A stretch of DNA of 64,000 bases from Sphaerolaimus hirsutus (lineage: Eukaryota > Nematoda > Chromadorea > Monhysterida > Sphaerolaimidae), in the NCBI GenBank assembly GCA_964036195.1, contig OZ038458.1, positions 1,488,001-1,552,000 of the forward strand, in the 5' to 3' direction. Below, in pieces: positions 1 to 64,000 of the stretch (position 1 is its first letter; each line of letters starts with the position of its first letter). The position numbers and the translations under genes were made by a program. The notes beneath the pieces are model-generated. The model did not search any database. It saw only the letters and a program-made list of their open reading frames with translations, and was not told the DNA's origin.

Positions 1-300
1 AATCCTGATCCCGATCCCAAGAAACTCCAATGTCCGGGATCCCAACCCCGAAAAAATTAGTGGAAATTATCAAAATAAAAACAACGTTTTTTATGCAAAA
101 ATGTGAACGCAAATCCCCAGCCTTTCTGGAATCAAACAGTGTTTTTCGAGCTTTAAGAACAACTGTGAATGTCAAAACATTGGTCAAAATCTCTATCCCA
201 AGACCCAATCCCGATCCCCGAAAAAATGTCAATCCCGAAATCTCAAAACCAATCCCCATCCCCAATACCAATCCCCGAAACAACAATCCCGTTAAACCCT
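1..300. repeat. Low-complexity CCCGATCCC-type repeat
   Basis: The first 300 bases are dominated by imperfect iterations of AATCCCGATCCC and AATCCCCAATCCC, ending near an AGGGTTTAACGGG-like terminus in reverse orientation. It looks like the end of a transposon with internal simple repeats that starts before the window. Short open frames here are by-products of the repeat. Bases 300-1188 hold AT-rich sequence and AAAACGTTTTT-type repeats (about 535-570 and 1075-1130); I see no gene in them. Confidence 0.5.
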
Positions 301-1188
301 AAATATAAGACAACATTAACTAACCAAACTTCGCAAAACTTGATGGTAATCCCCAAACCCAATCAAAGAGCATTTTTCGATCATGCGGCATTGGAACCCA
401 ATGTATCGCAGGGAAGCCGCCAAACATTCCGCCAAAAACCGGCCTGTGCAGCTACTGTACACGTGAACCTGAACCAAAAATATAGTTTGAAGAAATGTTT
501 TAAATGTAAAATCTCTCCAAAAATCAATGTTTCTTAAACGTTTTTCTAAAAAACGTTTTTTAAAAACATGACATACGAAATGCTTTTAAAACATCATCCG
601 AAATTTTTAGTATTAAGCCGTAGGTATTTTACAAAATTTTTGCGCGCAAGCGCACAATTTCACACACAAATTCACATTGGTGGTTGTTTTCATTGGTTTT
701 CTTGCATTTTTAGTATCAAAACATGCATTTCTATATGCTACCATGGGTGAATAACCCAATATATGTTGGTGTAATATAAAATATTGAGGTAAATCTGTTT
801 CCATGTACTTCCACAGTGTGTAACTTCACTCCCAAAGTAAGAACCTCTTTTTATAACCTTGTTTGATCACCATTCCGTGTCAAACTTTACCTGAAGTCAC
901 AAACATTCGAGTATAAGGTGATATATGATCAATATCTCGACAAAAATGGATATTTTTGAGACAAATCACCACTTATAATGCTATCCCATGACTCCACAGC
1001 CATTATATCCTCATATTTAACATCACAGACTATTACCTATATATGTTGACACTAGGTCATATCTGGGAGCTTTTATAAAAACGTTTTTTTAAAACGTTAT
1101 TTAAAAACGATTTTAAAAACGGTTTTTCCAACCCTACATATATGTACTGTACGTACTTAAAGTCCAATTTTGGAAACGGTAGACTTAC

Positions 1189-1368
1189 CGGTAGTCCCAT
1201 GGGCACATTTGGATAGATTTCGCACTCATCCAAGTCGTGCAACTGTTCGGCGTGGCGTTCTTCGCATTCCTTGTATGTGCACATGCGAATCAACAAAACG
1301 CGCGCTGGCACATAGCGCCCGTTTTCCAGGATAATTGGCATATCGGTGCGGTGATGCCGATAGACAAC
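1189..1368 (-). CDS. Unrecognised gene, exon 4
   Basis: Acceptor ACTTTACAG, donor GTAAGT, phase 0 to 0, 60 codons. It encodes VVYRHHRTDMPIILENGRY, then two Cys in MCTYKECEERH and a third in DECEIYP. The strong donor implies a further exon to the left, which I could not find. Confidence 0.7.
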
Positions 1369-2113
1369 CTGTAAAGTACCTTTCTTTGAACAAGAGAAAG
1401 TTTACAACAACACAAAAAATATTAGATTTTAGAAAGTAAAACGCTTTACTACAATGTAAAGCAAATTACATTTTATTAATTCAAACGTAAATTAAAAAAC
1501 TAAGTCTAAAATCAAAGTAAAACAGAAAATATTCCGAAACCAACCTCCACATTGCACGATGTCGTGATTGGAATAGATTTGGTGCCCTGAATGTGATTCC
1601 TATGTGTGCTGGGAAAATATTGGCGGCCCATGCTTTTGCGATTTTCGTGTGCTTCTACGGAAAAATCACAAAATTCGATTTCGACCATATCCACCTGCCC
1701 GCCCAGACGCGCGCTCACTGAGAATATAAACGAAAACCGTACATTTTCAGAAATCACAATAAACAATCAAATCGGAATCTCAATTTTCATTCAAAATCAG
1801 TCAAAACAAAACAAACAACATATTTCAAACAACCTACCAATTCGGGTGTTCTCTTGGTGACTCAACAGCAATTTCGCCGCATCATTCAAGTGCATGTCAT
1901 TGGTATTTGTCCCATTTATCATCCAAAGAGCCGGGGTGCGTCGACGTTGCCCATCGCTCCAAAATTGGGCGTGCCCCGGATTGAAATCGCGAACGATTTC
2001 CAGACGCGCCAAACGGGTGGCCGTGTCTGAAAAAATAAAGCAAAAATCCATTTGTCCAGATAAATGTCATAAAAACCATCTATATTACCGGGAGTGCCGG
2101 TAGAACTTGACAT
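1189..2113 (-). CDS. Unrecognised protein, four exons, 3' end not seen
   Basis: Four minus-strand exons join with matching phases: 2113-2089 (ATG, exit phase 1), 2026-1838 (1 to 1), 1717-1545 (1 to 0) and 1368-1189 (0 to 0). Together they give 567 nt, or 189 codons, without a stop. All introns have GT and AG ends and are short (62-176 bp). The product starts MSSSTGTPDTATRLARLEIV and contains a conserved-looking stretch (RDFNPGHAQFWSDGQ), a Cys-containing segment (MCTYKECEERH) and DECEIYPNVP. There is no signal peptide or membrane segment. I do not recognise the family. The last exon ends with a good GTAAGT donor, so the gene continues, probably past the left edge. The phase agreement and codon-like composition make a real gene likely. 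Confidence 0.7.
1545..1717 (-). CDS. Unrecognised gene, exon 3
   Basis: Acceptor TATTCTCAG, donor GTTGGT, entry phase 1, exit phase 0, 173 nt. It encodes SARLGGQVDMVEIEFCDF and ends SIPITTSCNVE. The donor has T at +3, a pattern shared with many donors in this window. Confidence 0.7.
1838..2026 (-). CDS. Unrecognised gene, exon 2
   Basis: Acceptor TTTTTTCAG, donor GTAGGT, phase 1 to 1, 189 nt. It encodes TATRLARLEIVRDF, then FWSDGQRRRTPALW and a segment ending HQENTRI. The open frame is GC-richer than its flanks. Confidence 0.7.
2089..2113 (-). CDS. Unrecognised gene, exon 1 (start codon)
   Basis: Eight codons plus one base (MSSSTGTP), followed by a GTAATA donor. The start was chosen because it is the only ATG in frame and the next exon enters in phase 1. 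The ATG lies inside a motif (AACTTGACATTTTGATCC on the plus strand) that recurs upstream in a tandem repeat, so the start could be wrong. Confidence 0.5.
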
Positions 2114-3050
2114 TTTGATCCGATAATTGACAATTTTCCAGCGAAAAACGAGAGACACCAACAATTCAAATTTTTCCTTTTAAGAAAAAAATATTTATTT
2201 GGATACGAGCAGACATCAAATATTGGAAGTTAACATTATGGATGTACTAATTAAATGGATTTAAATGGACAATCTTCATAGAAAAGAAGTAAAAATGATA
2301 AAAAACTTGACATTTTGATCCAGTTTTGACATCAGTCCCCAACAAATCAAATTTTTCCTTGTAAGGAAAAATATTTATTTGGATACGAGCAGACATCCGA
2401 TATTGGAAGTTAACATTTTTGATATATTAATTAAATGGATTTAAATGGACAATCTTCACAGAAGAAAAATAAAAAATGGTAGAACTTGGGATTTTTGATC
2501 CGGAAATCGACAATTTTGCAGGGACAACGAGAGGCGCCAAGAAATCAAATTTCTGCTTTTAAAAATATCTGTTTTGGATACGAGCTGGACTTTCAGGCTT
2601 AACTAAAATTTTATTGAGTAATTTGAGCACTCTTATGTGTTACTCAATTGGATCTCACATGAATTTGATCAATCAACTAATGTGGAACATATTTAGGAAC
2701 TGAATTTCTCAGTTCCAGCAAAATAATATATTTATGTTTTATTATACTCTAACCATTTTTATTTGTGTTTTAAACGGTTCGACTAATATGATTATGAACT
2801 AATTTTGATCTCAAGTCAAAATTCATTGAAACGTACTTGTTGCGGGTTTTGTTTCAACAGCTTTTTCATTTTGCTTTTTCATATATATTTATTCCTATTA
2901 TACAATCTTCACAAAAAAAGTAAAAATGGTAGAACTTGACATTTTTATCCGGAAATCGACAGTTTTGCAGGGAACAAGGAGAGGTGCCAAGAAATCAAAT
3001 TTCTGCTTTTAAAAATATTTATTTTCGAGACAAGCAGCGAGAGACAACAG
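2098..3050. repeat. Low-copy tandem repeat upstream of the unrecognised gene
   Basis: Four diverged copies of a block containing GGTAGAACTTGACATTTT, a GATCCGGAAATCGACA-like stretch and GATACGAGCAGACATC start near 2098, 2304, 2477 and 2927. Spacing is irregular (about 170-450 bp). The first copy contains the presumed start codon of the minus-strand gene, so its first exon and 5' flank seem to have been duplicated upstream, or the start was recruited from the repeat. Confidence 0.6.
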
Positions 3051-3363
3051 TCAAAATATCAGATTTTCCTTCACCAAGAAATGGGTTTGTTGTCGGGAGT
3101 GTGGATTATTTTTTGTCATGTCCTATGCATGACGTAGAGAAAAGATCTAGTTAGAGCTTTACACCCTAACGTCAAAAAGTTTTCAAATGACATTGTCCAT
3201 TGACGAATATCTCTCTACAGCACGCATCAGAATATATTTGTTTTTTAATTTATCAAGTTGAAACGTGAACAATACGGGTCCAGCATGTTCTTCCTAGCGC
3301 TTTTCGCTTTCCGCTCAATGACCTTCAGTGCGGTGGGGTGTAATATTTCTGAAACTATTTCTT

Positions 3364-3817
3364 GTCGGGAGTGTGGATTATTTTTTGTCATGATATCTGC
3401 ATGACCTAGAGAAATTTATAGTCGGTCAAGAACAGTCTAGCTTCTGAAACTATTTCTTGTCGGGAGTGTGGATTCTTTTTTGTCATGATATCTGCATGAC
3501 CTAGAGAAATTTATAGTCGGTCAAAAACAGTCTAGCGGAAAGTTTACAGTGAAATATTACGCCCACCGCAACTGAAGGTCGTTGAGCGGAAAGCGAAACG
3601 ACCTTCAGTAAATTGCGGTGGGCGTAATATTTCACTGTAAACTTTCCGCTAGACTGTTCTTGACCGACTATAAATTTCTCTAGGTCATGCAGATATCATG
3701 ACAAAAAAGAATCCACACTCCCGACAAGAAATAGTTTCAGAAGCTAGACTGTTCTTGACCGACTATAAATTTCTCTAGGTCATGCAGATATCATGACAAA
3801 AAATAATCCCCACTCCC
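3364..3817. repeat. Long near-perfect palindrome
   Basis: Arms of about 225 bp (roughly 3364-3588 and 3595-3817) are nearly exact reverse complements around a short centre. Each arm holds two tandem copies of a unit with TTGTCGGGAGTGTGGAT and GACCTAGAGAAATTTATAGT. A partial extra unit lies at about 3079-3155. It is a foldback-type element; I found no target duplication. Confidence 0.8.
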
Positions 3818-4146
3818 ACTACTGCTGCCTTGGTTACTTGTATTATGAGTAAATAATGTAGGCGCTACCATTTGGCTCTCCTACCCATTTACAATTGGTA
3901 TGTTGAATTTATTTATGTGTTTCCGTGGAACTAATACTTAAATTGACTAGTGCCAGGAAAAGCGTTAAATAACAAATTAACCCTGTGACAAACAACCTTT
4001 GTTTGTGACAGTTTTTTAAATCGTCATTTTCTATGTTTACTTGTCACTTGACTATCACTTGCCACTTTTCTGGTCACCTTTCCATTTGCGGAATTTCGTT
4101 ACCCCGAAGAGTCCGCTACCTTGAAAAATGGGGCCGGGGGGGTGTA

Positions 4147-4385
4147 AGTATACTCGGCGGACCGCATGCTATGCATTTTTCTGAAAGAAACACTCCATCA
4201 TGACGTCATCATAAAAAATAACGATAATTTCAGCCAAAAAAAGAAAAAAACATTCCGGGAAAAAACATTGCCCCTTTGAACACGACTCCGCCTTTTCTTT
4301 TTTAAAAATATCCAGCTCGCGCGTTATCGACCAAGACATAAATAATTTTGGGCGCATACTTTGCGGTCCGCAGTGAAGTATATGT
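4147..4385. mobile_element. MITE, family ending CGGCGGACCGC
   Basis: The left end TATACTCGGCGGACCGCATG pairs with the right end ACTTTGCGGTCCGC. Diverged relatives sharing CACTCCATCATGACGTCATC or similar internal sequence lie at about 26803-27050 and 35212-35430. It has no coding capacity. The outermost TATACTC resembles the separate TA-MITE family of this window. Confidence 0.6.
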
Positions 4386-4550
4386 GCAGTGAAGCGTCGT
4401 GAAGTGGCTTCGCACTGACACTTCCCGACGCTCCACAAAGTGCGCTAGTGCTTCCACACACATCACAATGATGTGCATATGAAGCTTCACGCTTTTTTAA
4501 TTTGTGCTGACAAACAAATGTATCTGGTGGCTATCCCGCACCCTGTAAAG

Positions 4551-4965
4551 CAGGGCCGTATCCAGGGGGGGGGGGCGGGGGGGGGGGCTGCAGCCCCCCC
4601 CCTTCCCGGGGTGAAACCAGAAAGTGGCCGGAAAAAGCGACTTTTTCAACGTAAGCGTAAAAAATTATGCGCGCAAGCGCGCATTTTTCACCAAACATAT
4701 CATATTATCATTACTTTTTTCTCTCTGTGGCCGGAAATCGTACAAAATACACTCAATGGTGTGCTTTTGCTCTATCTGTATGTATATTTACATACATATT
4801 CAGTGTTCCATTGCGCTGGCGTCAACGCCAATGGCGCCATGGCCCCATTCCGCCACTCTGTAGGTAAAATTTTAGGGGCCCCCCCCCCGTTCGCCGGCCT
4901 CCGTAAACATAAATTTTAGGGGGCCTCCGGCCACCCCCCGCTCAAAAATCCCGGATACGTCCCTG
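4551..4965. mobile_element. hAT-type non-autonomous element, CAGGGCCGTATCC ends
   Basis: Terminal inverted repeats CAGGGCCGTATCC and GGATACGTCCCTG are flanked by an exact 8-bp duplication CTGTAAAG (4543-4550 and 4966-4973). Poly-G and poly-C tracts lie just inside the ends. The target belongs to another repeat family carrying CTGTAAAG. No transposase frame is visible. Confidence 0.85.
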
Positions 4966-5484
4966 CTGTAAAGTAAAGTGTCAATCAAATGCAAAGTGCA
5001 TTTCAATGTCCTGCATGTAAATACCTCGACTCGAAGGGAGGAGATTTCCAAGCTATTTTTTACCACCGCAAAAAGTCTTTCGCTCTTTATAGGACATATT
5101 TTTAGCTCGTTCTGGCTTATCTTTACAGCCAGTTACGATTTTTTTAAATTCAATAAAATATTTTCCACTGCGGCATAAAAGCGCGGCATGGCATTACTTC
5201 AAGTGTATGAAAATATGGCAATAAATATTCTACCAAAATACACTTCGTTTTCTGCGCAGCTGCACCGGCACTAAATATTTTATCGAGGTGTTATAAAAAC
5301 GTGCCGCAAATTTCGCATCTCATTAAGTGACTGGACAAGTGACAGGTAAATTTCTTAATGGTATTTACGTCACTTAAAATTTTCATTTTACAATTTTCAC
5401 TTGTATTTATTTAGTTCTCACTTACCTACTCCCTTCCTTATTACCCTTCGTTGCTGCTGAACAACGCGTGGTATCGGTTTCAGG

Positions 5485-5676
5485 TAGTGATGGAAAAGCG
5501 CCAGAGAAAAGAGCGCCAGGCGCCAATGGCGCCATTCAGAAACTGGGCGCCAAGCGCCAAGGGCGCCACACAAAAAGGGCGCCAAGCGTCAAATGCGCCG
5601 TGGCATCTTTCAGAAAGTGGGCGCCAGGCGCCACAGAAAAATGGTGCCAAGCGCCAATGGCGCCATTCCATCACTA
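5485..5676. mobile_element. hAT-type MITE filled with GGCGCC repeats
   Basis: Ends are TAGTGATGGAA and TTCCATCACTA. The flanks GTTTCAGG (5477-5484) and GCTTCAGG (5677-5684) match at 7 of 8 positions. The interior is made of GCGCCAAGCGCC-like repeats that leave long open frames on both strands without being coding. Confidence 0.75.
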
Positions 5677-5686
5677 GCTTCAGGCC

Positions 5687-6665
5687 TAGGGCTCGAAATC
5701 GACTCAACTCGACGCGACTCGACTCGTGACTCGAGGGTAAAACAGGGTACCGACTCGACTCGTCTGACTCGACCGGAAAAATATGGCCCAAACTCGAGAC
5801 TCGAGGTTTTTGCCCGACTGGACTCGAAATTTTGGCAAATTTCGAGTCAGGGTTTCCATTGAATAATGTCCAAAAATATGAATTTTGATATGAAATTTTA
5901 AACATATTTTTCAAAAATTTTGCGCGCGAGCGCGCATTTCCACACCACATGCATGATATATTGTGGATTGGCTTGGAATATGTATTGAATGGTGTGAAAA
6001 CTCAAATTTCTTATTACCATACAATTCTACATAATGTGCATGTGCACGCTAGTTTAGCGCCAGATTTTGGTAAACTCATAGATTGGCTTTGATAAAACAC
6101 ATTTGAGTTTACTGGAATAAGTTATTCTTAATCCCCATCAACTGCAGTTGACAGATACGTCATTATGGTAAATTCAAATGCATTCAAAGCCAATTTATGA
6201 GTTAACCAAAATCTGGCAGTAAACTAGCGTGTGCAGCGCCACATGCGAAACACACACACACACACCACCTTCAATGCATTGCACAATGTTGGCACTGATC
6301 CAAAAGATGTTGTAAAAGATGTTGATTTTCCATCCCTAGGCCGATTTTATTTTTGCAACTTTATTTGTAGCAACATGAGTGATAAAAAGTTCTATTTTTG
6401 CTTTATCTTGATATTAAAATGTACTGTTGGTATTTAGACTTCATTAAGTGTGTGTGAAAACATTGGCAGAGAAACCAGTATCAAAAATTACTGCAAGGGT
6501 CATACCAAAAAGTAACGCATCGGACTCGACTCGAGACTCGAGATTTTTGCCCGACTCGACTCGACCTTTCACTGGCTCGCCCGACTCGACTCGCCGACTC
6601 GACTGGAAAAAAATTGGGGTTGCGACTCGAACTCGAGTTTGAAAAAAATCGAGTTTCGAGCCCTA
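5687..6665. mobile_element. hAT-type element, TAGGGCTCG ends, GACTCGACTCGA interior
   Basis: The ends TAGGGCTCGAA and TTTCGAGCCCTA are flanked by an exact 8-bp duplication TTCAGGCC (5679-5686 and 6666-6673). Subterminal blocks are GACTCGACTCGA simple repeats. A smaller inverted-repeat element (about 6028-6238, ends like CACGCTAGTTTA) is nested inside. The left target overlaps the target of the preceding element. Confidence 0.8.
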
Positions 6666-6756
6666 TTCAGGCCCCTTCAACTTCAAAGGCTTAAACATAA
6701 GGCGTGTAAGGCGACCGCCACCCGAGTAGGCCTATGAAAATGATCGCACAATCTCA

Positions 6757-6935
6757 GTGCTTAGACGCCACAAACACTAGTTGACATTCGAATATCAACT
6801 GGTGCATGCCAATACAGATTTTAGTTCACGTGTCGCAGAACGATCTTCAAATGCGCATCTGAAGATCGCCATGCGACGCGTGAACTAAAATCTGAATTGA
6901 CATGAACCAGTTGACATTGGAATGACGCCAGCTGA
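6757..6935. repeat. Palindromic element upstream of the first PDE1 candidate exon
   Basis: The halves around 6855 mirror each other (TTTTAGTTCACGTGTCGCA against TGCGACGCGTGAACTAAAA, and GTTGACATTCGAAT against CATTGGAATG). It ends just before the GC-rich candidate exon. It is another short foldback element. Confidence 0.5.
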
Positions 6936-6992
6936 ACGCAATGTCAAAGAGTACCTCTCGCAGAGCGCAAGTGCGACTGCGGCGGAGCGACG

Positions 6993-7083
6993 ATGCCTGC
7001 CGACGTGGTGCCGCCGCTGTCCGTGTCGTCGGCGCGGCAGGAACGCGGCTTCGCCTGGCGCCGGGCGCACCAGTCGGGCGCAG
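6993..7083 (+). CDS. Candidate PDE1 exon 1 (start codon)
   Basis: The frame from ATG 6993 encodes MPADVVPPLSVSSARQERGF and ends GCAG|GTGCAC in phase 1. A possible acceptor CTCGCAG lies upstream, so the exon could begin near 6964 and not at this ATG. Strand, GC-rich composition and phase fit the next exon; assignment to PDE1 is inference. Confidence 0.4.
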
Positions 7084-10000
7084 GTGCACACACCACTTTA
7101 CTCATGTACCCTAAATCCTCGAATCCCAAGGGGAGTTATTTTTTCCTCAGACGTTTTTGAGGGGGAATTATTCAAGGGGGATTTATTCGAGGGGGAGTTA
7201 TTCGAGGGGGAGTTATTCGAGGGGGGAGTTATTTTTTTCTCGTAAAACTTGGTCTAATTTCATTGTATGGGTGCAGTCTGTAAACTCATGTAATTCAGGT
7301 ATTGAACTGTCCAACAACAATTAAATTATGTGTATACACTGTAAATGTATACATAATGTATCTGATGTCGCTGCTCTAGGCTAATATTTTTTGTATTGTA
7401 TCGTTTTCATCCAGAGGGGGGCGTTATTCAAGAGGGTTTTTTTCCTCACCTCGAAAACCGGGGGGGGGGGAGTTATTCGAGGGGGGTCTTATTCGAGGAT
7501 TTGCGGTACTTTGGAAATTGAGTAGAAGTTCAGAAATTAAGTTCAGACGCTTAGAAGTTTGGAAAGTTACAGCCCGAGCGACACCGTACAGGCATTCGCG
7601 TTTGAAGCTTTAAACAGGAAAAATTCGGGAGCAGTAAAAAAAATTCGGAACAGAGAACTAGGAAACTTTTTAAAAAAATTCCAAAATTACCCATCAAAAA
7701 AGTGCGAAATTGTCGTCTGCACCCTACAGACAGCGGGCGGTCATGCGACCAGGCGTCAGCAGTGGCCTCGTGTTCCCGACTCGACTGCGACCCGACTGCA
7801 GACGGCGGGTTGCCCGCCAGCCCGAGCCCGACGCCATCGCACGGCACCGGGCGCACCGAGCTGCAGTCGCAGTCGCATCCGCGCACGCGTAAGTCAGCGA
7901 GTTTTCGATTTTGGGCATACTTGTATATTGTATTATTCCTGAATGGGGATGCAAACTAGTTGACAATGACACAAAATGTCAACTGGTTCCTATCCGTTAA
8001 TTCCATTAATTAGTCAGCTGCAGATGCGAATTGCTAGCAATTTATCATTAGGTATACCTAGTGGATTTTTTTAAACTGTAGAAAAATATCACATATACTC
8101 GGCGGACATGATACTCTGCCCTCGCACTGATTTATGTCTCGTGTTGGAAGCGTGCCAATGATTATTAAATCATGCGATTTCCATAAAAAGGTGAAAAAAT
8201 TCATCGATGTGAATATGTTAATGAACAACATTATAACAACAATCAATTTTGTCATCTTTTTATGAAACTTGCACGCGTGACCCATTGTTGGCACACTTCC
8301 AGCGGGAACCACGCGTGCAAGGTGTAAAGTAACCGGAGTATACTACATAAATCTTCCTTCAGGATAGTCTCGTCTGTACCCATATCAATTAGAATCTATA
8401 AGACGAAATAAAATTTCAGTGCCTACATGTCGGGCGCCTTATGTGCGCCCTACATCGTTACTGAATCCCAGACTCTGTAAGATGTCCGGTAAATTGTAAA
8501 ATCCCACCTAAAATTTCATGTAAAATGTCAAATTTCCTTTTATTTTGTTTACTACTCGTCTGACATATTGCATGACATTTTACATGACTTTTGACATCTG
8601 CATGACATTTGGCATTTCACAGCGCATTTTACACATGGGGGCAGTCCCAAGCCCTGTAAACTGTAAAGTAAAGTGTCAAATGTAAAGTCAAATGCGAAGT
8701 AAAGTGTCAATCAAAACAAAAAAGAAAAGATTTGATTACTGAACGTTGTATGACAATTGATAGTTTACTTTGCATTTGACTTTACATTTGACACTTTACT
8801 TAACACTTTACAGGGCTTGGGACTGGCACATGGAATGGCCCTGGAGCCCACTACCTGTCACTATAAATCAGAGTTGTGCAAATACTGGTATTTTTGGAAA
8901 ACGTAAACGTAAACGTAAATACCTTTTCCAAATCAAAAGTATAAATACTAAAACGTAAGGTATTTTTAAAATACCAAGGAATACGTAAAAAAAACGTAAA
9001 CGTAAATTTTTTACACACAGTACCTATTTGCCATTGTGCTTTGGAAAATAGCATTATTTTCACCTTTAGATGGGTCAATCGCTCCATCTGCACCACTTTC
9101 TATTGTAATTGTGGATCCAACTACCGGTATGCTGCTGATTCTGGGGGAGTCCCAGACCCTGTAAAATGCCTTGTAACATGTCAAATGGCATGCAAAGTGT
9201 CTAAAGTCATACAAAATGCCCTGGAAGGTGGGAAATCTTTGCCATTTTGTTGGGCATTTTGCATGAGTTTTGACACTTGCATGACATTTTACAGGGCATC
9301 CTACAGAGTCTGGGATTGGCAACAGAGCTTGAACTCGCCCTGCCAGTTTCAAAATGTGTGCTGCTCACAGTTGTTGCAAGTGGCGTTGTCGGAATTCATC
9401 ACAAAGGATTATAAACGCAAGGCTACATGTGTTCAGCATTTGAAAATATTTATCAATATGTTCCATGTGTGCGTGCAAGCGTACAGTCACTTTTTTCATA
9501 CACCGCTTTTTGTATGTATAAATACATATTTATTACGTCTACTATGCAAAAACACAAGGATATTGTTGGTTGCAGGTGGTGCGGCCCATTTGAAAATGTG
9601 CACGTGTGAACGATCACAAGTTTTTTTTACGTTTTCCCTAGTACCCGGGTATTTTGGTCAGGAAAACGTAACAAAACGTAATGGTATTTTTGGAAAACGT
9701 AAACGTAAACGTAAGTATAAATACCCAAATAACCGGGTATTTCGGGTAAACGTAAATACGTTTTTCCAACTCTGCTATAAATAGAAAAAATACACACAAA
9801 CCTTTACCCTTCAGCCCCACCGATCCCAGGTCGGGCAATAGGGGAGTCAATACTCCGTCGGGCACTGGATCGGGCAACGAAGGGCATTCTGCGCCGTCGG
9901 GCAAGACACAGGCCCCCCGTGGAGCGGGCGAACACCTTGGCGCCCATGTGGGACGCGCCCAGGCACAGGCAGCTGGCTGGAGGCAGGGATACGTTGGTTT

Positions 10001-13000
10001 TTTAAAGATATTTTTTAATTATTTTTGGGGGGTTGGGTTATTAAGTGTCACTTCAAAGTGTCAAGAATTGCCTTCAGTTCAAACATTGTGTGGACGATAG
10101 AATTGATGGTAAATGTCCGTGGAGAGAGTCCAGAACGAATCAGGAGTCATTTTACATCATCTTGCCCAGATGCTGTAAAATCAAATGTAAAAAAATGTCA
10201 TGCACTGTGTCCAAAGTCATGTAAAATGTGACCCTGACCGTGAAAAATAAAGGTGCATTTTACATGACTTTTGATACTATGCATGACATTTGACATTTTA
10301 CAGGACATTTTGTAGTGTCTGGGAGCGGCACCAAGTTAATAGAATCAGCTTGAACATGCACTGATGCCGAGATAATGTATGTGGAACATGAAAAAGTGAA
10401 ACTTTCCACGCGGATGTGTAATTTTACACTAATTTGGACTTGTGTGTTTGGAATAGAATGTGTTTGTTGCACATGTAAAATCGATCTGCTGTGAGAATGC
10501 TTGATCTGCTCGCTTGAAGAGCACGTTTTGGCCTTTTGCCAATTTATTTCAACAGTACAGCTTACGTGTTGAAAAAGTATGCCATGCTTCTGTATTATAT
10601 TGCCTGTCCTATATTTTTTTAACCTCTGCAACAGGCATAAATATGAGATTACACATTCATTTCTTCCCCAATCCCCGCCATATTTACATAGATAAAAATG
10701 TCTGTTTCCCGCTGCCGGGTTTATTTTTGATATTGAATTTGCGGTCGCCGGTCGATGCAAACAACAGCTGCGACGGGCGCGCTGCATTTGCTTAATTGCT
10801 CCACTTGCCGCTCTCCGACGCCAATCATGTATTATACTGTATACCGTATTTCCTCGAAATACCCCCCGGGGGGGTGATTGTTTCATAGTGGTCCCGAGAG
10901 GGGGGGTTAAACGAGGGGGGGTATTTCGAGGGGGGGGGTATTTCGAGGAAATGCGGTATGTTCGAATAAAGCCCCCGGGGAACTTGCATCACGTTGGAAA
11001 AGTCTGTTAGGTGTCATTTGTGAGGTCACACGCCTATAAATTGACTTCTCCTATGACTTTTTACCGGTATGGGTTCTTAACTTGCCACGTATAGGTTTTT
11101 GCTTCTTCACTTGCGGAATTGACCCCAAGTCTGCCATAAGTGACCTTCTGCGAAAATTGGTGCATTTTTGGTACTTTTTGGCTCTCACCACAATGTGCCT
11201 ACACCAGGGTTGGCAAAATCTCAGAAAAAAAATAAATAAAATAAAATGGAATATTCAAGAATAAAATAAAATAAAACGGAAAATTTAAGAATAAAAATAA
11301 AAATTGTATAAAAATTCGAATTTTTGTAAATTTTTTGTAAAATTGTATAAAAATTCGTATTTTTGTAAAATTGTATAAAAATTCATATTGTAAAATTTTG
11401 TCTCATTGCTTGAGTCTCTACCTGTTTTTTCATGGATCTGGGGGCAGTCCCAAGCATTGTAAAGTGTCAAATCTCATGTAAAATGTCATGCAAAGTGTCA
11501 ATTGTCATGACAAATGTAAAGTAAAGTGTAAATTGTCATGACATGTAAAAATTAAAGTATCAATTGTCAAGCAAATTGTGTTCAAATCTCATGTTTTATT
11601 TCAAAATCTTATGTTTTGTATCCAAATTATGTTGTTGTTGACTTATGTAAACATTTGGATACAAAAACATAAGATTTGGATATAAAAAATACTATGGATA
11701 CAAAAACACAAGATTTCGATACACAATTTACACTTTGCATGACATTTGTCATGACAATTGCCACTGTGCTTGAAATTTTACATGACACTTGACATTTTGC
11801 ATGACAATTGATACTTTACTTTACATTTGTCATGACAATTGACACTTTGCATGACATTTTACAAATGTGCCAAGCACACTCCAGTAGTCCTTCTACTGAA
11901 AATGCAAACCATTCTTATCAATAATTGTAACTTTACACTTGCAGCTAGCTAACAATACATACTGCATGCAACTTTTGAAAAGAAAGGGTAAAATTTGTCA
12001 CAGGTTTTTCATGTATAGGTCTAATTATAACATTTTTCTGGCCTTGCATACATGTTTCTGATTTTTTGTAAAATTTTTGTAAAATTTTTGTAAAATGTGT
12101 CATTTTATTTTATTAATGACTTTTGGGAATAAAATAAAATAAAATAAAATGAAACAAGAATAAAATAAAAATAAAATAAAATTTTAGTACAATTTTACTA
12201 AAATGAATTTTTATAAAACCAACCCTGGCCTACACACACTAGTTTTCACCGTGACTCGTGTGAAAACTGAATTGGCGACATGGCGACATTCAGCCTGGTG
12301 GCAATCCCAAGCCCTGTAAAGTGTAAAGTAAAGTGTCAAATGTAAAGTCAAATGCAAAGTAAAGTGTCAATTGTCATGCAAATTCCAGTAAAAAAATCTT
12401 TTCTTTTTTGTTTTGATTGACACTTTACTTTGCATTTGACTTTACATTTGACACTTTACTTTACACTTTACAGGGCTTGGGATTGCCCCCAGCTCTTATT
12501 GTATGCTATCTATGTTTTAGTTTTCAAATTTTTTAATTTTAACTATTATTAATTTAAATTCAAATTTAATTTAAATTAAATCATTCAACCGTGTTCATTA
12601 ATTTGCATTTTAAAAAATTTCAGTTTTCACACGAAGTCACGGTGAAAACTAGTGTGTGTAGGCACAATATCGTAATTCTTTAATAATCCGCCCGCGTTTA
12701 ATAATATTGCACGTGTGAGATGAGATTGGAAACATAAATACTCAAAAAAGGGGAAAAAGCTCAATCTCAGTGCTCAGAGATGGAAATATGCCTGCAATTG
12801 ACCACACTGTGACTGTCAGTGTCAGATCGACCGAAAGATTTATAAGAATACATCACTAATACGGATGTGAACCCACACATGTGAACCCACGCTTTCAAAA
12901 ACTCCAAAAAAGCGTGTCCACAAATTTCGTACCCACTTTATTTTGTACCTAGGTATGCTATTTTCATTATACTTTTACTTTCATATTTATTATTACTTCT

Positions 13001-16000
13001 ATCTAACTACTGCATAAATATCAGTTTGCTTTGTAAGTTGAGTAGGCGGAAATTGGCTAAATTACTAAACCGTAAACTGAAAGAATTCATGAATATACTT
13101 ACCTACTTTCCATGCTTTGTAGATCTGAGCAAGAACACCGTATTTCCTCGAAATAACCCCGGGGTTTATTATTTCGCGAGCAAATTTTTAGGGGGGTTCA
13201 TTTGTGGGAGGGGATTATTTGAGGGGGCTCATTATGTCATCAGAAATTTTTGTGAGAATTTTAATGGCAAAAAAACCTTTTTACGTACCCAAAACGGGTG
13301 ATAAATATGGCCAAATAAATAGGATATATTTGGAAATCTCAATGTAGCCAGATCATAGCTACACAAACCTGTCTAAATACGTGTAGGTGCGCTGCAAATT
13401 GGCAGCAATTACCTAATAGACCCACTGTCAACTGACTACCGTATTTGCTTGAATAGTTCCCCCTTGAATAATTCCCTTCTCGAATAATCCCCCCCTGTAA
13501 GACGAGTGAGGAAATAATAATTCCCCCCTCGAATAATCCCCCCTTTAAAGATTTGATTAATTTGTTCTACCTACTTTCAACAAAAATGGCACGTTATTGT
13601 GATTAGTAGGCATGTTTCGGGAAATGAGTTGATGGAAACATGCTTGAAAATTTTGACAAAATAATAATTCCCCCACTTGAATAATCCCCCCCCCCTCGAA
13701 TAGTTCCCCCCTCAAAAATGTCTGACGAAATAATAATCCCCCAGGGGGATTATTCAAGCAGATACGGTAAATTGCCAACTCAATCTACCAATCAAGTGAA
13801 TCAGACACACTGCTGGGTGAGCAAACAGCTGACTGAGTAACCACCTGACCACTGACCACCAAAGTGGCTCACCTGACTTACTGACTCACTTGACCACATT
13901 TAGCATTCAAAAAAATCACCGATTTTTTGGAAAATATATATAAATATATCACTCCAATATTGGAAAAAATATAAATATATATAAATCACTCTAGGTCTCC
14001 AGAAAATATAATTAAATTACTGAAAAAATAACTCTAAGCTCAAAAAAAATCTCAAAAAATCACTTGTGCTTTATTTCAATTTCAAGCAATATTCTGGGCT
14101 TTATTTACTATTTGCAAGCACAAAAAATGTACTCTAAGATACCACAGTACATTTATTATCATCCCACAAGCAGTATTCATTTATACAGTATTTTACAAGT
14201 GAAAACATCAAGCAAATATCACAGAAAAATTCAACTTTCAATTCAACCTCAATGACAACTTCAAAAATATTTTGCACTGCAAATATTAAGCTCTCAACCT
14301 ATAGCGCCTGGTTGTGGCAATGGACATTTGACCAAATAGGTGCTTATGCTCAGCACTTTTTCATTGGTGATGTGCTTGCCCTGATTCATTGGTGATGAAA
14401 CTGAGCTTGCAATCACTGTAGAAAAATTTTGATCACATCAAAATGGTATTTTTTGATTTAAAGTCATGTTTTTTTTCCTGAAAAGTATGTTAAAAGATAG
14501 AGAGATGCTTAATACCTAAAACATAACCATAGAATTCATAGCAGGATGACATAAAAAAAGTTACTAAGACAGTTTATATTTTTGTCACATACAAAATGAA
14601 AACTAATTGATAGTGATGTCACCATTTGCCATCATTTGAGTTTGAGTTGTGATCAAACTAGTGATTTGCCAACACCACCCCACCAAAATTCATGCCATTT
14701 GTGAAAACTGAACATACTGTATTTCCTCGAATTACCCCCTGGGGGTTTATTTTTTCAGAGTGGAAATTTTGAGGGGGGTCAAACGAGGGGGGTATTTTGA
14801 GGGGGGTTATCATTTTGCCAGGAATATTTCAAATCCCATTACTAAATTGTTGTTTGAAATGTACACAAACGTCGAAAAATGCAACAAAAACCGCCATTCA
14901 TAACACTATGGACTTATATATGTATGTAGACAGTATATAACCAGTTCCAACATCACACAGTTATTGTTTTTAACATGTGTTCTGCGTTTCCCGGATCACA
15001 AACCGCATTATGTTCTTTATTCAGTAAATTGGGGTGGGGTATTTTGAGGGGGTTATAAGTTCATAGTACCCATTTTGAGGGGGGTATTTCTCAACAGGGG
15101 GTATTTCGAGGGGGGGGGGTATTTTGAGGAAATATGGTATTTAGCATTCAGTAGTGGAAAACTTGATGGAAACACGTCACCATTTTTGGCTATTTCAGTT
15201 TTCAAAAAAGTCAGGGTGAAAACTAGTGTGTGTAGGCTAACAATATTCACCTGCTTCAAATACAATTTTAACCCAATAATGCTCTACATGAACATTTCTG
15301 GAGAAAATCCCTGCAAATTTCTCTTGCACAGATTGCATGTTTTAGTCATAAAGCGCAATCATTGCACCACAATGTGTCAAGTATGAGTGATTTTCTCAGT
15401 GATTTTTTTTCAAATTCAAAAAATATATATAAATATATCACTCAGAATTTGGAAAAAATATAAATATATATAAATCACGGGTTATTTATATTTATTGTGA
15501 TTTTCGAAAATATAAATCACAGGTTATTTTTCGAATGCTAACCACATTACTCAGTTGGCATTTCCCAATTAATACATCATGTACATTGCATCATCCCGGA
15601 CTGGGGTATTTTGAGGGTGGTTTATTCAAGGGGGTATTTTTCTGGAAATACGGTACATAGGTACATTTGAAACTGTGACAGGTTTTACGCGCATAAAATA
15701 CGTTAAGAGAATACATTAGTGCATGTCTGATTTCATTTCCAAAATGCATTCTGCTTTTAGGTAATTTATTTATCCTTGTAGTATCTTATTATGTTGACCA
15801 TTACTTATGGGATACTCCATGACTTGTGTCGGTGTCATTTTCAAATGTTGGTGCCTGCAAAATGTGCCTTTTTCACTAGTATTTCTGGCAGTTTTTTTTG
15901 TTTTTAGGTTCACTGCATCAAGTACCTAATATAGGTATCTAGGTATTCATATTTCAGTGATTGCATGAGAAACAAATGGGGAAAATACACAAAAAAAGTA

Positions 16001-19000
16001 CACAACACAAATATGATTTCATGTTCCTGTATGTCAGTTGCTTGCCCAGTTAGGCCATATGCACTTGGATGTCAACTTTCCATTTTCCGCAGGCTAAAAT
16101 TTTCCATTCTCTGTAAAAAAATGTGACACACTAATCTGCATACTATTTTTATCTGGGAGATGCTGTTGCAGCTTTTGCCCATCCCCATGGTAGTGCAATT
16201 TTTGCACACTTTCTATTGCTCCAAAAGTTTTGTTTTCATTTTCACTGCATAGCCTTTTTATGTTTTTCTTACAGCAATGCTGCATCATTCTCATTATCAA
16301 ACATAAAATATGGGTGCACTGAATCGACAACCTGAGAAATTAAAGTGCCAACAATACCGTATATCCTCAGAACTATCATGACATCACTTGAAATCACAGC
16401 TATCTTTACTATCCGACACAACCCCTGTATCATACTATATCACATCTCTGTGTTTGCGTAGTGCCCCGGGGGAATGGCCCACTCACAAAAACATTGATAT
16501 TAATTGGAGACATGTCGCAATGCCCATCAGAGAGAGGGAGAGCTGGAGCCAAATTTCATTAATTGTAGGCTTGTAAATTGCATTAGATTTTTACATAGTC
16601 TTCATGTGTCAACATAAAAATACCATAATTCTTTTAATAGAAAACCATAATTCCAATAGAAGGGCACCTCCAATGGAACAGCATTATTGGCACTTTTTAC
16701 TCACAAAATAGAAAAGCTCCTTCAATAGCACCAGGGGTCTCCAATGGGGGGGGGGGGGTTAGGGGGTAGCCCCCCCCCAACCGCCCAGCTATCTTTCTAT
16801 CCTGGAAGCCGGTCAGCTACATATCTAAATATTAGGTTGTCAACTAAGTAACATTAATTTTTTGCGANNNNNNNNNNNNNNNNNNNNNNNNNNNNNNNNN
16901 NNNNNNNNNNNNNNNNNNNNNNNNNNNNNNNNNNNNNNNNNNNNNNNNNNNNNNNNNNNNNNNNNNNNNNNNNNNNNNNNNNNNNNNNNNNNNNNNNNNN
17001 NNNNNNNNNNNNNNNNNNNNNNNNNNNNNNNNNNNNNNNNNNNNNNNNNNNNNNNNNNNNNNNNNNNTTAACCCCCCCCCCCTCTCGGGACCACTATGAA
17101 ACAATCACCCCCCGGGGGGTATTTCAAGGAAATACGGTATGTATCCTGCCTGCAAAATTTTTGTCTTTTACCCCTAGGGAATAGTGTCATGAATTTTCAC
17201 CGGATACTTTTTACTCAACCAAATTCCACTATGGCAAACTGCCAAGTTTTACCGATCTCACACCTACTCGTTGGATGAGCGACAAAGTAAGGCAACGGAA
17301 AAGCGACTACCGATTGAATTCGCAACGCACAATGGTGAATTCACCGAAGTGAATATCACAGGTGTACGCTACGTCAATTAAGTTAGCTTTTTAGCGAATG
17401 GCGTTTTTATCAATGCACCAGCAATTAGTTGAATGTCTAATTTACACCAAGGGGTCCGAAGTTTTTAGAAGAGATTTTATTTTAGGCGATTTTTAGACTC
17501 AGAATTCACACATTCAGATAGAACACAGGGAACACACTGAGAGCGAGTTTCTAACCAGCGGCACAAAACCTTCGAAAAAACTCCAAGAAATGAAACCGAA
17601 GCAATTTCGACTGAATCGACCCCTACTCTAAGTTACGGTACGCTTTTATACGCAACAACATAAGCCAAGTCCAGACAACACTTCCACATACCACGAGAAG
17701 CATGCTTACAAACGATTTTACGGACACACGGAATTTTAAAACGGGCATACCTAAAATTATTCACGGCGTCAGCTTACAGGATACGTCGATCAACTACACA
17801 AAAACACAAAGAATTCACGCGCCAAAAATCGGGTTGGGAACAAGAGCGAGGATAAAAATAGAAGAATGAGAAAAATGAACGAATGCGACAAGAATAAAAA
17901 GAACAGGAAAAACACACGAGATACTGTAAAAACTTGTTTTAGCGCGAAAAAAATGGCGGGCGATTCAAATTTTACTCAGCGAACTCTACCGAAATCCCAA
18001 AACCACCTCCACGAACGGGGAAACACACAGCAATTAGCGAAACAAATAGACACGCGAACAATAATCCCATCAACAAAAAGAGCGTGTAGTAAACGAAAAT
18101 AACGTTGATATCCAAAGCGTAAGAAGCACACGTATTATTAATGCACAACGAAAAAATGTCGTAAGTGGGATAATCCATGATGAGATTAGGATACCGGTAA
18201 GGCGAACGAAATTAACTTTCACACTGACTGTCAAGGAAAAAATGAATTACGGTACCGTTTTAAAGACGCTTAACGGAAATTCCACCAGAGTGATAAAATA
18301 AATACGCACTCAAATCAGATCACCTTTACACTTATCAAAATATTCGGGGAAAAAACAGGAAAAACAAGCGGCTTATTATTTCATCTCTTTGTATAATAAA
18401 GATCAACCACGAAATTTGCATAAATTCCTAAATATCCAAATGTCAAGTTATCAGTTTTCTAGGGGAAAGGGAAATACAAAAAAAAATCAATCTAGGATTA
18501 GGTAAATAAAAAAAATAGCGAAGTTGCAAACGTAAAATCAAATAAAAATTAACATACTCGAGTTTTACCTATTCCCTACCAAACCTAAAGTTTAAAATGA
18601 ATATGAAGTCGGTATAACGCTTAATAGAAATACGAACGCAAATGATTGGCAACTTGAAAGTTTATAAATTTCAATCTTTGTAGCTTAAATGCATGTTTAG
18701 ATTGCATGACTTTTTGAAGTTTAAAACTAAAAAACAAACTCAAGTGAATCCACTGCCACATGCCGAAACGCAACAGCCATTAACTACCGAAGGCACTTAT
18801 CACGAAAATGACCACTCTCGCTGCTACACCACTCATTCTGCTACCAGAATGTTAATTAGTCAGCCACGGCTTTCTGATCCCATATGCACTGTGCAAAAAC
18901 CACACCCCGAAAATACTGAACTGCTCAATTCACTCAAAAATAAGTACACTTGTCACTGTATGGGTGCTTGTTTCGATGAGATCGGCGGACTGGGCTGTTC

Positions 19001-22000
19001 TCACAACAAGCCAAGGGAGTAGGCATTTAGACATGAGATCATGCCTGTCGAGTTAGACTCGATTCTTTTAATTACCTCTCATTTTCAACACCAATCATCA
19101 TCGCACCTCTATAATCAGTGTACCTTTGTAAAATCGCTTGTAAATTAACTTTTGTTTCCCAATCCGGAAATGCAGGAATGCACAGTACATACTAGATCAA
19201 TAGCCACGGCCTTCACTTCAAAAGAATGCAGCGAAAGTTAGTCAAAATTCAACATGTGCCCTCAGTTATCACTGACCATTCACGCACTACGACACGTAAC
19301 CGCAGCGTCACTCTTTTTACTTAGAGAAAATAACTGAAACTTTGTTATGCAATCTAAACCGCTAGTAGAAATAGAAAAAATACTTTTAAATTAAACTGTC
19401 ACAATTAAAATTGTTGCCAATTCACTTGTCTCACTTTCTTAAAAAACTACCTAATTAAAAAAATTCTAAACAAATAAAAACAACTATTTACATCACAGCG
19501 TCAACTTTGTGTCAGATCCTCAATACCTCCAATTCTTTCCTTGGCCAAAAAGACACACATAACACAATGGGGCGGGCACCGGAAAAACGGAAATGCATGT
19601 TGCCACGTTGCCGACGTAGCGCAGCGACGTAGCCGAAAACGTCAACGCCACGTTCGCCCACCGAATCGCCCAAAACCAACGTCGAAGTAGAACTGAAATG
19701 TTTAAATTATTGTAAGCTCGGAAGTGTAAACAACCCTCTACATAAATTCATTAAGTGTACTACATATACATTTACGCTTAAAATTTTTTGAAATTTTACA
19801 ATTTTTGGACACCCACTTTTGCTCACAATAGAACGGTAGCCTCCAATAAAATGACAGGTAGAAATTATGTTGGAAGAGTGGCAAACACAAAAAATGTCAA
19901 AAACGGATGGTGAGGAAGAGGATGTTCAAACTTCAAAGTGTTCAAAATCATTATTTAGAAACTCATTTGTTTTCATATTTTGTTTGTGTTGATGCTCTGA
20001 TATGAAAATGTTGCTTACGTTTACGGCAGACATGATACTCTGCATTCGCACTCATTTATATCTCATTTTGGGAGCGTTCCAATGATGATAAAGCATGCGA
20101 TTTTTGTATAAAAGATGAAAAAATTATTGTTGTGAATAAGTTAATGTACAGCGATGACTTTTACAACTTTTTATGACAATCGCACGCGTAAAAAATCGTT
20201 GGCATGCTTCCAGCAGGAACCACGAGTGCAGGGTGTAAAGTGACTGGAGTATAATATAAAAACTTTGTTCAAATGAAAAATGTGTGAAAAGTCTTATAGG
20301 AAAAATTGAGCGGCACCTCCTTTAAAATGTCAGGTAAAAATTTGATGAAAAATATACTTTATCTATTGGAAGAATTTATATGGTAGTGAATGCATTGAGT
20401 TGTAAACACAAAGTAAATATATAAAGTTGCAAAAATATAACTGCCTGCTGTATTTAAAATAATGTTGAGAAATGTGCTGGAAAATACTCAAACTACAGCA
20501 GCATATTCAAACAGCTGTCAAAGTAGCTATACCAATTGGACTGAATGATATGAAAAATGTTACCATATTTTGAAGAATAAAAGTCAGGTGAAAAAGAGTC
20601 CAAAATTCACCCATTGTGACAGACAGCAACAAAATGTGATGTAATAACAAATTTCTTTTAGGTTTTTTACTCAGATTGTTTACGCCAAGCTGCTTTGTTT
20701 ACGATATTTATTCTGCTCGTGCAGTCCAAGTAAGTACCATTTTACACGGCTGGAAATCACTTATATCACACAATAAGGGAACATAAAAGAATGGATCAGA
20801 AGGATCACATTTACTGACATCACATTAACACCTTCCCCCTGAGCTAAGGAAAACTGGACCCCTGGCCATCATTTCTGAGTAGTAGTAGGTGAAGAAATGG
20901 GACCAACATGCGAAGTACCTGTGAGGGAGACCATAAGAGTAAATGAAGCTAATTGTCAATGCGTACTTTTAACCTATCATGTATCAGGGAGGAGATTCCG
21001 AAAACAGGAATAGCTTTCAATGTATGTATGTCAATACATATGGTCAATTATATGTGGGGCCGTATGGGGTCGTACAAATCTTCCAAATCTCTTATTACTT
21101 TCTTTTCATGTATTCTAGTAGAACTTAAAATACATACCCTCTATCGGCTCCAATGGGCTTTCCGATACCATATGTATTATAGAGGCAATGTTCTGCATGG
21201 TCTTGTCACATGCGGCAGTTGCCGTCAAAATGGAGCTAATTTCACAATCCTTAATAGGCCTTGATTCTGTAGGGGTGACTTGGTCAAATCCCACTGGAAA
21301 GTATTAGTAGAACTTTCCATGTCATTTAACTGGTAACGGGTTTCTCTGCTATCTGTTTCATTCCCCACAGTGGGGTCATCTCCATTTTGGGAGGCATCTC
21401 TGTACTCAGAGGCAACTATATTGATAGAGGCATCTCCAAAATTGGAGGCATCTCCACGATGGGAGGCATCTCTGCTAGCAGAGGCATCTCCAAAATTGGA
21501 GGCATCTCCACAATGGGGGGCATCTCTGCGAGCAGAGGCATCTCCAAAATTGGAGGCATCTCCATGGTGGGAGGCATCTCTGTGAACAGAGGAAATTCTT
21601 TGTGCATCGGCCCTAGCAAGGGTGTCACGATATGACTTTTTGCCATCCTTACCTGGAATATATGCCATTTTGGAAATCCAAAGTAGCTTGCTGCAAATTT
21701 ATTTTTAATTTGCTTTTAAAGCTGCTGCGAAGTACTCGTTCACCAGTTGTTTACACCAAGCTGCTTTGTTTAGGATATTCATTCTGCTGGTGCAGTCCAA
21801 GTAAGTACCATTTTACGCGGCTGGAAATCACTTATATCACACAATAAGGGAACATAAAAGAATGGATCAGAAGAATCACATTTACTGACATCACATTAAC
21901 ACAGATGTTATTTATATGGTAGATTTCATTGTAAAGTAAATATGCAGTTTATCGGCTATGCAGTTATGTAATACCGTATTACCTCGAAATACCCCCATGG

Positions 22001-25000
22001 GGGTTTATTTTTTCACCAGCAAAATTTGAGGGGGGGTTAATTCGAGGGGAGGGGTTTATTTGAGGGTTTTTTTGTTATTATTTCGTCAGAAATTTTTGTG
22101 AAATTCATAGTAAAGAATACGCGTTTTCATACACAAAAACGGTAATAAACGTGAGAAAGTAGGTCATATTTGGGCTATAGGTGTACATCTGTACACAAAT
22201 GAGCGTAAAAGTGTCACTGCAATCCAAATTAGTAGTAATAAATACATCATGTACATTGCATACACGATGTCCATCATTCAGGAGGGGGGGTATTTCGAGG
22301 GGGGTTTATTATTTCCCCAGCCCATTTTGAGGGGGGGTTAATTTGAGGGGGGGGGGGGGGGTTAATTCAACGGGGGGGGGGATAATTCGAGGTAATACGG
22401 TATTCACTCTCTATAAAAGTAAAATATCTTCACAACTTCACTCACAATGTCTGCTCACACTATATGTTTATTTTCATGGGCTATATTTCAGTCACTTTTG
22501 TGAGCTGTGTAATCAACTGTATGCGGCCATCTGGTTATCTTATCACCTACCATTTATCTTTATATCTTTGTAGATGTATTTTTATCATATCATTTGATGT
22601 GCATCTAAGCTGCACCAGAGTCTGCATGTAATCACTTGCCCAGCAGACCTCAGAAAATTGAATTCCTGACATGCCATCAAGAAGCCAATGGGAGATGGAT
22701 ATTGATGCATGCATTAAATTGCAAATATGCATATGCCATACAGTGCCGGGTACTGCCCAATGTCTGGAGCTGTGAACATAGAATTCAATTCATGCTACAC
22801 TTTCTAGGTGTCAGTTTCTGGTGTCTCAAATCCCTGTATTCACATTTGGGCACAGTTGTCATACATTTACATTTACATGGACAACTTCAGCACTAAATTT
22901 CAGTGCCAGACTGAGTAACAGTGCAAGTACCTATCTATATGTAAATATGCAAAATACCAAGGTATTTTGGTTAGTTGTGGTTACTCCAAAATTTCCACTG
23001 GTACTGTTTGATTTTGGTATTTTTCCTACTGAAAATACCCAGGTACCTTGAAAATTTGATATGTAAAATTTCAAGAAAATGCTCAGCCTGGCACATCAAC
23101 AGCTTGTGTGTAGAAGAATTTACCCTATTGAAAGACTCTTTTGCATGAATTCAGTCAAAAACAAATCATGAAAAATGGTTATCCAGGTTATTATAAAATA
23201 TATTGGAATCATCCAGCGATGTTGTGTTGCTGTTATAAATACATTCACACATTCACATATTCCATTGATGTACTTGCAGTTACTGTTCGACATTTTTGAT
23301 GAGTTGACTCTTAATTGACTTGCTACAGTCACAATATACAATTTTCTTTGATTCGCTTGTGCTTAGTGGCATGTCATAGTTGAGCATAACTTTGTTTTTG
23401 CAAAAAAAATGCTGGATTTTTAAAAAAAAATTGATTTTTTTCTATTTGATACCTCCATGTACCGCTGACTAAAATTACACTTTGCAAAACATGTCGAATG
23501 CATGCAAATATCCTGTTTCACATCAAGACCTCAACAAAGGAGAAAGTTTCAAAAATTTACTCTGAATCTTTCATTTCCACAGGTGTTTTAAGTATACTTT
23601 GAGCTTAAGTATAAAAACTGAAAACTTAATAAATTTGTATATTTATGTTTACATTTACATTTCCCAAAAGTGCCCAAATTTTGACAACTCCAGTCACTTC
23701 TCAGCGCGTTTCCCAACTGCCGGCCGGCCCACTGATAAAATAATGCCATTGCCGCGGTGCAAAATACATCGAAATGTACCGGGGGGGGGGACTGAAAATG
23801 TCCGCAAGGTGTTGCTTTTAATGCAAGGAAACTGAAAATGGTTGCGCGAAATGCTGCAGCATGGGGGGCGGATGAATCGAAATCAGCTTTGCGGCTGTTC
23901 ATCACGCGAAAGTGCATGGTCGTATCGTGTTTCCGATGCGCGCCGCGCTCGCACTCGGGAACGAGATTCAATTTGCCCGACACGTTTTTGTCGGGCAGCC
24001 CGATTCGTTATATTTGTAGTTTTTGTATCTCGAATGACGCCTCGCCCTTGAAAAAATCGACAAGTGCCGACAAGTGCTTGAATAACTCAACCATTGAGTA
24101 ACCCTCAGTTTATTTTTTTACAATAAATGAACCACACATACCTAAATTTTTAGTTCGACCCAACACTCACTGTTGAAACATGGAATGACAATTTTCTGCA
24201 GTTTGAGAAGAAATGTTTTTATGGTCTTTAACAACCGCTGAGGCATTATTCGTGGTAATACGATATTCGTTGCCCGATTTTTCATGATTGACAGCCAATA
24301 TTCCAATAGGAACCACGAAGCCTATGATAGCCTCATAAAATCGGGCAGCGTAATATTTCATAAAATTTTAATCGGGCTGCCCGAAAAAACGGGTAAACTA
24401 AATCAGGCGCAGTGCCAGCGGCACGTTTGATGCCGGCTTGTACTGATCTTCACTGCACTGCTGTTTTTTTGCATTTGTGTGCGGAAATTAAGGCTTTTAA
24501 ATTGTAATTCGTTGTTATTCGATATTTATCGTCATAAATGTAGATTGGTTAAATTTTAATGTATTTTATCAACTTTGAGAAAAATTGAGAAAAAGTTAGA
24601 TTCAGTTTCATTTACCATTTTATTCCATATAAATAGATATCGATTATATTTTATCACTTATTGACAAATTTCAGTGCCTGTATGTGTATTAGCGTTTTTA
24701 GTGATGTTTTGAACAATACTCAATTGTCGAAATGAACGCCACGGCAGCACGCTAAATCTTTATAAATAAATATCACTTCGATTGTGCATCCACAACTCGC
24801 AGCGGCGCTTGTAGTCGCTAATAAATAATTAGCGCCGCGGCGCAACTCAACTTCCTGTTTAAAAGTTCACCGCCCCAATCAAAAGTCGTGCCGCCGTCAA
24901 AATAAGTATTATACCACAAATCCTCGAATAAGCCCCCCCCCCCACTGCAGCCGACTAATCTTTGGACCGCTGGATTATTTTAGCAGTGAAAAAATGGGTA

Positions 25001-28000
25001 ATTTTGCATAATATAATTAAATGAAGGTAATCTCAGAAAATCTCTCAAAAAGGAATCTCAATTAAATCTTGTTGTGGATGTATTTTCTTGATTTCGGTGA
25101 ATAACAATCGGGTAGGAATTTCAAGGAAACATTAAAATTCGTAAAGCCTTTATTCGAAGATTTATGGTACGCAGAGTCTACGTAATAAATATATCTATAT
25201 TTCACTTCTACTTGTTGCTGAATGTGCCTACACACACTAGTTGACGCGGCAGCAATTGATGTCAGTTGACGAGAGAATTTTCAATTGAGAGTGTCTCAAA
25301 ATGTAAATTGTCAGTGAACTCATTCGAATAAACGATTTAATAAAGATTATCAAAATAATCAAATAGTTGAGAGGTACATGGCGCTGCTCACACTAGTTTA
25401 CTGCTTGTAAACAAAAAATTGGGTAAACTTTGAATGGCATCCGAGTTTACTGGAATTAGGTGTACGTCAACAGTTATGCTACGATTACAGCTCAACGTAA
25501 AATTCCAGCGTAAAATTCCATCGCAAGATTGATTACATGAAAGTGGATGATGATACAGGTCTGCAATTTTTCATGGACAATATGTTTAACAATACCTTCA
25601 CTGTCACCAAGGGTCATCGTCCACGGTCACTTCTATTTGATTGTGAAAATTCAAAAATTTCGATTTTACGTTAAAATTTTACGCCAGCTGAAGAAAAGTC
25701 AATTCTACGCCAGGTGATTGCATGCAATGACATAGCGTAAAATTGCATTTTCTTCAGCTGGCGTAAAATTTCAACGTAAAATCGAAACTTTTGAATTTTC
25801 ACAATCAAATAGCATGACCGTGGACCCGAAAGTAATGAAATGAAGGTATTGATAAACATATTGTCCATGAAAAATTGCAGACCCGTATCATCATCCACTT
25901 TCATGTAATCAATTTTGGAATTTTACGTCGAGCTGTAATCATAGCATTACAGAAAACTCATTCCAGCTTATCTTTTAGATCACTAAATTTGTGTAATTTC
26001 ATTGGCAAGTGCGTGCAGCGACAGTTTCACCCACTTCCAATCAAAACCCACCAGTCAACTGGATCAATTGACGGCGCGTCAACTAGCGCCTGTATGCACC
26101 GTGTCCTTGTGCACCCGAGCGCCGCATGGCGCGCCTTCGGTTAGCCGCGGGGGCGGGGCATCGCAGCCGCGGCTCAGACGCGTCGCCTCCATGGGCGCGT
26201 CGATGAGCGACAGCCGCAGGTGCCGCGGCCGCACCCTGTAAAGTGTAAAGGCGAGTGTGGAATGTCACGTCAAATGACACTCAAATTTGTCAATCGTCAT
26301 GCAAAGTGTCAAAATTTCACAAAATCAAAAAGAAATCTTTCCTTTTTTTGGTTGACATTTGACATTTGACAATTTACGGGGTGCGGGACTGCGCCCAGGA
26401 CGCCCAAGGGCATGGACGCGGCAACGTGCCGCCTGCGCAGCGTGGACGACTGCGGCGGCGCCAAGGACAAGCCGCGCAGCCACGTCACTTTCGCAGTGCC
26501 GCATGTCAGGCGCAGGTAGATTGTGTGGTCGAGGGTGGCAAAGAAAGAATTTTGGCATTTTGTCAATTTTTTGGAGCTGTCGAATTTCGTAGCGCTCCAG
26601 AAAAAAACCCTGTTTATTTAGTGGTCTAGTTTTTCACATATAATTAGAATTCGTTTCAGGTTAAGAAGATTCGAAAAATCAATTTATTCCAAAAATTACT
26701 TATCTTTATAATATTCATGCATAAAAATTTTAAAACTTTTTCGGACACTTTGGCATCATTAGGTGCAGCTTTTAGTTCATCATTTTCTCGCATGCGAGTG
26801 ATTATATTCTGCTGTCCGCACGCTATGCCTTTTTCTGACGGTAGCGCTCCATCATGACGTCATCGTTAATAAAATCAAAATTCTTCAAAAAAAAGAAAAA
26901 ATGTTTCGGGAAAAAAACATTCATCGCTTGTAAGTTTTTCTCTTTGAAATATTTTTTTTGAAGTGCGTGCATAAGTATTGCTGCTCGCGGGTTATCGACA
27001 AAGACATAAGTAATTTTGGGCGCATACTTTGCGGTCCGCCGAGCATATCCGTTAATTGTCGCCAAGACGATGTCGTCATGGCAACCGATTAGCTAATGTG
27101 ACGGGCGCACGCCACGCGACACCTTCACCTGGGCACAATTCCTTCACTTGACATTAAGTGACAAATTACACATAAGAACAGACATTAAAAATGCTGCGTG
27201 AAGGGAAGGGTGACAAATAATGACAAATAGTGACAAGTGATGTGTCAATTGACTAGTAATAATAACACAGTTTCACATTATGATAGTTGCAACTCCCAGA
27301 ACCTGTAAAACGCTTTGCAAAATGTCAAATGTCATGCAAAGTGGCAAAACTGATGTAGAATTCTTTATAAATTGTTCATTTTTATTGGTCATTTGACATT
27401 TTACAGTGTCCCGGTGTGGCTTAAGTACTTCCACATTTACATTTACCAGTTCGAGAATTTTGAAACTTCATCTACATATCACTTGACATCCCAAGCCTTT
27501 ACTCAAGTGCTCACAGAAAATTTTGACCATTCCCCAAAACATGTCACTTGACACTTGCCATGACTGACCACTGGCACCAGTGCATGAGATTCCATTCCAT
27601 CACACTGCAACATGCATCCATACAACGTGCGTATGTGTGTGCTTCAATATGAACTCATAAACAAGTAAGCCGACAAGTTTGACCTAGATATTTGGCATAG
27701 CGGCAGTGACCTCGAGTTGAGAAATAAATTTAAAAAAAAGAAGTTTTTTTACCGCGCTGCGGGCAGTATTTTTCTTGGCTGATTCGGGCGACATGTCGTC
27801 CATCATAATGAACGATTCATTTGGATTCTATCAACTCGTGTTGCGCAAACACGCCTGCAGGTTCTGGTGCTTTAACATAAATTCTGAAGCAACCCCCCCC
27901 TGCCACTGGTACGCAGGTCCCGCACTCTGTATAAAATGTCAGGTAGAAAGTCGTGTAAAAAGCCATGTAAAATGTAATGTAGAAAGTCATGTAAATTACA

Positions 28001-31000
28001 TTCACAGCAAAAAATAGGTTCGTGAAGTGTGTGGAAGCGGGCTGGATGTGCGTGAAGCGTCCTCTGTGCAGACACTTCCACACACTTCACCACACATCAC
28101 AAAGTTTTTCGAGATTGTTCGTTAAGTGTCTTCCAGACGCTTCACCTATCATCACGGCAACCGAAGTTCATGAAGTGCACTTCACTAACTATTACAGCAT
28201 ACTTTGCATGGTTCGTGAAGTGCCGTGAAGTGCCAACCAGCGTTTCACAACGTCGGGAGTGTCGACATAAGACACTTCACGATGCTTCACGACGCATCAC
28301 ACACCCATTTTTTGCTGTGATTACATTTAGCAGATTTGCGTAACACTTTGCGGAGTGCGGGACCACCGCTGGCAGGGTTTTCTCACTGGGCTAGCTTGGG
28401 GTGTTAGGATTTACTGTGTACTGTTTCGGGAAGCCACACAAATTTTTTGTAACATTTGTGGTAAACTATCATGCAAAAGTAATTTTACCGAGCACTTTTC
28501 ATTCTATACGTCAATATAGATTTGCACCGATAAATGTTTCATAACACAGCAAAAAATGAATCCGTGAAGCGTGTGGAAGCGGGCTGGAGCGCGTGAAGCG
28601 GCGCGCTTCCACACGCTTCCACACACTTTCCTTGCGTATACATGTGTGTGGGAGCGCCATATAAGGAAGCGTGAAGTGGCTTCACGCAGATTTTCGTGAT
28701 GTGTGTGGAAGCGCTGGCGTGCTGCGTGAAGCGTCGGGAAGTGTCGGCGTGAAGACACTTCCCGACGCTTCACCGCGCATCCACACACCAATTTTTTGCT
28801 GTGTAACATTTTACAGGGTCTACGAGTCGTGCAGACATAACGACCCAGAGTCCCAACACTGACCTCACACTTTAACCATTATAAAAAAAAAATACTCCTT
28901 GCAGACTGCGCTACGTGCTGCACCAGTTGAACAGGGGAGAACTAGATGTGGAAGATTTAAAAAGGAACATCGAATATGCTGCGCTTGTGCTCGAGACTGC
29001 GTATACTGATGAGACCAGGTGGGTTAAGGGGAGGGGTGCTTGGGTACATAAGTTTTTTTTATTGGGACATAAGTTTTTTAGATGTTTAGGTGGATTGTTT
29101 TGAAGGTTCGGTTGCATTTGAATGTTTACTGTTAAGTGGTCAGTTTTTACACTGAGGGTAGGAAAAGCGCCGGCCAGGTAGAATTTTTTCATCGTCCGAC
29201 GGAGTTTCTCATTTAGGTTGCATTGATTGCTAAATTTCCGTGTGGATAAATAATTGGTTTAATTGCATTCCCGAAGTGATAATTTTTTTGCACATGTAAA
29301 AAAATAGTAGAATAATTAGCTTTGTTGGTGATTTTGAAGGGTAGGCTCTTTTTGACTTAAAGCGCCACTGCGCCAATCGTCATTGGCGCCACAACGGCAT
29401 GGCTAAGCTAAAAGCCAAAGGCCAGAGCTAACTCCAGAAAATTTCAGGAATATAACTTCTGGAAAACTCAATTCGAGGTAGGCAAAAAATTCACTCGCTT
29501 TGTGGCGCTTTTGTGTCACTGCACTCGTCGGACGTAACGTTTTTTTAAAGTAGTGTTTTTTGATAAACGTAATGCATTTACAAAATAAATTATGTTTTTG
29601 CGACTTTATTTTACAAGTTTTTATGCTGGGCTGCTTTTGGAGTAGTGATCTAAAAAGCGTCGGCATTTTGGCGCGAAGCTCCTATGGCGCCATAGCAAAA
29701 TGGCGCCATGGAGGTTTTACATCGCTATTTTAGACGGGAGTGCGCTACGATAAGATTTTTTCGCTATTGTTTTTGCATCTATTTACGTATACCATGGTGT
29801 TTTTGCTTTGGCGTTAGTGTCAAGCGCTTTTGTTTCTGGCGCCGTTAATATAACCAGGCGCAGGTAGATGGTCCCTGGTGCTTTTCTGCCCCAAGCGCGA
29901 GGGTAAAAAAGCGCCAGCGCTAGGGCGCTTTGACTTGAGTGCGCCCTACGTGCGCCTTACGCGACACCGAAAGCGTTCGCCGTTCAGGCGGCTGTGCGAC
30001 GAGGACGACGACCTGGCCGAGGCGACTGCGGAGGACGTGCCCGACGAGGTGCGCGAGTGGCTGGCGGCCACGTTCACCCGCCAGGCGGCCAACAAGCGGC
30101 CCACGCCCAAGTTCAAGTCCGTCGCCAACGCCATCCGCATGGGCGTCAAGTTCGACAGGATCTTCCGCAAGAGCACCACCGTGCTCGCGCCCATCCCGCC
30201 GGAGATTATGGGCGCGCTTACGGTCCGTTTTCGCTGTTTTGATGGGGACTTTTTTGGACGTTTTGGGGGTTGGGGTAGTGGGTACCTGAATACAATGGGG
30301 TTGGGAACCCCACCCGACACGAACCCGATACCTAAATAGTACCCACACAATCCGAATGAATTTTTATTTTGTTAAATTTTTATACCACAATCTCGTATAA
30401 AATATATTCGGACAAAAAAATTTTACAGGGGCAATGCAATGTCAAGTGGGATTGCCTAGTGCACACTAAAATTTCTGGCAAGGTGCCATTAAATATTATA
30501 TGTGTATTTATATCTTTCCACACCAAATGTAGTTTTCCATACGTTCTCCAAGAGAATTCCGCAAATGGACAAATATTAAAGAAAGTGATTGGTGATAATT
30601 GAAGTTATGAGTTAAGTTGCCTAAGTAACAAGCGGGTGATAAGTGACAAGTATTGTCATTTACACGTCCACTTGTGTGTCGTGTCTTAAAGGATCAGTTC
30701 ACCAATCACGTGCCTTTCGACATAAGATCTGACTTATCTTATCAAAACCTGTCTTTATTATCTATTTGTCAAGGCGTCGCATGCCGACTAGGTACTAGGT
30801 ACGTTACTCGGCGGACATGATACTCTGACTTTGCACTGATTTATGTCTCGTGTTGGAAGAGTGCCAATGATTATAAAATCATGCGATTTCCGTAAAAAGA
30901 TGAAAAAATTCATCGATGTGAATATCTCAATGAACAACATTATACCAACAATAAATTTTGTCATCTTTTTTGAAACTCGCACGCGTTAACCATCGTTGGC

Positions 31001-34000
31001 ACACTTCCAGCGGGAACCACGCGTGCAAGGTGTAAAGTAACCGGAGTATAGGTAGAAAGAAAGTTTCTAGAAAAGTGGGAGTCAGGTCAGAACTTACAAC
31101 ACGAGTTTCTTGTCTCTCATAAATTTACTGGTCACTGGAATCACCACTTATAACCTTCTGTGCCACTCTGCATTTTCACTTGCCATTTGTCCACTTGCAG
31201 GATTGCCACCAAATGTGTTCTCAACAACATTTCCAAGTGTTTCATTGCCTCCGGCCAAACCTAAAAAGTATAATACCGTATTTCCTCGAAATACCCCTCG
31301 AAATACCCCCCCTCAAAATGGCGACAATGAAATAATTACCCACCCCCTCGAAATACCCCTCCTCGAAATACCCCCCCGTTTAACCACCCCTCAAAATTCT
31401 CACTCTAAAACAATCACCCCCCGGGGGGTATTTCGAGGAAATACGGTCGGTACATGTGAAAGCCGGAACCAAAATTAAAATGCGACAAAAAAAACATTTT
31501 GCAGCGTTTCGGGGAATACGACTTCAGTCCGTTCGAACTAAACGAAGCTACAGATGGGCACGCTCTGAAATATTGCGGATTTCATCTGTTCAATTTGTTT
31601 GGATTTCTCGACCAGTACAGGGTGAGTGCACACTTTTATTTACATTGATATCTACCATAATAAATACCATACCATAACAAAATTCGGTAAACTCATAAAT
31701 CAACTTTGAATGGAATTTAAGTTAACTTGAATTGGGTGTCCGTCGACTGCAGTTGACGGAGAGTGAAAATAGCTCATTTCAGAATCCTCAAATGCGTTTA
31801 ACGCTGATTTTTAGGTTTACTATGTTTTTAAATTCATTAGTAAACTAGTGGGTGCAGCGAGAGTGTATATTATTTTACGCACAGGTAATATGAGTTTTTA
31901 TTTACAGTTTGGCTCATGTCAGAGATCGGTATGTTCTTTTTCAAAATTGTAAATAGTAGTAGATTGAACTTACTACAAAAGTTCAATCAACTACTACAAA
32001 ATGGAGTTACCTACATATTTATATTTTCCTCAGTTTGCCCACAATGGATGCATGTTTATTTGTTCAATAAATTTGTCTGGTGCCAATTCCTTGCCAATAC
32101 TTGAAGAAGATTAGAAACTGAAATGCGTTCACGGCTGATTCATGATTTCACTATATTTTTTGAAATTTCAATGGTAAATTACCGTATTTCCTCGAATTAC
32201 CGCCCGGGGGTTTATTTTTTCAGAGTGGACATTTTGAGGGGGGGGGGGGGGGTTAAACGAGGGGGGGTTATTATTTCGCCAGAATTTTTTTGAAATCCCA
32301 GTACTAAATCGTTGTTTGTAACGTACACAGACGTTGTAAAATGCAATGAAAACCACCATTTATAAGACTCTGTAGACTTATATAAATATATAGACTTTAT
32401 AAACCTGTTCTTACATAACACACTCATTGTTTTTAACGTGTGTTCTGCGTTTCCCGGAGCTTTCGTCATCTACCGTATTTCCTCGAAATACCCCCCGGGG
32501 GGTGATTGTTTCATAGTGGTCCCGGGGGGGGGGGGTTAAACGATGGGGGGGTATTATTTCGCCATAAATTTTTTCAAATCCTAGTACAAAATCGTCGTTT
32601 GTGATGTACACATGGGTAGAAAAATGCATCAATAACTGACATGTACAGACTCCTGTAGACTAATAGTAGTACGTAGATGGTATAAACACTGTTCTAACGT
32701 GATTCCGACATTGTTTTAACGTGTGTTCTGCACTACGCAGAACACAAACTGCAGTATTTGTCATGTACGTTCTCTTTACACTCAATCTGGGGGGGTATTT
32801 CGAGGGGTGATTGTTTCATAGTGGTCTCGAGAGGGGGGGGGGGTTAAACGAGAGGGGGGTATTTCGAGGGGGGGTATTTCGAGGAAATACGGTATGTTCT
32901 CTATAAACTGAAATTAGGGGGTAGTTCGAGGGGGGTTTATAAAATCATAGTGTCCATTTTGAGGGGGGTATTTCGAGGCGGGGGGGGGGAATTCGAGGAA
33001 ATAAGGTAGTGTGTGTGCAGCGACTGTATCGTATTTCTTCTTATAATACATAGAAGGGTTTACCTATATTTACCTCTAATGGCTATACACACTACTTTAC
33101 GACTGGTATACTAAAAATTTATGGAACTGTTAAATCTGATTTGAACGTAATTTTAATATTTATACAAATGCATTCAAAACCGATTTATGAATATACTAAA
33201 TCACTGAGTAGGACTACTAAACCTGAACGCATGGCAGGTACAATGGCAAGCACTGGACGCGTTCATGCTGGCGCTGGAGGCGGGCTACTCGAAGCACAAC
33301 AACCCCTACCACAACCTGGTGCCAGTCCCAGACCCTGTAAAACGCCCTGTAAAGTGTCAAATGTCATGCAAAGTGTCAAAAGTCATGGAAAATGCCCTGC
33401 AAAATGGCAACCGAGTTGCCATTTTGCAGGGCATTTTCCATGACTTTTGACACTTTGCATGACATTTGACACTTTACAGGGCGTTTTACAGGGTCTGGGA
33501 GTGCCCCCTGGTGCACGCGTGCGACGTGGCGCAAACCAGCGCCTGGATGCTCACGCAGACCGGCTTCGCGGTGCGTTTTTTTGGGGGGCTTTTGCGCTCA
33601 CTGAATTGAGAAGGAGCTGGGACAACACAGATTTGAAGATTTGTGCCAAATTCTGCAAGCAATGCATGTCCAATGGGCTTGCTCGCTGCCCATCGTAAAG
33701 CTCCCAAATGTTGAGAAAATGTGTAAGATTTTCCACCACTGCCCACAAAATATATTTATGGGAGCAGTAGCCTTTCCACAAACTGCATGTGTACAGGAAC
33801 CAAAAAAAACCCCAGGAATAAGTGCAGTAAACAAGTGGACTTCTTCCACAACAATTTTTTAAAAATTCCAACAATAATCCCTATCAACAAATCCCTGTGA
33901 GGTTTTCAGTTTGCGCAATTCATGTACTACTCAAGTTTTATAAAAAGTCCCCATAATGGTCTTACCGACTTTCTTTCAGGATATTTTCACAAAAAGTGTG

Positions 34001-37000
34001 GACTTGAAAAAAGGGACAAGTGACAGCGAACTAAAATTTAGAAAATGGACGGAAATGTGGACACCAATTCTAGACGCTCATCTTTCCATGCTCAATCTTC
34101 GAACTTTTGGACTTATCGACCTTTAAAAGTGGATAATTCGTTTGTGATCATTCAAAACAGCTCGACCCATTGCCCAGAACTCTCTGTCCGACCTGGAGTG
34201 CTACGCGGTGATCTTCGCGGCGCTGATCCACGACTTCGAGCACACTGGCCACACGAACAACTTCCACGTGCAGTCGGGGTAAGTCGCGCAACTCGGCTCG
34301 TGTGCATGGCAGAGTTGTTAAAATACCGGTATTTTTGGAAAGTGTAAGTGTAAGTGTAAATACACTTTCCAAATTTTGGGTATGGATACCAAAAGTGTAA
34401 GGTATTTTAAAAATACCTAGGAAAGTGTAAAAAAAGTGTAAGTGTAAAATTTTTTTTAGATAGCTCTTACTGTTGAGCATTAGAAAACACCGCTGTTCTC
34501 ACCTTTAGATCCCTTTATTTATCATTTTCATGCATTATTTCACATTTTACAGCCTTTTATGAAACATTTCAGACTGTAACAAATACTGTAGTGGTATGAA
34601 GTTCCCTAATAATGGCACTTTTTCAGTGTTGATATTTTATTGCTTAAGCAATGCGATACACACTGTTTAAATGCAAGAATGGACATGCAGCAAATGTCAA
34701 TGCAAAAGTTGACTCTGTGTCCTGCTGGTGAATTTCCATTGATCTTGTCCTTTTTACAAAAGTATGATGAAACTGTAGAATACCATGAGTACTGATCAAA
34801 GGTTGTAGATCAAATGCTAGTTTGTACATTTGCCATACTTTTTTACATTCAATGCATTTTTTGTACATGACCCTATTTTATGCTTTCTCAAAAGCATAAA
34901 ACAGCGCCATCTGAAAGAAAAAAATACACTTTCTGTACCCGGGTATTTTGCCCAGGAAAGTGTAAAAAAGCGTATGGGTATTTTATGAAAGTGTAAGTGT
35001 AAATATAAATACCCATTTACCCGGGTATTTCGGGTAATTGTAAATACACTTTCGCAACTCTGGTGCATGGTTAGCAGAATCTTAGGAAAAAATAAAAATA
35101 AAATGGAAAATTGAAGAAGAAAAAATAAAATAAAATTTTTATACAAATTTACTACAATTTTAGTAAAAATAATATTTCTAAAACCAACCCTGCTCATGTG
35201 CAACTTGCCTCCCACCTGCACTCCGCCCACTGCACGCCGTGCATTTCTCTGAAGGAAACACTCCAGCATTCAAAAAATCAAAATGATGGTTTGAACGTTT
35301 CAGAAAAAAACTTTCGTCTCTTGTACGTGACTCCGCCTTTTTCTTCTGATTTTCGCGTGCATAAGTACTGTGTTCGCACGTCATCGACTATAAGACATAA
35401 GTAATTTCGGACGCACACTTCCGCGGTCGGCCAAGTAAATCACTTAGCAGTTAGCAGTGGCAACTTTCTACCGCAGGTCAGAGTTTGCGCTGCTGTACAA
35501 CGACCGCTCGGTGCTCGAAAATCACCACGTTTCGTCCTGTTTTCGATTGGCTAGGGAACCCGATAAATTGCTTTTTCCCGCATTCACAAGGGAACAGTAC
35601 AGGTATCCTTTAAATTTTATTTTATTTTTTATTTTTGGGTATTGCATTGTCTTGGGTATTTTTGGGTATTTCATTCAGTATTTGTTTATGTATTGTTTTC
35701 ATGGGCCAAAGATACATAAGTTTACAGGTTGCATCGAGTGTGAAGACATGTCGTAAAGCTTATGTTAGCCAAGTGAAGTTGTGTTGCAAATATCTCTGTC
35801 GTTCAACGCATTTGAGTTTAAAATAATAAGTTATTTTTATCATCATCAATTTCAGTTGACAGCTCATTCCGGTAAACTCAAATGTTTTACGAAGATGATT
35901 AATGTGTTTTGAAAATTTATGTTGGAAACTAGTATGTGTAGAATCTTTTGTACACATTCTCTGATAGCCTTACACTCTCGTTGTCACTTGACAACTTGCA
36001 GAATTCATTGAAAATATGTACCTGAAATTTTACGGTGCCCGAACAATCGGCCCGCCCGACAAAATGCTTTGGGAAAATCAAGTCTATCAATTTCTAAATA
36101 CCCGCAGGGAATTCCGAAACATCGTTATCGATATCGTGCTGGCAACGGACATGTCGACCCATTTCGTACAAGTCAAAGCCATGAAGAATATGCTGACACT
36201 GCCCGAAGGGTGAGCTGAACGAGTATAAATCTAATAATTGTTAATTTAATTATTCTTTCTGACAGATTTACCGAGATTATAAAATACATATTATATTTTC
36301 TAAAAATCATCCATATTCGCAATGCTACGGGCCGAGCTCATTCAAATTCACTCCTACCTCGGGGGACTCAATTACATAATTGTTAAAACGTCTTTTCTCG
36401 ATAATTCCGTATACTCGAGTACTGCGTAAATACGTTTACATTCACTTTCAGTGCTTTTAGCAACACTGCTCAATCAGGGGTCTCCAAGATTTTGGCCCTC
36501 GCGGGGGCTGGATAGATAGCAAATCGCAAATCGGTTAAGAAGGCAGAAAGGGGAAAAAATCGCTAATAATCAGTTAAAAGTAGCCAAAAGTAGCTTTAAA
36601 ATGGCTCAAAATAGGTATAAAACCATGTATATAGCCGGAAAGCACGATTTTGAAGGTGAAAAACTATAAAAAGGTGTGAAAATTAGTGATTTTGAGCGAA
36701 AATTGAGGCAAAATTTCTCAAAAACCACTCAAGATAGATAGATAGCTGAGCGATTTGGGGGGGTCTTTTGGGGTAGTAGCCAAAAATTTTGCCTCGGGGT
36801 AGATAGATAGCAGAGCGGCCTCCGGGATAGATAGATAGCTGGCCGATTTGGGGGGGGGGCAGCCCCCCCCCAGCCCCCCCCCCTAGGAGACCCCTGTGCT
36901 CAATTGAAACCCCCCACCATAACCCTACCATAACCCGCCAGCATCGACAAGAACAAAGCCATGTGCCTGATAGTGCACGCGTGCGACATCTCGCACCCCA

Positions 37001-37714
37001 CGAAGCCGTTCGAGCTGCACGAGCGCTGGACCTCCCAGCTGCTGGAGGAGTTCTTCAGGCAGGGCGATTTGGAGGCGTCCATGGGTCTGCCCTACTCGCC
37101 CCTCTGCGATAGGACCGCCGTGCATGTAGCCGAGAGTCAGATTGGTGCGTGGCGGGTGTTTTGCGGTGTAGGGGTTGGTAATGTGAAATGTCATGTAAAA
37201 TGCCATATAAAATTCCATGTATTTAACATGTATTTGAAGTGCCGTGTAAAGTGTCAAATGTCATGTAAAAGGTGGAGCTTGTAAAATAAATAAATTACCT
37301 GGTATTTACAATTTTATGACGAGAGAGTTTTTCACAGTTTACATTTTACGTGCCATATTAAAGTTAATAGGACTGGCCCAAGATCGCAGTACTTACCACC
37401 TACCATATAATCCACTTTAAATAAATAAATATATCCTCGATTAGTTATGCTGGGGTATTTTTTATTCTTTTTTTAAGGAGGGTAACTATTCAAGGGCAAA
37501 TGTTCTCAAGGGGAACTTCTCATTTGGCTGGCAGGGGGAACTATTCAATGCATGGCGAACTATGGTAATCATGGAATCGTGTAGATCATGCACGCGCCAA
37601 ATAACCCCCAATCCACCACAGGCTTCATAGACTTCATAGTCGAGCCCACCATGTCGGTGTGCGGCGAGATGATCACCAAAATGGTGGAACCCCTCGTGTC
37701 CATGCCCGCCTCCG
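6993..37714 (+). CDS. PDE1: Calmodulin-dependent-type cyclic nucleotide phosphodiesterase (PDE1), 3' end missing
   Basis: This class I phosphodiesterase hydrolyses cAMP and cGMP; PDE1 enzymes are cytosolic and activated by Ca2+/calmodulin. Fifteen exons chain in phase to 617 codons plus one base. The PDE1 signature before the catalytic domain is clear (RGELDVEDLKRNIEYAA, AYTDETRRL, EVREWLAATFTR). Catalytic motifs follow in order: NPYHNL, VHACDVAQT, IHDFEHTGHTNN, LYNDRSVLENHHVS, LATDMSTHF, HACDISHPTK, SPLCDR and ESQIGFIDFIVEP. These include the metal-binding His and Asp positions and the invariant Gln that binds the nucleotide. I do not see a convincing calmodulin-binding helix, and the C-terminal tail is not found. 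The first four exons are tentative. The introns carry many transposons, and two or three introns appear to be transposons themselves. Confidence 0.93.
7107..7508. mobile_element. TA-flanked element, TACCCTAAATCCTCGAAT ends
   Basis: The left end TACCCTAAATCCTCGAA and right end TTCGAGGATTTGCGGTA are inverted repeats, with GGGGGAGTTATTCGAGG iterations inside. It is a relative of the abundant TACCGTATTT family and lies in the first tentative PDE1 intron. A similar pair of ends is at about 24912-25172. Confidence 0.65.
7730..7888 (+). CDS. Candidate PDE1 exon 2, Ser/Pro/Thr-rich
   Basis: Acceptor CACCCTACAG, donor GTAAGT, phase 1 to 1. It encodes SGRSCDQASAVAS, then LPASPSPTPSHGTGRTEL, a disordered-type segment. 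Exons 1 and 2 join without a frame break. Long low-complexity N-termini are common in invertebrate PDE1 isoforms, but there is no direct homology here. Confidence 0.45.
8094..8342. mobile_element. TA-MITE, TATACTCGGCGG family, copy 1
   Basis: The ends TATACTCGGCGGACATGAT and AACCGGAGTATA form an imperfect inverted repeat flanked by TA. Conserved inside are TGATTTATGTCTCGTGTTGG and TTCCAGCGGGAACCACG. Sister copies lie at about 20020-20254, 30804-31050 and 57955-58201. No coding capacity. Confidence 0.75.
8639..8825. mobile_element. CTGTAAA-family MITE (same family as the PDE1 intron elements)
   Basis: The left end GGGCAGTCCCAAGCCCTGTA and right end TACAGGGCTTGGGACTG are inverted repeats; the flanks ACACATGG (8631-8638) and GCACATGG (8826-8833) match at 7 of 8 positions. 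The interior repeats AAAGTGTCAAATGTAAAGT-like units. One end is three bases longer than the other, the same asymmetry as in the PDE1 intron element at 33323-33506. Confidence 0.75.
8869..9774. mobile_element. hAT-type element, CAGAGTTG ends, long form
   Basis: Ends CAGAGTTG and CAACTCTG with an exact 8-bp duplication CTATAAAT (8861-8868 and 9775-9782). The terminal parts repeat AAACGTAAACGTAAACG. A CTGTAAA-family element (about 9135-9325) is nested inside. The same composite occurs in inverted orientation at 57659-58825, so this is one family of about 0.9 kb. Short open frames inside do not look like a transposase. Confidence 0.85.
9815..9992 (+). CDS. Candidate PDE1 exon 3
   Basis: Acceptor TACCCTTCAG. 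An open frame with entry phase 1 and exit phase 2 (donor GTTGGT) fits exons at 7888 and 26145 and encodes an Arg-rich segment ending DAPRHRQLAGGRD. A second frame is also open and gives a Ser/Gly-rich peptide (NTPSGTGSGNEGHSAPSG) that looks more natural but does not fit the phases. The exon is plausible; its frame is uncertain. Confidence 0.35.
10842..10958. mobile_element. TACCGTATTT-family MITE, short copy
   Basis: TACCGTATTTCCTCGAAA and TTTCGAGGAAATGCGGTA are inverted ends with a TA boundary; the interior is poly-C and poly-G. This is the most abundant family of the window. Confidence 0.75.
11205..12227. mobile_element. hAT-type element, CAGGGTTGG ends
   Basis: The ends CAGGGTTGGCAAAATCT and AACCAACCCTG are flanked by an exact 8-bp duplication GCCTACAC (11197-11204 and 12228-12235). 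The subterminal sequence is AAATAAAATAAAATGG repeats; a CTGTAAA-type inverted repeat occupies the middle. It inserted next to the end of another element (12228-12661). A rearranged relative lies at about 62170-62685. Confidence 0.85.
12228..12661. mobile_element. Inverted-repeat element, ends GCCTACACACACTAGTTT
   Basis: The left end ACACTAGTTTTCACCGTGAC and right end CACGGTGAAAACTAGTGTG are inverted repeats. A CTGTAAA-family MITE (about 12297-12488) is nested inside; its left end reads GTGGCAATCCCAAGCCC and its right end GGGATTGCCCCCAG. Fragments with the same end occur at about 15195-15240 and 25228-25245. Confidence 0.65.
13437..13769. mobile_element. TACCGTATTT-family element, TTGCTTGAATA variant
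   Basis: The ends TACCGTATTTGCTTGAATAG and TTCAAGCAGATACGGTA are flanked by TA, with poly-C blocks inside each end. The middle (about 13555-13680) is shared with sequence at 49633-49740, which identifies that piece as the other half of an interrupted copy. A solo left end of the family is at about 13136-13200. Confidence 0.7.
14715..15139. mobile_element. TACCGTATTT-family element, 425 bp
   Basis: The ends TACTGTATTTCCTCGAATTA and TTTTGAGGAAATATGGTA carry GGGGGGTATTTTGAGG iterations inside. The interior (AAACCGCCATTCATAACAC, ATGTGTTCTGCGTTTCCCGG) is shared with copies at 32.2-32.9 and 48.4-48.9 kb. A degraded right end lies at about 15600-15655. Confidence 0.7.
15660..16730. other. Gene-free stretch
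   Basis: AT-rich unique-looking sequence inside the long tentative PDE1 intron. I see no exon, RNA gene or well-defined element. The last 120 bases carry imperfect AATAGAAGGGCACC repeats related to sequence near 43860 and 19800. Confidence 0.5.
16743..17139. mobile_element. Transposon ends around a 200-N gap (16868-17067)
   Basis: CAGGGGTCTCCAATGGGGG at 16733 is the left end of the hAT family found whole at 36475-36896. After the gap, sequence to 17139 is the right end of a TACCGTATTT element (TTTCAAGGAAATACGGTA). The gap is 200 N, a fixed-length placeholder, so the real distance is unknown. Confidence 0.6.
17140..20019. other. Gene-free AT-rich stretch, almost free of recognised repeats
   Basis: I see no exon with credible splice sites. 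One ATG frame (18693-19022, plus, 109 codons) contains a Cys cluster (TCHCMGACFDEIGGLGC), but there is no homology I recognise and its composition is like its flanks. The usual MITE families are absent until about 20020. It may be part of a large unrecognised element or plain intron of PDE1. Confidence 0.4.
20020..20254. mobile_element. TA-MITE, TATACTCGGCGG family, copy 2 (diverged)
   Basis: It shares CATGATACTCTGC, TTCCAGCAGGAACCACG and TGGAGTATAAT with the copy at 8094. The left terminus is degraded. Confidence 0.6.
20672..21906 (-). mobile_element. Complete small LTR retroelement (TRIM-like)
   Basis: Two 154-bp direct repeats (20677-20830 and 21748-21901), each with TG...CA ends and nearly identical, are bounded by an exact 5-bp duplication CAGAT (20672-20676 and 21902-21906). 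Read on the minus strand, the LTR at 21901-21748 is followed two bases later by TGGTGAACGAGTACT, a fair primer-binding site, and the other LTR is preceded by the purine tract AGGGGGAAGG (about 20831-20840). The 917-bp interior is too short for gag-pol. This is a terminal-repeat retrotransposon in miniature that must depend on another element for mobility. Confidence 0.8.
21225..21668 (-). CDS. 147-codon repeat-bearing frame inside the LTR element
   Basis: The frame starts at an ATG 80 bases after the presumed 5' LTR and begins MAYIPGKDGKKSYRDTLARA. Its middle is built from a short unit (NFGDAS, RRDAS, HRGDAS) encoded by a 15/60-bp tandem repeat at about 21385-21595. The position is that expected for gag, but no nucleocapsid or capsid motif is visible. 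The repeat is open in several frames, so this may be a non-coding relic. Confidence 0.4.
   Translation of the reverse strand: MAYIPGKDGKKSYRDTLARADAQRISSVHRDASHHGDASNFGDASARRDAPHCGDASNFGDASASRDASHRGDASNFGDASINIVASEYRDASQNGDDPTVGNETDSRETRYQLNDMESSTNTFQWDLTKSPLQNQGLLRIVKLAPF
21972..22402. mobile_element. TACCGTATTA-family element, 431 bp
   Basis: The ends TACCGTATTACCTCGAAATA and TTCGAGGTAATACGGTA have a TA boundary. Its interior has ATACATCATGTACATTGCAT, the uninterrupted version of the site into which the TAGGGTGTC element inserted in the sister copy at 54667-56767. Confidence 0.75.
22403..24910. other. Gene-free stretch
   Basis: AT-rich sequence without a credible exon on either strand. 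At 23690-24400 there is a GC-richer patch with CGGGCAGCCCGAT-like inverted motifs (about 23985-24005 and 24370-24395), probably another degraded element. The overlapping open frames there have no recognisable product. Confidence 0.4.
24912..25172. mobile_element. TA-flanked element, TACCACAAATCCTCGAATAA ends
   Basis: The left end TACCACAAATCCTCGAATAA pairs with the right end TTCGAAGATTTATGGTA. It is a relative of the elements at 7107-7508 and of the TACCGTATTT family. Confidence 0.55.
25481..25960. mobile_element. Foldback element of about 480 bp
   Basis: The two halves are near-complete reverse complements: GATTACAGCTCAACGTAAAA against TTTTACGTCGAGCTGTAATC at the ends, ATGAAAGTGGATGATGATAC against its complement further in, and GCCAGCTGAAGAAAA against TTTTCTTCAGCTGGC at the centre. 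A related end occurs at about 41757-41780. No coding capacity. Confidence 0.65.
26145..26219 (+). CDS. Candidate PDE1 exon 4, with an RRVAS site
   Basis: Acceptor TTCGGTTAG, donor GTGCCG, phase 2 to 2. It encodes RGGGASQPRLRRVASMGASM, including RRVAS, a good fit to a protein kinase A site. PDE1 enzymes are known PKA/CaMKII targets, but this site's use is unknown. An ATG at 26191 could start a shorter isoform. The donor sits at the edge of a CTGTAAA-family transposon. Confidence 0.6.
26220..26398 (+). mobile_element. Intron made of a CTGTAAA-family MITE (introner-like), 179 bp
   Basis: The intron between PDE1 exons 4 and 5 is one transposon from edge to edge. The left side reads GTGCCGCGGCCGCACCCTGT, the right side ACGGGGTGCGGGACTGCGCC followed by CAG at the acceptor. 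The arms are inverted repeats (AAATGACACTCAAATTTGTC-type units inside). The splice points fall at CAG|G on both sides, as expected if target duplication supplied them, though only CAGG of the presumed 8 bp still agrees. Removing it restores phase 2 and an open frame. Confidence 0.65.
26399..26515 (+). CDS. PDE1: PDE1 exon 5
   Basis: Acceptor GCGCCCAG, donor GTAGAT, phase 2 to 2. It encodes TPKGMDAATCRLRSVDDCGG and ends FAVPHVRRR, directly before the conserved N-terminal region. The product resembles the poorly conserved part ahead of the regulatory segment; there is no Trp-containing calmodulin-binding helix in it. Confidence 0.7.
26803..27050. mobile_element. MITE, family ending CGGCGGACCGC, second copy
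   Basis: It shares CGCTCCATCATGACGTCATC and CGCATACTTTGCGGTCCGCC with the element at 4147-4385. It lies in the PDE1 intron 26516-28904. Confidence 0.6.
27926..28365. mobile_element. CTGTAAA-like element interrupted by a second element
   Basis: The left end GCAGGTCCCGCACTCTGTAT and right end GGAGTGCGGGACC are inverted repeats with the TGTCAGGTAGAAAGTC-like interior of the CTGTAAA family. The element at 28003-28319 is inserted in the middle. Here the family lies inside an intron, away from splice sites. Confidence 0.55.
28003..28319. mobile_element. hAT-type element, CACAGCAAAAAAT ends
   Basis: The ends CACAGCAAAAAAT and TTTTTTGCTGTG have an exact 8-bp duplication ATTACATT (27995-28002 and 28320-28327). 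The interior repeats GTGAAGTGTGTGGAAGC-like motifs in both orientations. A second copy, without a clear duplication, lies at 28543-28803. Confidence 0.8.
28543..28803. mobile_element. hAT-type element, CACAGCAAAAAAT ends, second copy
   Basis: CACAGCAAAAAATGAATCC and CCAATTTTTTGCTGTG are inverted ends; the interior has GAAGCGTGTGGAAGCGGGC repeats. It lies about 100 bases before PDE1 exon 6. Confidence 0.65.
28905..29018 (+). CDS. PDE1: PDE1 exon 6, conserved N-terminal regulatory segment
   Basis: Acceptor CTCCTTGCAG, donor GTGGGT, phase 2 to 2. It encodes LRYVLHQLNRGELDVEDLK, then RNIEYAALVLETAYTDETR. This block is diagnostic of PDE1 (other PDE families lack it) and lies in the calmodulin-regulated inhibitory region. 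Confidence 0.93.
29019..29987. other. PDE1 intron with GGCGCC-rich repeat
   Basis: The 969-bp intron contains scattered GGCGCCA and AGCGCC motifs (about 29360-29960) like the interiors of the TAGTGATGG elements, but I could not find matching terminal repeats. No other feature is seen. Confidence 0.5.
29988..30222 (+). CDS. PDE1: PDE1 exon 7, junction to the catalytic domain
   Basis: Acceptor CGTTCAG, entry phase 2, exit phase 0, 235 nt. It encodes RLCDEDDDLAEA, then VPDEVREWLAATFTR and PKFKSVANAIRMGVKFDRIF, ending in PPEIMGALT. The donor GTCCGT is weak, but the next exon continues the alignment in phase. Confidence 0.92.
30804..31050. mobile_element. TA-MITE, TATACTCGGCGG family, copy 3
   Basis: The ends TTACTCGGCGGACATGATAC and AACCGGAGTATA enclose the family interior. 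It lies in PDE1 intron 30223-31504. Confidence 0.7.
31274..31447. mobile_element. TACCGTATTT-family MITE in a PDE1 intron
   Basis: TACCGTATTTCCTCGAAATA and TATTTCGAGGAAATACGGT are inverted ends with C-rich interior. It ends only 57 bases before the exon 8 acceptor. Confidence 0.75.
31505..31621 (+). CDS. PDE1: PDE1 exon 8, start of the catalytic domain
   Basis: Acceptor CATTTTGCAG, donor GTGAGT, phase 0 to 0, 39 codons. It encodes RFGEYDFSPFELNEATDGHA, then LKYCGFHLFNLFGFLDQYR. The FELNEATDGHALKY block aligns with the conserved first helices of PDE1 catalytic domains; the following helix is more diverged. Confidence 0.9.
32180..33008. mobile_element. Nested TACCGTATTT-family elements in a PDE1 intron
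   Basis: An outer copy (TACCGTATTTCCTCGAATTA at 32180 to AATTCGAGGAAATAAGGTA at 33008) contains an inner copy (32471-32894). Both have poly-G tracts and the ACGTGTGTTCTGCGTT interior, so a family member inserted into its own kind. Confidence 0.7.
33238..33318 (+). CDS. PDE1: PDE1 exon 9, ends in the catalytic YHN motif
   Basis: Acceptor CGCATGGCAG, phase 0 to 0, 27 codons. It encodes VQWQALDAFMLALEAGYSK, then HNNPYHNL. The His of PYHN is the presumed general acid of the class I PDE reaction. The donor GTGCCA belongs to the 8-bp target duplication of the transposon that makes up the next intron. Confidence 0.92.
33319..33510 (+). mobile_element. Intron that is one hAT-type MITE plus its target duplication, 192 bp
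   Basis: A palindromic element (33323-33506, ends CAGTCCCAGACCCTGTAAA and TTTACAGGGTCTGGGAGTG) is flanked by an exact 8-bp duplication CCTGGTGC (33315-33322 and 33507-33514). The arms of about 90 bp are nearly perfect complements. Excising the element with one duplication joins PYHNL to VHACDV exactly as PDE1 requires. The intron then runs GTGCC...CCCCTG, i.e. GT to TG ends. A GT-AG alternative ends at 33501 and adds three codons (Cys-Pro-Leu) inside the active-site motif. Read through, the element stops the frame at 33448. Confidence 0.85.
33511..33570 (+). CDS. PDE1: PDE1 exon 10, metal-binding HACDV motif
   Basis: Sixty bases, phase 0 to 0, donor GTGCGT, encoding VHACDVAQTSAWMLTQTGFA. The His of HACDV is a metal ligand in this family. 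The 5' boundary is set by homology and by the transposon edge; the base pair before it is TG, not AG. Confidence 0.9.
34178..34278 (+). CDS. PDE1: PDE1 exon 11, HDFEHTG metal site
   Basis: Acceptor CATTGCCCAG, donor GTAAGT, entry phase 0, exit phase 2. It encodes NSLSDLECYAVIFAALIHDF, then EHTGHTNNFHVQSG. The HD of IHDFEHTG supplies two metal ligands of the HD-type active site. Confidence 0.95.
34310..35062. mobile_element. hAT-type element, CAGAGTTG ends, GTGTAAGTGTAA variant
   Basis: The ends CAGAGTTG and CAACTCTG have an exact 8-bp duplication GTGCATGG (34302-34309 and 35063-35070). The terminal blocks read AAGTGTAAGTGTAAGTG where other copies read AAACGTAAACG. It begins 31 bases after PDE1 exon 11. 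An AAATAAAATGG-rich fragment ending CCAACCCTG (about 35080-35190) follows. Confidence 0.85.
35477..35602 (+). CDS. PDE1: PDE1 exon 12
   Basis: Acceptor CTACCGCAG, donor GTATCC, phase 2 to 2. It encodes SEFALLYNDRSVLENHHVSS, then CFRLAREPDKLLFPAFTREQ. YNDRSVLENHH is near-invariant in PDE1; the segment after it is diverged from vertebrate enzymes. Confidence 0.95.
36108..36209 (+). CDS. PDE1: PDE1 exon 13
   Basis: Acceptor ATACCCGCAG, donor GTGAGC, phase 2 to 2. It encodes EFRNIVIDIVLATDMSTHF, then VQVKAMKNMLTLPE. LATDMSxHF is a conserved catalytic-domain segment. Upstream sequence to 36010 stays open in frame with another AG acceptor, but using it breaks the phase. Confidence 0.95.
36475..36896. 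mobile_element. hAT-type element, CAGGGGTCTCC ends
   Basis: The ends CAGGGGTCTCC and GGAGACCCCTG have an exact 8-bp duplication TGCTCAAT (36467-36474 and 36897-36904). The interior has GGGATAGATAGATAGCTG repeats and poly-G/poly-C blocks. It sits 45 bases before PDE1 exon 14. Related sequence occurs at 16733 and within 61620-62080. Confidence 0.85.
36942..37144 (+). CDS. PDE1: PDE1 exon 14, HACDISHP metal site
   Basis: Acceptor AACCCGCCAG, donor GTGCGT, entry phase 2, exit phase 1, 203 nt. It encodes IDKNKAMCLIVHACDISHPT, then LEEFFRQGDLEASMGLPYSP and LCDRTAVHVAESQI. The Asp of HACDISHP is the last metal ligand; the Gln of ESQIG is the nucleotide-binding glutamine. Confidence 0.96.
37622..37714 (+). 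CDS. PDE1: PDE1 exon 15, last one found
   Basis: Acceptor TCCACCACAG, phase 1 to 1. It encodes FIDFIVEPTMSVCGEMITK, then MVEPLVSMPAS. It lacks the C-terminal helices and tail. The donor GTGCCA opens directly into a CTGTAAA-family element end. No later exon was found; it may lie in or beyond the 38.4-kb gap. Confidence 0.94.
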
Positions 37715-37866
37715 GTGCCACTCCCAAACCCTGTAAAACGCCCTGTAAAGTGGCAAATGTCATACAAAGTGTCTAAAGTCGCGTAAAATGCCCCGTAAAA
37801 TCCGTAAAACCTCCGTTCGCCATTTCGCAGGGAGTTTTCCATGACTTTCAACGGCGAATAACCGCA
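37715..37866 (+). mobile_element. CTGTAAA-family element beginning at the PDE1 exon 15 donor
   Basis: The intron starts GTGCCACTCCCAAACCCTGT, matching the left edge of the introner-like intron at 33319. A partial right arm (GCAGGGAGTTTTCCATGACT) follows, then another transposon interrupts. The outer right end and acceptor are not visible. Confidence 0.6.
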
Positions 37867-38405
37867 TGGCAACAAACACCGCATGGCAACCGCGGCACAC
37901 GTGCGCGCATGCCAGTGCTGCGCGTGTCTACATTCTACAGAGTGCAGCGACTAGTGTTCCGAAAATGACTTCAGAAAATACAATTTAATATAATCTCAGA
38001 AAATCGCAATAAAAAATATTAAATAAATAATTAATAATCAAAAAATAATTAAATCTCTGAAAAAAACTAACGAAAATAGGCATAAAAATAAATCAGATTT
38101 GTTTATGTTCTTTTCATAACATAAATATAATTATATCTCTCCCGTAAAACCTGGAGTAAATATACATAAATATACTATTTTTTATATTATTTATTGTTTA
38201 TGTGATATTCAAACATCATAATATAAAAATATTAAAATATCATGATATTAAAAATAAATCAAAATAAACTCCAGGGATATTTGGAACGCTAGTAGCACGC
38301 GTCCGCACAAAACAACTGGCGCCAGTCGTGCGCGAGCCAGACAGCCGCTCATGCATTGGCGCACGCGCGCGTGCGCCGCGGTTGCCATGCGGTGATTGTT
38401 GCCCA
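37867..38405. mobile_element. Element with GC-rich inverted ends, adjoining a 200-N gap (38406-38605)
   Basis: The left end GGCAACAAACACCGCATGGC pairs with the right end GCCATGCGGTGATTGTTGCC; GCGCGC-rich stretches lie inside both. A smaller AT-rich element with ends like CTAGTGTTCC and GGAACGCTAG is nested in it. It interrupts the CTGTAAA-family element after PDE1 exon 15. Confidence 0.6.
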
Positions 38406-38605
38406 NNNNNNNNNNNNNNNNNNNNNNNNNNNNNNNNNNNNNNNNNNNNNNNNNNNNNNNNNNNNNNNNNNNNNNNNNNNNNNNNNNNNNNNNNNNNNNN
38501 NNNNNNNNNNNNNNNNNNNNNNNNNNNNNNNNNNNNNNNNNNNNNNNNNNNNNNNNNNNNNNNNNNNNNNNNNNNNNNNNNNNNNNNNNNNNNNNNNNNN
38601 NNNNN

Positions 38606-41230
38606 ACAATTCCGACTCAGATTCAAAACTATCAAAAACAGGGCCCGGTTCCAAACGGTCAACATCCTAGAAACCTTCTAGAACTGGCGCGCTTTCAGAA
38701 ACGGAAACAAGACTAGCCCACGCCTCAAAAACCAACAATTCAACCTCATTTGAATGCAAGCAAACAAAAGCAGCTTCCATCGCAATTTCACAAATTAGAT
38801 TAGAAACAATTAAGATCCACTAGCTGGAATGAGCCAATAGATTAAGTAGAGAATTAGTTGCACCGGAGTAAGCTTGAATTATACTAATTGAATTTCTTGG
38901 ATAATGACGTTGCAATTAAAAGTTTCCAAAGTATTTGAATATTTCCAATTTACCTTCAACTTTCCAAATCAAACATTAATATAAAAATGACTAAATAAAC
39001 ACTCAGAGTCATAAAAGTGAAACCAGACGGGTTGGGATAGCGGTACAGTACACTGGTAAGAGACCACACAAGACTAGGTACTTATGTCCCAGCTTGGCAC
39101 AGCCCACTATCAGATAAAGTTTACAACGATGTAGCACAGCCGTTTGGGCCCTATACGAAAGCCTAGAGCGAGTCAATAGGTGTTCCGGCCTACTTTAGCT
39201 TATACTACACCTAAAACAAGTCCACAGAGGTCCAGACATATAGTAAGCGTCACAGATGGTGGGTTCTCCCCATACAACACCCCTATCTTAGCTATCATGG
39301 GCAGCTCCGTGTTGGCCACTCCTGCCCCTGTGAACCTAAATGTCACCGTGCAGAGGGAAGAGAAGGCCTATGCCAGAGTTAGCAGAGAATGAATAACCAA
39401 GGGTAGGCTCATTTCAGCTGGTAAATCACTGGCTTAGTAATTACAATTGGGTTGAGTAGACTGATGATGATCACAGGATTGGGGCTCTATTTTATAGGTC
39501 TGAAATGCCCAAAACCGGTTTGCAGCCTGGGCGGAGCCAACCAATCACAAGAGTGCATTTGAAAGTGTAACAAAAATAAGTGACCTCAGCTGAACAGAAC
39601 CATGTACCACAACGGTTACTTTTTAATGGAACGAAGGGAATGGTGACTTGACATTCAGGAACACCTTTCTTCTGGCACTCAGCCAGCTAATGAAACCAGT
39701 CCTGGAACTGTGCCAAACCAGGAAATAACTACCCACAGTAACCTACCGAATGCAGATGTACAAACCAACAGCTTAAAGTGACTAACTGAGCGAGACTCTC
39801 AAAACTAAACATGATACAATTTAAAACATGCTGAGTAAATCCACAGGCTACTCAAAACTGCAAGCAAGTGCAAAAAGGACCAAAAATACAAAAATAACCG
39901 TGCCTGCTCAACCGTGAGCTCGTCCAAACCAGCGTACCATTCGGCTGACGTGAAGCAAAAATCAAAGTGCAAAAGTGCAAAAACACATGCAATTAGTACG
40001 ACATACAAGAATAATTACGAACATAAATACAATACAACAAAACACATGCGATTATCACAGATTAAGGGGGGGGGGGGGTTAGGTGGGTAAATAAATACAA
40101 ATAAATACAAATACATACGCAATATATCACATACCGCGGCACCCTACCGCGCACCTACGTCCTAACCCTACACCTACAACCTACAACATCACAAAATCCT
40201 CCCTGTGGCAGCAGTGGCTGCGGGGTATGCGCCAGGTTACAGACAAGTACACAAAAATAGCCTTTTTGGCAACCTTCCAAATTTGGGATTGGCCCGTCTC
40301 TACTCCGAGGGACGTTGACCTCTGGAGCTATCAAGGCCGCTCCCATTTACTAAGGCGCATACCCCTCCAGAAGGGGTGACCCGTCTCTACTCCGAGGGAC
40401 GTTGGCCTCAGGAGCTATCAGGGCCACTCCCTTCCGGTGGCCACTTTCACCAAACTCTCTGAGCGGCCGGAGTTTCGTCGCTCCGCGGGCAATTCTGACG
40501 GCCGCTGTCGTCGACGGTCGAGGGAACTGGGTAGGGGGAGGTTTGTAAGTTTTGAGCAATAAACTGTCACCAAAACACGGCAACAGTGCTTAACCCCCCT
40601 CAAAAATACGCTCGGTGCCCTTTTCCGGAAGTTGGCACTCGGCCAAGAGTGGCCGATTCGACATTCTACAAAAATCTCCCAAAAACACCCCAAAATTCCC
40701 CCTCTTCCTGGCTCCGGCGGTTAGCGATCGTCGAATGGCGACGGCACAGCGCTGTCGCAGCCGTGGAAACCGTCCGCCGGCGCTTGTTCAACCGCCGTAC
40801 TCAGGGAACTCTATTTTCGACCGGCGCTGCTTTTCTTTTTAATGAAAGCGCCGTAAGTTTCACAAAAGTTAGGTATTATACCGGGTGGTGGTCAAATGAT
40901 GTCACCTGGCCCATTTCACGACTAGATGTGGCTAATTAGCCGGTTTTACTAATTAAGATCGGCGACATAGCGCCATTGACGCCCAGTATACAGGTAATTC
41001 GCGCTGATATCACAGTCACAGAGACATTGATCTGGCACTTTTGTGTTCTGGCGCCAATTACCGTAGTTGGCGTCGACTGCGCCGTAAGTCCCGTGTAGGT
41101 TAGGTTTCATATGGGGTGACGTCGCGATGACGTCACTTTGACCAAAAGGGGTCAATATGGCGTTTCCGGCGACTAAAGCGCCATGCTTAGGACTAGTAAG
41201 CGTTAATCGACGCTGAGCTCTAATTCCCCG
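38606..41230. other. Gene-free stretch with one internal duplication
   Basis: Mostly unique-looking sequence with few MITEs, resembling 17.1-20.0 kb in this respect. At 40280-40435 a block with CGTCTCTACTCCGAGGGACG and GGAGCTATCA occurs twice in tandem. Open frames at 39180-39392 and 40586-40939 have no recognisable product or splice context. No PDE1 C-terminal exon could be identified here. Confidence 0.4.
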
Positions 41231-42371
41231 CTATATGGCCGAAATACCCATACCCAAAATTCCCAAACCCAATACCCATGTATGGGTATTGCATACTCCA
41301 AACTTTCAATTGCGATTATCTTAAAATCGATTTTTTGTAGATCGGTACTTTTAGAAGCACACCCTTCATATAGTCTATAGTCTTATATTTATGTCTTATA
41401 TTTATGGCGTCTCTTATATTTATGGCGGTTTTTGTTGCATTTTTCGACGTCTGCGTACAATTCAAACGACAATTGAATGCTGGGATTTCCAAAAAAAATT
41501 TGGCGAAATAATAACCCCCATTCGAAATCCCACCCCTCGTTTAAAACCCCCCCCCCCTAAAAGTTCCACTCTGAAAAATTGAACCCCTCAGGGGGTATTT
41601 GAGGAAATACGGTATTTGCTGTGTCGGACACTACATCTCGATCAGCCTTTTTGATCAAGACAAACAAAATTTTTAATATACAATGTAATCATACACAATG
41701 AGATAACGTTTGTTCTTGTGGTCCACAGGTTGTCGGTTCCACTTCTTCAGCCGATATTACAGCTCGATGTAAAATTAAAAAGTTTTACACAGCGTCAAAT
41801 TCATTACTAAATTATGTATAGAGATACAGTGCTACAACTTTACAGTAAGATAGTGCTACCAATAATTTTTATTGTGTCCGAACGTCACTTCAATATACGT
41901 TAATAAATTAGTTATTAATTGTCCGGTAATCATTTTTGATTTTACGTGAACGTAAACGTTTTTTTACGTAACTCATTTTACGTTATATGACATTTATGTC
42001 ATATAATTTTACGTTATTTAGCATTAAATTTATTAATAATTGAATATAATTTTACATTACGATAATTTTATGGAATAGGCTTGAGCTGTAAATACTGGCT
42101 TTATAGGTAGCCTCGTTAATGAGAAAATATGAAATGAAAATGTGTATGAAAATGTCATATATGAAAATTTAAGTTTGTCCTAGGCAAAATGGGGGATCGA
42201 GATGTAGGTGGCGGACACTACAAATATTCAACTTTCAGAACATGAAAACCAAAAAAAAATTTCGGCACACGTAACAGTGTAAATGCAGCTAACACATTTG
42301 GGATTTTTGTTTATACACTATCAGCATCGAATGAGACGAAACAAACTTTAAAAAATCAGTAAACTATCAAA

Positions 42372-42815
42372 TTACAGCACAACGATAAATAGAAGCTGAA
42401 GCGACAAATGCATGTCGCCGCAAATTCGATTAGGTACACAAGAACGCTTAGAGATATCCATCCCTAAATTGACACGTTGAAAGAACTAAACCAATAGTTG
42501 TAAAACATTGTGTCCAAAAATTATCCAAAAAGCTTAAGTGTTTCTTGAAATATAAATGTAAAACGAAAATTTCGCTACTGGTCGGCAATCTCAACGAGAA
42601 ATGTCGCCAACAAATAGCGAAATTTTAAATTTAGATCTATATCTCAAGAACCACTGGGGGTTTTGCAGAATTTTTATACACAACGTAGATATCGGTTAGT
42701 GCTTTCATTCAAAATGTCAATTTATGGAAGGAAATCGAGAAGCGTCCTCGAAATTGAGGCGACGTGTATTTGTCGCTTCAGCTTCTATATTTATCGTTGT
42801 GCTGTAACTCCGGTA
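42372..42815. mobile_element. Foldback element, ends TTACAGCACAACGATAAATA
   Basis: ACAGCACAACGATAAATAGA at the left and TATTTATCGTTGTGCTGT at the right are inverted, with GAAGCTGAAGCGACAAAT-type sequence inside each. It is joined tail to tail with a related element starting at 42823. Confidence 0.65.
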
Positions 42816-42822
42816 TTAAGCC

Positions 42823-43318
42823 GGAGTTACAGCATAACGATAAATAGAAAGTGATACGACAAATAAAACGTCACCGACAAATCCATTATTTCCATGTTTA
42901 CAATTTTTTTTGTAAATGAATGTTCAATACGCGAATTAGAATGAAAAATTTTTCATATGGGAGATGTTAAATTCGAATTTGAATGAAAAACTTTCGATGA
43001 AAAATCGTTCGCCGACAAATCAATTTCACGGTGATGCCCTAAAATCAATTTGTTGGCGGTCATTGCATGAAATGGCCATCGACAAATTGACGTTTAGGAA
43101 TCACCGTGAAATTGATTTGTCGGCGGACTATTTTTCATCGAACGTTTTTCATTTGAATTCGAATTTAACATCTACCATATGAAAATTTCTTCATTCAAAT
43201 TGGGGTATTGAACATTTATTTTCAATAAAAAACTTGAAAACATGAAAATAATGGATTAATCGGTGACGTTTTATTTGTCGTATCACCTTATATTTATCGT
43301 TATGCTGTAACTCCGGCT
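42823..43318. mobile_element. Foldback element, ends GCCGGAGTTACAGCATAACG
   Basis: GCCGGAGTTACAGCATAACG and CGTTATGCTGTAACTCCGGC are inverted ends; TTAA lies just outside the left end and close to the right end, which could be a TTAA-type target site. An inner palindrome (about 43000-43140) contains GACAAATCAATTTCACGGTG in both orientations. Confidence 0.65.
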
Positions 43319-43698
43319 TTAAGAATATTTTAGAACATATTTACCATTAGGTATTTTACATTTTATCGACTTTTATAGCACACGTTGCATGAAATCCAAA
43401 TATCATATCCAATTAGACTAATGAACCAAGAAAGTTTAGTTTATGCACATTTCCTACAATATGCACTCGCCATGAGAGATAGGTAAACTAATTCAGAATA
43501 ATGACATTACCTTATACATCGAAATACGGGAAAGTTCTGTGCAAAGCATGTGACCATATTAAAAAACACGAAAACAAAAAGTACCTACCTATACTAAGTG
43601 TCATCACTCGCAATTTGACAGTTTGAGGTGCTTTTTCAGCTTGGTATTTAAAGTGAAATGTATAACAAGAATTTATGTTGCAGGAATGGTGACTGGTG

Positions 43699-45717
43699 CA
43701 GAGCTGGCCAAATACTGGTATTTTTGGATTACGTAAACGTAAATGTAAATACCTTTTCCAAAATGAAAGTATAAATACTAAAACGTAAGGTATTTTTAAA
43801 ATACCTGGGAAAACGTAAAATAAAACGTAAACGTAAAAAAATTATTACTGTATTTCATCTAATAGAAGGGCACCCTTCTATTTTTCACCAGCTTTCTATT
43901 ATGGAGACGCCGTCTTTTGGAAGCTGCCCTGCTATTTTTTCACCGGTTTTTCAATCAATTTTTCACGTTCTGTCAACGTTTTCCCAAGTGTTATGTCACA
44001 AAAAAATTATATTATGGCGATTCATACAGTTGATTCAACATTTGATCTTCAAATAGCAAAAAAATCAATCCACGAAAGCCACTAAATAACAGCATCCGCT
44101 GACTTTTTTTATAAGCAATCGGCACAATTCTAGTTTGGGAAGTACACTACCGTGCAGAATAGTTGAGACTTTTTTTGCTGCATGACTAACATTGACAAAA
44201 TATTGAAATGTTGTGTGTGCACAACATTTGGATACCATTGGTGGGTACAATGGGGGGTTGGCTACATGTGCCCAGGATGACCGCTCCTTGACTTCATATA
44301 TATGCTTATATTCTTAGTGCAGTAACATATTCATTCAGTTTCTTTGTGTTTCAGAATAGTTGAGACTTTTCTTGTTTTGGGCAGTAGCTGCCCAATCTCT
44401 TATTTTATAGTGGTTATCCAATACCTAGGTTCATTTTTGAACAAGATTTTCAATATGGCCACCAGTGTTGCTGTGCTGTGTGCACAGTAAGGAACATTCT
44501 AAGCATGAAAAGCATATGTTGGACTGTAGCATGCATTTATCTCAGCTGCAGTTTTGCATTCATTGCCAGCCACTCAGAAATGTGGGTGGGCATACTAGTC
44601 AGTAGGGCTATTTGGTGTGTAAATTTGAGTTTTTGGCTTTGCTCTATTGTGGAGAAAAGTTGGCTTGACTGAAATGTAAAATGTAAGTATTCAGTATGGA
44701 AAGATAGTGAAAGTTTGAAGTTCTATAACTTACTACTGGAATGAGATATTGGAGAAAATTTGTTGCCATATGAGTCATCTTTGTCTACAGTATTTTATAG
44801 CATGTTAAAATACAAAAAGTCATACTGAAAGCCCCAGTCAAAATGCATAAAAATTTAGACACCACTGATAATTTTGAAGCGCATAACTTTTGATTGGAAT
44901 GAGATATTGTAAAGCTTGAAAAGCCAGATGAATGCTTTTTGTCCATAGTAAATGGTAGACTGTTCAAAAAAAGTTATTTTTCATATTGAAAAACAGGGTC
45001 AAATCGAGCTAATGAATGTAGACATCACTGATTCGACCTCAAAAATTGAATTTTCAGGTTGTCCTGATCATTTTAAGTGTTCAATGACACAAATCGGCCC
45101 AGAAATGGCGGAGTTATTAAGCTTCAAATCAATCATTCTGATCTGCCATATTTTTATTTTTTATCAAACACCTTTTTATAGACCCCCTTATCTCAGGACT
45201 GGGGGATTATTCAAGCAATCAATTTTTTTTGCATATAGCCTCAACATAAAACCTCAACATACCCGGACATAATTTAAATTGGAGAAGGTACAACAAAATG
45301 GGAAGCAACAAAAGTGTGGTGGACCCCCAGCCTCTGTTTCTCTATGGGTGAAAAGTCTGAACTATTCTGCACGGTAGTGTAATACATAATACTGCACAGA
45401 GGTGGGGTCGAACTATAGAATAATTTGAATATTGAATATACCTAGGTATTTTGAAAATATGGCTTCTTTGGAGGAAAAGTGTGCGCTGGCGCGCAAAATT
45501 TTCAAAGTTGTCGGAAATTTATGGCGGAAGTTGCATTTTGCAGAAATTTTTTGGGTCTCGCAACGTTTTTTACGTTTTCTTTAGTACCCGGGTATTTCAG
45601 TCAGGAAAACGTAACAAAACGTAATGGTATTTTATGAAAACGTAAACGTAAACGTAAATATAAATACCCAAATAACTGGGTATTTCGGGTAAACGTAAAT
45701 ACGTTTTTGCAACTCTG
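43699..45717. mobile_element. hAT-type element, CAGAGCTG/CAACTCTG ends, 2.0 kb
   Basis: The ends are flanked by an exact 8-bp duplication GACTGGTG (43691-43698 and 45718-45725). The terminal blocks repeat AAACGTAAACG. A Tc1/mariner-like element (44145-45380) is inserted in the middle, and AATAGAAGGGCACCC repeats lie at 43860-43960. Confidence 0.85.
44145..45380. mobile_element. Tc1/mariner-like non-autonomous element, 1236 bp
   Basis: The inverted ends CACTACCGTGCAGAATAGTT and AACTATTCTGCACGGTAGTG are bounded by TA on both sides. The length is that of a full transposase gene plus ends, but no frame longer than about 106 codons exists and I see no DDE-type motif. It is either a decayed copy or non-autonomous. 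Confidence 0.8.
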
Positions 45718-46138
45718 GACTGGTGACAAACATGACCCTCTAAATCAATTGAAAAGGTATGATTGAGAAGGAGCAACGCAAGATCAATTTCCGTTGGTCA
45801 TTGCAAAAAATTCTTACAATGGCTCTTTTTTAATCACATTTATAGATGTCATACATATTAGGAAATCACATGTCTCTCCACAAATTTCTTGAATCTTTTT
45901 ATTTTACACTTCACTTTTTATTTCTCGCCAACTTATAAAAGTTATGATGTCACAAATAAAATGGCAAAAAAATTGGCAAAAAAAATCTTAAAAACCCATC
46001 ACTAATGACCACTGAAGCCTACACTCTGTAAAGTGTCACTTGTATCATTAAATCGTCCTTTTCTACCTTGAGTGGTTCCATGCATCGGCGCTGAATCTTC
46101 ATTATTTCCATTTTCCGGAGACTCCGCCCACTTTACAC

Positions 46139-46218
46139 CTTCATAGGTATGTGACTCCGCCCCCACGCCGATGCGAGCGCTGTACTTCGCGCGGCGGCGG
46201 CCGTGCGGCCGGATAAAT
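46139..46218 (-). CDS. Secreted repeat protein, exon 5 (last found)
   Basis: Acceptor TTGCCACTCAG, donor GTGTAA, entry phase 2, exit phase 1. It encodes FIRPHGRRRAKYSARIGVG, then AESHTYE. It is supported by GC content and phase only. Confidence 0.45.
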
Positions 46219-49200
46219 CTGAGTGGCAATTAGAATGTTGTTTTATTGCTGAGAAGATTGTTGTTTTTTTTTGCGCAGGAATGTTTGAAATCATATGCAC
46301 TTGAATTAACTGGCTGATAATTGAAGCAGCCAAACACTAATTGAAAATCAGTCATCAAGTGATAATCAATTCACCAAAATTTAATAAAAATATTATGCCT
46401 AGAGTGTCTTACAAATATGCGACCACAGCTGATTGAATTGCATGCTTATCAGAGAATGCTTACCGAAATCTAATAAAAAACAAATGTTGAATTAGGTAAA
46501 TATACACCATTGATGCACTACAATCAATACACTGAAAAAATATACCTAGACAATATTTAGTCCTTTATTCAGATGACATTTACTGAGCAGGCTGCATGCT
46601 ACACAAAGAGCGTTACGAAATTTTGATGAATGGTCATATGAAAAAGTTACCACCAAATTTTTCCATACAGGGATAGTATATGTTATAGTATAAAACAACA
46701 TTTTTGTCTTTCATTCAGATGTTATATGGTACATGTCTGGTGTGTATTCAATAAACTCTACCAGCAAAAAATTGGCCAAAAGCCAAAAACGCAACTAGCA
46801 ACTAACCGTATGCACCTGTAGCAGTCGTCCCAGTGCTGCTGCCCCAAGCAAGTGACGCAGCGGTATTCCCAGGCGTTTTCGCCGCACTGCGAGCCGCACC
46901 TCTGGTCCACGTGGTAGCCGCAGCGCGACACGCATTCCAACGTTTCTGCGGACGAAACGGGACTTGGCGAATTGAGACGAGACGAAATGATGTTTTGGGG
47001 AGTGATTGGACGATTATAGGGAATGTGTAATTGTAGACGCACTGTCCCTGCAATCTGTACCTCACTAACAGGATAAGGGTGTCAAATTTCCGTTTTCCGT
47101 TTCAGCAGGCAATTTTTTTCCGTTTTCCGGCAAGTGCAAAAATTTTTCCGTTGCCGTTTCCTTTTTCAATAAAAAACACCCAATTGTTGACACCCTAACC
47201 AGGATATTCCATTTAACCCTTTTCGGAACAATTGCCAGAATCTTTTAAATCTTACATAGCACTTCAACAGAATACGGGCTGGCTCCAAATAAAAGTAAAG
47301 TTCAAATGTTGTCAATAACCTTCATAATCATAGCCGCCGCCATGCAGTTGCCCCGGCCCTGCATAGGGCATCGCTCCAGGATGCACTCCATGCCAGGGGT
47401 GAGGTCTGTTTAGGTATGGCATTGGTCCCGCAACGGGTCCAGGGTAGGGCATTGGTCCCGCACCAAGGTATGGCATCTGTTCCGCAGCGCCACCTGTGTA
47501 GGGAATGTGTCCCGGCCCACCGCCTGGGTAGGGCATCTGTCCCGCAGCGACACCTGGGTAGGGCATGTGTCCCGGCCCACCGCCTGGGTAGGGCATGTGT
47601 CCCGCAGCGCCACCTGGGTAGGGCATGTGTCCCGCAGCGCCGCCTGAGTAGGGCATCGGTCCCGCACCGAGGTAGGGCGCCGGGGCAGTCCCAGGAATGA
47701 GTTGTCCGTAGGGGCCCTGCTGCATGATGGGGTTGCCGCCGTAGGGCGACTGCATCCCGCTGCCGGGGTAGGGCCGGCCGCCAGAGGGGTATTGGGGCCG
47801 CCCGCCACCGGGCCTATTGCCGTGTCGGCCGCCCGGACGCCCCCCGATAGGGCGGCTGGGCATTGGCGCACCGAACCCGCCGCCCATCACTGAGTGATGA
47901 GGATAGGTTTAAATATTTATTACACACTGCATACCGTATTTAGTCGAATAATTCCCCCTCTTGAATAATCCCCCCTGAAAAATTTCCGCCTGTTAGACGA
48001 GTGAGTAAAAATTATTTCCCCCTTAAATTATCCCCTTTAGTCACATGTAGTGATGGAATGGCGCCATGGCGCTGGCGCTTTTTAATGGCGCCAAAGGGCG
48101 CCAGCGCCATGGCGCCATTGGCGCTTGGCGCCCTGTTCTGTGGCGCCATCTGGCGCCCGGCGCCATTATTTCGAATGGCGCCATGGCGCCCTTGGCGCTT
48201 GGCGCCATTTTTGCTGGCGCCAATTTGGCGCTCGGCGCCATTGTTTTGAATGGCGCCGGAAATGGCGCCAAAATGCCGGATTGAACGGTTATATTTCGCC
48301 ATATTTAACTGCCTTTTCTGCTTAATGATGTCATTTACGTGATGACACATTCACCTTTGTAATTTTTTGCCAGCATTGCAAGTTTGGGTTTACATTGATT
48401 GTTAATGCCACATAAACTGCAAATCTTCATACCGTATTTCCTCGAAATACCCCCCCCCCCTTGAAATACCCCCCCCCTCGTTTGACCCCCCCCCTCTCGA
48501 GACCACTATGAAACAATCACCCCCCCCCTCGAAATACCCCCCCCCCAAATTGAGTGTAAAGGGAACGTACATGACAATAACTGTAGTTTGTGTTCTGTGT
48601 ACTGCAGAACACACGTTAAAACAATGTCGGTGTCACGTTAGAACAGTGTACATACCATCTACATACTAATATTAGTCTACAGAACCTTATAAATGGCGTT
48701 TTTTGTTGCATTTTTCGACGTCTGCGTACGTTTCAGACGACAATTTCGTACTTGGTTTTCAAAAATTTTCTTCTGAAACAATCACCCCCCCCCTCGAAAT
48801 ACCCCCCCCCTCGTTTAACCCCCCCCCTCTCGGGACCACTATGAAACAATCACCCCCCGGGGGGTATTTCGAGGAAATACGGTATATAACAATTGGAAAA
48901 ATGTTAATCTAAAATGATTTTTAACAGCCCTTACATAATTGATTACCTATTTACAATGCACTGTATTTGCATGAAATACCCTCGCGGGGGTTATTATTTC
49001 CCCAGCTTGCTCAAACCTGGGGGTATTTTTAGCGGGTTTATCTGACCTTTTCCGGGTTTATCTCTACAGACCTTAAGCGATCAATAGATAAATACCGTAT
49101 TTCCCAGAAAAAAACCCTGGGGGTTTATTTTTTCATAGTGCAAATGTTGCGGGGGTTAATTGATGGAGGGGGTATTTCAGGGTTGGGTAATTATTTCGAC

Positions 49201-50394
49201 AGAATTTTTCATGTGCACATCCGGAGGAGGGTATTTCGGGGAAATACGGTAATACAATTTCATAAAAGTTCTGGTAAAATGATAAACCCCCTCGAATAAG
49301 CCCCTTAGATTAATCCTTTCAAAATTTGCTGATGAAGTAATAAACCAGGGTATTAGCGGGTATTTCCAGGAGGTATGGTATAAAATATTCACGATAAGAT
49401 GAGTTTTGTGGTTTGTGTAACCATCAGAAAAATGGTACAGCATGTTGCTCTTCTAAAAATGCTTCCATGATGATGTACGGGCTAAAAAAATGAATTGTTT
49501 TGTTGGCGCCCTTTGGCGCCCGGCGCCATTTTTTCCGATGGCGCCATGGCGCCCTCTGGCGCCCGGCGCCATATTTTTGAATGGCGCCATGGCGCCATTG
49601 GCGCCTGGCGCTTTTCCATCACTAGTCACATGATAAGTTTTTTGTGCATAATTTGAACAAAAATGGCATGTTATGCTGGAAATTAAGCACAGGTATTTCA
49701 TAAAATGAATTGATAGAAACATACTCGAAAATTTGCCCAAACCAAACCGAAAAATTTGCCCCAACCCCCCAACTGACTACTCTGCTGTTGGCCAGGCATG
49801 GGCATGTTCGGGGCGCCAGGGACGCTCAAAGACGCGGTCAGTAAACCGCCGCCGGGAGCTCTGCTGCCGGGCACGCCGAACGCGTTCACGCGCTCCTCGC
49901 CGGACACTTCTGAGTGTGCTTGATGTTACCATATTTTGATGAATAAAATAACATTGGAATTTTGCAACATCAGCAAAAAATTGCGAAATTTTGAAAAAAT
50001 CTTGTGATGAGTAAAATGTTTTTTAGACGAGATTTCGCTGTTAAATGTACGGGGAGTAGCATAAATAGATAAAATAGGACTTTAAATACATACATACCAT
50101 TTTCGCTTTGCCGGTACTTTAACATTTTGAGGGATCTCGTGTTGAGAAAGTGACCCATTACACACAATACGCCTACCAGCAAAAGGGATTTCGTGAACGC
50201 CAACCACCAACAAACGCACCATCTCTCTTCGCAGCGTGCCGCCCATCAGCTCCAGGCGCAGTTGCAGCTGCAGACTGGGCAGCAGAATCGCCGCCGCCCA
50301 CGTCCGGCTGCTGCAGCCGCGCCGCTGAACACCGCCGCCGCACCAACAGCAAAGCCAGTAGAAAGTTGACCGCGTGCAGGGTGAATAGTTGCAT
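46139..50394 (-). CDS. Predicted secreted Gly/Pro/Tyr-rich repeat protein with Cys-rich segment, 3' end missing
   Basis: Five minus-strand exons join in phase: 50394-50220, 49909-49781, 47889-47320, 46945-46816 and 46218-46139 (1084 nt, 361 codons plus one base). The first exon starts MQLFTLHAVNFLLALLLV, a good signal peptide, followed by an Ala/Gly-rich stretch and a dibasic AAKR. The third carries about ten 10-residue repeats around GHMPYPGGAA with Gly/Arg/Pro-rich flanks. The fourth holds eight Cys including CGYHVDQRCGSQCGENAWE. The layout suggests an extracellular matrix, cuticle, silk or shell-type protein; I do not recognise the family. Exon 3 may also read through to a stop at 47312, giving a shorter protein without the Cys-rich part. 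Confidence 0.7.
46816..46945 (-). CDS. Secreted repeat protein, exon 4 (Cys-rich)
   Basis: Acceptor CGTCCGCAG, donor GTGCAT, entry phase 1, exit phase 2. It encodes TLECVSRCGYHVDQRC, then GSQCGENAWEYRCVTC and LGQQHWDDCYR: eight Cys in 42 residues, a disulfide-rich module. Confidence 0.7.
47075..47197. mobile_element. hAT-type MITE, AAGGGTGTC ends
   Basis: The ends AAGGGTGTCAAATTTCCG and GTTGACACCCTA have flanks AACAGGAT and ACCAGGAT (7 of 8 identical). The interior is CCGTTTTCCG repeats. It is a short member of the family of the 54833-56484 element, within the intron between exons 3 and 4 of the secreted protein. Confidence 0.65.
47320..47889 (-). CDS. Secreted repeat protein, exon 3 (repeat region)
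   Basis: Acceptor CATCACTCAG, phase 1 to 1. It begins MMGGGFGAPMPSRPIGGRPG and contains a Gly/Pro/Tyr segment, then a 30-bp minisatellite (about 47425-47670) encoding variants of GHMPYPGG, and ends GGGYDYE. The donor GTTATT is weak; without splicing the frame stops eight bases later at 47312. Confidence 0.75.
48048..49624. mobile_element. hAT-type element, TAGTGATGG ends, GGCGCC interior
   Basis: The ends TAGTGATGGAATGGCGCC and GCGCTTTTCCATCACTA have an exact 8-bp duplication GTCACATG (48040-48047 and 49625-49632). TACCGTATTT-family elements (48430-48884 and 49093-49251) are nested inside. The many GGCGCCATGGCGCC runs leave spurious open frames. Confidence 0.8.
48430..48884. mobile_element. 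TACCGTATTT-family element, 455 bp
   Basis: TACCGTATTTCCTCGAAATA and TATTTCGAGGAAATACGGTA are inverted ends; the C-rich blocks and the GAACACACGTTAAAACA interior are shared with the copies at 14.7 and 32.5 kb. Confidence 0.75.
49781..49909 (-). CDS. Secreted repeat protein, exon 2
   Basis: Acceptor AAGCACACTCAG, donor GTAGTC, phase 1 to 1. It encodes VSGEERVNAFGVPGSRAP, then GGGLLTASLSVPGAPNMPMP and GQQQ. Confidence 0.65.
50220..50394 (-). CDS. Secreted repeat protein, exon 1 (start, signal peptide)
   Basis: The ATG at 50394 opens a hydrophobic stretch of about 18 residues ending before RRRCSAARLQ, the likely signal cleavage region. The exon ends AAKRD, phase 1, donor GTGCGT. A longer open frame (50203-49970) runs through the donor in another frame but starts without ATG. 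Confidence 0.7.
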
Positions 50395-51053
50395 TTTCGG
50401 TTGAATGGATTTTTAGCTCGATAATTTTGTGTTACCTGCCGCCGTGTTTTTATAGTTGCCAGCGGACGCGGATTTTGGGTGTGTGATTACACGTTTTACG
50501 TTTTTTTTGTGGATTAGACATATCCCCCGATGTGATAATTGCTTGACGCCGAAATTAATCGCTTGCGGCCGCGGTCCGAATGACGTAATTGCCGATTATT
50601 TTGACTTGCGTGTATTTGCGTTTCACTCGTAAGGGATTATACGGCTCAATTCTAATTCAACTTTTATTGGCCCAAAATATTTACGACAAAAAAGTGTTAC
50701 GACTCGGATTTGGTAAATCATAAAATCATACCTAAATACTGTCAGCTGATCGAATGTATTCAACATGAATGTGTATTTCTGGTGCACACTACTTTAATGA
50801 CAAAATTAAAAAATTTAGTAATGCCATCAATTGACCTACAATTCAACCCACCAATCAACCATTTGCGTTTACTATAAAAAGTTATTAATCTCTCTGTAAA
50901 CCGTAGTTGCCGGACACCTTCCCAGCAAACCCACATGTCATTCAAAGTGTATTGATGAGTTTACGTTGACCACCAGAAAACTGGGGTTTGCAGCGCCATA
51001 TTACAGCACATGTAGGGCAGCGCCTAAAAGCAGTAACGGAAACGACACTTGGA

Positions 51054-51881
51054 TAGTGATGTTAAAGGCACCGGGAAAATGGCACCGGCACCGAAGGGCA
51101 CCGGCGGGTTGCCGGTGCTAGCACCGAAAGGCACCGCACCGGGCTGGAATTTCTGAAGTAAATATCGGGCAGTTTCTCAGTGGTCTCACCTTTGGAAGTG
51201 CATATTTCCATGAATTTTCAACCGATTTTGATGGTTGAGCACTTCAAATGATCAGAATGATGTGGCAATCACTTTTATGAAGCAATTACAATAATTACAA
51301 ATGGAAGATAAAATATTTAATTCGCTACAATGTCCATAGCCACTATTGTCTACTGATCGGAGCCGTTTCTGTACGGAGAATGGAACTATCTCTGTCGTAA
51401 ACTGACAACAAATGTTGAACAAAAAAGTAAGATACATATAAAATATAAAAATGATTTAAAATACAACAAAATTTTAGATTCGCTCATCAGATCACGTATC
51501 GGGTATAATGGATTTCACAGTACCTAGGTATATCTATTTGATGGGAGGGTTACAAAATAGGCAAAAACGGTTGGGTAAATATATCGCTGTTTTTTGAAAT
51601 ATGAATAAGCACATAAATACTATGGACAACATTGCACAGCACATAAAGCCTTGGCCGGTGCCTTTCCCGGTGCCTTTTACTTTGGCCCTGGTGCTAGCAC
51701 CTTTGGAACCGGCAAAAAAATGGCACCGCACCGCACCGGCACCGGTGCTATTCTGAAAAAAATGGCACCGGCACCGGCTTGGCACCCCTGAAGATTGCAA
51801 TGGTACCGCACCAGCACCGGTGCTGGTGCCCTTCGGTGCCCAGCACCGGGGCACCGGTGCCCCGGTGCCTTTACATCACTA
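51054..51881. mobile_element. hAT-type element, TAGTGATG ends, GGCACCGG repeats
   Basis: The ends TAGTGATGTTAAAGGCACC and GGTGCCTTTACATCACTA have an exact 8-bp duplication CACTTGGA (51046-51053 and 51882-51889). The subterminal arms are GGCACCGG iterations. The interior (TTTTGATGGTTGAGCACTTC) recurs at 63385-63430, where a relative starts at 63124. It lies between the secreted-protein and zinc-finger genes. Confidence 0.85.
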
Positions 51882-52260
51882 CACTTGGATATAACAAAGG
51901 TGCCATTGCGGCACTGGAAAAATGGCGCAGTCGGCAATGGCGCCGTCAAGAAAGATCGCACAAAACTGCCAGATTATAAATATGACAAAATTGACCACTT
52001 TGGACCGTTTGCACGTTCAGATGGTGCCGCGAGAGACGCGCCACAAAAAACACAATAACCAACACCAAAGGACAGAAAAAAGACCAAAGGACCAAAGGAC
52101 CAAAGGGGTTTACATCCACAAAAAGTTTTTCATTTGTAACTTTACAGGATCAGCACCTGGCCTGGCGAGACATCATGCACAAAAAATAAAATTAAACACA
52201 AAAATTTGTTTCCTTCCGTAGATGCTCGATACAATATCTCAATCTAACAATTCACAGGGG

Positions 52261-62865
<10,605 letters not shown>

Positions 62866-63009
62866 CTGCACCAATGGTATGTTGAGAGTAGGTTTTGTGG
62901 CCGACATTGTGTTTTGGCTGGATCTGAAGTGTGGTTGGGGGGGGGGGGTTGGTTGGATGTGTATTTTCATGGTTTGTGAAACTTGGTAAGACAAATTTGG
63001 CATGTTTCA

Positions 63010-64000
63010 CTTAATTCAAGTAAAAATGACTTGCGCGTGTTTCACACTTTGCAACGGTATGAAGTGTTTCGGCACTCAGTGAAGTGTATTCACTTGAAGC
63101 TGACGCCTCATCGAGGCATGAATAGTGATGGAAAAATAGCACCGGAAAAGTAGCACCGCACCGGCACAATCGCGTCAAAATGGCACATGGCACCTTGGCA
63201 GCGGAAAAAAATGGCACCGCACCGCACCGGTGCCATTTTGAAAAAACAGCACTGGCACCCAAAGGCACCGAACCGGGCTGAAATTTACGGGTATCGGGTA
63301 TGAGTATTTATTGGGTGTTTTCTTAGAGGAACTTTGGACCTTTGGACTCTTAATCTTTGGAACTGCGTATTCCATGGTTTCTCTACCGATTTTGATAGTT
63401 GAGCACTTAAAATGATCAGAATGATGTGGTGATTAGGGTGTAAAATTTCCGTTGTCTGTTTCCAGAAGGCAAATTTTTTGCCGTTTTCCGGCCGCTGAAT
63501 TTTTTTTCCGTTTTCAACAAAAAAAAAATTTTCCATGCAAATTTCATTTTTTTCATTTCCATTTTTCCAGCCTTGTTTTCCGTTTTCCGTTGTAATTTTT
63601 TGCCANNNNNNNNNNNNNNNNNNNNNNNNNNNNNNNNNNNNNNNNNNNNNNNNNNNNNNNNNNNNNNNNNNNNNNNNNNNNNNNNNNNNNNNNNNNNNNN
63701 NNNNNNNNNNNNNNNNNNNNNNNNNNNNNNNNNNNNNNNNNNNNNNNNNNNNNNNNNNNNNNNNNNNNNNNNNNNNNNNNNNNNNNNNNNNNNNNNNNNN
63801 NNNNNTTTAATGATTGCAGCACTGACACAGCTCACACTGCCATGCAAAAGTTTGGTGAAATTGTTTCTTGTGATGCAGTTTGCTGTGTTGATAGCCTATA
63901 TTATTAGCATTTGTATACATTTCCCTTGATATACATCTTTTGATAGCTCGATAAGAAAATGGCATGGTATATGATATATCACTTTTGTGCATTCAAAAGC
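63010..64000. other. Transposon ends around a 200-N gap (63606-63805); no gene
   Basis: TAGTGATGGAAAAATAGCACC at 63124 starts a relative of the 51054-51881 element, and TAGGGTGTAAAATTTCCG near 63434 starts a TAGGGTGTC-family element whose far end is lost in the gap. Bases 63806-64000 are AT-rich and show no supported feature. Upstream exons of the zinc-finger gene are not found here. Confidence 0.5.

Follow-up and report, generated by a model that had tools for sequence, protein, structure and literature searches.

The window, the 64,000-nucleotide stretch of the Sphaerolaimus hirsutus genome analysed here (C14:1488001-1552000 of a 348-Mb assembly in 762 contigs), carries a PDE1 gene on its plus strand, with model exons near 28905, 29989, 31504, 33238, 34177, 35479, 36109, 36943 and 37624 and a putative first exon near 26192. 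The homology search returned 3,851 homologues, of which the 120 listed were used; among these, nematode PDE1 proteins come nearest to the 460-residue joined protein (Plectus sambesii, 76%; Steinernema, 74-75%). Of the best 61 of the 120, 60 carry nematode names and one has no name, which marks the host as a nematode, though one without a close relative among these matches. GT-AG borders fit all nine of the other introns in the model, the exon ends having been picked with the GT-AG rule in mind; a homology search with the peptide of the first exon gave no convincing match.

The exon near 33238 is interrupted in its active-site motif. Its left half (33238-33318, delimited by sequence and homologue alignment) ends with PYHNL and the codon CTG, its right half (33511-33570, VHACDVAQTSAWMLTQTGFA, followed by GTGCGT) resumes with VHACDV, and between them stands a 189-bp element at 33319-33507, GTGCCAGTCCCAGACCC...GGGTCTGGGAGTGCCCC, that forms a palindrome with arms of 98 nt, 96% complementary, and a gap of 3 nt. 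As the first-pass annotation had seen, CCTGGTGC is present on both sides, at 33315-33322 and again at 33507-33514; its further claim that excision joins PYHNL to VHACDV to the base also held, since removal of 192 nt yields NPYHNLVHACDV with the codons exactly restored. At this point 118 of the 119 alignable homologues (from the 120 listed) are ungapped, and the alignment with a solved PDE1B structure runs through the junction without a gap. If the PDE1 frame is instead read through, it meets an in-frame stop inside the element. A Pfam search with the left half-exon extended in frame through the start of the element found no match, and an Rfam search found none at the gathering threshold. The RNA of 33319-33510 folds as a single stem of -169.2 kcal/mol (z = -25.9; equally good shuffles, 0 of 200), with GUGC and CCCCCUG unpaired at its ends.

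The repeat lets the 192-nt excision slide through nine registers, none of which has GT-AG, GC-AG or AT-AC borders; the closest to canonical is GT-TG, giving a putative phase 0 intron of 192 nt at 33319-33510 that is placed by exact restoration of the reading frame. The first-pass annotation had passed over the missing terminal AG. The donor GTGCCA is weak when set against the donor consensus. Human TG acceptors are described only as alternatives with an AG within 28 nt and never as the sole site, in the part of the survey concerned with them (PMC2374985), so a constitutive TG acceptor would be unusual.

The element belongs to a large family. Exact matches to the left end number 3,286 genome-wide, 1,522 after CTG and 1,764 after CAG; the reversed controls gave 0. 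Sister copies were drawn from the 40 highest-ranking matches to the window copy, which is itself one of the 40, and from 50 CTG-left and 33 CAG-left loci, these last two samples being the first CTG or CAG places in order on one contig, C1 (L043-L072 and L075-L127), with 13 of the CAG-left loci entering the orientation count only. This gave 137 de-duplicated copies with both ends recognised, 102 of which carry CTG or CAG at each end. The end triplets match in 83 of the 102 (CTG/CTG 58, CAG/CAG 25) and are mixed in 19 (CTG/CAG 12, CAG/CTG 7; Fisher 4e-9). Because left and right triplets agree within copies far above expectation, the target duplication is 3-bp CWG, here the CTG at 33316-33318 and 33508-33510, rather than the 8 bp originally proposed. 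Copies typically begin with CWG-GTGCCANTCCCAGACCC and finish with GGGTCTGGGANTGCCCC-CWG; GTGCCA is exact at the left end in 102 of 137 copies, many though not all of which were selected by a pattern containing GTGCCA, and TGCCCC is exact at the right end in 92 of 137. Judged by these sister copies, the GTGC after the left CTG is element sequence and that after the right CTG exon. The triplet is preceded by C in 57% of copies and followed by G in 72%, and in 20 of 88 copies the right triplet has GTG directly behind it; given this flank preference, the 8-bp match of CCTGGTGC is less surprising.

A hAT family with an 8-bp duplication, as first suggested, was considered and rejected: when copies are compared, nothing beyond the CWG triplet is found on both flanks, and the left GTGC belongs to the element. 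The inverted ends (GGGGCA at the right, GTGCCA at the left) are part of an inverted repeat that spans nearly the whole element. By its CWG duplication and its G(T/G)G(C/G)CA ends, both of which the NuwaI group shares, 33319-33507 is best classed as a putative NuwaI/PIF-Harbinger-like MITE.

To place the copies relative to genes we used a codon score trained on the PDE1 exons, including the window copy's own exon. Scores of at least 15 were reached at 37 of 137 copies vs 72 of 852 control sites (p = 9e-9), the controls being random CWG sites in the same loci at least 250 bp from any recognised element; several of the p-values given in this report are nominal, without correction for multiple testing. 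For the counts of acceptors, divergence and retention, a copy was called coding-like if it had an accepted Pfam match, or if its plus score reached 15 or more and exceeded its minus score by 5 or more. Retention would close the reading frame in every one of the 32 coding-like copies.

High-scoring copies were searched against Pfam. The top 48 of the ranked list of 137, less L037, a mirror of a plus copy that appears as a "minus" row in the acceptor listing, and L002, in the PDE1 duplicate described below, left 46 candidates; 40 of these were given to Pfam, the six outside the set being the copy at window position 26217, L044, L063, L049, L016 and L023. For each copy, the best frames from the two strands of the empty site were combined in one query. 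Matches at E <= 0.1 were obtained for 20 of the 40 copies, all in the plus-strand part of the query; CHASE2 (0.095, L099) and nec1 (0.015, L055) were judged to be chance matches and set aside. The accepted matches thus cover 18 of the 40 copies and fall in 15 genes, with E from 2e-19 to 0.06. Every one of them is on the GT-donor strand, although one of the 18, L018, begins with GG. Other copies of the family had been thought to lie outside genes; with accepted matches at 18 of the 40 high-scoring copies searched, this does not apply to the genome. The best Pfam stretch clearly spans the junction in 16 of the 18; it begins at the junction in L018 and lies to one side in L084.

Eleven copies in nine genes lie above Pfam's own cut-off, again all on the GT-donor strand (p = 0.004 for nine genes): Xan_ur_permease (3.8e-15), Cyclin_N (9e-7), CAP (6e-9), PAS (5e-7), EGF_laminin (1e-14), Sterol-sensing (2e-19), LRR_6 (5e-11), and two copies at one locus each for CHGN (3e-13 and 1e-15) and Oscp1 (4e-16 and 2e-18). 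Accepted below the cut-off are seven, namely L098, L018 and five of the nine TG copies (including PDE1): PDEase_I (0.007; the identity of PDE1 is secured by the homologue search), NHL (0.054), zf-C2H2_7 (0.024), zf-C2H2_ZN142 (6e-5), E1_dh (1e-4), and two copies at one locus that match adjoining parts of the Frag1 profile (0.06 and 0.006). The E1_dh copy lies in what we take, by eye, to be a BCKDHA-like gene. At the OSCP1, CHGN and Frag1-like loci (L053, L059, L019) the two copies share the same orientation. Sister copies thus lie, like the PDE1 element, between coding halves of other genes, in agreement with the earlier proposal of introner-like gain from a DNA-transposon MITE in an animal.

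The orientation bias was measured in the C1 samples. At the threshold of 15 the CTG-left copies (n = 43) lie in the plus orientation in 16 cases, minus in 2 and undecided in 1; because unequal target frequencies (the PDE1 exons hold 35 CTG and 26 CAG) confound any orientation test limited to CTG-left copies, CAG-left copies were added, and these (n = 30) gave plus 2, minus 0 and undecided 1, or 4, 0 and 1 at a lower threshold. Both types together at 15 give plus 18, minus 2 and undecided 2 (p = 4e-4), and the bias of the CTG-left copies (16 to 2) persists after the 35:26 triplet ratio is allowed for (p = 0.004). Plus coding-like sequence is found at 16 of 43 CTG-left vs 2 of 30 CAG-left copies (p = 0.005), an excess that the 35:26 triplet use in PDE1 would account for only in part; since CTG-left copies are the commoner in coding-like sequence, TG-type copies are not visibly purged. 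The exceptions in the other orientation are L050 and L102, coding-like by score, and L013, which by eye is SLC22-like, has no Pfam match, lies on the minus strand and is outside the C1 samples. L013, L018 and L035 are probable coding insertions in which the intron would start with GG instead of GT; the genes may be dead, the alleles polymorphic, or the donor of another type.

In the register that restores PDE1, copies at CAG targets have GT-AG borders and copies at CTG targets GT-TG. The 18 accepted Pfam copies divide evenly, nine ending in TG and nine in AG (above the Pfam cut-off, TG 4 and AG 7). Mixed coding-like copies are CTG-left/CAG-right in 6 cases and CAG-left/CTG-right in none, vs 6 and 7 in noncoding-like sequence (p = 0.044), as if TG acceptors were under replacement by AG; the CAG-right share of CTG-left copies showed no significant excess in coding-like sequence (6 of 23 vs 6 of 35, p = 0.51). 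Most copies, 30 of 32 coding-like and 78 of 88 noncoding-like, also have an AG (as in TTTACAG) some 19 nt upstream of the end; its use would add 19 nt and shift the frame. Hairpin strength was tried and discarded as a marker of acceptor type: in the accepted Pfam copies it does not differ, at -0.69 kcal/mol per nt for TG vs -0.67 for AG (p = 1.0). In noncoding-like sequence the TG copies are slightly more stable than the AG copies, at -0.65 vs -0.57 kcal/mol per nt (p = 0.02).

A partial duplicate of PDE1, about 98% identical, lies 2.7 Mb away on the same contig (C14:4201500-4213500; L073, L002, L074). Within the stretch compared it is homologous to window positions 31624-37298, and it includes exons 5-9 and the same insertion. 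Exons 5-9 differ between the two at 8 positions, 7 synonymous and 1 nonsense (exon 7); with transitions weighted double, the probability of at least 7 synonymous changes among 8 is 4e-4 at an expected fraction of 0.25. This pattern shows that at least one PDE1 copy carrying the element has been maintained by purifying selection, and as the duplicate carries a stop and looks dead, only the window PDE1 can be taken as the maintained one. The shared insertion is older than the segmental duplication, since which the copies have diverged by about 2%. The first-pass view that the insertion is recent therefore holds only relatively. Coding-like copies lie on average 7.5% from the consensus and noncoding-like copies 11.9%, which makes the coding-like copies the younger. 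In L002 a second MITE is nested between the exon half and the element, with ends CATAGGCGGCG/CGCCGCCTATG, an 8-bp duplication ACCTGGTG and a hAT-like look.

We consider it likely that the PDE1 feature is an introner, a MITE inserted at a CTG codon and removed as a GT-TG intron so that splicing restores PYHNL-VHACDV. A non-autonomous cut-and-paste DNA transposon would have entered the CTG codon of the active-site exon and duplicated the CTG; the left end of the element, GTGCCA, would bring the 5' splice site, and the duplicated target triplet after the right end (GCCCC-CWG) would become the 3' splice site, so that a CAG insertion makes an ordinary GT-AG intron and a CTG insertion, as in PDE1, a GT-TG intron. 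The long RNA hairpin may bring the ends together and bury internal TTTTACAG sites, leaving GUGC and CCCCCUG unpaired, and the spliceosome would join CTG to GTG. The AG about 19 nt upstream could serve first-step recognition and the TG the joining, with human TG acceptors (PMC2374985) for comparison.

Splicing might instead use an AG that the PDE1 copy carries 9 nt upstream of the end; the intron would then be GT-AG (33319-33501) and in frame, and PDE1 would gain the three residues CPL. We regard this as improbable, because the addition would sit in the YHNxxHA motif, where all but one of the aligned homologues are ungapped, because this AG is absent from 6 of the 9 accepted TG copies and from the partial PDE1 duplicate, and because only 8 of 32 coding-like copies have it, against 44 of 88 noncoding-like ones (p = 0.02). 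Also unlikely is a recent insertion, harmful or polymorphic, that does no more than break PDE1 in the sequenced animal. The closely matched arms and the younger age of coding-like copies would fit such an event, but the insertion predates the segmental duplication, the codon changes that followed are mostly synonymous, and the family is enriched in coding-like sequence, mostly in one orientation.

That orientation bias also bears on two readings in which the spliceosome plays no part. Hairpin-dependent, non-spliceosomal removal, as discussed for euglenid non-conventional introns or Amoebophrya introners, would account for a border that is not GT-AG and for a very stable hairpin that juxtaposes the ends; a near-symmetric hairpin, however, gives no reason for a bias in which all 18 accepted copies share one orientation, and some of the copies that stand between coding halves have hairpins of lesser stability (L059@1501, L019@612, L030 and L098, at -0.42 to -0.53 kcal/mol per nt), which leaves this reading very unlikely. 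PIF/Harbinger relatives are known for clean excision, and somatic excision at the DNA level could in principle restore the PDE1 exon before transcription; it would leave the bias unaccounted for, and the assembly keeps thousands of unexcised copies, so we give it almost no weight.

Beyond the PDE1 introner itself, we are evenly divided on a broader proposal: that one introner family makes either CAG or CTG targets into working 3' splice sites, yielding GT-AG and constitutive GT-TG introns in deeply conserved genes, with the hairpin hiding internal AGs, only the GTGCCA end making a donor, and TG drifting to AG.

Introners, the logic of element donor and duplication acceptor, and GT-TG introners are already known from algae. 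A 2022 report (PMC9860276) counts 175 genomes with introners among 3,325; the animals that it names, in the part used here, are copepods, and the word stem "nematod" is absent from its main text. An introner family set out there shares with the PDE1 family a repeated element, a target duplication, an element donor and a duplication acceptor, but has a 4-bp duplication and is said to lack inverted repeats, whereas the present family has 3-bp CWG, inverted ends, a long hairpin, a nematode host and an AG or TG acceptor set by the target. The Micromonas introners IE-B and IE-D (Verhelst et al. 2013, PMC3879977) are repeated introns with GT-TG borders, as here, yet they are of 25 and 6 members, very variable in length and from a green alga, and the relevant section of that account neither explains TG by a target triplet nor describes a CAG/CTG pair of types within one family. 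NuwaI elements (PHIS superfamily, PIF/Harbinger kin; PMC4482050) likewise make a 5'-CWG-3' target duplication in animals; their inverted repeats are 12-61 bp and usually start with GGG, like the right end GGGGCA here, but the left end GTGCCA of the PDE1 family, unlike NuwaI as described there, would make a splice donor, and nematodes are not among the hosts that the portion of the paper concerned names.

The introners of Amoebophrya (PMC7789003) resemble the present family in their inverted repeats, direct repeats of 3-5 nt and many non-canonical borders; as far as that description extends, their borders are highly varied and inverted repeats specific to a family were not detected, whereas here one family has fixed ends and two acceptor types. 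Fritillaria borealis (PMC13326754), like the PDE1 host, is an animal with non-canonical 3' intron ends, of which it has many, and its authors raise the possibility that these stem from introner transposons whose splice sites are weak; according to the sections concerned, the 3' ends there are AC, AT and others, and U2AF genes are duplicated, whereas here the end is TG and the other PDE1 introns fit GT-AG. A search of the titles and opening abstract lines of the open-access literature, subscription papers and preprints lying outside its scope, found, among the papers listed, no report of such a family in a nematode. Two features look novel, the nematode host and an acceptor set by the target.

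Recent intron gains of animals are seldom observed together with their source, and a paper on intron gain in nematodes discusses, in the part pertinent here, why source sequences were not found (PMC9169325); the present genome offers thousands of copies, CAG and CTG insertions, and genes with two copies. Such near-identical introns allow spliceosome handling of GT-TG to be measured beside GT-AG, as well as the maturing of TG into AG.

The window holds further traces of the family. A diverged member with a 176-bp element and CAG on both sides lies at 26217-26398 (plus strand), within the putative first PDE1 exon, and would form a GT-AG intron (26220-26398); we read it as plus, although the codon score alone favours the other strand. 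The left half of another member is found at 37712-37850 on the plus strand, at the exon end ...VEPLVSMPASG, its right end not being recognised. Inner arms of the family were matched at 10255-10336, 11458-11863 and 27288-27361, and a 21-bp GC-rich tandem repeat (28.7 copies, 96% matching) occupies 60996-61597.
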